DNA from: a virus
Direction: 5' to 3' (one strand)
DNA: 51,655 bases
IMG/VR virus record: IMGVR_UViG_3300030104_001604
Location: 1-51,655 of that record
Shown: one piece after another, positions 1 through 51,655 of the stretch
How the letters are laid out: each line of letters begins with the position of its first letter
Numbering within the stretch: the first letter of the stretch is position 1
Program-made: the position numbers and the translations under genes
The notes under the pieces: generated by a model
Databases searched by the model: none
What the model saw: the letters and a program-made list of their open reading frames with translations, nothing else
Told to the model about the DNA's origin: nothing

Positions 1-98
1 TTCAAGCAGCACAAAGTAAAATTAAATTAAGTGCTAAACAACAATTTTTTCCAAATAAAGGAGTAGACGAACTTGAAACTAATGACCAAAAATACCTT
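1..98. repeat. Terminal direct repeat, left copy (contig closure)
   Basis: Bases 1-98 are identical to 51556-51653. The next base differs (g at 99, a at 51654). The repeat lies inside one open reading frame that is in phase on both sides of the junction. It is therefore most simply an overlap left by assembling a circular or circularly permuted, terminally redundant molecule, rather than a biological repeat. Confidence 0.9.
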
Positions 99-1682
99 GA
101 CGCTGTAGAAGATAGGCAAATAGAAAAAATAATTAGAGCAGCTTATCAATCTGAATTATCTCGTGTTGTTGAGTTTCAAGCTGATCAACAAGTTGGCAAC
201 GATGGAGCAATTATGAATTATGGTTTAGAAAAACCACAGATTCAAAAAACAATGGAAGATCTTGTTTTAGCTACAAGTGTACACATCGGTAATGAAAGAC
301 TAGAAATTGCTGAAAAAGATAAACAAGTAATTATTATTAATCCTAGAATTGGTTGGGACACAACAGAAGTATCAGACATAATTACAGGAAATATATTAGA
401 ACCATTACCAAGTTCAAATTTTTTAAATGCTAAAAAAATAACATTTAATGATTTTAGAACAGAAATGGATGAAACAAGAAATGAAGTAGCTGCTCAAACT
501 ACACCTTCTTTAGAAACAGAAGTACAAAATACTATAGAAGATCCCGAACCACTTGAAGGTGAACGTATTCAAATCTCAAATATAACTGCACAAGACTTAC
601 GAGATTTTGCTAATGAAAATAGCAAAACAGATGTTTTAGACGTTATTGCAAAAAGTCCAACAGATGTAGTACAAAAAATAGTTTCTACTCCTAATGCAAG
701 TCTTTATAGTAATAAAGGAGATACTACTGGAGCTTTTACAAGTAAAGGTCGTACTAAAATGGAAATTAGTAATGATGGAGATGTTTGGAATTTTAAATTT
801 CAAGGAGGTGTAGTTTCATTAGCAGCCAATCCAGATTTAGTTCCTAACTTTGAGGATATTCCTGAAGGAAATATTAAAGATGACATACGTGTTGTAGCTT
901 CGGAATATAATAGATTACAAACAAAATATGCAGATGATCCTAGTGTGTTAACTAAATCTATTTCTGGAGTAAGAACACAGGGTATAGGAAGAACATTAGA
1001 TGTTGGTTCAGAAAATCAAGAACTGTTTAATGATCAAAAAACAATGAGAGGTATTATAGCTGCATTTGATTTTCCAGGGCCATTTGATAAAGCAAGACCT
1101 TTAGTTGAAGACTTTTTAGCAAGTGTACCTACAGGTGAAACTGTATCTTCTTTTGAAACAGAAGACAATAGAGATTCTATATTAGCAAAACCTAGTGTAG
1201 ATATGGATTCAATTGCATCTTTAATTAAATCTGAAGAAGGGCTACTTCCTACAGTATCAGCAGATTCTTTTTCTAAAGAAAACGGAAAATTTGTAAGAGA
1301 TGAGGTAACTGAAAACATGCCCCTTTCAGGAGGATATGGGCATTTATTAACAGCAGCAGAACGCAAAAAATATCCACCTGGTTCTGAAATTCCTCAAGAA
1401 CAAATAGATAAATGGTTTGAGGAAGATTTAAGAAAAGCTTATGAAGCTGCTGTAGCTCAAAACAAGCAGTTGTCTACTCCTTTAGACATTGGACGTTTAA
1501 CTGCTGTTAATTTTCAATTAGGTACAGATTGGTATAAAGATCATAAAGAAACTTGGAAGGCTATGGTAGCTGGAGACTATGCTCTTGCAACAGAAGAAAT
1601 TAAAGAAAGATCTAAATGGTATACACAAACACCAGCAAGAGCTGAATCCTTAATTAATTCTTTTCCCACTGTTAAAAGTTAG
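1..1682 (+). CDS. Virion-associated lysozyme / internal virion protein, C-terminal part (gene continues from 50424)
   Basis: This is the 3' part of a gene that starts at 50424 and crosses the contig junction; the frame is open from base 3. The full product is 937 residues. Its C-terminus carries a T4-lysozyme-like (GH24) muramidase domain at about residues 779-930. It shows a SEEGL segment with the likely catalytic Glu near 790, a GYGHLLT motif near 822-828, and a C-terminal helical part with the LTAVNFQLG and RAESLINSF segments. GH24 enzymes cut the MurNAc-GlcNAc bond. The position among internal virion proteins suggests local peptidoglycan cutting during DNA entry rather than lysis. It is followed after 9 bp by another large virion gene. 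The first ATG in this part (213) is internal, not the start. Confidence 0.8.
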   Translation, partial: QAAQSKIKLSAKQQFFPNKGVDELETNDQKYLDAVEDRQIEKIIRAAYQSELSRVVEFQADQQVGNDGAIMNYGLEKPQIQKTMEDLVLATSVHIGNERLEIAEKDKQVIIINPRIGWDTTEVSDIITGNILEPLPSSNFLNAKKITFNDFRTEMDETRNEVAAQTTPSLETEVQNTIEDPEPLEGERIQISNITAQDLRDFANENSKTDVLDVIAKSPTDVVQKIVSTPNASLYSNKGDTTGAFTSKGRTKMEISNDGDVWNFKFQGGVVSLAANPDLVPNFEDIPEGNIKDDIRVVASEYNRLQTKYADDPSVLTKSISGVRTQGIGRTLDVGSENQELFNDQKTMRGIIAAFDFPGPFDKARPLVEDFLASVPTGETVSSFETEDNRDSILAKPSVDMDSIASLIKSEEGLLPTVSADSFSKENGKFVRDEVTENMPLSGGYGHLLTAAERKKYPPGSEIPQEQIDKWFEEDLRKAYEAAVAQNKQLSTPLDIGRLTAVNFQLGTDWYKDHKETWKAMVAGDYALATEEIKERSKWYTQTPARAESLINSFPTVKS

Positions 1683-1691
1683 GATTGCATA

Positions 1692-4600
1692 ATGGCTGAA
1701 GAAGAATACATTACAATAAAAAGAAGAACTCAACCTAAAGCACCAGAAGCAAGCACATTAGAAAAGCTTCAATATGGTTTTGATACGTCTTCTTGGATGT
1801 TAGGTGACATTGGAAGAGTTGCAGAATCTTATTTAACTGGTCAATCTACAAAAGAATTAGATGATCAACGTGTTGCTAAACTTAATAAAAAATATAAAAA
1901 TTTATCTGCTAAAGATAAAACATCTACGGCTGCATCAGTGGGTGAAATTCTAGGTGAAGTACTAGATCCTGTATTTTATGTACCTTATTTTGGACAGGTA
2001 GGGGCACTTCGTAAAGGTGCAACATTAGGGCAAAAAGCTTTAGCTAAAACTAAATCAGGAACAGCTCTTGGTAGTTTGGTAGCTGCTGATTCAGCAGTAG
2101 ATTCTATTGCAAGAGGAGAAGAAATTAATGCAGGAGGAGTAGGCGTAGCCTTTGCAACTGGTTTTGTTCCTGGAGCTATTTTTAGTCCTAGTGCTAAAGT
2201 TACTAATATTAGACCTTCATCAATTAATATATCTGAACAACAAAAACCTCTAACTAAATGGTTAAATCCTGCATTATCTGAAGCAGATGAAAAAACTGTT
2301 CAAACAGTTTTACAACAAACAGAAAAAGAAAATGTTAAGTTTGTTGCTGCTTTAAGAGATGTGCCTGATATTGGTAGGCAAGCAGGAGAAGCTACAAAAA
2401 CTATAGATGTTTTAGTTAAAGCAAAAAGAAAAGCTAAAAAAATAGCTAAACGAAAAGGAGAAAAATTAAAAATAAATGATCCTGCTTTATTAAAATATGT
2501 GCCTTCAGAATTAGTAGAAGCAGAAGTTAAAGCACAACAATTTTTAAAGACTTTACCTTCTTTATATAAAAAGTATAGTGAAGATTTAGCAGATGGTTCT
2601 TTTAATACTTTAGAAAATTTATCTAAAAACAATACATTTAACTCTAATGTTTTTGCTAGAGCAATTACGAGGCCGTTAATGGGAGGAGTTGCTGGTTATG
2701 GACTAGGTGTAACAAATAACTTTTTTTCTGAAGAAGATCATTTAAGTCCTTGGGGATGGGCATTAGCAGGATTAACAATGGGACAGCTCTCTAAAAAAAT
2801 TATTAAATCTAATTTATCTTTAAATGTTAAAGAAGAAGGTTTAAAAGGAGTAGAAGATTTAGCTCGTAGAAGTTTATGGGCACAAACTAATATGTTTTTT
2901 GCTGGCTCACATGCTGCAAAATTAAATGTGTATGGTGATGATGTTGCAGCTTTTGGTAAGAATATGTTTAGACAGATGGGGTATGGTGTAGAAGGAGCAA
3001 CTACACAATCCTTAGAAGAAACAATATCACGAGTAACACAACAACTAAACAAACAATTAAACGATGCTTCTATACAATTTAATTTGTCTGGTGTAAAAAA
3101 TAGAGAAGCTAGAGAAGCAGCATTTGATTTAGCTAATGGGTTTACTAATGAAGCAAAACTAGCTAGTCGTTTTTCAGCAGAAGAAATAACTAATATAAAA
3201 GGCTATAGTGATTTTTCTAGAACTTTTACTGATGCGTTTGCTGCTGAAGTAAAAAATGTAGGTATAGATTTTAAAGAATTAAAAGATTATGGATTACCTC
3301 AATTACATAATGTAGAAAAAATTATTAGTAATAAAAACGAAGCACTAATAGCTTATACAAAAGCATTTGAAGCTCAATCTCCTGAAAGTGTAGATCATGC
3401 TAAAATGGCAGAAAAATTTATTAATAATTTAATTACAATGGGAGGATCTCGTAAAATTATTAGAAGTGCTTTTAAAAAACAAGGCGATTATGACGATCCT
3501 AATAAAGTCTTGCGACCTATGACAGATCACTTTGAAAAGAAAAGAAAAATTGTTTCGTTTGAAGCTAGAAATGAAATAAAAGATTTTTTAATTCGTGACA
3601 CAGACCAAGTTTTAAAAACTTTTTTAGATAAAAGTGTTGATAAAGTTGAATTTGCTAGACGTTACGGCCCAAATGGAGAAGGCATACAGCAATTAAGAAA
3701 TAAAATTGTTGATGATACTAGTCAAGCAAAACAAATTGCTGCTACAGAAAAACAAAGAACAATATTAAACAATCGTCAAAACGCACAAATAAAAGCTATA
3801 AATGAATCTGTTGATTTATTGTTTGGTCTTCACAATGCTGATACTGCTTTAGCTAAAAGTACAGTAGCTAATAATACTTTTAGTGTGTTAACTACAATGG
3901 CTAATTTAACTTACTTACCTAAAGCAACTGTAGCAGCCATAGGCGATGTTATTCAACCTTTTCAAAATAGTGGTGTATACAACACCATGAAAGGTTATGG
4001 AAAAGCAATGGATAGCGAAAGAGATTTTTCAAAACTGTCAGGCTTTGCAGCTAAAGATGTTCTTGGACAAGAGTTGCGACAGTTTTATACAGGTTCTACA
4101 CCTTCGGGTGTGCCTGGCAGTTTGCTTCAATTAACAACACGTAAAGTAAATGAAAAATTTTTTAGAACAATAGGTTTGGCTTCTTTAACACAACATGCAG
4201 GAAGGTTTGCTTATAACGCAGGAATAGAAGATGGTTTTAAAGTTGCAAAACAAATGGCTAAAGGCCAGCAAAGCACTAGTTTAAAAGCACAAGCAAGACA
4301 GCTTGGCATTACAGATGAAATGGCTGACACATTAAATAAATTTAAAACAGTAGATGAAGCTTTTGCTGATGATTTAGGTCAAGAATTTTTAGATCGAATA
4401 GGTAATAAAGCATCTAGCCGTGATCGTATTATTCCAGAAATAGGAAACAGACGAGCTTTTACACAATCTAAAGATCCATTTATTAGATCACTAGGACAGT
4501 TCTTGTCTTGGGCACAAGCAAAAACTACACAAACTAATGCTTTAGTATCTCGTATAGAAGATGGGGATGTAGCATTAGCTACTCGTATGTTAGGAACATT

Positions 4601-6116
4601 AATTCTTTATGATGGCGTTTTAACTTTCAGAGATTTTCTTAATGATCCATTAGGTGAGCGTTTAGAAGAACAAGGTTACTCAGATTTTGCTGATAAGATT
4701 ACTAGTTTTGATCAAATTATAGGTAGAGGTTCTATTTTTTCAGGAAACTTTGCACCTTGGCAAGTTGATAAAGTTGCTAGAGTTTTATCTGGTGCAAGAT
4801 ATGGAGATTCTTTAGAGTCTATTAGTCCTACTGCTGCATGGGCTGCTTCTTTAGTAGAAGGAATTCCAGCAGTAACTAAAAATATTGAAGCTAGAGATTA
4901 TGAAGGTGCAACATATCAAGCTGTAAGACGATTACCTTTAGGTCGAGAAGCATTAGCTATACAAGGTATTACAACTAATAGACCTTTGAAAGATCAACCT
5001 AATCGTAAACCTATGGGTGCTCAACCAGGAAGTTTATTTTTAAATAAAGGTGGGATAATAAGTAATGCAATTCGTAAGAAGAAAGATAAAGGTGGTATTG
5101 CTTTAGTTCCTAATGCACCTGTCGAACCTGATCAAAGAATAGATAAGATGACAGGCGTACCTTATGATGAACAAGCAGGTGAAGCCTATACAGATGTTGA
5201 AGATCGTCAAGGACTAATAGCAGCAGCACTTGGTAAAAAATTACAACGACACACTTTTGTAGCTGGAGGTCTAAGTAAATTATTAAAAGTGTTAGCTAAA
5301 AAAGTAGCTGATGTTCCAGAAGAAAGTGTGCCTATTAGACCTGTACCTCCAAAACAATTAGACGTAGAAAATACACCTAAGTTTGATCCTAACATTACTG
5401 CTAGGTTAGAAGCACAAGGAGTTGATATTGCTAAGAGTTTGGAAGAAGGTGGACAGTATGTAGATCCTAGAACTGCTGAAGTTTTAACTAATAGGGTGAT
5501 TACGGATTCAGTAATTGATGGTGTAACTTCAAATAATAATAAACCAATAATGAAAGGACGTTTAAGAAGTTTTTCTACCGATGCAAAATTTACTAAACAA
5601 ATTGAAGAGGCAGCACAACAGAAAAAAAATAATAAAGATATTACAACTTTAAAAACTAATTTATTAAATCCTGAAAAGTATAAAGTACTTAGTAGTAAAG
5701 TTGAAGGTTTAAAAAATCATTTACAAGGTAAGCGTTCTATTGTAACTGTTGAAGGAAAAAGTGGTAAGCAATATAAAAAAGATAGAGGAGTTGTAACTAA
5801 TCATGCTTATGGTTTAACTGTAAAAGCAAAGGGAGATGGTTTTTTACAAAGAGTATTAGCAAAAGATAAAAAAAGTCGTTACAAAACTGCTGAAGGAGAA
5901 GGATATGCTCAACCTTCTTTAAGACCACACTATATTGGAGATTATAAAACAGGCAAACAAATAGGAACTATTACAACAGGGGGTGGTAAAACTTTAAAAA
6001 AACATCCTTTATATGACACCATTTACATAGACGCAGAAGATTTAAGAGAATATGTAGGTAAAGCAGAAGGTGGTTTAACTGATGCAGGTCAAGTAGTAAA
6101 TATAGAATTAAGTTAA
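1692..6116 (+). CDS. Large internal virion / DNA-ejection protein (1474 aa)
   Basis: This is the longest gene of the phage. Its position, directly after the lysozyme-bearing virion protein and before the lysis genes, matches the T7 gp16 slot. It is mostly helical, with Lys-rich stretches (near residues 240-260) and several Gly/Ala-rich hydrophobic segments (about 80-165 and 330-365) that could contact membrane. The last 370 residues are different: Gly-rich basic patches such as NKGGIISNAIRKKKDKGG, and an ending with EGGLTDAGQVV. No catalytic motif was recognised, and the transglycosylase domain of T7 gp16 is not evident. The role comes from size, context and composition, not from a family match. 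Confidence 0.65.
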   Translation: MAEEEYITIKRRTQPKAPEASTLEKLQYGFDTSSWMLGDIGRVAESYLTGQSTKELDDQRVAKLNKKYKNLSAKDKTSTAASVGEILGEVLDPVFYVPYFGQVGALRKGATLGQKALAKTKSGTALGSLVAADSAVDSIARGEEINAGGVGVAFATGFVPGAIFSPSAKVTNIRPSSINISEQQKPLTKWLNPALSEADEKTVQTVLQQTEKENVKFVAALRDVPDIGRQAGEATKTIDVLVKAKRKAKKIAKRKGEKLKINDPALLKYVPSELVEAEVKAQQFLKTLPSLYKKYSEDLADGSFNTLENLSKNNTFNSNVFARAITRPLMGGVAGYGLGVTNNFFSEEDHLSPWGWALAGLTMGQLSKKIIKSNLSLNVKEEGLKGVEDLARRSLWAQTNMFFAGSHAAKLNVYGDDVAAFGKNMFRQMGYGVEGATTQSLEETISRVTQQLNKQLNDASIQFNLSGVKNREAREAAFDLANGFTNEAKLASRFSAEEITNIKGYSDFSRTFTDAFAAEVKNVGIDFKELKDYGLPQLHNVEKIISNKNEALIAYTKAFEAQSPESVDHAKMAEKFINNLITMGGSRKIIRSAFKKQGDYDDPNKVLRPMTDHFEKKRKIVSFEARNEIKDFLIRDTDQVLKTFLDKSVDKVEFARRYGPNGEGIQQLRNKIVDDTSQAKQIAATEKQRTILNNRQNAQIKAINESVDLLFGLHNADTALAKSTVANNTFSVLTTMANLTYLPKATVAAIGDVIQPFQNSGVYNTMKGYGKAMDSERDFSKLSGFAAKDVLGQELRQFYTGSTPSGVPGSLLQLTTRKVNEKFFRTIGLASLTQHAGRFAYNAGIEDGFKVAKQMAKGQQSTSLKAQARQLGITDEMADTLNKFKTVDEAFADDLGQEFLDRIGNKASSRDRIIPEIGNRRAFTQSKDPFIRSLGQFLSWAQAKTTQTNALVSRIEDGDVALATRMLGTLILYDGVLTFRDFLNDPLGERLEEQGYSDFADKITSFDQIIGRGSIFSGNFAPWQVDKVARVLSGARYGDSLESISPTAAWAASLVEGIPAVTKNIEARDYEGATYQAVRRLPLGREALAIQGITTNRPLKDQPNRKPMGAQPGSLFLNKGGIISNAIRKKKDKGGIALVPNAPVEPDQRIDKMTGVPYDEQAGEAYTDVEDRQGLIAAALGKKLQRHTFVAGGLSKLLKVLAKKVADVPEESVPIRPVPPKQLDVENTPKFDPNITARLEAQGVDIAKSLEEGGQYVDPRTAEVLTNRVITDSVIDGVTSNNNKPIMKGRLRSFSTDAKFTKQIEEAAQQKKNNKDITTLKTNLLNPEKYKVLSSKVEGLKNHLQGKRSIVTVEGKSGKQYKKDRGVVTNHAYGLTVKAKGDGFLQRVLAKDKKSRYKTAEGEGYAQPSLRPHYIGDYKTGKQIGTITTGGGKTLKKHPLYDTIYIDAEDLREYVGKAEGGLTDAGQVVNIELS

Positions 6117-6128
6117 GGACTAAGAAGA

Positions 6129-6503
6129 ATGTATAAGTATTTTACAAAAGATGAACTTGCATGTTCACATTGCGGTAATCTTGTTATTGATGATGAATTT
6201 ATAAAGAAGATAGAAGCTTTACGAGAAGCAGTAGGGTTTCCATTCGTAGTCTCAAGTGCATACAGGTGTGAACAACACCCCATAGAAAAGCGTAAATCAA
6301 CTCCTGGGGCACACATAACTGGAAAGGCTATGGATATACATGTCACTGGAGAAAACGCTCTGAGGCTCTTAGAAGAGGCTCTGAAGGCTGGCTTTACAGG
6401 GATAGGTATCAATCAAAAAGGACAAGTGAACTCTAGGTTTATACATCTAGATATTATAGACAATTCATCAACAAGACCAAGGCCCTGGATATGGAGTTAT
6501 TAA
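6129..6503 (+). CDS. M15 family zinc peptidase, probable endolysin
   Basis: This 124-aa protein has the Peptidase_M15_3 fold signature: an SAYRCEQHP segment, zinc ligands H62 and D69 in GAHITGKAMD (H-x6-D), and a third ligand H106 in RFIHLD. The family cleaves peptide cross-links or stem peptides (D-Ala-D-Ala or L-Ala-D-Glu) of peptidoglycan. It has no signal peptide, so it would need the holin encoded downstream to reach the wall. It begins 12 bp after the large ejection gene, and its 3' end overlaps a small membrane gene by 13 nt. It is the most likely main lysis enzyme. Confidence 0.85.
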   Translation: MYKYFTKDELACSHCGNLVIDDEFIKKIEALREAVGFPFVVSSAYRCEQHPIEKRKSTPGAHITGKAMDIHVTGENALRLLEEALKAGFTGIGINQKGQVNSRFIHLDIIDNSSTRPRPWIWSY

Positions 6504-6619
6504 AGAAGAAGTTAGGAAGAGGTGGACAGTACCCAATAATCTGGACAATTTATCATACAATACTTGCAGTTGAGTTAGCTATTGTTATTTTGTTGTTAGG
6601 TTTATTGGTAGTTAAATGA
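6491..6619 (+). CDS. Small single-span membrane protein (42 aa)
   Basis: Translating from ATG 6491 gives 42 residues: a basic N-terminus (MELLKKKLGRGGQ) followed by one strongly hydrophobic helix (about residues 17-41). It overlaps the endolysin by 13 nt and the next gene by 4 nt (ATGA), which indicates translational coupling. It could be an accessory holin, a pinholin or an antiholin. No family was recognised. The basic N-terminus predicts N-in topology. Confidence 0.6.
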   Translation: MELLKKKLGRGGQYPIIWTIYHTILAVELAIVILLLGLLVVK

Positions 6620-6801
6620 GACTTATGGCTTTCCTTCTAATAGTAATTGTAGAAGGAGAAGAAATTAATACTAGAGGTATGCACTTTAGAGATGTCAATA
6701 GATGTCGTTACTTTGCAGACCGATTAGAAGATAGAGAATCTAAAGTAACTGGATACTGTAAGCCTGTACTAGTTGCACAGACTACTACCTTTAGGGATTA
6801 A
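6616..6801 (+). CDS. Small protein with N-terminal signal-anchor (61 aa)
   Basis: It starts in an ATGA overlap with the 42-aa membrane gene. The first dozen residues (MRLMAFLLIVIV) form a short hydrophobic signal or anchor. The rest is polar, with two cysteines (NRCRYFADRL and GYCKPVLVA) that could form a disulphide if exported. It sits between the membrane protein and iscU, with a single base separating it from the iscU start. The function is unknown. A periplasmic or membrane lysis accessory is an inference from the company it keeps. Confidence 0.6.
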   Translation: MRLMAFLLIVIVEGEEINTRGMHFRDVNRCRYFADRLEDRESKVTGYCKPVLVAQTTTFRD

Positions 6802-6802
6802 T

Positions 6803-7192
6803 ATGGCTTATAGCGATAAAGTAATGGATCATTACAACAATCCTAGAAACGTAGGACGTTTAGATAAGACTGACAAACAAGTTGGTACAGGAATGGTAGG
6901 TGCACCTGCCTGTGGAGATGTTATGCAACTTCAGATTAAAGTAGATGCAGAAGGTGTTATAGAGGATGCAAAGTTTAAGACCTATGGTTGTGGTTCTGCT
7001 ATAGCGTCTAGTTCTTTACTGACTGAATGGGTTAAAGGAAAAAAGTTAATAGAAGCAGAAGGTATTAAAAATGTAGATATAGCAGAAGAACTATCTTTAC
7101 CGCCTGTAAAGATTCATTGTTCTGTTTTAGCAGAGGATGCTATAAAAGCTGCTATAAAAGACTATAAGGAAAAAGGTTATGAATATATTTAG
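6803..7192 (+). CDS. iscU: IscU-type iron-sulphur cluster scaffold protein
   Basis: The 129-aa product aligns over its full length with the E. coli IscU sequence as I know it. The three cluster cysteines (C37, C63, C106) are present, along with D39 in PACGD, H105, and the LPPVK motif (99-103) bound by the HscA chaperone. IscU assembles [2Fe-2S] and [4Fe-4S] clusters from sulphur delivered by IscS and passes them to target proteins. ATG 6803 (MAYSDKV) fits the family; an in-frame ATG 30 nt upstream is less likely. No iscS, iscA, hscA or fdx is present, so the protein must work with host partners. It overlaps the holin gene by 14 nt and so belongs to the late lysis cassette. This is probably an auxiliary metabolic gene. 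Confidence 0.93.
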   Translation: MAYSDKVMDHYNNPRNVGRLDKTDKQVGTGMVGAPACGDVMQLQIKVDAEGVIEDAKFKTYGCGSAIASSSLLTEWVKGKKLIEAEGIKNVDIAEELSLPPVKIHCSVLAEDAIKAAIKDYKEKGYEYI

Positions 7193-7556
7193 TGCAATTG
7201 TAGGGCCAGTAGCTAATCTTGCTGGCACATGGATGAACAATAAACATGAACAGACACAAGCTAAACACAAAGCTAAGATGGCTGTAATAGAACATGATGC
7301 TGATTGGGAATCCAAGATGGCAGATGCTTCTGGATCGAGCTGGAAAGACGAATTTTGGACTCTTGTATTAGCCCTGCCCATCTTTATGGTAGGCTATGCA
7401 GTTGCCTTTAATGATCCTTCTGTATTAGACAGAGTTCATGCATCGTTTGATGCTTTGTCTAACCTCCCTGAGTGGTATTCCTACCTCCTTTTTATTGCGG
7501 TCAGTGCGTCATTTGGTATTAGAGGTGCTGACAAACTTATGAAGATGCGAAAATGA
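7179..7556 (+). CDS. Holin, 3-TM type (PF11351-like)
   Basis: This 125-aa protein has the pattern of the GTA/phage holin_3TMs family. An N-terminal hydrophobic segment (about 4-18) is followed by a charged amphipathic stretch rich in K/H/Q (22-50), then two clear membrane helices (about 60-80 and 98-116) and a basic C-terminus (DKLMKMRK). Holins permeabilise the inner membrane at a set time so that endolysin can reach peptidoglycan. It overlaps iscU by 14 nt and the next membrane gene by 4 nt. Confidence 0.75.
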   Translation: MNIFSAIVGPVANLAGTWMNNKHEQTQAKHKAKMAVIEHDADWESKMADASGSSWKDEFWTLVLALPIFMVGYAVAFNDPSVLDRVHASFDALSNLPEWYSYLLFIAVSASFGIRGADKLMKMRK

Positions 7557-7753
7557 GTCCAGAAGAGTTTGACAAGTGGCGTATAGTTCCACGACTATTA
7601 GTATTGATGATGGCTCTTGCTTGTTGGGATGTGATTCATTGGTTCACCACTTTGGAACAGCCAACGATTGAACAGGCCGGGCTGGTTTCGGTGTGCACCG
7701 GAGCTATGACTGCCGTTTTCGGTTTATTTTTAGGTAAGGGGAAACAGGAATGA
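7553..7753 (+). CDS. Small two-span membrane protein (66 aa), holin partner candidate
   Basis: It is ATGA-coupled to the holin. The protein has two hydrophobic segments (about residues 12-27 and 43-60) around a polar loop and ends in GKGKQE. Its size and topology suit an antiholin or a second holin, but no family motif was recognised. It is also ATGA-coupled to the first of four basic small proteins, so lysis and basic-protein genes share one translation-coupled run. Confidence 0.6.
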   Translation: MSPEEFDKWRIVPRLLVLMMALACWDVIHWFTTLEQPTIEQAGLVSVCTGAMTAVFGLFLGKGKQE

Positions 7754-7938
7754 CAGCAAAGAAAAAGAAAAAATCTAGGGTTAATGAAGCTGGTAATTAT
7801 ACTAAACCTACAATGCGTAAAAGGCTGTTCAATAAAATAAAGGCTGGCTCTAAAGGTGGTAAGCCAGGTCAGTGGTCAGCACGTAAAGCACAGATGTTAG
7901 CACAGCAATATAAAAAAGCTGGAGGAGGCTACAAATGA
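7750..7938 (+). CDS. Small basic protein 1 (62 aa)
   Basis: A very Lys-rich product (MTAKKKKKSR start) with a conserved-looking core: NYTKPTMRKRLF, KAGSKGGKPGQWSARKAQ, YKKAGGGYK. I recall similar short proteins from marine phages but cannot name a function. It is ATGA-coupled on both sides. Its strong positive charge suggests binding to nucleic acid. Confidence 0.65.
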   Translation: MTAKKKKKSRVNEAGNYTKPTMRKRLFNKIKAGSKGGKPGQWSARKAQMLAQQYKKAGGGYK

Positions 7939-8084
7939 AAGTAAAAGCACCTAAAGGTTATCATTGGATGAAACAAAAAGATGGATCATACAAAGTTATG
8001 AAACATACAGGTAAGTTTGTAGCACATAAAGGTGCAAGCCTTTCAGCAAACTTTGCAGTTCAAAAGGTTCATAAGAAGAAATGA
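7935..8084 (+). CDS. Small basic protein 2 (49 aa)
   Basis: Read directly from ATG 7935, it overlaps the previous stop by 4 nt and ends in an ATGA overlap with the next gene at 8081. The product starts MKVKAPKGYHWMKQKDGSY and ends AVQKVHKKK. It is strongly basic, with aromatic and His residues and no hydrophobic segment. The couplings on both sides are the main evidence that it is a real gene. Confidence 0.6.
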   Translation: MKVKAPKGYHWMKQKDGSYKVMKHTGKFVAHKGASLSANFAVQKVHKKK

Positions 8085-8329
8085 CTCTTAAAAAATCACA
8101 GAAGTCTTTAAAGGCTTGGACAAAACAAAAGTGGCGTACTAAGTCTGGTAAGAAATCTTCCAAGACAGGAGAAAGATACTTGCCAGAGAAAGCTATAAAG
8201 TCTTTATCTTCTAAAGAATACGCAGCAACTACACGTAAGAAAAGAGAAGATACAAAGAAAGGCAAACAACATTCTAAACAACCTAAACAGATTGCTAAAA
8301 AAACTAGGCGATATAGGAAAACAAAATGA
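8081..8329 (+). CDS. Small basic protein 3 (82 aa, DUF5872-like)
   Basis: Lys/Arg-rich throughout, with the segments TKQKWRTKSGK, RYLPEKAIKSLSSKEYAATTRKK (split by positions, not contiguous quoting) and KQPKQIAKKTRRYR. The pattern resembles the DUF5872 family found in phages and giant viruses. That assignment is from memory and needs an HMM search. Start and stop both sit in ATGA overlaps. The biochemical role is unknown; nucleic-acid binding is inferred from charge. Confidence 0.65.
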   Translation: MTLKKSQKSLKAWTKQKWRTKSGKKSSKTGERYLPEKAIKSLSSKEYAATTRKKREDTKKGKQHSKQPKQIAKKTRRYRKTK

Positions 8330-8640
8330 TGCGTGATGATTACAAAAAAGGTGGTAAAACAAAAGACTCTCGTTTAAAACGAGCAGGAGTGTCTGGCTAT
8401 AACAAACCAAAGCGTACACCTAACCATCCTAAAAAGTCTCATGTGGTTGTAGCTAAAGAAGGTAGTAAAGTTAAAACAATTCGATTTGGTGAGCAAGGAG
8501 CTAAGACAGCAGGTAAACCTAAGTCTGGTGAATCAGCACGAATGAAAGCCAAACGTAAAAGTTTTAAAGCTAGGCATGGTAGGAACATTAGTAAAGGTAA
8601 AATGTCAGCAGCTTATTGGGCTAATAAAGTTAAATGGTAG
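8326..8640 (+). CDS. Small basic protein 4 (104 aa, DUF6321-like)
   Basis: It contains the segment KSHVVVAKEGSKVKTIRFG followed by a Lys/Arg-rich helix and a C-terminal SKGKMSAAYWANKVKW. This resembles the DUF6321 domain seen in marine phages (recalled, not searched). The start is ATGATG, with either 8326 or 8329 usable; 8326 gives the ATGA overlap typical of this run. It overlaps the nuclease gene by 7 nt. Confidence 0.7.
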   Translation: MMRDDYKKGGKTKDSRLKRAGVSGYNKPKRTPNHPKKSHVVVAKEGSKVKTIRFGEQGAKTAGKPKSGESARMKAKRKSFKARHGRNISKGKMSAAYWANKVKW

Positions 8641-8999
8641 AACCATACACATATAATTGTACGTTAGTTCGTGTAGTGGACGGAGATACAATCGTATGTA
8701 ATATTGATTTAGGGTTTGATGTTGTACTCTCTGAACAGTTTATTAGACTAGCTGGCATTGATGCACCTGAGAGCCGTTGCCGTAGACCTATAGAAAAGAA
8801 GTTAGGACTACTAGCAAAAGAAAGATTAGAAGAGATTTTAAAAGGCACGTTTAAACTTAAAAGTTTAGGCAAAGGAAAATTTGGAAGAATATTAGGGATA
8901 CCATACGTTGATAATGTAGACGTATGTTCAACTCTAATAAATGAAGGACACGCAGTAGAATATGAAGGCGGTAAAAAAACAAAAGTCTGGGGAGAGTGA
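8634..8999 (+). CDS. Staphylococcal-nuclease-like (thermonuclease) protein
   Basis: This 121-aa protein has the SNase signature: VVDGDTI (D16, D18), RLAGIDAPESR with R38, D43 and E46 in the catalytic spacing, and a second catalytic Arg (R85) in GKFGRILG. The family cleaves DNA or RNA using Ca2+. No signal peptide is seen, so it probably acts in the cytoplasm, for example on host nucleic acid. It lies directly after the basic-protein run and overlaps the next gene by 38 nt. Confidence 0.85.
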   Translation: MVEPYTYNCTLVRVVDGDTIVCNIDLGFDVVLSEQFIRLAGIDAPESRCRRPIEKKLGLLAKERLEEILKGTFKLKSLGKGKFGRILGIPYVDNVDVCSTLINEGHAVEYEGGKKTKVWGE

Positions 9000-9300
9000 C
9001 ACTAAGTATACTGCTGAAGAGATTGCAAACTCTAAAAGAATTTACAAGTCTGCAACTCCTAAGTATACAATTGATTGGTACATAAAATGGGTATCTTCTA
9101 TATTATTATTAGTTGCCATGTGTATTCGATCTGCTCAGTTTAATGCAGCACTAGACCTTGGACTTTCTTTTATAGGAATGCTTGGTTGGTTATGGGTAGG
9201 TATTCTTTGGAAAGACAGAGCTATTATAATTGTTAATGGTGCTGCTTCTGTAATTCTACTAACAGGTATTTTGAGATACCTAAAACATTTTACATACTAG
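8962..9300 (+). CDS. Three-span membrane protein (112 aa)
   Basis: A polar, Lys-rich N-terminus (1-38) is followed by three membrane helices at about 41-58, 66-85 and 88-105, with GWLWVGILWKDRA between helices two and three. The three-helix layout recalls SemiSWEET/DUF6552-type proteins, but this is only a topological resemblance. The start lies inside the nuclease gene; no in-frame alternative with a better ribosome site was seen. The function is unknown. Confidence 0.6.
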   Translation: MKAVKKQKSGESDTKYTAEEIANSKRIYKSATPKYTIDWYIKWVSSILLLVAMCIRSAQFNAALDLGLSFIGMLGWLWVGILWKDRAIIIVNGAASVILLTGILRYLKHFTY

Positions 9301-9312
9301 AGGACAAGACAA

Positions 9313-10101
9313 ATGATTAAAAAATTATTTACAGCATTATGCTTTGTAGTCTTAACAGGCTGTCAAACTGCTGGGATGGAGTACTATCAAGCTGTAGAGA
9401 ATGTAGCGATTGCTCAAGCACAAGCACAACAAGCTAAGTCAGAAGCTCTGGCACAAATAGCTGCATCAGGTGATAACAGTGCAGCAGGGTCAGCAGTTAT
9501 GGCTTTAGCCCTCATGCAAGCACCTCATACACAGGTTATACCACAACAATCGGTAGCTCTTGAGTGGACGAAGGCCGTCCTCCCGGTTGCCGGAAGCCTT
9601 GGAAGCATGTGGATCAGCTCAGATGCTCAGAAGAGTACAGCTAGGTATGCTATGCAATCTAACTTAGCCAGGATTCAACAAGACGGTCAAAAAACTACAG
9701 CTCTTTATAACATGTTAGGTAATAACAGCGACAACATGTTGAACTTAGGATTAGGATCTTATGATGCTATCAATGTAGCAGGTCAACAGTCTGTTGATTT
9801 AGGACTTGGACTAGGACTAGCAAGTATAAATAGTGTGTCAGGTAGTACAGATAATTCTGCTGTACTAGATGCTTTAGGCAACCTACAGTTTCCTAATTAT
9901 ACTAGTAATTTTCAAGGTATTCTTGATGCAATTGGTAACATTTCAATTCCTAACTATGATTCTCAATTAGATGCGATACTAACACAAATAAATAATTCTA
10001 ATACTGTTTGGGTTGCTGGAGTTAATTGTGTAAATAATACATCTTCTGGTGTAATTGGAGTAGGGGGTATCAATACATCTTTACCAGTGTGTCCAAACTG
10101 A
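9313..10101 (+). CDS. Phage-encoded lipoprotein (262 aa)
   Basis: The N-terminus MIKKLFTALCFVVLTGCQ is a Sec/Lsp signal with lipobox LTGC and the lipidated cysteine at 17. The mature part is Ala/Gln-rich to about residue 75, then Asn/Ser/Gly-rich. It contains a twofold repeat, LDALGNLQFPNY and LDAIGNISIPNY (about 184-212). AGGAC at 9300 serves as ribosome site. Lipoproteins in phages can act as outer spanins or as superinfection-exclusion factors. This one is long for a spanin and lacks Pro-richness, so neither role is assigned. Confidence 0.75.
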   Translation: MIKKLFTALCFVVLTGCQTAGMEYYQAVENVAIAQAQAQQAKSEALAQIAASGDNSAAGSAVMALALMQAPHTQVIPQQSVALEWTKAVLPVAGSLGSMWISSDAQKSTARYAMQSNLARIQQDGQKTTALYNMLGNNSDNMLNLGLGSYDAINVAGQQSVDLGLGLGLASINSVSGSTDNSAVLDALGNLQFPNYTSNFQGILDAIGNISIPNYDSQLDAILTQINNSNTVWVAGVNCVNNTSSGVIGVGGINTSLPVCPN

Positions 10102-10140
10102 GTGGGTTCATATTTTGTATCTGTTACAAATCCAAAGAAA

Positions 10141-10160
10141 CGCTTAAAAGAATTTAAGCG
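10141..10160. other. Perfect hairpin between lipoprotein gene and 10184 gene
   Basis: CGCTTAAA-AGAA-TTTAAGCG forms a perfect 8-bp stem with a 4-nt loop. On the plus strand it is followed by A/G, so it is not a plus terminator. On the minus strand it is followed by TTTCTTT, a weak U-run. It could stop minus-arm transcripts that pass the convergence point near 10650. Confidence 0.45.
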
Positions 10161-10183
10161 AAAGAAAAAAAGGAGCAAATAGT

Positions 10184-10657
10184 GTGGAGCCGATTGCATT
10201 ATTATCAATGGCTACGACTGCCTTTAAAGGTGTCCAGACTCTTGTGCAACGTGGACGAGAGATTGAAGATGTCGCTCAACATCTAGGTAGATGGTATGGT
10301 TATGTAGCTGATATCAATGAGGCTCAAAGAGAATCTGAAAAGCCTCCTATATTTAGAAAACTATTAGACAAAGGATCAGTAGAACAAGAAGCTCTGAATG
10401 CAATCATCGTAAAGAAAAAAATTGAACAGCAAGAAAGAGAGATACGAGATCTAATCGTTGTTGTATACGGAATTGAAACGTATCGTGAAATGATACAGAT
10501 GCGTAAAGATATAAGATCTAAACGAGAAAGATTAGTTTATAAACAAAAAAGGCGCAGACGTTCAATACTAGATGGTATTGTTATAGTGATTGGACTAACT
10601 ACATGCGTTGGAATTGTTTATGGTTTCTATGAGCTGTTAATGAACTATGCTAAGTAG
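10184..10657 (+). CDS. Coiled-coil protein with C-terminal membrane anchor (157 aa)
   Basis: It has a GTG start with AGGAG at 10171-10175 (8-nt spacing). The product has an N-terminal Ala-rich segment, a charged helical middle (IVKKKIEQQEREIRDL, about 85-125), an Arg/Lys-rich stretch (KQKRRRRS, about 120-128) and a C-terminal hydrophobic helix (about 130-150). It is tail-anchored in appearance. Similar proteins occur in marine phages, function unknown. It is the last gene of the plus arm; its stop overlaps the end of the convergent minus gene by 8 nt. Confidence 0.7.
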   Translation: MEPIALLSMATTAFKGVQTLVQRGREIEDVAQHLGRWYGYVADINEAQRESEKPPIFRKLLDKGSVEQEALNAIIVKKKIEQQEREIRDLIVVVYGIETYREMIQMRKDIRSKRERLVYKQKRRRRSILDGIVIVIGLTTCVGIVYGFYELLMNYAK

Positions 10658-10880
10658 GTTGCACAAAAGAACTTAATTCATTTTCAAAGTATTCGTGCAG
10701 TCCTCCTAATTTTATTTCTGCTTCAGTCAATAGTTTTTTAATTAAAAGTAATTCATTATCTTTAAAGACTTTGTTAGCTTCGTGAGAAGGAACAATACTG
10801 AACTCTGTCATTACTGTTCCTTTTGAGTTAACAAAAATTTTAAAGGACGCTAGATTACCTTCTGTCTTGCTTTGTTTCAT
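10650..10880 (-). CDS. Hypothetical protein (76 aa), last gene of the minus arm
   Basis: The likely start is ATG at 10880 (MKQSKTEGN), with AAGGA about 12 nt upstream. A longer frame back to 10958 is out of phase with, and overlaps, another credible small gene. The sequence is mixed polar/hydrophobic with an acidic-amphipathic C-terminus (KKLLTEAEIKLGG, YFENELSSF). No family was recognised. It meets the plus-arm gene tail to tail. Confidence 0.5.
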   Translation of the reverse strand: MKQSKTEGNLASFKIFVNSKGTVMTEFSIVPSHEANKVFKDNELLLIKKLLTEAEIKLGGLHEYFENELSSFVQPT

Positions 10881-10983
10881 TCTTTTTTTTATCCTTGTGG
10901 TGATTGTTATGTTTGAAAGTATCTTTCTTTTTCTTATTAAATTTTTTACGCCTTTCATCTTTGCGATTGTAATAATCTGTCAT
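10855..10983 (-). CDS. Small highly basic protein (42 aa)
   Basis: Reading ATG 10983 gives 42 residues made almost only of K, R, H, N, D and aromatics (MTDYYNRKDERRKKF...). It has AAGG-type ribosome sites 10-15 nt upstream. It overlaps the next gene start by 26 nt. Its composition suggests nucleic-acid or ribosome binding. Confidence 0.45.
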   Translation of the reverse strand: MTDYYNRKDERRKKFNKKKKDTFKHNNHHKDKKKNETKQDRR

Positions 10984-11001
10984 AGCTATTACCTTACCTT
11001 C

Positions 11002-11469
11002 TTACTTGTAAAAAATATGTTTCTCTATTTGTACGGTTTGTGTTTGCGCTACAGCCCAATACGGACTAACATAATTCGCATGGTAATATAACGCCCCATT
11101 AGTTATATCTCTGGATGGAGTATGTCTTACTAGTCCTTCAGCTAATGTCCAAGCTAGTATCCAGGCTTTTGAATCTGCTACATGTTCTGGTTCACCATCA
11201 CAGTAAAAACTAAACTGACATTTATATTTTATAAGTTGTCCTTTTTCATCTCGCCACGCTTGTTGTGTTACTCCACATAATGTACTAGGAAACTGTGGAC
11301 TTTTAACTCTGTTAAGAGCTACCAAACCTACTGCATATTGTCCTTCTACTGGTTCTGATCGAGCTTCAAAGTAAATTGTTTGGGCAAGACAATTAATTTC
11401 TGTTTGTTCCGTGTCTGCAAAAGATATACCTGAACATATAAATAATAAAACAATAAATAATTTTGTCAT
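11002..11469 (-). CDS. SleB-type cell wall hydrolase with signal peptide
   Basis: This 155-aa protein matches the Hydrolase_2/SleB pattern: CLAQTIYFEAR with the catalytic-type Glu at 35, AVGLVALNRV, FPSTLCGV, QFSFYCDG, DSKAWILAW, NGALYYHA and the C-terminal H-x-FY. The first 19 residues (MTKLFIVLLFICSGISFA) form a Sec signal peptide. The enzyme should therefore reach the periplasm without a holin. SleB-like proteins cut peptidoglycan glycan strands. It is in the distal minus arm, ATGA-coupled to the DUF3310 gene, away from the plus-strand lysis cassette. Confidence 0.85.
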   Translation of the reverse strand: MTKLFIVLLFICSGISFADTEQTEINCLAQTIYFEARSEPVEGQYAVGLVALNRVKSPQFPSTLCGVTQQAWRDEKGQLIKYKCQFSFYCDGEPEHVADSKAWILAWTLAEGLVRHTPSRDITNGALYYHANYVSPYWAVAQTQTVQIEKHIFYK

Positions 11470-11840
11470 GTTGTATCCTCAATATCGGAAATCATTCTAG
11501 TGAGATACCATTGAGCTTTTTTTAAATCTTGTAAGCCGTCTTTGTATTCCCACCTATGGAGATATTTATAGACGTTGCCTACTAAATAATATTTAAAACC
11601 TTCAGACAATTGTTGTTCGATATAGTCTATTGCTTCTACACCTCCTTTATTGTAATGAGGAGGATGGTTTACAGCATCTTCTTTTGGAAACATTTGTTTA
11701 TCTAAAAAACTATCATTAGGATGATACAAACTACCAGTAAGGGTTTTTGATTTTTGTTCAGTCATTAAACAGTCCTCTTTTTTATCTGGCCCACGAAACA
11801 AACGATCCCAATCTTCTGGTGTTGCTTTATTAATACTCAT
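11466..11840 (-). CDS. DUF3310 family protein
   Basis: The C-terminal half (about residues 60-124) carries the DUF3310 signature: VNHPPHYNKGGVEAIDYIE, YYLVGNVYKYLHRWEYK and LKKAQWYLTRMI. This family is common in T7-like phages and has sometimes been called nucleotide-kinase-like, without a firmly known activity. The start is set at 11840 (MSINKATPEDWDRLF); this ATG overlaps the stop of the upstream 28-aa membrane peptide. Confidence 0.8.
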   Translation of the reverse strand: MSINKATPEDWDRLFRGPDKKEDCLMTEQKSKTLTGSLYHPNDSFLDKQMFPKEDAVNHPPHYNKGGVEAIDYIEQQLSEGFKYYLVGNVYKYLHRWEYKDGLQDLKKAQWYLTRMISDIEDTT

Positions 11841-11923
11841 ATAGTAGGTAACACAATAGATGTTAACCACAAGCTTAAACCAATCAAAGCTATACCTAGT
11901 GCAAGTTTATTATGAAATTTCAT
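11837..11923 (-). CDS. Membrane micro-protein (28 aa)
   Basis: From ATG 11923 the frame gives MKFHNKLALGIALIGLSLWL plus eight residues ending in PTI. It is a single hydrophobic span after a short basic N-terminus. The start overlaps the endonuclease I stop (TAATG), and the stop overlaps the DUF3310 start. Tight packing on both sides supports it. Function unknown. Confidence 0.45.
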   Translation of the reverse strand: MKFHNKLALGIALIGLSLWLTSIVLPTI

Positions 11924-12411
11924 TACTCTATTTCCTTTAAGTTATTTTGAGATACTTCTTTAAATTCTTTACTGTTGCGATAGCGTTTGTCTATCCATGT
12001 GTCTGGTAATGTTTCTTCAGAAAACCATCTAAATCCATGTGACTCTGCCCATTCTGCATGACTTCGTTTAGTACCATCTTTTCTACGTTTAGCCTGTGGC
12101 ATAGCTGCAGAGGGGTTAGCAAATAAGAATACAAGTTCTGTATCATCTGGTAGAACTTTGTTTATCCAAATGTATTTGCTGTATTCTGCATAGTCCCAAA
12201 ATCTTCCTTTAGCTTCTAATAAAACAGTATGTCCATCAACTTCTAACACAAAGTCAGGATGATAAACATGTTCTACAATGTAAGGTACTGTGCCTTCGTG
12301 ATGTGTCCAGGCTTTAAGTAACCCCATATGTAATTCATATTCCCAATTAGAATCATAACCTTCTACATTTACTTTTTCTATTGGTCTTTTTTTCCTTGGC
12401 AATCTTTTCAA
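11923..12411 (-). CDS. Endonuclease I (T7 gp3-like Holliday junction resolvase)
   Basis: This 162-aa protein keeps the PD-(D/E)XK layout of Phage_endo_I: E24 in SNWEYEL, D53 in HPDF, and E66-x-K68 in LLEAKGRF. The C-terminal block HGFRWFSEETLPDTWI matches the T7 enzyme's end. The family cuts four-way junctions and branched replication intermediates before packaging. It overlaps a small upstream gene by 4 nt. Unlike T7, the genome also carries an endonuclease VII-like gene. Confidence 0.85.
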   Translation of the reverse strand: MKRLPRKKRPIEKVNVEGYDSNWEYELHMGLLKAWTHHEGTVPYIVEHVYHPDFVLEVDGHTVLLEAKGRFWDYAEYSKYIWINKVLPDDTELVFLFANPSAAMPQAKRRKDGTKRSHAEWAESHGFRWFSEETLPDTWIDKRYRNSKEFKEVSQNNLKEIE

Positions 12412-12608
12412 TGTTTTGTTCCTTGTCGAGCTTCAAGCTCATTAACTAAAAGATTATGTAAATGTATAAGAATATCATCATCAACAGCATTAAGATCTCC
12501 CTCGTTATTATACAAATCTTTACCTAAAATAATAAGAAAAATACTTAAAGGTAAATTTTCATCTTGGCTATCTAACTGTAATAACATGTGGTTTAATATC
12601 TTCTTCAT
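12408..12608 (-). CDS. Hypothetical protein (66 aa)
   Basis: A short acidic helical protein with a QDENLPLSIFLIILGKDLY core and a HNLLVNELEARQG end. It is not recognised. It overlaps the start of endonuclease I by 4 nt and the end of the upstream gene by 41 nt, so it is translated as part of the recombination cluster. Confidence 0.55.
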   Translation of the reverse strand: MKKILNHMLLQLDSQDENLPLSIFLIILGKDLYNNEGDLNAVDDDILIHLHNLLVNELEARQGTKH

Positions 12609-12861
12609 AAGTATAGGTATCTATTGGACGATTAGGTTGCAAGGCAGTTAAATGTTTTAGTTTTTTTACTGTCCATTTAAAAGAGAAAGCACTTAAAAAT
12701 GTAGTGCGTCCATGTGTAATGTGCGTTTGTTTTGGAAGCAACGATAACAACTTATCATCTGTTAACTCTTCTTTATCTTCTTCATTGAGCAATGTTAGTA
12801 ACCACTCTTTAAGAATAACTAAAGCTTGCTTCCTAATTTTTTTTATTTTCTTTCTGTTCAT
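12568..12861 (-). CDS. Hypothetical protein (97 aa)
   Basis: A basic N-terminal helix (MNRKKIKKIRKQA) is followed by an acidic stretch (LNEEDKEELTDDK) and a segment THGRTTFLSAFSFKWTVKKL. No family was recognised. It overlaps the exonuclease gene by 4 nt (ATGA). The position between exonuclease and endonuclease I suggests a replication or recombination accessory role. Confidence 0.6.
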   Translation of the reverse strand: MNRKKIKKIRKQALVILKEWLLTLLNEEDKEELTDDKLLSLLPKQTHITHGRTTFLSAFSFKWTVKKLKHLTALQPNRPIDTYTYEEDIKPHVITVR

Positions 12862-13718
12862 GGAGAAATCTCTAGTACATTGGGTGTAGCTGCAACACGA
12901 GTTAAGTATGTCGGCCCTTTAGCGTATTGAAATACACGTAGTCCTTGTCCATTGTTTGCATCTTTAAAACAATCAAACTTGTAAGCACAATAGGTACAGT
13001 TCCTGTGGAGTTTCATATTTCCTTTCTTTCCTTCAGGTACTGGTTGGTAGCAAAGAGGGGGTTTATCTTCTGAGTCAAGAGCTTTTTGCAAGTTACTAAT
13101 TTTAGCAGGTATGTTAACTTTGTCAAGTTCATCTGGTTGGTATAAACATAACTGTCCTGTTTCTTTATTGATAACCAAGAAACCTCCTTCTGTTGTGCCT
13201 TCAGCTTCTTCATAGCCTGACAGTTGAGCAATGTACCCAAAGGTATCATCATCTCGTAGTGTACCTTCACTGAACTTCTTGTAAGCATAGTTTGATGCAG
13301 TCTTAATATCTACAATCTCACCATCAATCTTACAGTCTATGTGTCCTTGAACACCTGATACTTCTACTTGCTTTTGCTCATCAGTTACTACATGCCCTGA
13401 TAACTTAGCAAACAAGATTAGTATTTCTTCTAACATATGTCCATAAAGAAACTTTATCATAGTGCTTTCAAGCATCTTATTATTGGCAGAAGTATTGCGT
13501 CTATCAAACCACAAGAACCTAGCTGGTCTACCTATATTCGACATTCGTAAATTAAACTGACTATTACGTTCTCCCGGTCTAGCCCATTGTCTCAATGCAT
13601 TTTTAATGGACTCTCCGAACTCCTCAATCTGTTCATCAGTAATTGCTATGGCTTCTCCCTTGGTTAAAGGATTCAAAGCTGCATAGATGTCTTTAACTAA
13701 TGTGCTAAGATTTTTCAT
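12858..13718 (-). CDS. PD-(D/E)XK exonuclease, Cas4/RecB-like, with a probable Fe-S cysteine triad
   Basis: Nuclease motifs are visible in order: GHMLEE (93-98), GHID (D128), EIVDIKT with D137 and K139, and the RecB-type QxxxY motif (QLSGY, 165-169). Near the C-terminus lies NCTYCAYKFDCF with C241, C244 and C250, that is CxxCx5C, the same spacing as the three C-terminal cluster cysteines of Cas4. C223 could be the fourth ligand, although in Cas4 that ligand is N-terminal. This is the usual phage exonuclease position beside DNA polymerase, for host DNA breakdown or recombination. Cluster binding is inferred. Confidence 0.85.
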   Translation of the reverse strand: MKNLSTLVKDIYAALNPLTKGEAIAITDEQIEEFGESIKNALRQWARPGERNSQFNLRMSNIGRPARFLWFDRRNTSANNKMLESTMIKFLYGHMLEEILILFAKLSGHVVTDEQKQVEVSGVQGHIDCKIDGEIVDIKTASNYAYKKFSEGTLRDDDTFGYIAQLSGYEEAEGTTEGGFLVINKETGQLCLYQPDELDKVNIPAKISNLQKALDSEDKPPLCYQPVPEGKKGNMKLHRNCTYCAYKFDCFKDANNGQGLRVFQYAKGPTYLTRVAATPNVLEISP

Positions 13719-14172
13719 TATGTTCCCTCAAGTATTGTATAGCTCTTTCTAATCTTTCTATACTATCATTAAAGTTACCTAAAGCTCTATTACATTTTTG
13801 ACAGAGCCAACCTCTAAAGGTGTTGTTTATATGGTCATGGTCAAGTACCCACGTTCCATATTGTTTTCCATTGTGTTTAATACCTTCTGCTTCATCTTTA
13901 TCCATCAGACATATAGGGCAACGATGATCTTCTTTTGCAGGTTCTGTTATAAGACGTAATTCGTTTCTAATTTTTCCAAGTTCATTTGAACATGGTTTAC
14001 ATTCTGTTCTTCGATATCCTCCTGCTCTTTCATGAGGAGAAAACATATCAATAGGTAGCTCTTGTAGACACTTAATACACTTGCGGTATTCTACATCTGG
14101 TATGCGTTGTTCTTTAAGCTCTTCAAATAATTCAGATTGCTTAGTGGGTTTCTGACCAGTTGTTTCCGACAT
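13705..14172 (-). CDS. Recombination endonuclease VII-like HNH nuclease
   Basis: This 155-aa protein has the endonuclease VII signature: zinc cysteines C85/C88 (CPIC) and C124/C127 (CQKC), and the active-site DHDH (111-114) with LGNFNDSIERL after it. An extra N-terminal treble of C32/C35 and C58/C61 looks like a second zinc site. The family resolves branched DNA and often appears in phage replication modules. It overlaps the polymerase gene by 32 nt and the exonuclease by 14 nt. Confidence 0.85.
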   Translation of the reverse strand: MSETTGQKPTKQSELFEELKEQRIPDVEYRKCIKCLQELPIDMFSPHERAGGYRRTECKPCSNELGKIRNELRLITEPAKEDHRCPICLMDKDEAEGIKHNGKQYGTWVLDHDHINNTFRGWLCQKCNRALGNFNDSIERLERAIQYLREHNEKS

Positions 14173-15895
14173 TGAACTCTCCTGTTAACGGACATTTAAG
14201 TTGTAATGTTTCACCAGCCTCTTCAATAGCCTGGACACCTAGTCTACCTACTTCATTTGCAATATCTTCTTGCACTTCAAGTTGCCATTCGTCATGTATG
14301 TTACCAACAAAGTGAGCATCAAGTCCTTGCTCTTGTATCTTTGCATTGAATAACACAAGAGCTTCTTTCATTACAATAGAGCCAGCCGATTGCAACAAAG
14401 AATTTAAAGCAGCATGTTCACTACGAATAGTAACCTTTCTACCATCTAATCCTTTGATGAAACCTTTTCTAGCCGCTCCTTGGACTCTGTTTCTAAGATG
14501 TTCAAATGATGGGAGATTAGTAAAGATAGATTCTCTAATTCTTTTACCATCTTTCTGGCTTCCTCCAACCACTTGACCAAGTTTTGAATCTCCAGCTCCG
14601 TAGATGATGGCATAAATGATACTTTTTGCCGTATTTCTTGATTCAAGTCTCGCAGCTTTTTGATTAACGGTGTGTATGTCTCCATTGAGAATTTCATTTG
14701 TAAACCCCTCATCATTCATATAGTGTGCAAGCATACGTAGTTCTAATCCACTAGCATCAATGCCCACTAATTTATATCCTTCTGGAACAATCCAACAAGC
14801 TCTACACTCTGTGCCGTATTGAGACTTTGAGCTAGGAACTTGAGCTAAGTTAGGATCTCTATGTGTCATCCGTCCAGTAATTGTACCGTTAGGATTTACA
14901 AAGCCGTGTACTCGATTGTCCTCTTTAAGATTCTTAAACCAGGAATTAATCTGAGCTATACGTTTCTGTAACATCAGATACTCTGCAATCATCTGAGCCT
15001 GTGGAATATCTTTTATCTTACTAAGTATTCCTTCATCCACAATTGGTTGACCAGTAGGTGTAAACTTCTCAGGAGTCCATCCATGCTCTTGTAGGTACTC
15101 GCCTATTTGTTTACGACTGCCTAGATTGAATTCTTTTTCATTGGTACGTACAACTATTTTCTCACCAGCTTCTAACTGCTGATACTCTTCAGTAGTTAAA
15201 CGTACTTTCTTTTCTGGACTGACACAACCCATTTTAGATAACGCACCTGTCTTAGTTCTGAAAGGATATATCTTAATGATTTCAATTTTAGATTGAAAAT
15301 CTTCTTGTACATCACTTTCAACTTGAGCTAATCTTTCCTGCAACATTGATAAAAGTTTTGAAGCTGCTTCCACATCAAACATAAACCCACGCTCTCGTTG
15401 ACTGTGTAAAATCTTAGCCACCTCTGTCTCTAAAGCAATAGACTTTTTACTGAAGCCTTTCGCTTCTTGTCTCAAGGCATGAAAGACTTTAGCATTCAGC
15501 AAAACGTCTTGCTCACAATAGTCTAGCATCTCTGCACTATACTTACTAAACTCTTCAAAGTCTCCCTTGGGTGTGTTTAATCTATAACCCCAACTCTCAA
15601 GCCCATGATTCCCTTCACGTACCGGGTTGAACAGACGAGACAAAACAAGTGTATCTAACACAGTCTTGTCAGATAGATCAACACCTGTAAGTTTCTTGAT
15701 AACAGGTATGTCATATCCAATGATGTTATGACCTATCAATCTGTCATAAGACTTCAACAACTTCCAAGCATCATCAAGCTGTCCAGGCCCATAAACATAT
15801 TGTTGCTTAGTATCAACATCGACTGCTGCCATACACCATATCTTTGTAGCATCAATGTCATTGGCTTCAATGTCAAAGACTAAAGATTTTTTCAT
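14141..15895 (-). CDS. DNA polymerase, family A (T7 gp5-like)
   Basis: The protein has 584 residues. The 3'-5' exonuclease motifs are intact: D8/E10 (FDIEAN), HNIIGYD with D62, and YCEQD with D130. Polymerase motifs are A DASGLELR (D380), B R420-K424-Y428-Y432, and C IHDEW (H534, D535). Y428 corresponds to E. coli Pol I position 762 and T7 Y526. Tyr here is linked in the literature to virulent phages and fast, less discriminating synthesis. The C-terminus (GNNWSETH) resembles the T7 end. It is 4-nt coupled to the helicase-primase upstream. Confidence 0.97.
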   Translation of the reverse strand: MKKSLVFDIEANDIDATKIWCMAAVDVDTKQQYVYGPGQLDDAWKLLKSYDRLIGHNIIGYDIPVIKKLTGVDLSDKTVLDTLVLSRLFNPVREGNHGLESWGYRLNTPKGDFEEFSKYSAEMLDYCEQDVLLNAKVFHALRQEAKGFSKKSIALETEVAKILHSQRERGFMFDVEAASKLLSMLQERLAQVESDVQEDFQSKIEIIKIYPFRTKTGALSKMGCVSPEKKVRLTTEEYQQLEAGEKIVVRTNEKEFNLGSRKQIGEYLQEHGWTPEKFTPTGQPIVDEGILSKIKDIPQAQMIAEYLMLQKRIAQINSWFKNLKEDNRVHGFVNPNGTITGRMTHRDPNLAQVPSSKSQYGTECRACWIVPEGYKLVGIDASGLELRMLAHYMNDEGFTNEILNGDIHTVNQKAARLESRNTAKSIIYAIIYGAGDSKLGQVVGGSQKDGKRIRESIFTNLPSFEHLRNRVQGAARKGFIKGLDGRKVTIRSEHAALNSLLQSAGSIVMKEALVLFNAKIQEQGLDAHFVGNIHDEWQLEVQEDIANEVGRLGVQAIEEAGETLQLKCPLTGEFNVGNNWSETH

Positions 15896-17538
15896 ATGTC
15901 TTCTCCTAATAATTCATCTGCTACATCAAGCTCAACTTCAGATAATCTACCAGTGGTTTTGTCGTAAAGCAAACTAGTAGCCAAGCCTACATCACCTGAG
16001 TACCGACACTTTAGGACACGTATCTTACTGGTATTCGCCTCAATAGGACAGTCAGCTTGTTGGTTTCTCTCTATTGAAACAACCGTATCACTAACTTGTG
16101 CTATGCTCTGAGAACCTCGCAAGTGAGATAGACTTGTCTCTATACCATTCTCGTGTCCTCGATTGCCATCTACTCTGCGTAAATGTGATACAAGAATTAG
16201 ACCAGCATGTGTTTCTTCTACAATTTCTCGTAGTCTGCCCATAATGAAATCAATACCTTGTCGTTCATCACCATCTAAAACAGACAACACAAGCATGTGT
16301 AGGTGATCAAGAACAATCCATTTACAACCACAACCCACAATCATAAAGCGTAACTTACTAAACAGCTCATCAATATTATGTAGTCCTAGATGCGAATGAA
16401 TCCATACTCTGTCTTTGTTCTTACCCATGAACACTTTATCATACATGACATTGAGTTCGTCCTTGGAGTACATCTCACGTTCTTGCTCGATATGTAGCCT
16501 AGTGTTAGCCTCGATAGACAATATGCCATCTACTGTTCTGTGCCAATCTTCTTCTAGGGCAATCACACCTACATTGTCTTCAGTCTGAGTGATTAACCAA
16601 TGACTTAGTTCCCTTGTGACACTCGACTTACCAAGTCCTGTACCACCTGTGAAGGTAATCAGTTCTCCTTGTCTCAAGCCATAGATCTTATTGTTTAACC
16701 CCTCCCAAGGGAAAGGCAAGGATTCTTTGCGAGGTCTATCGTGATAATCTTCACGCTTATCCGACAAATTGTATACACCAGAAGGTGTGTAAGTCTTAGC
16801 TGCCCACCAAGCAGTAGTGTATAGCGTATGTTTGTTAGCCTGGAGTACATCGTTAGCATCTTTGAACTCATCAGGCAGTAACATTAATTTAGCTTTACCG
16901 GGACTCAACAGCCTTGCAACCTTCTTAGCTGCTTCCCTTCCTTGCTTGTCGCTATCGAAGTTTATGATTACGTTTTCAAAAGATTCTAGAAATTCCAAGT
17001 TCTGTTGTACATCTCTGACTGCACCTGATGCACCACTACGAATAGAAACGCAAGGCCACTTAGATCCAGTAAGTTCATAAGCAGCCATAGCATCACATTC
17101 ACCCTCAGTGAGCGTAATGTACTTGCCCTTAGATTTAAACAACTGTTGACCGAACAACCCTACATCTGTTGCTCGACCCTCCCAAGCAAAGTTCTTATCT
17201 CGCTTTCGGATCTTGTAGCCTACTAAATCATTCTCAATGTAGTAAGGATAACGATGACTATTTATATAGCCTTTGTCATTCTTGGTGACACGTACATTAT
17301 ATTGCTTTGCAGTCTCCAAAGAAATATTCCTATCCTTTAAAGCTGCAAACTCTCCTTCTGAAACATCCATGATGTGATTCTTCTGAGTCACAATAGTCTC
17401 CACATTATCTGAGTGGAACTTAGGAAAGAATGTAGAGCAACTAAAACATTTAGCACTCCCATCCTGGTTGATTGAAACAGCATCAGAGCTGTTACATTTG
17501 GGGCAAGGCTTGCGATGTGTTACGAAATGTGTATCCAT
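15892..17538 (-). CDS. Helicase-primase (T7 gp4-like)
   Basis: At 548 aa it has the full bifunctional layout: an N-terminal zinc-binding domain (C12, C15, C31, C34), a TOPRIM primase domain (E145 in LTEGECDA, D195/D197 in NFDSD), then a DnaB-like helicase with Walker A GGTGLGKS (298-305) and the downstream LDHLHML and SHLRR segments. It unwinds DNA and lays primers for the neighbouring polymerase. It starts about 100 bp after a minus-strand terminator, so its transcription needs read-through or a local promoter. Confidence 0.97.
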   Translation of the reverse strand: MDTHFVTHRKPCPKCNSSDAVSINQDGSAKCFSCSTFFPKFHSDNVETIVTQKNHIMDVSEGEFAALKDRNISLETAKQYNVRVTKNDKGYINSHRYPYYIENDLVGYKIRKRDKNFAWEGRATDVGLFGQQLFKSKGKYITLTEGECDAMAAYELTGSKWPCVSIRSGASGAVRDVQQNLEFLESFENVIINFDSDKQGREAAKKVARLLSPGKAKLMLLPDEFKDANDVLQANKHTLYTTAWWAAKTYTPSGVYNLSDKREDYHDRPRKESLPFPWEGLNNKIYGLRQGELITFTGGTGLGKSSVTRELSHWLITQTEDNVGVIALEEDWHRTVDGILSIEANTRLHIEQEREMYSKDELNVMYDKVFMGKNKDRVWIHSHLGLHNIDELFSKLRFMIVGCGCKWIVLDHLHMLVLSVLDGDERQGIDFIMGRLREIVEETHAGLILVSHLRRVDGNRGHENGIETSLSHLRGSQSIAQVSDTVVSIERNQQADCPIEANTSKIRVLKCRYSGDVGLATSLLYDKTTGRLSEVELDVADELLGEDI

Positions 17539-17621
17539 GATTCACCTGTTTAAATAGGGTTGAACATCAATAAACAATTCCAAGACATGTAAACATATCT
17601 CGAAAGAGATTAAAGCATATA

Positions 17622-17645
17622 GAAAAACAAGGGGCTTATCGCCCC
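17622..17645 (-). terminator. Intrinsic terminator after the SSB operon
   Basis: On the minus strand, AGGGGC-GATAA-GCCCCT is followed by a short U-rich run (TGTTTTTC). The stem starts inside the last codons of the 73-aa gene that ends at 17636. It would separate the RNR/SSB transcript from the helicase-primase/polymerase genes, or act as a partial terminator lowering their level. Confidence 0.7.
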
Positions 17646-17857
17646 TCATCATCCTTCTGCTTATCCATGTTGGATAGTATTTGTTTAGAGAGATAGATTG
17701 AAGCAGCCTTCTTTATAGCTACATCAGATTCAAGCTGCTCAATTTCATTGGTGACTTTCATTATAAGCTTATAGCATTTTTGTGAATAGTCATCAAGCTC
17801 ACTAAACTTATACGAAGTATCGCCATGAGTAAAGGTTGGTTCTTCTTGCTCACTCAT
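17636..17857 (-). CDS. Hypothetical protein (73 aa), DUF6447-like
   Basis: It shows a short N-terminal TFTHGDTSYKFSELDD segment, then a helical part (EIEQLESDVAIKKAASIYLSKQ) ending in an acidic/basic tail. The arrangement resembles the small DUF6447 proteins as I recall them; this is not certain. It is 4-nt coupled to the SSB gene, so it may help replication. Confidence 0.6.
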   Translation of the reverse strand: MSEQEEPTFTHGDTSYKFSELDDYSQKCYKLIMKVTNEIEQLESDVAIKKAASIYLSKQILSNMDKQKDDEGR

Positions 17858-18291
17858 AGCTCATCCGTAGGATCAGAAGCTCCAACAAAGCCAAGCTCTT
17901 CTCCATCTAGAGCAGCTTCACCATACTCAACTAACTCTAACACTTGCACACATTGAAGATCAAGCCCTTTGAAAGTACCATACGAATTGGTAGTTTCCCA
18001 AGGACGATACTGTACTCGAACCCTTGACCCATTACCTACTTGAGCATCCAAAGGTTGCAAGTCCTGATCAATTAATTTTGGAGCTGGATTAGTACCACCA
18101 CCTTTCTTAGCGACCTTTCGCTTGATCACTAACGCTTGGCCTTCATCCATCTCCTTAACTGAATAGCCATCGGACTTGAACTTCTCAGCTACATCATCTG
18201 GTACAATCAGATTAGTAGAGTACACAGGTTCAAACTTCTTGTTAGGAGTGGTGATACTACTCCAATACGCAGTACCTTCTATTACTGCCAT
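17854..18291 (-). CDS. Single-stranded DNA-binding protein (T7 gp2.5-like class)
   Basis: This 145-aa protein opens with MAVIEGTAYWSSITTPNKKF and has a VIKRKV beta segment, NGSRVRVQYRPWE and GLDLQCVQVLELVEY, the pattern of the SSBs of marine podoviruses. The C-terminus is acidic (about residues 125-145, ending DPTDEL), as expected for the tail that contacts polymerase and helicase. It is located directly upstream of the replication genes. Confidence 0.8.
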   Translation of the reverse strand: MAVIEGTAYWSSITTPNKKFEPVYSTNLIVPDDVAEKFKSDGYSVKEMDEGQALVIKRKVAKKGGGTNPAPKLIDQDLQPLDAQVGNGSRVRVQYRPWETTNSYGTFKGLDLQCVQVLELVEYGEAALDGEELGFVGASDPTDEL

Positions 18292-18303
18292 AGTCTTTCT
18301 CCT

Positions 18304-18537
18304 CTATTGAACCTCGCCTGATGCGAGGGCTTCTACGAATTTAGGAATTGTTTCAAATACAGCAGTCTCAAATTCTTCTTGAGACAAAGATGAAACATCC
18401 CCACCTTTTAATTTAGTATAACAGAATGTCTGGAACAATTGCAACATGCTATGTTTACCCGGGGGATTGACACCCATACACATAACCCATGCCCTGACCC
18501 AAGCATCCTCGATCTTGATTGCTAGTTCATTATCCAT
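18304..18537 (-). CDS. Hypothetical protein (77 aa)
   Basis: A helical, mildly acidic protein (WVRAWVMCMGVNPPGKHSM, then ETAVFETIPKFVEALAS). It sits between a small GTG-start gene, which it overlaps by 8 nt, and the SSB gene. Not recognised. Confidence 0.6.
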   Translation of the reverse strand: MDNELAIKIEDAWVRAWVMCMGVNPPGKHSMLQLFQTFCYTKLKGGDVSSLSQEEFETAVFETIPKFVEALASGEVQ

Positions 18538-18688
18538 ATACCACCTCTATGTTATATTGAGCAGACCATCGTTGCTCTGTTTCATATTGGTAGGCATAAC
18601 CTTTAAGGTAGTCCTCAGACATACCAGACTTGCAAGGATTACCCTCCATACAATCTTCAACACCCTGTCTAAACTCTTCAGATTTCAC
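18530..18688 (-). CDS. Small protein with GTG start (52 aa)
   Basis: Read from GTG 18688, which has AGGAG seven bases upstream inside the last codons of the RNR gene. The product includes DCMEGNPCKSGMSEDYLKGY and ends YNIEVVYG. It overlaps RNR by 11 nt and the following gene by 8 nt. The motif pattern (two Cys, then a GY-rich helix) is common among small phage proteins of unknown role. Confidence 0.6.
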   Translation of the reverse strand: MKSEEFRQGVEDCMEGNPCKSGMSEDYLKGYAYQYETEQRWSAQYNIEVVYG

Positions 18689-20549
18689 AACTATCTCCTG
18701 TACATGCTAATGTTTGTGTGCCTTCTGTGTTGTCTTGATCTTCTACAATATCCCAATTAAATTCTTTAGGGAAGTCTGCTATAAGCTTTTCGTATTTCTC
18801 TTTAGTTATTGGTTGATACGGAGCTTGCTCATATACATGACCATCATAAGGCAAGAAGCTTATGCCTGATATAGAATCAAACTTATTATAAACCCATTGA
18901 CCTATCTCTAGGAACTCATCGTCCCTATAGTAGCATGTCATACTAGGTTTGTGTTCACACCAATGATCTTGGTAGACTTCCCACAACAACAACTGATCAT
19001 AGCCCCTTACATCGGAGGCTGTATACACGCCCTCTGGTGAGCGTTTAGGGAAAGAAAATACTAGGGTACTAGGTGAGCGTAGATCGTCCTCACAAGGCAC
19101 TCCTGCGTCTTTTAGGACAGTACAGAGGGGATCACGCTTGTCGGCTCGTACTGTACGAATGTAGTACTGAGAATAACGAGGATGAATACCACTGGCTGAA
19201 TCAACAAGCTGCGATACCGTCCCACTAGGTTTGACGCAAGTGATTGCCGCAGACTGCTTGATGCGTAACCTCTTAGCCCATTCCTTATTCGTCTTGATAG
19301 CTTCATTCTTTAACTCCTCTAAGAGTTCTGGTAGTCTTGGATTCTCTAAAGTCATAGCAGGATTATCCATGATGCCTGTCAAACTGACACCAAGTAATGC
19401 TTCTTCTTCTGTATTCTTCTGCCATGCCCCACGTAGATATCTGAAGTCTGTCAGCGTAGCTTGAAGTGTGCCTAGTATTGTAGCCAGGCGTACCTTCCAC
19501 TTGAGTTCTTCTATCGTATCTTCTGAGCGAACAACCACTTCACTTAGGTTACAAAACTGATTTGAAGTAAGCACGATCTCACTGCAGGGATTGCAACCGA
19601 ACTCTTGATCGGCATCTCTTCTTCCACTCTTAGCTGCCTGGCGTTGACTAGCTACTCTGGAAAAGATCCCTCGTTCACCTGCTTTTGATTCATAGAGACT
19701 ACTCCACTCATTAAGGAAGGCTTCAAAGTCTGGCTTCTCTGTGTAGCAAGCAGAGTTATTTGCCAAGGCTCGATGGGGTGTATGATCCCACCAGTTACCA
19801 TGCTTGGCTCGTTTCAGTCTGTCATCTGTGAGGTTACTAAGCGAGATGAGGGCTGATCTGCGAACTCCTCCAACCACGACAATCTCTGCGATTTTACACG
19901 CCAGATCGTGACATTCAATGGAGTTAAGCTTTCGACCAGACGCACCCTTAAAAATTCCGACCGTAAAGTTGAAGAGTTCGACAAGAGGTTCAGGGCCACT
20001 TGCCCTACCTCCAAAAGTTTTGAGGGGTGAACCTGAAGGTCTAACTCTACTAACATCCCATCGGGGTATCTGGCCCGAATAAAGCAGCGATACCAACTCT
20101 CTAAATGATTTCGCCCATCCAATTTTACTATCTGCGACATGAATAACGGTTTCTGTTTCATGCATATCCTCTTCTACTGCTGGTAATTTGGTGATGTACT
20201 GCCGTTCAACACTGTATCCAACACCAGTACCACACAATAAGATATACATCATCTCATCAAAAGATCTTGGACTATCTATAGCTAGGTATGCACAGTTAAA
20301 TCCTGCAACATTGTCCCGGTCTAATGCACCTGCTCCACCTGCTGTCATTAAAGCTCTCATGCTAGGCATAACATCCAAGTTATGTATAGCTTCATAGAGT
20401 TCTTCAGCTTCCTTGGATTTCAAATGCCCTTTGTCTTTAAAGAACTGCACGTATCTCCGAACAGTCTCTTCCCACGTTTCTCGTCTGCCTTCTTCTGGTA
20501 GGTAACGAGCATACCTACTCTTGTGTATGTAACTTTGATATGCATCCAT
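18678..20549 (-). CDS. Adenosylcobalamin-dependent class II ribonucleotide reductase (monomeric RTPR type)
   Basis: This 623-aa protein follows the Lactobacillus RTPR layout. FNCAY gives C86 and QFCNLSE gives C333, the redox pair. NPCSEI gives C322 and E324, the thiyl-radical Cys and its Glu. CTGDSC at the C-terminus (C616, C621) forms the shuttle pair with the RTPR spacing of five. It reduces NTPs to dNTPs using vitamin B12, independent of oxygen. No small subunit gene is needed, and none is present. It is preceded by a promoter candidate and a leader hairpin, and should feed dNTPs to the polymerase encoded downstream. The host must make or import B12. Confidence 0.93.
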   Translation of the reverse strand: MDAYQSYIHKSRYARYLPEEGRRETWEETVRRYVQFFKDKGHLKSKEAEELYEAIHNLDVMPSMRALMTAGGAGALDRDNVAGFNCAYLAIDSPRSFDEMMYILLCGTGVGYSVERQYITKLPAVEEDMHETETVIHVADSKIGWAKSFRELVSLLYSGQIPRWDVSRVRPSGSPLKTFGGRASGPEPLVELFNFTVGIFKGASGRKLNSIECHDLACKIAEIVVVGGVRRSALISLSNLTDDRLKRAKHGNWWDHTPHRALANNSACYTEKPDFEAFLNEWSSLYESKAGERGIFSRVASQRQAAKSGRRDADQEFGCNPCSEIVLTSNQFCNLSEVVVRSEDTIEELKWKVRLATILGTLQATLTDFRYLRGAWQKNTEEEALLGVSLTGIMDNPAMTLENPRLPELLEELKNEAIKTNKEWAKRLRIKQSAAITCVKPSGTVSQLVDSASGIHPRYSQYYIRTVRADKRDPLCTVLKDAGVPCEDDLRSPSTLVFSFPKRSPEGVYTASDVRGYDQLLLWEVYQDHWCEHKPSMTCYYRDDEFLEIGQWVYNKFDSISGISFLPYDGHVYEQAPYQPITKEKYEKLIADFPKEFNWDIVEDQDNTEGTQTLACTGDSCEI

Positions 20550-20594
20550 GAATAAAACATCCCCTCAAATTAAATAACTATGATAGACTATAAA

Positions 20595-20644
20595 GTCTTT
20601 AAAGAAATAATAATAAATACTTTTAACTTCTCTTCTTTAAAGAC
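20595..20644 (-). promoter_or_regulatory. 12-bp inverted repeat in the RNR leader
   Basis: GTCTTTAAAGAA (20595-20606) and TTCTTTAAAGAC (20633-20644) are perfect inverted copies separated by 26 bp; each copy also contains the palindrome TCTTTAAAGA. It lies just after the predicted RNR transcription start, so the RNA could fold a long stem 45-95 nt before the ATG. It is too short for a cobalamin riboswitch. It could be a protein operator or an RNase-processing stem. Confidence 0.55.
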
Positions 20645-20654
20645 TGTATAGGTA

Positions 20655-20683
20655 AGTATACAGCAAAAACGAACAGTAGTAAA
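20655..20683 (-). promoter_or_regulatory. Sigma70-type promoter candidate for the RNR operon
   Basis: On the minus strand, TTTACT (20678-20683) and TATACT (20655-20660) are spaced by 17 bp. The -10 is identical to those of the two strong promoters near 27400. Transcription would start near 20648, about 100 nt before the RNR ATG. Confidence 0.55.
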
Positions 20684-20698
20684 TAGTTAATATTACCG

Positions 20699-20899
20699 TT
20701 AGTCTTCTAAGTCTAGAATAGCGAACCCTGCATCTTTAAGCTTTTCTAAACAAGTACTTAACATCCAAAGCTCACCTTGTTTCGACATATACCCAGGTGG
20801 ATAGAAGCCAAACAACTCTTTGTGTTCGAGTAAATAAACAAAAAGAAATTGTAATTCCTTCTCTTCCTGTTTGCCAAAGATGTTTATTACATTACTCAT
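20699..20899 (-). CDS. Hypothetical protein (66 aa) with NVxNIFGxQ N-terminus
   Basis: It starts MSNVINIFGKQEE, the same N-terminal pattern as the DUF932-like protein at 22178-23140 (MDNVSNIFGGQ). The rest is helical with LFGFYPPGYMSKQGELWML in the middle. Unknown function. It is 8-nt overlapped with the upstream gene and is the last gene before the RNR promoter. Confidence 0.55.
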   Translation of the reverse strand: MSNVINIFGKQEEKELQFLFVYLLEHKELFGFYPPGYMSKQGELWMLSTCLEKLKDAGFAILDLED

Positions 20900-21116
20900 G
20901 TTGTACCCCTTTGTAAATTTTTCTTTGAACTCCTAAACTATAAAGCATGTGATAGTCTTTATAGTCTAGGGTTACTTTTCCACATGAAACACATCTCTCA
21001 AGTGTAATTAAGTTCTTAGCTTCATCCGTCAAAGGACTTTTAAGATGCTTGTCATACTCAGATGTGGGTATCTTGTGGTAGTTATGGTTACAGACCATCT
21101 CCAACCCACTCATCAT
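20892..21116 (-). CDS. Small zinc-ribbon-like protein (74 aa)
   Basis: The start is set at ATG 21116 (MMSGLEMVCNHNYHK), preceded by AAAGGTGAGC. A longer frame back to 21194 lies wholly inside the upstream gene. Cys/His residues in VCNHNYH and CVSCGK could form one zinc site. Function unknown; transcription or nucleic-acid binding is possible. Confidence 0.55.
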   Translation of the reverse strand: MMSGLEMVCNHNYHKIPTSEYDKHLKSPLTDEAKNLITLERCVSCGKVTLDYKDYHMLYSLGVQRKIYKGVQHE

Positions 21117-21411
21117 GCTCACCTTTAAAGGTTCTAAGGCGTGATTTGTATTTAGGATTATGTTTATCTTTGGCACAGACCATATCATAATCATCAGATA
21201 CTATTCTTAATAAATCACCAAGGTTTAATCCTAGACTTGTTAATTCTTCTATTGAAAATGAAATTTCATAATTACTATCTTCCATAGAATTAACATACTC
21301 ATATAACGAGTTAACTAAATCTAAAACTTTATACTCGTGCCTTAAAGTTTTAAGGTTGTCAACACCTACGGCTGCTCGAATCTCTGAGCCATTTAAAATT
21401 GATTTACTCAT
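21088..21411 (-). CDS. Hypothetical protein (107 aa)
   Basis: An acidic helical protein (SLYEYVNSMEDSNYEISF, LGDLLRIVSDDYDM) with a basic end (KHNPKYKSRLRTFKGEH). No family was recognised. Its start overlaps the stop of a GTG-start gene by 8 nt. Confidence 0.6.
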   Translation of the reverse strand: MSKSILNGSEIRAAVGVDNLKTLRHEYKVLDLVNSLYEYVNSMEDSNYEISFSIEELTSLGLNLGDLLRIVSDDYDMVCAKDKHNPKYKSRLRTFKGEHDEWVGDGL

Positions 21412-21574
21412 CGTAATTACTCCTTACGTACTTGTGTTTGAAGAAGCTGCTTAGTCTAGTAGACCAAGCAAGCTTCTCATTATAGATAAGATCTTCAAGG
21501 ACTTCGTATACTTCTTCCTTGCAAATCTTATCTGCCTCTTTGTCGATCTTAACTTCGATGTAAACAGAAGTCAC
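21404..21574 (-). CDS. Small protein with GTG start (56 aa)
   Basis: GTG 21574 has AGGAG eight bases upstream. The product opens VTSVYIEVKIDKEADKICK and ends HKYVRSNYDE, alternating acidic and basic residues in helical spacing. It overlaps the next start by 8 nt and begins 4 bp after the upstream stop. These contexts support it although no family is known. Confidence 0.6.
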   Translation of the reverse strand: MTSVYIEVKIDKEADKICKEEVYEVLEDLIYNEKLAWSTRLSSFFKHKYVRSNYDE

Positions 21575-21578
21575 TTAC

Positions 21579-22007
21579 TTATCTCCTGTGAAAATAAAGT
21601 CTAAGATACTTGCTCTTGTTAATTGGCTGTCCATCCTGGAAATTCTTCCAGCTCTCTCCTTCATCTAGCTTGGAGTGATCAAGGTACTGTCCTCTTACAC
21701 GCATGTAGCAATCAGGATGTATCCATTTCTTTAGCTTATCAACTAAACAATTACCCCACTTATTATTAGGGATGTGGCTAAACAAATACCTGTGCTTCCT
21801 TTCTTTATGCATAAAATCAAATGAGAACTTTGCAAAAGGTATGAAGTTACCTTGAGGCACAGTCCACTCTGTGAATTTTACATCGTCCAGGTACTGTCTT
21901 AGCTTGTCGTTTTTAGCATAGGCAAAGCTTCCATCCTTTGCCTCTACTTTAGTTACACACATGAAGTCTCTCAACAAAGCTAAATCATATTGCATTCCTT
22001 TAGACAT
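21579..22007 (-). CDS. Hypothetical protein (142 aa)
   Basis: It starts MSKGMQYDLALLRDFMCV with GGAG-type ribosome site 6-8 nt upstream. The middle (FIPFAKFSFDFMHKERKHRY) and C-terminus (SKYLRLYFHRR) are aromatic and basic. Not recognised. Part of a run of small minus-arm genes between the DUF932-like gene and RNR. Confidence 0.6.
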   Translation of the reverse strand: MSKGMQYDLALLRDFMCVTKVEAKDGSFAYAKNDKLRQYLDDVKFTEWTVPQGNFIPFAKFSFDFMHKERKHRYLFSHIPNNKWGNCLVDKLKKWIHPDCYMRVRGQYLDHSKLDEGESWKNFQDGQPINKSKYLRLYFHRR

Positions 22008-22016
22008 ATAGTTCTC

Positions 22017-22178
22017 CTAGTCAATATCTTCTTGTTTAATATTACGTTCTTCATGCAAACGAGCCATAGCCGCACAGATTTTATCCCATTCCTCATCATC
22101 CTGTGAGATACAATCTTCACGATATCCATATAACGCATTCCATATTACTTGGAAGTCTTCTTTTAAGTCTACTAACAT
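22017..22178 (-). CDS. Small acidic protein (53 aa)
   Basis: Read from ATG 22178, which overlaps the stop of the DUF932-like gene (TAATG). The product, MLVDLKEDFQVIWNALYGY... ending NIKQEDID, is acidic and helical. The tight coupling is the main support. Function unknown. Confidence 0.55.
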   Translation of the reverse strand: MLVDLKEDFQVIWNALYGYREDCISQDDEEWDKICAAMARLHEERNIKQEDID

Positions 22179-23140
22179 TATGCAGCCCTCTTTAATAGTT
22201 TGTTGACAGTGTTACGCACGATGTTCTCACGCTTACGCCTGATGAACATGATGTTTTCTTCTGAAGATGCCCTAGCTGCCGGGCCATGAGTACTCCAATC
22301 AGTAAAGGTATTGTATACAGCCCACTGAGTTCTTCCTAGCTCTGCACTGTACTGCTCCCACTTTTCCCACAGATAATTGAGATCTTTATTCTGCTTACCA
22401 TTCTTCCATCTTTCTTTTAGCAGAAGTTGTGGGGCTTTGTGGAACTCGCACTTCATATGATGCTGTGACTCAACCATACGATCTTCATAGTACCCACGTT
22501 TTCCAGTAGCATCTGCAAAGGCCATGAATGCATCAAACTCTGATACTACTGCCTTCATCATATCCTTCCAGACCTCTGGTTCTTTGGTTGCTACCTCTAA
22601 TGCCTTTACAAGAAGCCTTGCACCAAAATCTATGTCAAGACTCTTGGTATGCTTGTGTCTGTATGACATTACGGTGTTGTCCAGAGAAATCTGTCCATTC
22701 AAACAAGCAATTCTCTTACGCCCTACCTCTTGCATGAAAGACCAAGTACCATCCCAGGAATCCAATAACACTAAGCTAGGCTCAACGACAGAGCCGTCCG
22801 TCCCTATAAAGGAATGAGCTGGTAACGTATGAGTATAAATCATACGCTTTCTATCTGGCGAGACATTAATGTCTTCACCTCCTCCAAAGGTATCTACACC
22901 AGCTCTGTGAATTATACCCCGACCTACATCAACCACACGCCTTGGTTGATTGAAAGTAAACCCACTACCGTGAGTAGCGATCTTCTGTCCTGTCTCTTGT
23001 ACAAACAGGGTCACGCTATCAATGTCCATTTTGAAATCACCATTGGCCTCGTACCACACAGGTGATCTACCTATAGTAAAGTTAGCTTTACCATAGTCCG
23101 GGTTTGCTTGCCCACCAAAAATGTTAGATACATTATCCAT
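22178..23140 (-). CDS. DUF932-like protein (320 aa)
   Basis: The C-terminal region AVYNTFTDWSTHGPAARASS (about 275-294) and the beta-rich N-terminal half resemble the DUF932 phage/plasmid family. The N-terminus MDNVSNIFGGQ matches that of the 66-aa protein at 20699-20899. The family's activity is unknown; members cluster with replication or DNA-modification genes. It is coupled by TAATG to the 56-aa gene upstream and to the 53-aa gene downstream. Confidence 0.65.
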   Translation of the reverse strand: MDNVSNIFGGQANPDYGKANFTIGRSPVWYEANGDFKMDIDSVTLFVQETGQKIATHGSGFTFNQPRRVVDVGRGIIHRAGVDTFGGGEDINVSPDRKRMIYTHTLPAHSFIGTDGSVVEPSLVLLDSWDGTWSFMQEVGRKRIACLNGQISLDNTVMSYRHKHTKSLDIDFGARLLVKALEVATKEPEVWKDMMKAVVSEFDAFMAFADATGKRGYYEDRMVESQHHMKCEFHKAPQLLLKERWKNGKQNKDLNYLWEKWEQYSAELGRTQWAVYNTFTDWSTHGPAARASSEENIMFIRRKRENIVRNTVNKLLKRAA

Positions 23141-23310
23141 TACTTATCTCCTAAAAGATTTAAAAATTCCGCAGCCTTGACATCATTATGCTGTCCCAAC
23201 TGCACCTTATCAAAGACGGTGCTTAACGGATCACCTTCTTTAAGTTCTTTAAGTTCTTTAATAGTTTTTGCTGTATTAAAAAACAACTCATTCATAACAG
23301 CTTTATCCAT
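23140..23310 (-). CDS. Small protein (56 aa)
   Basis: ATG 23310 is preceded by GGAGGT at 5-nt spacing, one of the strongest ribosome sites in the minus arm. The product contains KTIKELKELKEGDPLSTVF and ends EFLNLLGDK. Its stop overlaps the DUF932-like start (TAATG). Not recognised; presumably works with its coupled neighbour. Confidence 0.65.
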   Translation of the reverse strand: MDKAVMNELFFNTAKTIKELKELKEGDPLSTVFDKVQLGQHNDVKAAEFLNLLGDK

Positions 23311-23325
23311 TGTTACCTCCAGTTA

Positions 23326-24015
23326 TTATGCAGCCTGTCGAACTATTAAGTTCTGGTCTGCTTCCTCTACACCTGGCACTACCTTATACTTCAGTCCTAC
23401 AATGACAGGGCCAGCCTCTACATTGAGAAGATCATCTCGATCTCCATCAATAACTTCCCTACCTAAGAATGTCTTAGGAAAGGGCTTATCTTTAAACACT
23501 GCTGACATAGGTACATCAGTCTTCAATGCTTCCTCAACTTGCTTTTGAAATTTTTTCTTCGGACTATAACTGAACATCAGCTTGTAGTTATCTGGAGTTC
23601 TCGTAAGCCTGTATGCTGCTTTAGTATAGTCATAGAAAAATATATCTGGAAACTCTTGTGGAATTCCGTGACGCTCCCACGGCACATCACTAAGTGTATT
23701 TAGTCTAGCGATAGGTTCAACACCAGTACGCTTACACAATTTATTAAAGTTGAATAGCTCTCTGCGTAGCTGCTCAAGGAATCCTTGCGTATCGTTGTGA
23801 TAGTACATGGTCTTATCCATCCTACCTTGTACTACATTACCCATCGCACCACGCCCAGCACCTACTAAGCACATCTCCTTACACCCTGCAATGTTTCTAG
23901 CTGGACATAGTATGTCATCTGGATACATAGACAGACTACCTATGCGTTTTTTGGGTTTGTCCTTCATAGACTTCTTGATCTTGGTGTTACCACCTGCGGT
24001 ATCTAATAGCTTCAT
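23326..24015 (-). CDS. GP88-like phage protein (229 aa)
   Basis: The central segment CPARNIAGCKEMCLVGAGRG (about 37-56), followed by VVQGRMDKT and ARLNTLSDVPWE, matches the mycobacteriophage gene 88-type family as I recall it (GP88/DUF7227). The three clustered cysteines could bind metal. Function unknown. The C-terminus VPGVEEADQNLIVRQAA is a moderately conserved-looking tail. Confidence 0.65.
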   Translation of the reverse strand: MKLLDTAGGNTKIKKSMKDKPKKRIGSLSMYPDDILCPARNIAGCKEMCLVGAGRGAMGNVVQGRMDKTMYYHNDTQGFLEQLRRELFNFNKLCKRTGVEPIARLNTLSDVPWERHGIPQEFPDIFFYDYTKAAYRLTRTPDNYKLMFSYSPKKKFQKQVEEALKTDVPMSAVFKDKPFPKTFLGREVIDGDRDDLLNVEAGPVIVGLKYKVVPGVEEADQNLIVRQAA

Positions 24016-24033
24016 GGTTACTCTCCTTCATAG

Positions 24034-24693
24034 TTATGTGGGGGGATCAAAATCTGCTGGTGAGATATCTTCATCCCTCTCATCCTTAATCTGCTGTCCG
24101 AACTGCTTCGCTATAGCTAGAGCAATCCCATCGTATGTCCTGGATCTTATCTTCCACCTGTTCTCACTAGGCGGTAGCCAATGTAGTCTTTGCTGCTCTT
24201 TCTTTGGTAGCTTGTCAAATTTATGCTTGACGTTGTTAGATTCTTTGAGTGGTTCAAGCTCATGTAACCATAGCCCTGTTTTCTTGCTCTCAGGGTGTCC
24301 ATGTTGCCACGGCTGTATGTACTGTGGTTTAACATCAATAGTAGACTGAGTTGACAATACCCCGACAGGGTTCTCCATACATACATAGCTTGATTGTTCT
24401 GTAGCTACGTTCCACAGTTCAGTAGTCCAAGCAATAGCCTCTAATCTTAAATGATTTTTAGCCATGCCTTCACCATACCAAGCGTTACCACTGACAGCTA
24501 GAGCCGTACAGGTAGGATGCAATTGTACATACTCCCACGTTTCACTCTTTAGCATTTCCATCACATCACATCTGTAATGGTTAGGTGCATTGTCCTCTGA
24601 AGCTAAGAGATCACATGACACTACATCAAAGCCTTGTGCCTCCCACGCCCTTCTACTTATACCACTGGTTTCGCAACCGATTAGCACACTCAT
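24034..24693 (-). CDS. DNA cytosine methyltransferase-like protein
   Basis: The start is set at ATG 24693 (MSVLIGCETSG), which has GGAGAGG at suitable spacing; ATG 24708 lies on that ribosome site. SAM-binding motif I is IGCETSG..RRAW with VVSCDLL. HPTCTALAVSG holds the nucleophile-position Cys (PTC rather than PPC). ENPVG is the motif ENV equivalent. The target-recognition part is short. Similar proteins in phages are annotated as cytosine methylases, but activity is unproven. It may protect phage DNA. Confidence 0.7.
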   Translation of the reverse strand: MSVLIGCETSGISRRAWEAQGFDVVSCDLLASEDNAPNHYRCDVMEMLKSETWEYVQLHPTCTALAVSGNAWYGEGMAKNHLRLEAIAWTTELWNVATEQSSYVCMENPVGVLSTQSTIDVKPQYIQPWQHGHPESKKTGLWLHELEPLKESNNVKHKFDKLPKKEQQRLHWLPPSENRWKIRSRTYDGIALAIAKQFGQQIKDERDEDISPADFDPPT

Positions 24694-24796
24694 AATAGTC
24701 CTCTCCATATTTAGACTTACGTTTATATTTAGGCTTGCTACGAAACTCCTTCGTATACCTACGCTTCATAACAAAATTATTAGCCTTCCTAGTCAT
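24653..24796 (-). CDS. Small basic protein (47 aa)
   Basis: From ATG 24796 the frame gives MTRKANNFVMKRRYTKEF, a run of K/R/Y, and a C-terminal CANRLRNQWYK. It is strongly basic. It overlaps the methyltransferase start by 41 nt; GGGAGG lies 12 nt upstream, a little far. Moderate support. Confidence 0.45.
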   Translation of the reverse strand: MTRKANNFVMKRRYTKEFRSKPKYKRKSKYGEDYYECANRLRNQWYK

Positions 24797-24798
24797 TC

Positions 24799-24993
24799 CT
24801 ACCAAAGCCTCCCATTATAAAAAATTAGTTCTCCATCATAAGACTTGACCTTCTTCTCCTGGAATTCTTTGGAGTCCTTCCAAGCCTCACTGGTATCCTC
24901 CTCTTTTTTTGAAGGAGCAAACCTCCCTTTCCTTTCAGTGTAGGCATCTTCATTGTCATGCCTGTTCTGACTTCTACAGTTCATCTCTTTCAT
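24799..24993 (-). CDS. Hypothetical hydrophilic protein (64 aa)
   Basis: A very polar protein (RSQNRHDNEDAYTERKGRF, KKEEDTSEAWKDSKEF) with GGAG eight bases before the ATG. It looks disordered in its first half. It belongs to the early small-gene cluster. Not recognised. Confidence 0.55.
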   Translation of the reverse strand: MKEMNCRSQNRHDNEDAYTERKGRFAPSKKEEDTSEAWKDSKEFQEKKVKSYDGELIFYNGRLW

Positions 24994-25003
24994 ACTTAGT
25001 CTC

Positions 25004-25093
25004 CTACGTTAGCGAACTCAACATCACCAGGCCTATACCGATCCCGGCTAGGATAGCGATGCTGCGAAACATTAACTTCTCTACTTTACTCAT
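25004..25093 (-). CDS. Membrane micro-protein (29 aa)
   Basis: ATG 25093 has AGGAG eight bases upstream. The product MSKVEKLMFRSIAILAGIGI plus nine residues is a single-span membrane peptide. A 9-bp inverted repeat lies just upstream (25111-25139). Its position early in the minus arm suggests an early membrane-targeting peptide; no family known. Confidence 0.55.
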   Translation of the reverse strand: MSKVEKLMFRSIAILAGIGIGLVMLSSLT

Positions 25094-25110
25094 AATACTT
25101 TCTCCTATGA

Positions 25111-25139
25111 TTAAGTCCTCTCATCATAAAAGGACTTAA
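25111..25139 (-). promoter_or_regulatory. Leader inverted repeat
   Basis: TTAAGTCCT (25111-25119) and AGGACTTAA (25131-25139) form a perfect 9-bp stem with an 11-nt loop, between a terminator and the 29-aa gene. On the minus strand the loop side contains GAGAGGAC. A similar TTTTATnnTGAGAGGAC stretch precedes the 52-aa gene (25330-25355). It could be an RNase III-type processing or stability stem. Confidence 0.5.
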
Positions 25140-25140
25140 C

Positions 25141-25176
25141 GATAAGAAAAAAAACAAAGGGCTATGAAGCCCTTTG
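25141..25176 (-). terminator. Intrinsic terminator after the 52-aa gene
   Basis: On the minus strand, CAAAGGGCT-TCAT-AGCCCTTTG is a perfect 9-bp stem with a 4-nt loop, followed by TTTTTTTTC. The stem includes the stop codon of the gene ending at 25162. This is a textbook factor-independent terminator. Confidence 0.85.
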
Positions 25177-25320
25177 AAGTCTTGCAATTTTCTCAATACG
25201 CCTACGCCTGGCTTCCTTCACCGTCCGAAAATGTTTATCCATTCGGTTGGTTTCTTTTCTAGCCGTAGCCTTGTTAGCTTTGTGAGTGCTAGGTTGCTTG
25301 CAGTTGTTGTCCTTTCGCAT
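25162..25320 (-). CDS. Small basic protein (52 aa)
   Basis: From ATG 25320, with GAGAGGAC as ribosome site, the product begins MRKDNNCKQPSTHKANKA and ends EKIARLQRAS with an RRRR-type helix (KEARRRRIEKIA). It is isolated between two intrinsic terminators. A small early nucleic-acid-binding or host-takeover protein is likely but unproven. Confidence 0.55.
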   Translation of the reverse strand: MRKDNNCKQPSTHKANKATARKETNRMDKHFRTVKEARRRRIEKIARLQRAS

Positions 25321-25360
25321 TGTAAAGTCCTCTCGTTGTTGTCCTCTCAGGATAAAAGAA

Positions 25361-25409
25361 ACAAAAAAAAATAAAAAAAAAATAGCCTACCGAATTTCGA
25401 TAGGCTATT
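25361..25409 (-). terminator. Strong intrinsic terminator after the 287-aa gene
   Basis: On the minus strand, AATAGCCTA (9 bp) pairs with TAGGCTATT, with further CGA/TCG pairing inside the loop, followed by two long T runs interrupted by one A. It ends the transcript of the gene at 25425-26288, 15 bp after its stop codon. Confidence 0.88.
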
Positions 25410-25424
25410 GAGTGGTTAAGCTTG

Positions 25425-26288
25425 TTAGGCTTTAGCGTTTGTGTGTAGCTCTAAAGCCTTAACAATATCCAAGGGTGCGTACTTATTACCCTTCTTCACC
25501 ATACCATGCGGCAATTGAGATAACATATTTTCTTGGTCAGTCAGTGAGAACTCACTCAAGCATAAAATAAGAGATTTAAGAGAGGGGCAGATCATATGGT
25601 TATCTTCACCATAAAAGCTTACATTCTCAATTTGATCATCCGTCAAGCCTTCACTCTTTAAAGCTTCTTTTTCCTCTTTTATGTCTTGTTCTTGTTTGAA
25701 CTTTTCGGCAGTTCGTACCGATTGCTCTTTAACTGATACAAGCTTATTAAGTAACGCCACTAAACTTTTAGTTTGATAGGGTTTATCGTTAGCTAGCTCT
25801 AGCTTGTAAATCTTATCCTTCTTACAAGTAGTAGCCTTCTTAACAATACCATCGAACTCTTCAAACAATCCCATTGTGGCAAGCTTGCTAAACCGGCTGC
25901 ATGTTTCTTTAAAACTCTTAATAGTTCGATAAAGCGTTGGTTCTTCAAATTGCAGATCGTCTAGCTTGTTATCTGCACTCGCATTGATCCAACTATTTTG
26001 CTTTTGTTGAACTATCGCATTGTAAACATTTTGCCAGTTTTTAGCGTCAGCATTACCCCTACGAGATGGCGTTGCTACCTTGTTATCTTCACTAGATAAA
26101 AACAAATCGTATATTTTGCTAGCTGAATTATTAAAAGAACTGTCGGTTTTTTCTAGTTCGGTGATTGCTTCAAATGTAGCTTGAAAAGCAATCTTACCGA
26201 CTGCCGCAATATCCGATGGCAAGTTATAACCATTAGCTTTTTTAACTTCCTTAACTGCAAACGTACTACCATGTTTAGATGTAGGCAT
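25425..26288 (-). CDS. Unidentified 287-aa protein, monocistronic early gene
   Basis: No family was recognised. It has a short Lys-rich N-terminus, an acidic helical body, a TTCKKDKIYKLELAN segment (about 154-168), and a long charged helix with KFKQEQDIKEEKEALKSEGL (about 197-216). The C-terminal part SLKSLILCLSEFSL...ENMLSQLPHGMVKKGNKYAP is compact. GGAG lies 9 nt before ATG 26288. The gene is isolated: a 570-bp palindrome-rich gap upstream with a 24-bp palindrome touching its ribosome site, and a strong terminator downstream. This suggests independent, possibly self-regulated, expression. Confidence 0.75.
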   Translation of the reverse strand: MPTSKHGSTFAVKEVKKANGYNLPSDIAAVGKIAFQATFEAITELEKTDSSFNNSASKIYDLFLSSEDNKVATPSRRGNADAKNWQNVYNAIVQQKQNSWINASADNKLDDLQFEEPTLYRTIKSFKETCSRFSKLATMGLFEEFDGIVKKATTCKKDKIYKLELANDKPYQTKSLVALLNKLVSVKEQSVRTAEKFKQEQDIKEEKEALKSEGLTDDQIENVSFYGEDNHMICPSLKSLILCLSEFSLTDQENMLSQLPHGMVKKGNKYAPLDIVKALELHTNAKA

Positions 26289-26299
26289 TTTTCAATACT

Positions 26300-26323
26300 C
26301 CAATTTTGATTAATCAATATTGG
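26300..26323 (-). promoter_or_regulatory. 24-bp palindrome at the ribosome site of the 287-aa gene
   Basis: CCAAT-t-TTGATTAATCAA-t-ATTGG is a 24-bp palindrome with one mismatched pair. On the minus strand its end overlaps the GGAG ribosome site before ATG 26288. It could be a repressor operator or an RNA hairpin masking the ribosome site. Confidence 0.6.
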
Positions 26324-26451
26324 CAACATCCTATCTAGTAAGCTGCAAAGCCTACTAAGTAGGACATTGCCGCTAGTGCTACTACTTAATTTAGTAATAG
26401 CTACTCCCTATATACACTAGTCGGAAGTGATAATCACGCTATATCGGTAAA

Positions 26452-26467
26452 ATGTGAATATTCACAT
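26452..26467. promoter_or_regulatory. 16-bp perfect palindrome
   Basis: ATGTGAATATTCACAT is a perfect 16-bp palindrome in an AT-rich stretch. The shape is typical of a dimeric HTH-protein operator. TGTGA..TCACA also resembles a CRP-type half-site pair, but the central spacing (4 bp) is too short for a CRP site (6 bp). Confidence 0.5.
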
Positions 26468-26657
26468 ATTTAATATATTACGTGCAATATAGAGCTATAC
26501 GTGCTAGCGAATTCTTCAACTCAAAATAAAGTGATACATGTATTTAATAACAATGTATCAGTTTGATTATTGGATAGTTTTATAGACTATGAAGTAACAA
26601 ACTAAAAAGCTTTAAAGCCTACACAGCTTCGTAAACTAGTGACGCTAAACTCAATAG

Positions 26658-26743
26658 ACTGCAAAGCCTACCAAGTTCTAAAAGAGAACTTACTAGATAG
26701 CTTGTTAGTTCTAAAATAGAACTCACTTTGTAGGCTTTGCAGT
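26658..26743. repeat. 14-bp inverted repeat enclosing AGTTCT/AGAACT dyads
   Basis: ACTGCAAAGCCTAC (26658-26671) and GTAGGCTTTGCAGT (26730-26743) are perfect inverted copies. Between and just after them are three dyads: AAGTTCT..AGAACTT (26673-26691), AGTTCTA..TAGAACT (26707-26723) and GTTC..GAAC (26750-26764). CTGCAAAGCCTAC also occurs at 26343-26355, with partial copies at 26614-26622 and 26777-26785. This looks like an iteron or operator cluster. Confidence 0.6.
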
Positions 26744-26800
26744 TTGTCAGTTCTATTTTGGAACGTGTCTTTTTAGTCTGCAAAGTTTTTTTAGCTTGAT

Positions 26801-26830
26801 GGGCGGCAGGAGGCCGGGCCACCCCCCCTC
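26801..26830. other. GC-rich island (26 of 30 bases G/C), packaging-site candidate
   Basis: The 30 bases from GGGCGGCAGGAGGCCGGGCC through a run of seven C contain four A/T only, in an otherwise AT-rich region. On the minus strand GGGTGGC can pair with GCCGCCC using one G-U. It lies about 590 bp upstream of the small terminase gene, where many phages have cos or pac sites. Function is a guess. Confidence 0.35.
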
Positions 26831-26864
26831 TATGACAACTAAATCTCATACATTTTTACAGACT

Positions 26865-27290
26865 TCAAAGGTTAACCAGTTTTGAGTCGGAACTACCAAG
26901 CCAATAAAGTCTATAAAGATCTTCTTCTTTTTCGTAGGCTTCTTGTTCCCAAGGCAGAGTTAGATAGGAACATTCAGAATAGTCCTTACCTTTCCACATA
27001 TGTTTATAAGGTGAGAGTTCACCCTTTAGGTATTGTTTAGCATGAATGAGTTCATGTGCTAAATTGTGCATCATTTGATCTAGTGTCAAGTCTTTTCGTG
27101 CCAGAGTTATCTCTATAGATTGTTTATCACCCCAACAAGCCCCATAGAGATCTTCAAATTCATTTACTATAGTTATTTCTATATGAACTAAACGTCTAAT
27201 ACGAGGTAAGAATGAATATAAAATATCATTTATATATTTTTCTATTCTTTTCTTTTGGGCTATACGCCCTACAAAGTCTATATAGAACAT
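26865..27290 (-). CDS. SprT-like zinc metallopeptidase, first gene of the minus arm
   Basis: The 141-aa protein has HELIH (H79, E80, H83) in the helix MMHNLAHELIHAKQYLKG, and a possible third ligand H97 in YKHMWKG. WEQEAYEKEEDLY follows. This is the layout of the small SprT/YgjP-like metallopeptidases seen in phages. SprT relatives cut proteins linked to DNA, but the phage target is unknown. It is the first gene after the leftward promoter (start about 27335) and should be among the first proteins made. Confidence 0.75.
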   Translation of the reverse strand: MFYIDFVGRIAQKKRIEKYINDILYSFLPRIRRLVHIEITIVNEFEDLYGACWGDKQSIEITLARKDLTLDQMMHNLAHELIHAKQYLKGELSPYKHMWKGKDYSECSYLTLPWEQEAYEKEEDLYRLYWLGSSDSKLVNL

Positions 27291-27320
27291 ACAAGTCTTT
27301 TCCTAGATATATATATATGC

Positions 27321-27335
27321 AGCCCCGGTAGGGCT
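27321..27335 (-). promoter_or_regulatory. 5' hairpin of the leftward transcript
   Basis: On the minus strand AGCCC-TACCG-GGGCT can form a 5-bp stem. It begins almost exactly at the predicted transcription start (about 27335), so it would cap the 5' end of the mRNA. 5'-terminal stems usually protect RNA from RppH/RNase E decay. Confidence 0.45.
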
Positions 27336-27341
27336 TAGTTA

Positions 27342-27370
27342 AGTATACAGGTCAGTTCAGCTTTTGTCAA
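27342..27370 (-). promoter_or_regulatory. Leftward consensus promoter (minus arm)
   Basis: On the minus strand TTGACA (27365-27370) and TATACT (27342-27347) are spaced by exactly 17 bp. This is a near-perfect sigma70 promoter (one mismatch in the -10). Transcription should start near 27335, 45 nt before the metallopeptidase ATG. Confidence 0.85.
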
Positions 27371-27386
27371 GTAAAAAAACTTGACA
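27365..27386. promoter_or_regulatory. Dyad overlapping both -35 boxes (operator candidate)
   Basis: TGTCAAGT (27365-27372) and ACTTGACA (27379-27386) are perfect 8-bp inverted copies around AAAAAA. Each arm contains the complete -35 hexamer of one of the two divergent promoters. A dimeric repressor, or one RNA polymerase, bound here would block both sides. Confidence 0.7.
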
Positions 27387-27409
27387 GAGTGTTAATCAGA
27401 CCCTATACT
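27381..27409 (+). promoter_or_regulatory. Rightward consensus promoter (plus arm)
   Basis: TTGACA (27381-27386) and TATACT (27404-27409) are spaced by 17 bp, identical hexamers and spacing to the leftward promoter. Transcription should start near 27416-27417, at the terS ATG itself. Confidence 0.85.
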
Positions 27410-27416
27410 GTAACAT

Positions 27417-27809
27417 ATGCGAGAACTAACCACAAAACAACAGACTTTTCTTGATCATCTAGTATCTGTACAAGGCGATGTAAAAGAAGCAGCACGACTA
27501 GCAGGGTATGCAAATAATGTATACCCCTCAGTAGTTAGAAGCCTAAAGAATGAAATCATAGACCTAGCTTCTAACATATTAGCACAGAGTGCCCCACAAG
27601 CCGCCCTAAAGCTCGTAGAGGCTATGAACTCAGAAACCCCTATCCCTCAAGCTAATATACGCCTACAAGCCGCACAGACGATTCTAGACCGTACAGGGCT
27701 TGGTAAAACAGACAGACTAGACATTAACCATAAAGTAGAAGGGGGTCTATTCATACTACCAGCAAAAGAAGAAGTTATTATTGAAGGTGCATATGAAGAG
27801 AAGAACTAG
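27417..27809 (+). CDS. terS: Terminase small subunit
   Basis: At 130 aa, with an N-terminal LTTKQQTFLDHLV and an AARLAGYAN helix-turn-helix, followed by a helical NIRLQAAQTILDRTGLGK segment, it matches phage small terminases. These bind the packaging site and recruit the large subunit. ATG 27417 is the only usable start, because an in-frame TAA lies at 27411-27413. The predicted promoter start falls on this ATG, so no ribosome-binding leader is possible. It is first in the packaging/head operon. Confidence 0.8.
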   Translation: MRELTTKQQTFLDHLVSVQGDVKEAARLAGYANNVYPSVVRSLKNEIIDLASNILAQSAPQAALKLVEAMNSETPIPQANIRLQAAQTILDRTGLGKTDRLDINHKVEGGLFILPAKEEVIIEGAYEEKN

Positions 27810-28017
27810 TACCATTCCTTTTGGCTATAGTCTATCAGAAGATAAAGTAACCTTAGAAGCTGTACCAGAACAACTAGAAGCATTAAATGAGATAAAAGAA
27901 CTTGTACATGAGAAATCTTTAAGTCTTAGGGATGGAGCAACATGGCTACACTATAAGACAGGTAGAAAGTTAAGCCACGTAGGTTTAAAAAAAATAATAG
28001 ACAAAGCCTATGAATGA
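27793..28017 (+). CDS. Small recombinase-domain-like protein (74 aa)
   Basis: ATG 27793 (MKRRTSTIPFGYSLSED) has GAAGG at good spacing. The pattern IPFGYSL...VPEQLEALNEIKELV...SLRDGATWL...RKLSHVGLKKII resembles a piece of the PF07508 'Recombinase' domain of serine recombinases, without a catalytic domain. Similar small proteins lie between terS and terL in marine phages. It is probably DNA-binding. It overlaps terS by 17 nt and terL by 8 nt. Confidence 0.65.
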   Translation: MKRRTSTIPFGYSLSEDKVTLEAVPEQLEALNEIKELVHEKSLSLRDGATWLHYKTGRKLSHVGLKKIIDKAYE

Positions 28018-29689
28018 TTGGGAAGAAAACCCCGATGCTTATCAGCGAGATGAGGCTGGAGAATTTATTCTCAAAAAAGATGGAACTCCACGTAAAGTTT
28101 CCGGTAGACCGAAAGGTTCAAAAGGTAGAGGCTATAACTATCATTCCGAAACGAAAGCCAAACTCCAAGCCAGGAGATCTGTACGTAACAAACAAAAGAA
28201 ACTGTCCCAAGTCCGTTCTCAACTTGAAGGCTTAAAGGAATCTACCAAAAAGTCCAAAGAGGCTTTAGAAAAGATTGAAAACCCTAACAAGTCTAAAGTA
28301 ATAGATGAAGGAGATATAGAACAACTTACTCCTAATCTTCAAAAGGCACTCAAAGAACAAGATATAATATTCAAATCCAACGAAGGCCCACAGGCAGAGT
28401 TTCTTGCAGCAGGAGAACTTGACGTACTTTATGGTGGTGCAGCAGGAGGTGGCAAGTCCTTTGCCATGATTGTAGATCCTTTACGCTACTGCCATCGTTC
28501 AGCACACAGAGCGTTAATCCTCAGAAGATCCATGCCAGAACTCAGAGAGCTTATAGATAAATCCAGAGAACTTTATCCTAAAGCTTTTCCGGGCTGTAAG
28601 TTCCGTGAGGTTGAAAAGCTATGGAACTTTCCATCAGGAGCTAAAGTAGAGTTTGGATTCTTGGAGCGTGATGCAGACGTATACCGCTATCAAGGTCAAG
28701 CCTTTAGCTGGATAGGGTTTGACGAGATTACACACCTACCCACAGAGTTTTCTTGGAACTATCTAGCTTCACGACTAAGAACAACTGATTCAGAAATTAT
28801 TCCTTATCTACGTTGTACTGCTAACCCAGGAGGTGTAGGGGCACATTGGGTTAAGAAACGCTATGTTACTCCTCACCCACCTAATGAGTCTTTCAAAGGT
28901 GATGATGGTTTAACAAGAAAGTTTATACCAGCTAGACTAGAAGATAATCCATACTTATCGACTGATGGCAGATACGAACAAATGCTACAGTCTTTGCCTC
29001 CTGTACAACGTAAACAACTCTTGGAAGGTAATTGGGATATTACAGAAGGAGCAGCTTTCGCAGAGTTTGATCCAGACGTACATATTATTACTCCCTTTGA
29101 AGTACCTATACATTGGCAACGTCTAAAAGGAATTGACTATGGATATGCTTCTGAAAGTGCTTGTATATGGGCTACAATAGATGCTAACGATGAAACTTTA
29201 ATAATTTATCGAGAATTATACCGTAAGGGGTTGACAGGAGCTGATTTAGGGACTATACTTACTAACATGGAATTGGAAGATCCTGTATCGGTTTCTGGAG
29301 TATTAGATACAGCAGCTTGGGCTAGAACAGGTACAACAGGCCCAACCGTAGGAGAATCTTTAGTTCGATCAGGACATAAACTACGACCTGCTGATAAAAA
29401 TAGAATACAGGGAAAAATCCAAATTCACGAATACTTGAAAGTGCAACAAAACGGAAGGCCACGATTACAAATCTTTAATACATGCCCTAACCTGATACGT
29501 GAGCTTCAAAGTATTCCTTTAAGTAAAAACAATCCAGAAGACGTAGACACTCATGCGCCTGATCATGCGTATGATGCTTTGCGTTATCTGATCATGTCTA
29601 GACCTAGAATTTCAGATACATATGCACAATTAAGAAATCTACGTTTAGAACAAGCCTACCAACCTTCCGATAGTGAGTTTGGTTATTAA
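28010..29689 (+). CDS. terL: Terminase large subunit
   Basis: This 559-aa protein has the ATPase Walker A GGAAGGGKS (142-150) and Walker B SWIGFDE (233-239), then the RNase H-like nuclease with D in KGIDYGYAS, D in GVLDTAAW, and DHAYDALRY near the end. It pumps DNA into the prohead and cuts concatemers. The N-terminal roughly 110 residues are a charged, Lys-rich extension (GRPKGSKGRGYNYHSETKAK), longer than in the minimal family, perhaps for DNA or terS contact. Confidence 0.95.
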   Translation: MNDWEENPDAYQRDEAGEFILKKDGTPRKVSGRPKGSKGRGYNYHSETKAKLQARRSVRNKQKKLSQVRSQLEGLKESTKKSKEALEKIENPNKSKVIDEGDIEQLTPNLQKALKEQDIIFKSNEGPQAEFLAAGELDVLYGGAAGGGKSFAMIVDPLRYCHRSAHRALILRRSMPELRELIDKSRELYPKAFPGCKFREVEKLWNFPSGAKVEFGFLERDADVYRYQGQAFSWIGFDEITHLPTEFSWNYLASRLRTTDSEIIPYLRCTANPGGVGAHWVKKRYVTPHPPNESFKGDDGLTRKFIPARLEDNPYLSTDGRYEQMLQSLPPVQRKQLLEGNWDITEGAAFAEFDPDVHIITPFEVPIHWQRLKGIDYGYASESACIWATIDANDETLIIYRELYRKGLTGADLGTILTNMELEDPVSVSGVLDTAAWARTGTTGPTVGESLVRSGHKLRPADKNRIQGKIQIHEYLKVQQNGRPRLQIFNTCPNLIRELQSIPLSKNNPEDVDTHAPDHAYDALRYLIMSRPRISDTYAQLRNLRLEQAYQPSDSEFGY

Positions 29690-29713
29690 AAATTTTTATG
29701 TAGGAGAATACAT

Positions 29714-30301
29714 ATGGCAAATCCAGTAGTAAGTATTAGAGATTCAGGTAGAAGCACAGCAAGCATACATGATGTACGTGCTTTATCCGACAACAACTGT
29801 CATTCATGGACATCAGCAACAACAGGCACAATAGCAGTAACAGCAAATGAAACGTATGATGTAACATTTACACAACCTGCTGATACAATTATTCGTAACT
29901 TAATTGCAATACCTGCTGGTAACATTGTTACTGCTGGAGCATCAGGTGATGATGTAGATTTTGATTTAGGTACTTCCGCAGGTGGTGGTCAAATAATTGA
30001 TGAAGAAGCTATTCTTGATGATGGTGGTTCAGCCGTAACATGGACAGCTAATGCACCGTTATATCTTATTCAAGATTCACATGGTCATGGAGCTAATGCT
30101 TTTGTAAGCACTAGTGTTACTGCTGGTGTAGTTGGTGGCCCTGCAACTTCAGAGGCTATTGTAATTGCAGGAACTTTGTATACAGCTTCAGCAAGGACTT
30201 TACATGCACGATTAAAGCCTTTAGCAAATAACTTAACTACAGCAGCTACAACAGTTACATACTTAGTAGAGTTCCTACATCTTGGTGTATTGCCTGATTA
30301 A
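29714..30301 (+). CDS. Probable virion structural protein (195 aa)
   Basis: A Thr/Ala/Gly-rich, beta-type sequence with no charged clusters (TTGTIAVTANETYDVTFTQP, TSEAIVIAGTLYTASARTL) and no Lys-rich start. GGAG lies 7-9 nt before the ATG. It sits between terL and portal. Composition and position suggest a head decoration or other surface protein; no family match is claimed. Confidence 0.6.
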   Translation: MANPVVSIRDSGRSTASIHDVRALSDNNCHSWTSATTGTIAVTANETYDVTFTQPADTIIRNLIAIPAGNIVTAGASGDDVDFDLGTSAGGGQIIDEEAILDDGGSAVTWTANAPLYLIQDSHGHGANAFVSTSVTAGVVGGPATSEAIVIAGTLYTASARTLHARLKPLANNLTTAATTVTYLVEFLHLGVLPD

Positions 30302-30441
30302 TGGTGGGGTACTTAGTTGCCTTCTATGAATCTTTACGGCCTAAAGGTAAAGTCTTTAGGCCATTCAATACCTTTGGAATAATTATTATTAGTCTAGCTG
30401 TTACGTTTTCACTAGTCTATTCAATCATAGGACTTATATGA
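30301..30441 (+). CDS. Small membrane protein (46 aa)
   Basis: From ATG 30301 (overlapping the previous stop, TAATG) the product has a basic N-terminal half (RPKGKVFRPFN) and a C-terminal hydrophobic helix (FGIIIISLAVTFSLVYSIIG). It is ATGA-coupled to the next gene. Function unknown; its place among head genes is unusual for a membrane protein. Confidence 0.55.
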   Translation: MVGYLVAFYESLRPKGKVFRPFNTFGIIIISLAVTFSLVYSIIGLI

Positions 30442-30581
30442 AAAAAATTATAGCTTGGTGTATTAAACAATATGCTAACTTAGTAGAAAAACTTGGCATG
30501 GGTGTAGATAGTATTGCTTATGGATTAACAAATCATGCTTTTCGTATGTCTAAAAAAGCCAAGGCGTTAGCTGATGCCTGA
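30438..30581 (+). CDS. Small basic protein (47 aa)
   Basis: ATG 30438 overlaps the previous stop (ATGA), and the stop at 30581 overlaps the portal start by 8 nt. The product MKKIIAWCIKQYANLVEKLG continues to a basic amphipathic end (RMSKKAKALADA). Tight coupling on both sides supports it. Function unknown. Confidence 0.55.
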   Translation: MKKIIAWCIKQYANLVEKLGMGVDSIAYGLTNHAFRMSKKAKALADA

Positions 30582-32757
30582 AGATACGTTTTTAGAAAAC
30601 ACAGCCGATTCTGTTTTTTATGAAGATGTTGAAGGTGAGCATGGTAAAGAACTTAATCTTACATCTCAAATCAAATCTAACATAGTAGGTTTAATAGAAG
30701 ATCGTTATAATACTGCGGTAGATGTTAGAGAAAATGATGAAGGACGATGGATTACTTCTTACCATAATTATCGTGGCTTGTATCCTAAAAACGTAAGATT
30801 TAGAGAATCTGAAAAATCTAGAGTATTTATCAAGGTTACTAAAACTAAAGTACTGGCTGCTTTCGGACAGCTAGTTGATGTTATTTTTGGCACAGGTAAG
30901 TTTCCTATAGGTATAACTCATACTAAAATGCCTGAAGGTGTACAGGAATATGCTCATCTTGACAGAGATAATCCTACTCCTAGTATTGAGTCTACGCCCT
31001 CTCAAGAAAGTGAAGAACAAAAACAAACACCTTTTGATGTAGGTTATGAAGGAGATGGTCGAACACTAGCTCCTGGTGCAACTATGAACAACATAACCTT
31101 TATTGAACAAGAAGGAGAAAAAGCTAATAAACTAGCTCCCGGCCCTTCACCAATACCTGATGTACCAGAAATAAAACCTGCTGAAGTAAAATCTAGACGT
31201 ATGGAAAAGCTAATCCATGATCAAATTGAAGAATCAAATGGGTCTAGTGAAATACGAAATGCTTTGTTTGAAGCTGCATTATTTGGTACAGGTATTGTCA
31301 AAGGCCCATTTAACTTTAATAAAACATTAAATCGTTGGACTCGTGATGAAGATGGTGAACGTACTTACGATCCTTTAGAAGTCAGAGTACCTCGAATAGA
31401 GTTTGTCTCTATATGGGATTTTTTTCCAGATCCGTCAGCTACTACTGTTGACGAATGTGAATACATTGTACATCGTCATAAATTAAACCGTTCTCAATTC
31501 AGAGCTTTAAAGCGTATGCCTTATTTTGATGAAGAGGCAATTCGTGATTGTTTAATGATGGGGCCAAATTACGAAGAAAAGGATTACGAAACAGAACTAA
31601 GAGATGATGCACATACAAGTGAACAAGGTTTAGGTCAGTTTGAGGTATTAGAGTATTGGGGTATCATGGATGCAGAGTATGCTCGTGAAGTTGATATGGA
31701 CTTACCTGATGATGTAGACGAGCTATCTGAAGTGCAGATTAATGCATGGATTTGTAATGGTAAGTTATTACGTGCTGTTATTAATCCGTTCACACCCCAT
31801 CGTATTCCATACCATGCGTTTTCTTACGAGCGTAATCCCTATAGTTTTTTTGGGATTGGTGTGGCAGAGAATATGGACGATTCACAGAAAATTATGAATG
31901 GTCATGCACGAATGGCAATTGATAATTTAGCCCTCTCAGGCTCACTGGTCTTTGATGTGGATGAATCTGCTCTTGTAGGGGGACAGTCTATGGAAATATA
32001 TCCTGGTAAGATATTTCGTAGACAAGCTGGAATGCCCGGAACGGCAATCAATGGCCTCAAGTTTCCTAATACCTCTAATGAAAACATGATGATGTTTGAC
32101 AGGTTTAGACAGCTTGCAGACGAGCAGACAGGTATACCTAGTTATTCACATGGACAAACAGGTGTACAAAGCATGACACGAACAGCTTCAGGGATGTCAA
32201 TGCTACTAGGTGCAGCAAGTCTTAACATTAAAACTGTTGTAAAAAACTTAGATGATTTTCTTTTAAAGCCTTTAGGAGAAGCATACTTTCAATGGAACAT
32301 GCAGTTTCTTGAACAAGACTTAGGTGTAGAAGGAGATTTAGAAGTAAAAGCTACAGGCACAAACAGCTTAATGCAAAAAGAAGTGCGAAGCCAACGGCTG
32401 ACTATGTTCTTACAGACTGTACAGAATCCTGCCATTGCTCCGTTTGTTAAAGTGAACAAGCTAATTAGTGAACTTGCTTATAGTCTTGATTTAGATCCTG
32501 ATGAGATCTTAAATGATCCAGAAGAAGCAGCACTAATGGCTCAGATAATAGGAATGCAAAATGCTGGACAACCAACAGGCCAAGAAGCTGCTCCCCCTAG
32601 TCAACAACCCGGAGCTATGGGAAGCCCTGAAGGAGTACCTCCTACACCTCAAGAACTTGGAGCTACAGGCACTGGTGGGGGCAACATCGGAACAGGAAAT
32701 ATTCCGCAGCCAGGGGAAGGTGAATTTGCTGGTACGCCTAGAGCAGTTGAGGGATAG
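30574..32757 (+). CDS. Portal (head-tail connector) protein
   Basis: The 727-aa protein has the podovirus portal organisation: an N-terminal helical part (SQIKSNIVGLIEDRYNTA), a core with YHAFSYERNPYSFFGIGVAE (about 410-430) and NMDDSQKIMNGHARMAIDNL, and a long helical C-terminal barrel part with ARTASGMSMLL-type segment. It forms the dodecameric DNA channel at one capsid vertex. The last 70 residues are Pro/Gly/Gln-rich and low in complexity, and the DNA there also encodes another protein in a different frame. Confidence 0.85.
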   Translation: MPEDTFLENTADSVFYEDVEGEHGKELNLTSQIKSNIVGLIEDRYNTAVDVRENDEGRWITSYHNYRGLYPKNVRFRESEKSRVFIKVTKTKVLAAFGQLVDVIFGTGKFPIGITHTKMPEGVQEYAHLDRDNPTPSIESTPSQESEEQKQTPFDVGYEGDGRTLAPGATMNNITFIEQEGEKANKLAPGPSPIPDVPEIKPAEVKSRRMEKLIHDQIEESNGSSEIRNALFEAALFGTGIVKGPFNFNKTLNRWTRDEDGERTYDPLEVRVPRIEFVSIWDFFPDPSATTVDECEYIVHRHKLNRSQFRALKRMPYFDEEAIRDCLMMGPNYEEKDYETELRDDAHTSEQGLGQFEVLEYWGIMDAEYAREVDMDLPDDVDELSEVQINAWICNGKLLRAVINPFTPHRIPYHAFSYERNPYSFFGIGVAENMDDSQKIMNGHARMAIDNLALSGSLVFDVDESALVGGQSMEIYPGKIFRRQAGMPGTAINGLKFPNTSNENMMMFDRFRQLADEQTGIPSYSHGQTGVQSMTRTASGMSMLLGAASLNIKTVVKNLDDFLLKPLGEAYFQWNMQFLEQDLGVEGDLEVKATGTNSLMQKEVRSQRLTMFLQTVQNPAIAPFVKVNKLISELAYSLDLDPDEILNDPEEAALMAQIIGMQNAGQPTGQEAAPPSQQPGAMGSPEGVPPTPQELGATGTGGGNIGTGNIPQPGEGEFAGTPRAVEG

Positions 32758-32779
32758 CGTCAACGCTAATAAAAATTAA
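32561..32779 (+). CDS. Overlapping-frame small helical protein (72 aa)
   Basis: It starts at ATG 32561 with AGGA seven bases upstream, and 197 nt of its 219-nt frame lie over the portal 3' end in another frame. The product LPLVNNPELWEALKEYL...ATSEQEIFRSQGKVNLL...LRDSVNANK is a well-formed amphipathic helical protein. It resembles short proteins that follow portal in other marine podoviruses (from memory). The overlapped portal tail is low-complexity, which fits this frame being the constrained one. Confidence 0.7.
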   Translation: MLDNQQAKKLLPLVNNPELWEALKEYLLHLKNLELQALVGATSEQEIFRSQGKVNLLVRLEQLRDSVNANKN

Positions 32780-32791
32780 TAGGAATTTTTT

Positions 32792-34738
32792 ATGCATGAG
32801 TCAAAAAAATCTAAAAAAGAAAAAAGTTTAATGGTAGCCATACCTGAGTCTAGCCCTTCTGTTGAAGTAAATATTTATAATGATGGTGAAAAACGTGAAG
32901 GTAAAGCTGATGGTGGTTATTCTATGATGAATCCCCCCAGAGAAAAAGCTGTTTTTGGAAAATTAGCGCAAGCAGGGCTTCAATATGCAGGTGAAACAGT
33001 AGCCCCTAAAGCAATGAAAAAACTTTCAAAAACTCGTGTACCTAAAGAAATAACAGAAGAAATGGATGAGCTTTCTTATACATTAGATGAGCAAAAAGAT
33101 TTGTTAGATAAATATCCTGAAACTAAAGAAAGGTTTATTAATAAAATCGCAACTTTAGAAAATACAGCACGTAACATTGGTAGAGGAGGAGGTGGCCCTT
33201 CTGATACTGTTAAAAATAAATCATTAAAAATAATGCAAAGTCTTTTGCTTCCTAAAACTGGTAATCAAGATTTAGTTGAAAAAGGTATAAAAGCACAACG
33301 TACTACGTTTGATGAAAAATTTGATACAGGTACAGATACATTTTTAGCTGGTTTAGGTTTAGGCGTATTATATAATTACTTTGATGATAGTGAAGTAAAA
33401 GAATTAAAAAATTTACAAAGTAAAGAAACTGATATGTTGTTAAATACAATTGCTGAATTACAAAATGAAGTTTGGTTAAGTCAAAATACAAAACCACCTA
33501 CAAAAAAACAAGCAAGTTCTTTTGAAAAAGCTTTTAGTACTGCATGGAAAGCTAATGAAAAAACTTTTATGTTTGAAGGCAAAGAATATACTACTCAACT
33601 TGCAAGAACACAAAAATTTGAAGGTGGCCCTAAAAGTACTTTTGAAGGTCAAGGCAGTCCAGCTACTCCAGAAGCTTTAAAACAACGTGATGCTCGTGAA
33701 GCTGCTGTAGTAAAAGAAATACAACGTACAGGTGAAGATGATGAAGTTGTGTTATCTAAAGAAACATTAGGTAAATTAGCTGATATTGAAGAAGGAAAAA
33801 TGCTTATAGCCGAAGGTACAAAATTAAAAGATGAAGCAAGAAATAACGAAGCAAGGGCTTATGCAGAAAATGTTAGAAAACAAGGACAAATGATTTTAGA
33901 AGGAATTTTAAATTATACAAGAGATCAAAACTCATTAGGTGGGATGATTGATGATATTCAAAGTCAAGCAGCATCAGCAGCTACATCAAACTCAAAAAAA
34001 CCAAATATTATTACTGCTGCTCCTGATTTAAAAACTGTAGCAGCTTTAGATTATGCTACTACAACTGAAGGACAAATAGAATTAGATAAACAAGCTTTAG
34101 ATCCAAATAGGCAAATGGCACAAGAAGGCGGCATGCCTATGCCTCCTGAATTAATGCAACAGCCTATGCCTACAGAAGAACCTCCTGTCGATACTTATCC
34201 TAATATACCTCCAGAAGAAATGGCAGAAGTAGAAGCTTCACAACTTCCAGATGATGAAATGGAAGATGGTTATTTAGATTTCATAGTAAGTGAATCTTTA
34301 TCAGGACAAGAACAACAATATTTAATGGAGAGCCTAGAAGCTGATCCACAACTAAGCAGTATTATTGATAAATTAGTATTAACTGCTTCAGAATTTACTG
34401 GTCAAGGGGAAGTAGACGGCCCTGGAACTGGTGTCTCAGATTCGATACCTGCAAGGTTATCGGACGGTGAATTTGTTTTCACCAGAAAAGCAACTGACCA
34501 ATTAGGTGCTGACAATCTGCAAACAATGATGGATGACGCAGAACGTGCATATGATGGTGGGTTGCAAAAATATGCACTTGGTGGTGCTGTAGATGATACC
34601 GTATTGGGTGGTGCTGTAAAAGACACTACTCCGTTAATGGATGAAAAAGTTGACATGTACGGTACAAATAGACAGCAAGATGAAATGCGTAAGCAAATGA
34701 TGTACGCAAATCGTATGCCAAGTATTATAGGAACGTAA
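32792..34738 (+). CDS. Virion-associated protein of unknown role (648 aa)
   Basis: It lies between portal and scaffold. Long helical, Lys/Glu-rich stretches fill residues 50-380, a Pro/Met/Glu-rich linker follows (about 440-480), and the C-terminus has GPGTGVSDSIPARLSDGEFV (about 541-560) followed by ADNLQTMMDDAERAYDGG. That motif is familiar from several phage structural and tape-measure proteins. The end is Gly-rich. No enzyme motif was seen. It is probably a structural or assembly protein. Confidence 0.6.
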   Translation: MHESKKSKKEKSLMVAIPESSPSVEVNIYNDGEKREGKADGGYSMMNPPREKAVFGKLAQAGLQYAGETVAPKAMKKLSKTRVPKEITEEMDELSYTLDEQKDLLDKYPETKERFINKIATLENTARNIGRGGGGPSDTVKNKSLKIMQSLLLPKTGNQDLVEKGIKAQRTTFDEKFDTGTDTFLAGLGLGVLYNYFDDSEVKELKNLQSKETDMLLNTIAELQNEVWLSQNTKPPTKKQASSFEKAFSTAWKANEKTFMFEGKEYTTQLARTQKFEGGPKSTFEGQGSPATPEALKQRDAREAAVVKEIQRTGEDDEVVLSKETLGKLADIEEGKMLIAEGTKLKDEARNNEARAYAENVRKQGQMILEGILNYTRDQNSLGGMIDDIQSQAASAATSNSKKPNIITAAPDLKTVAALDYATTTEGQIELDKQALDPNRQMAQEGGMPMPPELMQQPMPTEEPPVDTYPNIPPEEMAEVEASQLPDDEMEDGYLDFIVSESLSGQEQQYLMESLEADPQLSSIIDKLVLTASEFTGQGEVDGPGTGVSDSIPARLSDGEFVFTRKATDQLGADNLQTMMDDAERAYDGGLQKYALGGAVDDTVLGGAVKDTTPLMDEKVDMYGTNRQQDEMRKQMMYANRMPSIIGT

Positions 34739-34739
34739 T

Positions 34740-34841
34740 AAGGCTACCTGATTTATCAGCCCCTTATTAAAATATAACCCCAAGGCTACCTTGTAGTATA
34801 AGCCCCTTAATTTTTAAGGCTACCTTACAACGACAAGCCCC
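34740..34841 (+). repeat. Three-copy leader repeat upstream of the scaffold gene
   Basis: The unit AAGGCTACC...AGCCCC occurs three times, starting at 34740, 34782 and 34816, with 9, 10 and 11 bases between the two conserved blocks. Each unit can pair GGCT with AGCC; the first also has CTGAT-TT-ATCAG inside. They fill the gap between the 648-aa gene and the scaffold ribosome site (GGAG 34845). They are probable RNA stem-loops in the scaffold/capsid leader. Confidence 0.7.
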
Positions 34842-34850
34842 AACGGAGTA

Positions 34851-35690
34851 ATGATGATGGAAGCAGAAAACATAGTAGAAGAACCGCAAGCAAATCCGTA
34901 TAACGCTAAAAAAGATTGGGCAACCCCCATTCAAAGTAATACAGAGGATGCTAATGGACTTTTTTTTGAACACTCTCAGGCCACCTCAGACGAAGCCCCT
35001 GAAGAAACAGAAAAACCAAAACAAAAAAGAGCCAACTATAAAAAAAGATACGATGATTTAAAACGTCATCACGATAGTAAAATTGCTGAGTTTAAACAAC
35101 GTGAGCAAGAGCTGTTGGCTACAAATCAGCCAACTTATCAAGCTCCAAGATCTCCAGAAGAACTTGAGGAGTTTAAACAGCAGTATCCAGATTTGTATGA
35201 TACTGTTGAAACAATTGCACATTCTAGAAGTTCAGAGCAAGTAGAAGCACTTCAGAATCAAGTATCGGCTTTGCAAAAACGTGAGCAAGAAATTGTACAA
35301 CGTGAAGCTATATCAGAATTGCAAAAACGACATCCTGACTTTGAAGAACTACGTAGCTCAGAAGAGTTTCACGAGTGGGCAAAACTTCAACCAGAAGATA
35401 TACAAGATTGGATATATGCAAATCCAGATAATGCTGGATTAGCTAGTAGAGCTATTGATCTTTATAAAATGGAAAACGGTCTTCAAATTAATGTTCCGTC
35501 TAAATCATCTAAGCGTCCAGCTAAACAAGCATCTGCAGCAGATATGGTGTCCACTAAAACGACAACTGTTGATGCAGCACAACCTGCTAAAATTTGGACG
35601 CAGAGGGAAATCGCCTCAATGTCTATGGCTGAATATGATAAATATGAACAAGAAATTGATCAGGCTATTCAGGAAGGCAGAGTGCGATAA
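34851..35690 (+). CDS. Scaffolding (capsid assembly) protein
   Basis: This is an acidic and helical protein of 279 aa. It has a Lys-rich block KPKQKRANYKKRYDDLKRHH (about 53-72), a coiled coil (EQVEALQNQVSALQKREQEI), and a C-terminal basic/helical end (AQPAKIWTQREIASM). It lies directly before the capsid gene, as in T7 (gp9). Three consecutive ATGs (34851, 34854, 34857) follow GGAG; the second or third has better spacing. It directs prohead assembly and is then lost. Confidence 0.8.
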   Translation: MMMEAENIVEEPQANPYNAKKDWATPIQSNTEDANGLFFEHSQATSDEAPEETEKPKQKRANYKKRYDDLKRHHDSKIAEFKQREQELLATNQPTYQAPRSPEELEEFKQQYPDLYDTVETIAHSRSSEQVEALQNQVSALQKREQEIVQREAISELQKRHPDFEELRSSEEFHEWAKLQPEDIQDWIYANPDNAGLASRAIDLYKMENGLQINVPSKSSKRPAKQASAADMVSTKTTTVDAAQPAKIWTQREIASMSMAEYDKYEQEIDQAIQEGRVR

Positions 35691-35721
35691 TTTGTCTTTT
35701 TATTTTAGAGGAGTCTAAACA

Positions 35722-36711
35722 ATGGCTTATAACCAATCAGATCAATATTTTGAACCAAGTACGGATACGAATGCCAACTTTGCGAATTCAGTATCTACTC
35801 AGGCTAATTCATACTTCCTACCTGCTATTTATAGCAAAAAGGTGCTTAACTTTTTTAGGAAAGCATCGGTAGCTGAAGCTATTACCAATACAGACTATGC
35901 TGGAGAGATCACGGCTTACGGAGATTCCGTCAAGGTAATCAAAGAGCCTGAAATCACAGTATACCAGTATGAAAGAGGAGCAGATGTAACGGCAACTAAA
36001 CTAACAGATGCAGAAGTTAATTTGGTTGTTGACACAGCAAACGCTTTTAAGTTCATCGTAGATGACATTGAAACTAAGATGTCACACGTAAACTTTAAAG
36101 AAGTAGCGTCTTCTTCAGCAGCTTACGCATTGCGTGACGCTTATGATGAAGGTGTTATTGCTACTATGTTTGCAGGTGTATCAGCATCTAGCCCTAATCA
36201 TATTCTTGGTTCTGATAACGCAACTGACCTAGCGGCTGGTACTTTTGATGGTACTGGTAACTTAGATATCGGTTTTGCTTCTGGCGAACACGACCCTATT
36301 GACGTGTTGTCACATATGGCACGTTTGTTGGATGAGCAGAATGTACCTGAAGAGGGACGATGGTTCTTAGCTAATCCTGAGTTTTATGAGCAGCTAGTAC
36401 AAAGTTCTTCTAAGCTACTTTCGGTAGACTATAACGCTGGTCAAGGTTCTATTCGTAACGGTTTAGTATCGTCTGGAAAGCTACGTGGTTTCGACATGTA
36501 CAAGACTAACAATATTGCATCTACCTCCAATGCGGCTGGTAAGTGTATTGCTGGTCACATGTCTTCAACCTGTACAGCACAGACTATTACTAGTACTGAA
36601 GTAATTCGTGACCCTGATAGCTTTGGTGACATCGTGCGTGGTTTGCACGTTTATGGAGCTAAAGTAATGCGTGGCGAAGCTTTGGTATCTGCCTTCTACG
36701 GTATAGACTAA
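35722..36711 (+). CDS. Major capsid protein
   Basis: This 329-aa protein lies after the scaffold gene, with GAGGAG before its ATG and a terminator after it. N-terminal SYFLPAIYSKKVLNFFRKAS, ITAYGDSVKVIKEPEI, FKFIVDDIETKMS and the C-terminal GLHVYGAKVMRGEALVSAFYG match the HK97-fold capsids of T7-like phages. It forms the icosahedral shell. Codon choice appears less AT-biased than in neighbouring genes, in line with high expression. Confidence 0.9.
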   Translation: MAYNQSDQYFEPSTDTNANFANSVSTQANSYFLPAIYSKKVLNFFRKASVAEAITNTDYAGEITAYGDSVKVIKEPEITVYQYERGADVTATKLTDAEVNLVVDTANAFKFIVDDIETKMSHVNFKEVASSSAAYALRDAYDEGVIATMFAGVSASSPNHILGSDNATDLAAGTFDGTGNLDIGFASGEHDPIDVLSHMARLLDEQNVPEEGRWFLANPEFYEQLVQSSSKLLSVDYNAGQGSIRNGLVSSGKLRGFDMYKTNNIASTSNAAGKCIAGHMSSTCTAQTITSTEVIRDPDSFGDIVRGLHVYGAKVMRGEALVSAFYGID

Positions 36712-36724
36712 GCTATTTAGCTAT

Positions 36725-36750
36725 GGGGGTCATATAGACCCCCTTTACTT
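36725..36750 (+). terminator. Intrinsic terminator after the major capsid gene
   Basis: GGGGGTC-ATATA-GACCCCC is a perfect 7-bp stem, followed by TTTACTTT. It is placed like the terminator after gene 10 in T7. It should partly stop head-gene transcripts so that capsid RNA exceeds tail RNA. Confidence 0.85.
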
Positions 36751-36764
36751 TAAAGGATAAAAAG

Positions 36765-36926
36765 ATGCCTGGAAATCAAATTGGAAGCGATGATAATCCA
36801 ATGATGTTTAGAAAAACACTAGTGAGTAAAGAATCTCGTTTTCGTAAAGGCTTTGATAAAAATAGATATCAAGCTAATTATGATCGTATATTTAAAAAAG
36901 GAGGTAATCGTGCCAGACAAAAATAA
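36765..36926 (+). CDS. Small basic protein (53 aa)
   Basis: From ATG 36765, with AAGGA eight bases upstream, the product MPGNQIGSDDNPMMFRKTLV continues into a basic end (KKGGNRARQK). It follows the capsid terminator and overlaps the next gene by 17 nt. Function unknown; a small virion or assembly component is possible. Confidence 0.55.
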   Translation: MPGNQIGSDDNPMMFRKTLVSKESRFRKGFDKNRYQANYDRIFKKGGNRARQK

Positions 36927-37068
36927 AAAGAGAGATATGTATATGGGTGGAGGATACTCTCGATCTATGATGAATAAAGGTGGTTATGCTTCTATTAAAG
37001 ATATGGCTTTAGCTTGTGAGAAAAAAGCAGGTGGTGTAAATACTAAAAGTAAACCTACTGAATCCTAA
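36910..37068 (+). CDS. Small Gly/Lys-rich protein, GTG start (52 aa)
   Basis: The best start is GTG 36910 with AGGAGGT five bases upstream; a longer frame from ATG 36853 has no ribosome site. The product has MYMGGGYSRSMMNKGGYASI and a Lys-rich end. The NKGG motif recalls short phage proteins near capsid genes. The stop overlaps the tail tube start by 1 nt (TAATG). Confidence 0.6.
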   Translation: MPDKNKKRDMYMGGGYSRSMMNKGGYASIKDMALACEKKAGGVNTKSKPTES

Positions 37069-37835
37069 TGGCAACGTATCTTAATTTAACAAATGAACTA
37101 CTAAGAGAATTTAACGAGGTTGTATTAACTTCTTCTGATTTTAGTTCTGCCATAGGTATTCAACAACATGCTAAAGATGCAATCAATAGAGCATACTTAG
37201 ATATTGTTAATGAAGAACCATCTTGGCCTTTTTTAGCTACGGCTGAAAGTGGTGCAACTGATCCAATGTACGGTAATGTATATATTGAAACTACTGCTAA
37301 TACACGTTGGTATGAATTAAAACCAGCAAGTTCTAGCATAACAACTGATTATGGTTATGTAGATTGGTCTAATTTTCTTGTAACTACAGTAGGTGTATCA
37401 GGCGAATCTGCACCTTTTACAGCAGCTAATTTAAGATTTATTACAACAGAAGAATGGAAAGACTATTACAGACTTTCTGAAAATAAAGATGATGCTGGTG
37501 ATGCTAATGGTGGAGAACCAAAAAGAGTTATAAGAAGTCCTGATGCACGTAAGTTTGGATTAAGTCCTATACCAGATAAAGTGTACCGCATTTGGTTTTA
37601 TGCGTATGATTTACCTACAGAGCTTGATGCTCATGGAGATACTATTGTATTTCCTGATGTTTATAAACCTGTATTACTAGCAAGAGCTAGGTATTTTCTA
37701 TGTCAATTTAAAGAAAATATGCAAGCGGCTGCTTTTGCTTTAGAGGATTATAAAAAAGGTATTAAGTATATGCGTTCTGCTTTAATGACTCCAACACCTT
37801 ACTATATGAAAGATGATAGAGTAGGTTTTGCTTAA
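37068..37835 (+). CDS. Head-tail adaptor / tail tubular protein A-like
   Basis: The 255-aa protein starts MATYLNLTNELLREFNEVVL and includes HAKDAINRAYLDIVNEEPSW, WFYAYDLPTEL, FPDVYKPVLLARARYFLCQF and a helical end. This is the pattern of T7 gp11-like adaptor proteins, which sit between portal and tail nozzle. The following gene starts immediately after its stop. Confidence 0.8.
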   Translation: MATYLNLTNELLREFNEVVLTSSDFSSAIGIQQHAKDAINRAYLDIVNEEPSWPFLATAESGATDPMYGNVYIETTANTRWYELKPASSSITTDYGYVDWSNFLVTTVGVSGESAPFTAANLRFITTEEWKDYYRLSENKDDAGDANGGEPKRVIRSPDARKFGLSPIPDKVYRIWFYAYDLPTELDAHGDTIVFPDVYKPVLLARARYFLCQFKENMQAAAFALEDYKKGIKYMRSALMTPTPYYMKDDRVGFA

Positions 37836-39431
37836 ATGTCACAGGCATTTGGATTTAGCTGTAAAGGTGGTCTAAATACAAACTTAAATCAATTTGAGTT
37901 GTTGACTACGCCTGGAGCAGCTACAGAGTTACAAAACTTTGAAGTTGATTCTGATGGTGGTTATAGACGTATTAATGGTTATGCTGCTTTTGGTGATGCT
38001 AGACCAAATACCACTAATCGTATTTTAGGTATTGCAGTATATGGCGATGGTCTTATTGTATGTTCTGGAACAAATATTTATTTTACAGTAGATGGTGATA
38101 CATACTTACAAATAAATAGAAGCAGTGTGTCAGGAAGTGGAGATAATTATTCTACATTTACTGGTCGCTCAACATTAACAAGAACAAATCAAGGACAATG
38201 CTCTATTTCTCTTTTTGAAGGTTCTACAACATATGGTGAAATATTCATATGTGATGGAGCAAACAAACCTTTTTATTTTAAAATGACAGGTTCAGGAGCA
38301 TTAAGTGGTCGAACATACTTTGCTGCTGAAGTAGCAGTAGATACAGATAAAACTCCATCTGTAGGTGTAATACATGATAAACATTTTGTTGTAGGTGGTG
38401 CAAGTGCAGCTTCTAATACAGTTTATTATAGCGGTACTTTAGATCCAGATGATTTTACATCGACAGGATCAGGAAGTATACAGCTTGAAGATCAAATTGT
38501 AGGGTTAAAAAGTTTTCGTAATGATTTATATATTTTTTGTACTAATAGTATTTTTAAATTATCAAACATAAACAATAGTAGTACAATTGTTGTTGTACCT
38601 GTAGCAAAAAATGTAGGCTGTTTAAGTCATTTTAGTATTCAAGAAATAGGAGGTGATCTAGTCTTTTTAGCACCAGATGGTATTCGTAGTGTTGCAGGTA
38701 CAGCACGAATTGGTGACGTTGAATTAGGATCTGTAAGTAGACAGATACAATCTGTAATATCTGATATAGCTAGTAGTGCTAATTCATTTATTATTACTAG
38801 TTGTATTTTAAGAACTAAAGCACAGTATCGTTTATTTTATTGTACAACTGCTGCATCAACTGCAACTTCTAAAGGTGTAATAGGAACTTTAACTAAAAAC
38901 GGTTTTGAATGGTCAGAAACATTAGGTATTCAAGCACCAGCATTAACATCTGGTTTTAATTCAGATGGAATAGAAAAAATATTTCATGGTGATAATTTAG
39001 GGTATATTTATACACATGACTCAGGAAATTCTTTTTTTTCTGATGGCACAGCCCTTGATATAGAATCAAAATATCAAACACCTAATTTTGATTTTGGAGA
39101 TGCTGGAACAAGAAAAACATTAAAGTATGCTAAAATATCTATTACACCTGAAGGCTCTGTAGAACCTTCTTTTAGAATTAGATATGACTATGAAGATAAT
39201 AATATTCCTCAACCAACAGAAACAAATATAACAAATATTTTACTTCCTTCTTTATTTGGAACAGGAGTTTTTGGAACTTCACAGTTTGGTGGATCAACTG
39301 ATCCTATGGTACGAAAAACAATAACAGGCAGTGGTCATGCAGCTAATTTTAGAATTAGAAGCAATGATCAAAAATCAGCATACGCTATAAATGGAATGTA
39401 CATCGACTATGTACCTTCTGGTAGGAGATAA
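37836..39431 (+). CDS. Tail nozzle / tail tubular protein B-like
   Basis: This 531-aa, beta-rich protein (SCKGGLNTNLNQFELL, RRINGYAAFG, LVFLAPDGIRSVAGTA, GFEWSETLGIQ) has repeated Y/G/D-turn strands, as expected of a beta-propeller nozzle like T7 gp12 or P22 gp10. Its position after the adaptor gene agrees. It begins right at the end of the previous gene without a gap. Confidence 0.75.
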   Translation: MSQAFGFSCKGGLNTNLNQFELLTTPGAATELQNFEVDSDGGYRRINGYAAFGDARPNTTNRILGIAVYGDGLIVCSGTNIYFTVDGDTYLQINRSSVSGSGDNYSTFTGRSTLTRTNQGQCSISLFEGSTTYGEIFICDGANKPFYFKMTGSGALSGRTYFAAEVAVDTDKTPSVGVIHDKHFVVGGASAASNTVYYSGTLDPDDFTSTGSGSIQLEDQIVGLKSFRNDLYIFCTNSIFKLSNINNSSTIVVVPVAKNVGCLSHFSIQEIGGDLVFLAPDGIRSVAGTARIGDVELGSVSRQIQSVISDIASSANSFIITSCILRTKAQYRLFYCTTAASTATSKGVIGTLTKNGFEWSETLGIQAPALTSGFNSDGIEKIFHGDNLGYIYTHDSGNSFFSDGTALDIESKYQTPNFDFGDAGTRKTLKYAKISITPEGSVEPSFRIRYDYEDNNIPQPTETNITNILLPSLFGTGVFGTSQFGGSTDPMVRKTITGSGHAANFRIRSNDQKSAYAINGMYIDYVPSGRR

Positions 39432-39433
39432 CA

Positions 39434-42046
39434 ATGGCAGGAACTAGTTATACACGACAGAGTACCATGTCGGATGGAGACACAATAACAGCAGCATTAT
39501 TTAATAATGAATTTAATCAGTTGTTATCTGCATTTTCTTATGCGTCATCTGGTACAACAGGACACCAACATGATGGTGGAGCAGGTGAAGGCGGTAACAT
39601 AGAAGTAATTGGTGATGCTGATTTTCTTAATAAGATAGTTGTTGATGGAACTAACAACCGTTGGGGATTTTTTGTAGAAGTTTCTAGTGCTGCCGTAGAA
39701 CAAATACGAGTACAAGATGGAGCTATAGTTCCTGTAACTGATAATGATATTGATTTAGGAACTAGCTCTTTAGAATTTAAAGATGGTTACTTTGATGGCA
39801 CAGTATACGCAGACGCAATAAACTTTAATGGTACAGCGATTAGTGCAACTGCTGCTGAATTAAATATAATGGATGGTGTTACATCTACAGCAGCAGAACT
39901 AAACATCCTGGATGGTGTAACATCTACGGCTGCTGAATTAAATATTGTAGATGGTGGTACATCTGCTACATCTACAACACTTGCAGATGCAGATCGTGTA
40001 GTAGTAAATGATAACGGTACAATGGTGCAGGTAGCACTAACAGACTTTGAAACTTACTTTGAAAGTGCATTAGATACACTAAGTAATGTAACGACTGTAG
40101 GTGCATTAGGATCAGGATCAGTTAGTTCTGGTTTTGGTAACATAGATATTGGTTCATCTAACTTAACAGCTACTGGAACTATATCATTAGGAGCTACATC
40201 CTTTAATGATCAGAATATTACAAATGTAGGATCAATACAATTAGATAGCATTGCAGGTGATGGAGATACAAATACATCATTAACCTTTAGCGGTTCTGAT
40301 GTAATTACAATAGCTACTGGTGGCACAACAGCCCTTACAATTGATGCCTCACAAAACGTAACCGTTGCAGGTGACTTAACAGTTACAGGCGATGACATTA
40401 CAATGGGAACTAATACAGCAGGTAATTTATTAGTTGCAGACGGTACAAACTTTAATTCGATTGCGGTTGGTAGCCTATCAGAAATATCTACGGTAGCTAA
40501 CGATGATGTTTTTCTTGCGGTTGATACATCAGGTGGTGGACTTAAAAAGATTGCTAGAAGCGCAATTGTTTCAGGACTAGCTTCATCTGGTGCAATATCT
40601 AATGTAGCAGATGATTCTACACCACAATTAGGTGGTGATCTTGATATGAATGGTCAAGACATTGTTACAACATCTAATGCTGATCTTGAACTAGCACCTA
40701 ATGGAACTGGACACGTAACAGTAAAAGGTAACACTAATGCTGGTTCTATACAGTTTAATTGTGAAAACAATAGTCACGGTCAAATAGTTAAAGCTCAACC
40801 ACATTCAGCATCAGTAACAAATACAATGTTGCTTCCAGCAGGAAGTAGTTCTACTTTAGTATCTTTGGTATCTACTGACACATTAACAAATAAAACTTTA
40901 ACATCCCCTAAGATTAATGAAGATGTAGCAGTTACTTCAACGGCTACTGAACTAAATGTTTTAGACGGCATTACGGCTGTAGTTGGAGAACTAAATGCAC
41001 TTGATCTAGGTTCAACAGCAGTTGGAACTGCAATTGCTTCTAAAGCAGTAATACTAGATTCAAATAAAGATTACACAGGTTTAAGAAATTTAACGATTAC
41101 TGGCGAACTAGACGCAGCTACATTAGATATAAGTGGTGATGTAGATATTGATGGAACATTAGAAGCTGATGCTATTACAATTGATGGTGCAACATTAGCA
41201 GAAACTATATCTGATACTGTTGGTGCAATGGTAAGCTCTAATACTGAAACAGGTATAACTGTTACGTATCAAGATGCTGATAATACTTTAGACTTTGCAC
41301 TTGGAGCAGCACAAACAACAATTACTTCTTTGTTAGCAACTGACATAAAGATTGGTGAAGATGATCAAACAAAGATTGACTTTGAAACTGCTGACACTAT
41401 TAATTTCTATGCTGGCAATGAGAAACAATTAATATTGACTGATGGAGCTTTGACACCTGGAAGTAATGCTATTGTTGATTTAGGTACAGACGCTTTAGAA
41501 TTTAAAGACGCATACTTTGATGGAACTGTAGAAGCCGATGCTATTTCTATAGGTGGTACAGCAATAAGTTCTACAGCAGCAGAGCTTAATATTCTTGATG
41601 GTGTAACGGCTACTACGGCTGAACTAAACTATTTAGACATTACAACTTTGGGAACTACAGAAGCTTCTAAAGCTGTTACAGCAGACGCTAATGGTGTTGT
41701 TAAATTTGACAATGGTATACAAGAAGAAAGCACAGCCGTTAGTTCTAGCTCTAATGCAGCTACAATTAACTTACGTGATGGTACAGTCTTTACACATACA
41801 CTAAGCGAAAATGTTACGTATACATTTAGCAATCCAGCAGCAAGTGGATATGCTAGTACTTTTGCTTTAAAGGTTACACAGGACTCTTCAGCAAGAACTA
41901 TTACATGGCCTAATAGTGTTGATTGGGCTGGAGGAACAGCACCTACAATCAGCACAGGTAGTGGAGATGTAGATATGTTTGTGTTTCATACAGTTGATGG
42001 TGGCACAATATACTATGGCTTTACAGCAGGGCAGGATTTAACGTAA
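39434..42046 (+). CDS. Tail fibre protein with AELNIxDGVTST repeats (870 aa)
   Basis: The N-terminal part (SDGDTITAALFNNEFNQLL) resembles fibre attachment regions. The shaft has many DG-T and S-A-ELN repeats (TAAELNILDGVTS near 140-170, 500-520 and 715-735), and beta-helical strands typical of trimeric marine-phage fibres. The end (GYASTFALKVTQDSSARTIT...WAGGTAPTIS) is a short beta tip. It is followed by a 1-nt overlap with the next adhesin gene. Confidence 0.8.
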   Translation: MAGTSYTRQSTMSDGDTITAALFNNEFNQLLSAFSYASSGTTGHQHDGGAGEGGNIEVIGDADFLNKIVVDGTNNRWGFFVEVSSAAVEQIRVQDGAIVPVTDNDIDLGTSSLEFKDGYFDGTVYADAINFNGTAISATAAELNIMDGVTSTAAELNILDGVTSTAAELNIVDGGTSATSTTLADADRVVVNDNGTMVQVALTDFETYFESALDTLSNVTTVGALGSGSVSSGFGNIDIGSSNLTATGTISLGATSFNDQNITNVGSIQLDSIAGDGDTNTSLTFSGSDVITIATGGTTALTIDASQNVTVAGDLTVTGDDITMGTNTAGNLLVADGTNFNSIAVGSLSEISTVANDDVFLAVDTSGGGLKKIARSAIVSGLASSGAISNVADDSTPQLGGDLDMNGQDIVTTSNADLELAPNGTGHVTVKGNTNAGSIQFNCENNSHGQIVKAQPHSASVTNTMLLPAGSSSTLVSLVSTDTLTNKTLTSPKINEDVAVTSTATELNVLDGITAVVGELNALDLGSTAVGTAIASKAVILDSNKDYTGLRNLTITGELDAATLDISGDVDIDGTLEADAITIDGATLAETISDTVGAMVSSNTETGITVTYQDADNTLDFALGAAQTTITSLLATDIKIGEDDQTKIDFETADTINFYAGNEKQLILTDGALTPGSNAIVDLGTDALEFKDAYFDGTVEADAISIGGTAISSTAAELNILDGVTATTAELNYLDITTLGTTEASKAVTADANGVVKFDNGIQEESTAVSSSSNAATINLRDGTVFTHTLSENVTYTFSNPAASGYASTFALKVTQDSSARTITWPNSVDWAGGTAPTISTGSGDVDMFVFHTVDGGTIYYGFTAGQDLT
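39841..39960 (+). repeat. Tandem in-gene repeats of the fibre shaft
   Basis: Three near-copies of a 42-45-bp unit encode TAAELNI-DGVTS; more dispersed copies appear at about 40938-40990 and 41572-41640. Such units favour slippage and recombination between fibre genes, and are a common source of host-range change. Confidence 0.7.
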
Positions 42047-45000
42047 TGAGTTTTGGAGCTACAAAGTTATTATCTGCATCAGGCAGTAAAGATGCTTATG
42101 AAATAGATCAGTCTTTGGTTTTGAATAAAGCAGACGGAGCTTATTTAGAACGAACTCCTTCTTCTGCAAGCAGCCGTAGAACATGGACATTTAGTGCGTG
42201 GATAAAAAAATCTACTTCATCAGATAGTGCATACGTTATATTTTCAGCACACGACAACTCAAATGAAAATGATGCTGGTTATGGTTGGATTGGTTTTTAC
42301 GGTGCTAAGTTGTATTTTGGAGGAGGGTCTACAAACTGGCGTATAACCAACCGAAAATTTCGTGATGTGGGGGCTTGGATGCACTTGGTTGTTGCTGTTG
42401 ACACAACGGACGGAACGGCTGGAGATAGAGTTAAAATATATATAAATGGTGTAGAAGAAACAGCTTTTCAAACAACTAATAATCCAGATCAAAATGAAGA
42501 CTTGGCTATTAACAGCACTGTAGAGCATCAAATAGGAGCGATAAATTATTCTAATCGCAATTATTTTGATGGTTACATGGCTGAAGTCAATTTTATTGAT
42601 GGCTCACAATTAACACCAAGTTCTTTTGGAAAAACCGATTCTGAAACAAACGCTTGGATTCCAAAAAAATATGGTGGAGCTTATGGAACTAATGGTTTTT
42701 ATTTGCCATTTGCTAAGAACGCAAGATATTGTGTTTACTTTGATGGATCTACTAGCACAGGAATAGAAATAGCTGACAATGCTGATTTTGATGTAGGCTC
42801 TGGTAATTTTACGATAGAAGCTTGGATTTATGTTGATGAAGATGCTGGAAATACTCGTTATATATCAGGACAATCAAGTTCATCAGGTGCTAATTCATCA
42901 GGAGCAGTACAATTTCAAATAGCGTCAAATAATAAATTAACATCATATATATTTGATGCCTCAGATACAGATAATTATTTAACACTAGAACCAAGTTCAG
43001 CAACTATTTCAGATAATAAATGGCATCATGTAGCAATTGTTAGAAATGGAACAGCATTTAATTTATATCAAGATGGAACATCTATAGCAAATGTTACTTC
43101 ATCAATAACAGTAAATAATTCTACTGCTAAATTTGCAGTTGGTTGTTTAGGTGAATATACAGCAGGGCATTTTAAAGGTTGGATTTCAAATTATAGATTT
43201 GTAAAAGGAACTGCGGTATACACTAGCAACTTTACTCCTGCAACATCTCCATTAACGGCAATTACAAATACAAAGTTATTATGCTGTCAAGACTCAACTG
43301 TAACGACAGATAATAGTGGAACTAGCAAAACACTTACTGTAACTGCTGCAAATACATACAGTCAGCAAATGTCTCCTTTTACCTATGATTGGTATCAGGA
43401 TCAGTCTGGTCAAGATAATCATTATCAAGCAGATAATGTTACAATAAATGATGTCATGCTTGATACGCCTACTAATAATTTTTGTACTTGGAATTCTTTA
43501 GATAACGGCAGTACAGTATTGAGCCAAGGGAATTTAAAGTTTGTAAACTCTAGTGGAAATTCAGATACAGGTAATACATTTGCTATCCCACATACAGGTA
43601 AATGGTATTTTGAACATAGATTGACTGTGGTTGACGCTTATTATGCAGGTTTTCTTTCAAGAGGCTATACAGCGACGGCTGGATCATATAGTGGTTTTAC
43701 AGCATATCAAATTGCATATGACGGACGATGGTATAATGGAAGTGATTTTGAGAGTTATGCAAGTTCATTCAGTAATGGAGATATTTTAGGATGGGCTATT
43801 GATTGTGATAATGGAAAAGTATATGTCAGCGTAAATGGAACATTTGCTAACAGCGGCAATCCTGTAAATGGTACAAATCCAGCCGATACTTTTACTGCAA
43901 CTGCTGATTGGAAATTTATAACTTACGGTAACTCAGGTTCACAATTTGATGCAAACTTTGGGCAGAATGGAACATTCAATGGATTGGTAACGGCTCAAGG
44001 CAATGCAGATGGAGGAGGAATAGGAAATTTCTACTATTCACCACCGTCCGGGTTCAAAGCGTTTTGCTCCAAAAACCTCCCAGATCCTGCAGTTAAAAAA
44101 TCTACAGATCATTTTAATACTGTGCTTTGGTCAGGAAATGAGACAGAAGATCGTGCTATTACTGGTGTTGGCTTCGCTCCAGATTGGGTCTGGCTCAAAA
44201 GTAGAAGTAATACTTATTATCATCAACTGCACGATTCTGTTAGAGGCACATCTGGTGGTGTTTTATATTCAAATACTCATGATGCAGAATCTTCAACGTA
44301 TAGTTTAGCAAGTTTTGACAGCGATGGTTTTACTGTTATGAAAGATGCTAATAATGATGCTCAAAATGATAATGGTCAAAATTATGTAGCTTGGAACTGG
44401 AAGGCAAACGGTTCTGGAGGTGCAAACACAGATGGAGCAACAAACAGTGTAGTGTCTGCTAATACAACATCAGGATTTTCTATTGTGACTTATAGTGGTA
44501 CTGGTTCAGCTACAACTATTGGTCATGGTTTAGGGGTTGTTCCAGCTTGGATAGTTGTAAAAAATAGAACAAATAATGCTGGAAATACAGATGCTTGGGC
44601 AAATTACCATCATGCTAATACCGGTGAACCAGCAACAGATGCCCTTTATTGGGACACAACTTATGGAACAACCGATGATGCTGGTACATGGAACGATACT
44701 GCACCAACAAGTTCTGTGTTTACAGTAAATAATTGGGGAGGCGTAAATGCTTCAGGTGACACTTATGTAGCTTATGTGTTTGCAGAAGTTGAAGGCTTTA
44801 GTAAATTTGGCGTGTATGAAGCCAATAATTCAACAAATGGGCCGTTTATACATACCGGATTTACCCCATCTTGGATAATTTTTAAATATATTGATGGAAA
44901 CGGTGAATGGTGGTGGATGCTTGACTCCACAAGAGACCCCATTAACCCAACCACTGAAGTTCTTTATATAAATGCTACTTCTGCTGAAAGCAGTATAGGT

Positions 45001-45132
45001 GGTAGTGGTGCAATAGATATTCTTTCAAACGGTTTTAAAATCAGAGCAACAAATGGCGGCATTAATACAGCTAACACTTATGTCTATATGGCTTTTGCCG
45101 AATTCCCATTTAAATACGCAAATGCGAGGTAA
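42046..45132 (+). CDS. LamG/SPRY-domain tail adhesin, probable receptor-binding protein (1028 aa)
   Basis: Domains in order: a first LamG/ConA-like lectin (about 30-200; FSAWIKKS, WMHLVVAVD, VKIYINGVEE); a second LamG (about 228-410; NFTIEAWIYVDED, KWHHVAIVRNG, YQDGTSI); a SPRY-like domain (about 480-680; GKWYFEHRLTV, GWAIDCDNGKVYVSVNG); and a C-terminal region of about 330 residues with repeated FAPDWVWLKSR, VVPAWIVVKNR and FTPSWIIFKY strands. Lectin-like folds bind glycans, so this is the best candidate for host surface recognition. No tail-spike enzyme motif was seen. Confidence 0.8.
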   Translation: MSFGATKLLSASGSKDAYEIDQSLVLNKADGAYLERTPSSASSRRTWTFSAWIKKSTSSDSAYVIFSAHDNSNENDAGYGWIGFYGAKLYFGGGSTNWRITNRKFRDVGAWMHLVVAVDTTDGTAGDRVKIYINGVEETAFQTTNNPDQNEDLAINSTVEHQIGAINYSNRNYFDGYMAEVNFIDGSQLTPSSFGKTDSETNAWIPKKYGGAYGTNGFYLPFAKNARYCVYFDGSTSTGIEIADNADFDVGSGNFTIEAWIYVDEDAGNTRYISGQSSSSGANSSGAVQFQIASNNKLTSYIFDASDTDNYLTLEPSSATISDNKWHHVAIVRNGTAFNLYQDGTSIANVTSSITVNNSTAKFAVGCLGEYTAGHFKGWISNYRFVKGTAVYTSNFTPATSPLTAITNTKLLCCQDSTVTTDNSGTSKTLTVTAANTYSQQMSPFTYDWYQDQSGQDNHYQADNVTINDVMLDTPTNNFCTWNSLDNGSTVLSQGNLKFVNSSGNSDTGNTFAIPHTGKWYFEHRLTVVDAYYAGFLSRGYTATAGSYSGFTAYQIAYDGRWYNGSDFESYASSFSNGDILGWAIDCDNGKVYVSVNGTFANSGNPVNGTNPADTFTATADWKFITYGNSGSQFDANFGQNGTFNGLVTAQGNADGGGIGNFYYSPPSGFKAFCSKNLPDPAVKKSTDHFNTVLWSGNETEDRAITGVGFAPDWVWLKSRSNTYYHQLHDSVRGTSGGVLYSNTHDAESSTYSLASFDSDGFTVMKDANNDAQNDNGQNYVAWNWKANGSGGANTDGATNSVVSANTTSGFSIVTYSGTGSATTIGHGLGVVPAWIVVKNRTNNAGNTDAWANYHHANTGEPATDALYWDTTYGTTDDAGTWNDTAPTSSVFTVNNWGGVNASGDTYVAYVFAEVEGFSKFGVYEANNSTNGPFIHTGFTPSWIIFKYIDGNGEWWWMLDSTRDPINPTTEVLYINATSAESSIGGSGAIDILSNGFKIRATNGGINTANTYVYMAFAEFPFKYANAR

Positions 45133-45135
45133 CAA

Positions 45136-45711
45136 ATGTATGCAATAGTAAAAGACGGTTCAATAACCGCAACAGGAAACATAAAACAATTATTTCCAAA
45201 TACCTCGTTTGCAGGAGGCGTAGCCAATTCTGAGTTCAAAACATCTGAAGGTGTTATGGATATTGTGCAGGGTGAACGTAAAGACCAAAAGTATTATTTT
45301 GTTACACAAGGCAATGTTGAATTAGTAGACGGTGTTCCAACACAACAGTATACAAATACTGCAAAACGTCTAGCAGATGAAGACGCTAAAGATGCTGATG
45401 GTAATCAAATTTATGTGCAGGTTTATGATGCAGATACAAAAAAAATGGTGGATTCAAGTGAAAAGCTTGTTAACCAAGGTTTAAAAACACCTATGACTGC
45501 TGAAGTCAAAGACACAGCAAACAAGTTATTAGCTAAAACAGATTGGATGGTCATTAGAAAATACGAGCGTGATGTAGCGATACCGTCTGCAACAGCAACA
45601 TACAGAGCAGCAGTTATAACAGAATGTGCAAGACTTGAAACAGCAATAGCTGATGCAGCTAATGTAGACGCATTAGCAACCGTAATGGCTGGACAGGCTT
45701 GGCCTAACTAA
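45136..45711 (+). CDS. Tail fibre assembly-like protein (191 aa)
   Basis: It starts MYAIVKDGSITATGNIKQLF, has a beta N-terminal half, and a helical C-terminal half (ANKLLAKTDWMVIRKYERDV, then IADAANVDALATVMAGQAWP). The C-terminal part resembles tail-fibre assembly or DUF4376-like chaperone modules, often found just after fibre genes. It may be a chaperone or a tip protein. Confidence 0.6.
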   Translation: MYAIVKDGSITATGNIKQLFPNTSFAGGVANSEFKTSEGVMDIVQGERKDQKYYFVTQGNVELVDGVPTQQYTNTAKRLADEDAKDADGNQIYVQVYDADTKKMVDSSEKLVNQGLKTPMTAEVKDTANKLLAKTDWMVIRKYERDVAIPSATATYRAAVITECARLETAIADAANVDALATVMAGQAWPN

Positions 45712-45986
45712 TGGATACTACAAGATTGGATAGAATCGAAGAAAAAATTGATAAGCTTAATGAAGCTGCTTTAGCTGTTGTAAGAATTGAAGAAAGATTA
45801 ATTGCATCAACTAAAAGAGTAGAAAGATTAGAGTATAGAGCTGATGAGCAAGAAGATGATTTAAGTTTATTAGAAAGACAAGTTGCTAACAACACTAATG
45901 CTTTAAAGACTTCAGAAAGGTTTATGTGGATTTTAATAACTGTTTGTGCTACGGCATTAATATATACATTTCAAGGTAATTCATAA
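45711..45986 (+). CDS. Coiled-coil membrane protein (91 aa)
   Basis: A long heptad coiled coil (RLDRIEEKIDKLNEA, RVERLEYRADEQEDDLSLLE) is followed by a C-terminal membrane helix (about 68-86, MWILITVCATALIYTF). It recalls XhlA or other tail-anchored phage coiled coils. It overlaps both neighbours by 1 nt (TAATG). A role in ejection or membrane docking is inferred. Confidence 0.6.
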   Translation: MDTTRLDRIEEKIDKLNEAALAVVRIEERLIASTKRVERLEYRADEQEDDLSLLERQVANNTNALKTSERFMWILITVCATALIYTFQGNS

Positions 45987-48499
45987 TGGCTAAAAAAAGA
46001 AAAAACCGTAATAATAAATCAGTTAAAAAGTCTTTAGCACGTAAACGTGCTGCTGTTGGTGGCATAAGTGTTGGGGGTATTGGCAACTATCAAAATATTA
46101 CAAGTACTCCTGAACAACTAGCTAAACAACAAGAAAGACTAGCAGAGTTACAAAAACAAATAGCTGCTGAAACAGAGGGACAAAAGCGTTTTTACCAAGG
46201 TGGGGGTGATCCTGGTGACAACCCTAACCGACCTCCTCCTTCTAATGGACAAACAGCTACTCCTCAACAACAAGCAAACCGTAGAGATGAATTACAAACG
46301 TATCGTGCTGATGTATCTAACTTAGGAACTTTAGAAGGACAAGATAGATTCTATGCTCAAAATGTTTCTAGACTAACAGAAATGTCTAAAGGTACGTTTG
46401 GGCCAAAAGCACAAATGACGGCAGCACAATTAAATATTCCAGAAGGTACAGAAACTACAGATATTCAAAAACTTGAAGGGGACTATGAAGCTAGTTTAGC
46501 AAGGGATGCTATAGGAAATCCTATTAATCCTAATGTTGGAAAATACTTTCAAGGCACAGTTACTGGAACTCCTCAAGGTTTAAGAGATCCAGCAAGTTTA
46601 AATGTTTCACGTATGCCCGGTGCTGTTGGCACTGATCCTACAACTATTCCAACAGCAGACTTTGCTACACAAGCTGCACCTACTAGACTTGCTGATCCTG
46701 AAGAAATTCGTACAACACAAGATACAGTAGCTGCCGAAAGAGATGCAGCACAAGAAGAAGCTGCAAGAGCAGAAGCTAAAGCTTTAAGAAGTGATGCACA
46801 AGTACAAGATGTTACGTTTAGAAGTACTGCTGCTGTATCGCCTACTGTTGAAGCTGAAGCAGCTACACGAGCTGAAATAACAGGCACTAAAGCAGATGAT
46901 AGAGCTGCAGCACAAATTGTAGATACGTTTGGTTTTGGTTCTACAAGAAAACAAATAATAGATTCTTTAAAGGCTTCAACAACTAATCCAGCAGCTACTA
47001 GTTTAGCACAAAATTCTAATCTATCTCAACAAGCTGCTTCAACAATAGTAACTAATCCAGGAGCTTTAGATGTAACACAACCAGCTTTGGTAGCAGCAGT
47101 AGCTGAATTACCTGAAGAAGCGTTAGTGTCTGCACAAATGGACAAGCTCTTAGAAGACTTAGAAGACAATGAAGTTCCTACGTGGGCTAGACCAGCAGTA
47201 GATGCTGTTAATTCTATGATGGTTCAAAGAGGCTTACAAGCTTCTACAGTAGGTAGAGATGCTTTGTTTAACTCGATTATTCAAAGTGCGTTTCCTATTG
47301 CACAGGCAAATGCACAGGCTTTACAAACACGAGCAACACAAAATCTTTCTAATCAACAACAAGCCTTAATACAAGAGAATCAGATTGCTGCTGACTTTTT
47401 ATCCAAGAACGCTGCATTTCAACAACAGATGGAACTAGCTAATCTTAACAATGATCAGCAAATGCGTTTAGCTAATTTGTCTGCTAGAAATCAAACAGCT
47501 TCAGAACAAATGACTGCTGATCAACAAACAGAACTAGCTAACTTAAACGCAAGACTACAGACTAACTTACTACAAGGTAAGATAGCGCAACAGTTAGGTG
47601 TGGCTCAGTTAAGTGTAGATCAACAACGAGCTATACAGAATGCTAGTATGACAGCTAATATGGATCTGACTCAATTTAATGCTGAACAACAAGTTGAATT
47701 AACAAACAGTAAATTTATGCAGTCTATGACAATGGCAGACTTTAATGCTGAACAACAAACAGTTATGCAAGAAGCTACAGCACTAGCAAGTCTTGATATG
47801 GCTGCTGTAGATCAACGAACTAAAATAGCTGCACAACAAGCCCAATCTTTTTTACAGCTAGATATGGCTAATATTAGTAATGAACAACAGGCACAAATAC
47901 TTAAATCACAACAACAACAACAACAAAGATTAAGTAATCAATCATTTGAAAATGCTAGACAACAATTCAATGCTACGTCAGAAAATCAATTGAATCAGTT
48001 TTTTACAGGACTTCAAAGTCAAATGAGTATGCAAAATGCACAGCAACATAATGCTATGCGTCAGTTTAACAGCAACCAAGGATTAAAAGCTGATCAAATT
48101 AACAGAGCTAATCTTCTTCAAATGGAACAATTTAATGCTCAAATAGAATTTCAATCTGATCAATGGAATGCAGCTAACGCCCAAGCTGTTGAACAATCAA
48201 ATGTAGAGTGGCGTAGAAAAGCCAATACAATTGATACAGCAGCCGAAAACCAAACTAATCAAATTAATACTCAAAATGCATTTAATCTACAGAGTTCTGC
48301 TTTATCACAAGTATGGCAACAGTTAAGAGACTCTGCAACTTTTGCAGTTCAAATGTCTACTAATGATAGAGACAGAGCATCACGAATGATTGAAAATGCT
48401 TTAGCAAATACATCGTTAATGAATGATGATCACGATCCTAGTGATGTTGCTAGTAGTTTATATAGTTTAATTAATAAAATTAATGGCACAAAATTATAG
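45986..48499 (+). CDS. Internal virion protein with hendecad coiled coil (837 aa)
   Basis: A basic N-terminus (MAKKRKNRNNKSVKKSL) is followed by Gly/Pro and Ala-rich parts. From residue 449 or 482 to about 800 the sequence runs in consecutive 11-residue units such as MELANLNNDQQ, MRLANLSARNQ, MDLTQFNAEQQ and MEQFNAQIEFQ, with a hydrophobic residue at position 3 and a hydrophobic or aromatic one often at 4 or 6, and N/Q/D/E elsewhere. At least 30 units fit without a gap from 482. This predicts a right-handed hendecad coiled coil. It is the first of the large ejection proteins. Confidence 0.7.
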   Translation: MAKKRKNRNNKSVKKSLARKRAAVGGISVGGIGNYQNITSTPEQLAKQQERLAELQKQIAAETEGQKRFYQGGGDPGDNPNRPPPSNGQTATPQQQANRRDELQTYRADVSNLGTLEGQDRFYAQNVSRLTEMSKGTFGPKAQMTAAQLNIPEGTETTDIQKLEGDYEASLARDAIGNPINPNVGKYFQGTVTGTPQGLRDPASLNVSRMPGAVGTDPTTIPTADFATQAAPTRLADPEEIRTTQDTVAAERDAAQEEAARAEAKALRSDAQVQDVTFRSTAAVSPTVEAEAATRAEITGTKADDRAAAQIVDTFGFGSTRKQIIDSLKASTTNPAATSLAQNSNLSQQAASTIVTNPGALDVTQPALVAAVAELPEEALVSAQMDKLLEDLEDNEVPTWARPAVDAVNSMMVQRGLQASTVGRDALFNSIIQSAFPIAQANAQALQTRATQNLSNQQQALIQENQIAADFLSKNAAFQQQMELANLNNDQQMRLANLSARNQTASEQMTADQQTELANLNARLQTNLLQGKIAQQLGVAQLSVDQQRAIQNASMTANMDLTQFNAEQQVELTNSKFMQSMTMADFNAEQQTVMQEATALASLDMAAVDQRTKIAAQQAQSFLQLDMANISNEQQAQILKSQQQQQQRLSNQSFENARQQFNATSENQLNQFFTGLQSQMSMQNAQQHNAMRQFNSNQGLKADQINRANLLQMEQFNAQIEFQSDQWNAANAQAVEQSNVEWRRKANTIDTAAENQTNQINTQNAFNLQSSALSQVWQQLRDSATFAVQMSTNDRDRASRMIENALANTSLMNDDHDPSDVASSLYSLINKINGTKL

Positions 48500-48508
48500 G
48501 AGTACATA

Positions 48509-49843
48509 ATGGGAATTCTTAGTAAAATTTTTAAGCCTATAAAAAAGGTATTTAAAAAAATAGGTAAAGGAATTAAAAGTGCCTTTAAAAAGTTTGGTAA
48601 GTTTATGAATAAGCTAGGCCCATTAGGTACTATAGCTATGGGTATGCTTTTACCCGGAATAGGAACTATGCTTGGAGGAGCTTGGTCAGGCATGGCTGGT
48701 ACATTAGTTGGATCAAGTAATGCTTTTTTATCAGGTGTAGGAAATTTCATGACTAAAGCAGCTTCTTTTGGTTCAGCAGTATCTGGAACAGTTTCTAATG
48801 TTACTGGAGCAGTAACAGATGTATTAAAAGAAACTTTTAGAAGTGTAGGTAAAAATTTAGGACTAGGAAATATAGGCCCAAAAGGAATGAAAAATTTTTT
48901 TAATGCAACCGATGGGTCTTTAATGGGAAACAAAGGATTATTTAAAAACGTCCATGATAGTTTTGGAAAACGCTGGAAAGACATGTCTTCTAGATGGAGT
49001 AATTTTGCAGATCATATGAGAACCTCTACTGCTCAGTATCAAGGTCAATTAGCTAGTGGAACATATAAACCATATGAAGGATATGATCAGTCTAAAAGTA
49101 TGCTTGCAGATAAACAATTAAAAGAAACTAAAGCCATATGGACACCTGAACTACGTGCTAAATTGGATACACAAAGAGAAGGGTTTTTATCGGGTGTGGA
49201 TATTGAATCTGCTGAAGGTAAAGCACTTTCAGATACTTGGCAAGCGTATGAAGATAGAATGATTGGATTAAGTCCTACAGAGCAAAAATTTGCAAGTGCA
49301 AGAGAAAGTTTTTTATCAGGTTTAGATCCAAATTCAGATATAGGTCGAGCTGCTGCTAAACAATTTGATGCACTTCAAGTTTCTAAACCAGGTTTTTTTG
49401 ATTTACCAAAAGCTGAAGTTACTACAAATATTAATACAGGTGTAAATGTTTCTCCTGATGGTGTAGCAGGTGCTAGTGCAACAAAAACTGTTACTCCTAA
49501 AGCTACAGCATTTGAAAAGTTTAAATCTTCAGCATTAAATTTAGATGCTAGTAAGCTTGGAGAACGCTTTCAAAGTTCAGCAATATCTACTGGTGTAAGT
49601 TATTTAACTGCTGAAGAGATGGCAGAACAAGGTGGTTATTATCAGCCTAGCTTGTACTATTCTCAACCAATAGAGCCAGCTAATAATATTACAACTTTTT
49701 TAGAGTCTACTGCACCTATACCTTTAAATACAGAAGTATATGATTGGGGAACTGCTGTTGCAGGAGGAGGCATATATGGTACTCAAAATAGAGGCTTTAA
49801 AGATTTTGCTCCTGGCCCAACTGCAGCCGTACCTAAATTTTAA
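48509..49843 (+). CDS. Internal virion protein with cationic membrane-active N-terminus (444 aa)
   Basis: The first 37 residues (ILSKIFKPIKKVFKKIGKG and so on) are a Lys-rich amphipathic helix resembling antimicrobial peptides. Then comes a Gly/Met-rich hydrophobic stretch (about 38-70, LGTIAMGMLLPGIGTMLGG). The rest is polar and helical. This layout suits a protein that inserts in the host envelope during DNA ejection. It is located between the hendecad protein and other large ejection proteins. Confidence 0.65.
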   Translation: MGILSKIFKPIKKVFKKIGKGIKSAFKKFGKFMNKLGPLGTIAMGMLLPGIGTMLGGAWSGMAGTLVGSSNAFLSGVGNFMTKAASFGSAVSGTVSNVTGAVTDVLKETFRSVGKNLGLGNIGPKGMKNFFNATDGSLMGNKGLFKNVHDSFGKRWKDMSSRWSNFADHMRTSTAQYQGQLASGTYKPYEGYDQSKSMLADKQLKETKAIWTPELRAKLDTQREGFLSGVDIESAEGKALSDTWQAYEDRMIGLSPTEQKFASARESFLSGLDPNSDIGRAAAKQFDALQVSKPGFFDLPKAEVTTNINTGVNVSPDGVAGASATKTVTPKATAFEKFKSSALNLDASKLGERFQSSAISTGVSYLTAEEMAEQGGYYQPSLYYSQPIEPANNITTFLESTAPIPLNTEVYDWGTAVAGGGIYGTQNRGFKDFAPGPTAAVPKF

Positions 49844-49860
49844 AATTATAGGAATATTAT

Positions 49861-50424
49861 ATGTCTCAAGAAGATTTACAATTATACGAACAAAACAGGT
49901 TTTCTTTTGAAAGACCTATGCCTGGACAATCATTAACAAATGATCCTAACCAGCCTTGGCCTTGGGAAAAAGCACCTGAGTTTACTAATCTTGATGATGC
50001 TATAGAATACTTTTTTGCGTTAATTGTAGATGAAGACAATCATCCTGAACTGTTAAAACTTTTAATGCGAGGATTTCCTGTAATGGATTTAACTGAAGTG
50101 TTGCTTTATAACGCTTTTGTTGAAGGAAAAATTAATCCAGACCTATTGTTGTTGTTAGCAGAGCCAATTGCTTATATGTTGATATATATAACAGACATGG
50201 CAATGATTGATCCAGTTATTTTAAGACCAGATGAAGACGATACACTTACTAATGAAGAAAGGTATGGAAAAAAAGATGAGTTTGATTTACAACAAACTTT
50301 AAAAGATTCTGGAATTAAATCTTTTGATAAAGATCCTACTGAAGTATTACCAGCTAATATTATTAATAAATTAGATCAAAAAGTTCCTAGTTTATTAGAA
50401 GCACCACAACAGGAGAATGCGTAA
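49861..50424 (+). CDS. Virion-associated hypothetical protein (187 aa)
   Basis: It starts MSQEDLQLYEQNRFSFERP, with PGQSLTNDPNQPWPWEKAPEF and a hydrophobic/acidic central region (NPDLLLLLAEPIAYMLIYIT, about 97-116). Acidic overall. It lies among ejection-protein genes and overlaps the next start by 1 nt (TAATG). Similar N-terminal PGQSLTNDP..PWPW patterns occur in other marine phages. Function unknown. Confidence 0.6.
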   Translation: MSQEDLQLYEQNRFSFERPMPGQSLTNDPNQPWPWEKAPEFTNLDDAIEYFFALIVDEDNHPELLKLLMRGFPVMDLTEVLLYNAFVEGKINPDLLLLLAEPIAYMLIYITDMAMIDPVILRPDEDDTLTNEERYGKKDEFDLQQTLKDSGIKSFDKDPTEVLPANIINKLDQKVPSLLEAPQQENA

Positions 50425-51655
50425 TGGCAGAAGATGGACTCACTAGTTTATTAGGAATGGCGCAAAGTGGAGCTAGACGTAGACGTAAACAAGAACGTAG
50501 AGATGCTCGTAAAGATATACTACTTGCTTATGGCTTACAAGCAGTTGCAGATCCTTTAGTAAAAGGTGTTACAGGTTTAATAAATGCACCGTATAGAGAA
50601 TCTATTAATAGGTTTATAAATGATCCTAAAAGTGCAACTACACGTTCTTTAGTTAAATCATTTGCTGATGTGCCACAAAATTATGCAGCTTTACGAGATC
50701 AAGCAAAAAGTCAAAACATGACAATAGAAGAACTAATAAAGACTAATGCTCGAACATCGCTTAATGATGTATTGGTTCAACAAAATCCTGATTTAGCAGA
50801 TGAAAAAATGCGTAATAGGTTTATTGCTGCTCATCCTAGTTTTATACAAGGTTTTGATGAATTAACTAAAAAAGCAGCTAAAGATGCTTCTAGCCAAGAT
50901 GCAATAGCTCGTGGTATGAACTTTGACGATCCTGAAAAAGCTGCTACTGAAATTGGAGTTACGTGGGATACATACTCACATAAACCTAAAAATTTTATAG
51001 AGTCATTAACTAAACCAATAGGACGTTTTATTACAGGCAAAAGTAAAGAAGAAAGTAGAGCAGAAGCTTTAAATACTGGTTTGTTAGCTCATGGACTTTC
51101 TAGCAGTAATCGTTCTTTATGGGTTAAAGCAGACGCAGGAGATAAAGCTGCAGAAGCAGAAATTAGAGAAATATTTGATCAATTAAACGAAGATTCTAAA
51201 GGTGTAGAAGACCATGAAATATTAGAATACATAAATGATTGGGCAATAAATAATCCAAAGGTTTCTAAAGAATGGGAATATTCAAGAGCAAATGCAAAAG
51301 CTCAACTATCTCATGCTGCTGGATTAAATGCGTTTAATGTTAGAATGCTAGAGAGAGATGAAACTAAATCTAAGGAATGGAATAACAATTGGTTTCGACT
51401 TATAGATAATGCAGCTAGTGAACTTACAAACGGAGATAAAACAAAACTTAATCCTTCTTTAATAAATAAATATTTTAAAGATCAATATACAATGTTTGAG
51501 CTTACTCCTGAAAAAATTAAAAATTTTTCAAGTTTATTAAAAGCGTCACCTGTTTTTCAAGCAGCACAAAGTAAAATTAAATTAAGTGCTAAACAACAAT
51601 TTTTTCCAAATAAAGGAGTAGACGAACTTGAAACTAATGACCAAAAATACCTTAA
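50424..51655 (+). CDS. Virion-associated lysozyme / internal virion protein, N-terminal part (gene continues at base 1)
   Basis: ATG 50424 follows AGGAG at 50411-50415 and overlaps the previous stop. The frame is open to the window end and continues in phase from base 3 at the left end to 1682, giving 937 residues. The N-terminus is Arg-rich (GARRRRKQERRDARKD), then helical and polar; no enzymatic motif is visible in this part. The C-terminal part, on the other side of the junction, has a GH24 lysozyme domain. The final two bases differ by one base from the left copy (Asn in place of Asp). Confidence 0.8.
   Translation, partial: MAEDGLTSLLGMAQSGARRRRKQERRDARKDILLAYGLQAVADPLVKGVTGLINAPYRESINRFINDPKSATTRSLVKSFADVPQNYAALRDQAKSQNMTIEELIKTNARTSLNDVLVQQNPDLADEKMRNRFIAAHPSFIQGFDELTKKAAKDASSQDAIARGMNFDDPEKAATEIGVTWDTYSHKPKNFIESLTKPIGRFITGKSKEESRAEALNTGLLAHGLSSSNRSLWVKADAGDKAAEAEIREIFDQLNEDSKGVEDHEILEYINDWAINNPKVSKEWEYSRANAKAQLSHAAGLNAFNVRMLERDETKSKEWNNNWFRLIDNAASELTNGDKTKLNPSLINKYFKDQYTMFELTPEKIKNFSSLLKASPVFQAAQSKIKLSAKQQFFPNKGVDELETNDQKYL
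51556..51653. repeat. Terminal direct repeat, right copy (contig closure)
   Basis: Identical to bases 1-98 and in the same reading frame. It shows that the window is a closed or terminally redundant genome, and that the first and last gene fragments are one gene. Confidence 0.9.

Follow-up and report, generated by a model that had tools for sequence, protein, structure and literature searches.

The window, that is, the whole stretch of viral DNA analysed here (51,655 nt; GC content 37%; terminal repeat of 100 nt), encodes the small and large terminase subunits (TerS and TerL), portal protein, major capsid protein, DNA polymerase A, a primase/helicase and a ribonucleotide reductase, among others. 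The terminal repeat shows a record that is circular in the assembly and whose opening falls within the plus arm; the plus-strand genes at 213-10657 are therefore part of the right arm. The two arms meet near 10650. The initial annotation, which placed all plus-strand genes to the right of the promoter pair described below and all minus-strand genes to its left, is correct on the circle but not in window coordinates.

Between the arms, two sigma70-type promoters of the form TTGACA-N17-TATACT (11/12 consensus positions each) form a back-to-back pair, with complete -35 and -10 elements on opposite strands and adjacent -35 boxes. The rightward promoter (27381..27409, plus strand) consists of TTGACA at 27381-27386 and, after 17 nt, TATACT at 27404-27409, with a predicted start at 27415-27417; the leftward one (27342..27370, minus strand) has TTGACA at 27370-27365, the same 17-nt spacer and TATACT at 27347-27342, with a predicted start near 27335. 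About 81 bp lie between the predicted start sites. Only 10 bp separate the -35 boxes, which lie inside the perfect dyad TGTCAAGT-AAAAAA-ACTTGACA (27365..27386), composed of two extended -35 elements with 8-bp arms facing apart. Boxes, coordinates and dyad were found exactly as first annotated. To the right follow terS (27417..27809, plus strand; PHROG 2538, E=1.1e-5), whose ATG begins 7 nt after the -10 box, and terL (28010..29689, plus strand; PHROG 979, E=1.5e-61). The first gene to the left (26865..27290, minus strand) encodes a putative metallopeptidase with a HELIH motif.

A strict scan of the 51.7 kb record for TTGACA-N16-18-TATAMT returned three exact sites, two of which are the pair. 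Simulated genomes of the same dinucleotide composition contained 0.12 strict sites each, and none of 400 carried a back-to-back pair; analytically, 4.5e-6 such pairs are expected per genome. When 15 kb were scanned with a loose consensus, 43 promoter-like sites appeared against 40.6 expected; the pair was among the three best, but loose scans by themselves mean nothing. The third strict site (29231-29259) lies in the plus arm inside terL, and similar sites occur in some relatives only. The cultured Pelagibacter phage HTVC115P has an additional plus-arm consensus promoter, at 3894, just upstream of its portal gene.

The TerL of the window is 64-67% identical to those of the Pelagibacter phages HTVC103P, HTVC104P and HTVC115P, and about 44-46% identical to those of HTVC033P, HMO-2011 and the CRP phages; a search for near-identity among GenBank phages gave no match to the window. 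The combination of an HMO-2011-type TerL/TerS module with a phage DNA polymerase, in a genome without a T7-type RNA polymerase, is that of the HTVC103P-type phages, and together with the GC content of 37% it fits the host-unknown "group IV", which is related to HTVC103P-type phages and has a GC content of 31.9-44.4% (PMC8528129). This kind of phage ranks among the most common in the sea. The main text of the study that described the group (PMC8528129) makes no mention of promoters, RNA polymerase or intergenic features, and the literature searched contained no transcription map or data for these phages. No match to the T7-type RNA polymerase family (PF00940) was found in the window or in five relatives, while the T7 positive control scored E=1e-109; the suggestion that the pair belongs to a phage without its own RNA polymerase is thus supported as regards a T7-type enzyme. 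The near-consensus boxes point to probable use of a host sigma70 RNA polymerase.

Conservation of the pair and the nature of the dyad

Relatives were gathered in two ways. The first set was selected by TerL homology only, with the terL of the window as bait, and loci were counted if at least 900 nt were available upstream of terL; the pair was present in 68/68 of them, and 51 of the 75 pairs found in this set match all 24/24 consensus positions. Shuffled upstream regions gave a pair in 3/400 cases. The second set was gathered with a pattern from a non-coding block to the left of the pair, which carries no promoter information, and here 95 of 99 loci had the pair. It is also found in the cultured phages HTVC115P and HTVC103P. 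When the strict pattern was applied to 17 relative records and the window, the matches were mostly the pair itself, and some records had a few further ones. In HMO-2011 the block is kept and one perfect promoter stands beside it, with no partner promoter, and in CRP-1 the block is kept with no clear pair. Judged from these comparisons, the pair is clade-specific and marks the HTVC103P/group IV phages, and the block is older. Exact back-to-back consensus pairs are also frequent in unrelated viral contigs (154/240 places), and there is thus nothing unusual in the general architecture. Comparison with relatives bears out the annotated junction of the arms as the site of two real, strongly conserved consensus promoters.

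Across hundreds of relatives, what is kept is the promoters, not their exact distance. In 61 non-redundant loci, with both promoters intact, the gap between the -35 boxes ranges from 6 to 61 bp; it is at most 14 bp in 18/61 and 17-61 bp in 43/61. The spacers within the promoters are rigid, with 17 nt in 59/61 and 57/61 loci. According to position-specific counts, a C stands directly before TTGACA in 86-88% of cases, alike on both promoters. Perfect arms of 6, 7 and 8 nt occur within genomes in 21%, 43% and 28% of cases, and when promoters were re-paired between genomes as a control, in 23%, 43% and 22%. We therefore see nothing to suggest that symmetry itself is under selection, and the comparison indicates that the dyad is two outward copies of the extended -35 element (ACTTGACA) and not a repressor site.

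These data bear directly on the proposal, made in the initial annotation, that a repressor or activator dimer bound to the dyad acts as a single control on the two genome halves. In favour of such an operator stands the perfect 8-bp inverted repeat, which spans both -35 boxes. Its loop length, however, is not conserved, and arms match within genomes just as they do between re-paired promoters, so that the -35 element explains all arm conservation. On the strength of the variable gap and the re-pairing control we rejected the shared operator, which we regard as highly improbable. The annotation had itself stated that related phages keeping the promoters without the shared dyad would speak against its reading, and this is largely what the relatives show: promoters kept, compact dyad not. 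A striking dyad can thus be a mere by-product of two strong promoters.

The same annotation considered the site a mutually exclusive start point, at which the 10-bp gap admits a single RNA polymerase and each template starts either its left or its right arm. For this particular genome such exclusion is possible, since with starts about 81 bp apart the alpha-CTD zone of each polymerase overlaps the -35 box of the other, and 18 of the 61 non-redundant relatives have similarly short gaps of up to 14 bp. As a conserved property it does not hold: the 43 relatives with gaps of 17-61 bp have both promoters intact, and exclusion is hence not what selection keeps. Moreover, the start sites of lambda PR and PRM lie about 82 bp apart, and these promoters interfere with each other without strict exclusion. 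We consider an exclusive switch quite unlikely.

Closeness might instead serve torsional coupling, with the negative supercoiling behind each polymerase helping the other and the gap being helically phased. Gaps in the 61 non-redundant loci peak near 8, 20, 30 and 41 bp, the Rayleigh statistic for the first 61 loci is maximal at a helical repeat of 10.5 bp (nR2 = 12.5), and coupling by supercoiling is established for the back-to-back ilvY/ilvC promoters (PMC4469952). With control for relatedness, however, nR2 drops to 6.6 (74 clusters), 4.1 (58) and 2.3 (35), so that only a hint of helical phasing is left after clustering; torsional coupling seems to us unlikely.

The explanation that we favour, and hold to be likely, is that the pair is the central transcription start of a phage dependent on host sigma70, made up of two independent, near-consensus promoters placed back to back.

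The rightward promoter and the terS mRNA

In 66 of 74 TerS clusters, 6-11 nt (mode 7) separate the end of the -10 box from the terS ATG, and every one of the 226/226 loci with this distance uses ATG as its start codon. Longer leaders of 20-147 nt occur in 8/74 clusters, and HTVC033P has one of 156 nt. TerS homology starts right behind the ATG (M-x-KELT-x-KQ) and the terS start is therefore not an annotation artefact. Among divergent pairs in unrelated contigs, only 14/232 sides had the same -10 to ATG distance. Shine-Dalgarno-like motifs precede 27 of 35 genes in the window, terS being without one.

Since transcription usually starts about 7 bp from the -10 element (PMC12825309), an ATG 6-11 nt past it suggests that the terS mRNA is leaderless or nearly so. 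From this distance, the terS mRNA is probably leaderless; the start could also sit a few bases further upstream, which would give a very short leader instead of none. Leaderless phage mRNAs have precedents in PY54, where both the cI and cro mRNAs were shown by RACE to lack a leader, and in lambda cI (PMC4488713). The precedents that we found (PY54 cI and cro) are repressor genes, whereas here the gene concerned would be terS. This amounts to a prediction of a conserved leaderless mRNA for a gene of the structural module, not for a repressor.

The predicted leftward RNA, the non-coding region and the conserved block

The predicted leftward RNA begins at its +1 with the hairpin AGCCCU-ACC-GGGGCU (27321..27335, minus strand; z = -3.3). 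Hairpins were scored by folding each sequence separately, as the stems misalign in a MAFFT alignment. Of 54 leaders, 74% fold with z < -1 at this position, compared with 35-41% of control windows at 40-60 nt and 11-15% at 80-100 nt downstream. An Rfam search returned only a tRNA, in one relative. The HELIH-motif gene lies between hairpin and block, and no comparable ORF was seen at that place in the relatives otherwise examined; their first substantial leftward ORF is mostly 400-1000 nt from the promoter, with non-coding DNA before it. A short, terminated leftward RNA as a general rule was rejected, as a strict terminator test was passed by 3/61 leaders (L040, L060 and L076). The claim that the site controls both halves of the genome is accordingly overstated for the left: 400-1000 nt of non-coding DNA come first, early terminators occur in a few relatives, and some relatives have extra promoters.

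Two features of single relatives may be added. An intrinsic terminator is found about 50-110 nt past the leftward -10 box in L060 and L076, and by eye in HTVC115P, and would give a short RNA in these three. The early arms of L436, L429, L333 and L334 contain modules resembling GTTTCACAACCGCATAATGCGCAGGGAAAC followed by TTGACC, several times repeated in L436; these may be promoters of a second class that include a palindromic site.

The region at 26289..26864, which has the leftward promoter on one side and the minus-arm genes on the other, is non-coding and rich in palindromes, and we regard it as a candidate replication origin. Dense palindromes of the CTTTAAAG, CTCTAGAG and GTTCTAAAATAGAAC types fill it in the window and in relatives such as L333 and L429. 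Here also lies the conserved block, CTGGTTnACA...AAAATGTAT...TTAGTATATATA-[GC tract]-ATGGCCTCCTGCC (26805..26884, minus strand; E=1.7e-17), which is internally of rigid spacing and at its start overlaps with the 3' end of the ORF at 26865-27290. A sequence model of the block has one strong match in each of 15 clade records, with an extra, very weak match in one of them. HTVC103P, HMO-2011 (NC_021864, 53557-53630) and CRP-1 (MK613343, 53459-53534) each have one weak match, which in the latter two is far from terS; the match in HTVC115P sits elsewhere. Depending on the relative, the GC tract consists of a run of G, a run of C or a mixture.

Transcription primes or activates origins in lambda (ori), T7 and mitochondrial DNA. 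By analogy, the leftward promoter may mainly serve replication, its RNA priming or activating an origin at the block, a reading compatible with the favoured central transcription start and which we put forward tentatively, at somewhat less than even chances. The leftward RNA would traverse the block, whose distance from the promoter is 108-357 nt in 95 loci, and the first substantial ORF mostly lies 400-1000 nt away; the block is single-copy in nearly all records searched, the region is rich in palindromes, and the cumulative GC skew has its minimum at the site of the promoter pair, although this minimum is confounded by gene direction. Palindromes, single copy, arm boundary and skew together suggest a replication origin as a lead. 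Against a priming role, the GC tract may be a G-run or a C-run, hence no fixed strand-specific primer structure exists, and a packaging (cos or pac) site is an alternative reading of the block. Packaging is in turn opposed by contig ends, which do not cluster in the GC tract, and by HMO-2011, where the block is about 8 kb from terS. A cos site at the GC tract was rejected, no contig ending inside the tract. About 187-247 nt past the block lie twelve ends of block-bearing contigs; they have no sequence in common and may be assembly breaks at hairpins.

A proposed central transcription start compared with known systems

In the picture that we propose, host sigma70 RNA polymerase would start both genome arms from the central promoter pair. 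The rightward promoter would launch the arm of packaging and structural genes, its mRNA starting with the terS start codon or no more than a few bases away from it, and TerS would be translated from this leaderless mRNA, unlike most other genes, which have a Shine-Dalgarno site. The leftward RNA would start with a stem-loop, probably protecting its 5' end, and enter the palindrome-rich non-coding region and the block before reaching the minus-arm genes, in the window after one inserted gene. A further step, that one conserved central element runs the whole cycle, with a leaderless terminase mRNA one way and a structured, initially non-coding, replication-activating RNA the other way, is speculative and we doubt it; if true, late-arm transcription and the start of replication would be tied to one site. 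The promoter pair is in any case an unambiguous landmark for starts, arm boundary and orientation, recognisable in most of the clade's genomes, and the block offers a single-copy non-coding element as a possible replication origin or packaging site. What most merits further work is the conserved start of terS, with its predicted leaderless mRNA, and the non-coding block.

Like lambda PR/PRM and PY54 cI/cro, the pair consists of two back-to-back sigma70 promoters central to two transcription units, and the start sites, about 82 bp apart in lambda, are predicted about 81 bp apart here. A search for cI/cro-like repressor genes beside the pair gave no match, the neighbours being terS and the HELIH-motif protein. 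A lambda-type immunity switch has operator repeats of conserved spacing, whereas here the gap varies and symmetry equals that of the control. The likeness extends to leaderless mRNAs, known for lambda cI and for PY54 cI and cro (PMC4488713) and predicted here for terS; the differences are that both promoters are near consensus, that the leaderless gene is terS and that no conserved operator lies between. The bidirectional promoters of E. coli described by Warman et al. share with the pair divergent transcription by sigma70 polymerase from one short region, but they have a common, pseudo-symmetrical -10 element and starts 10-23 bp apart (PMC12825309), whereas the window has separate -10 elements (27342-27347 and 27404-27409) and more widely spaced predicted starts. 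HMO-2011-type phages (HMO-2011, CRP-1) have no back-to-back pair, and their terS is kilobases away; they share the block as a weak but positioned match between the two arms, in HMO-2011 with the perfect promoter adjoining. As to the HTVC103P-type and group IV phages, the promoter pair and the predicted leaderless terS are also present in HTVC115P and HTVC103P.
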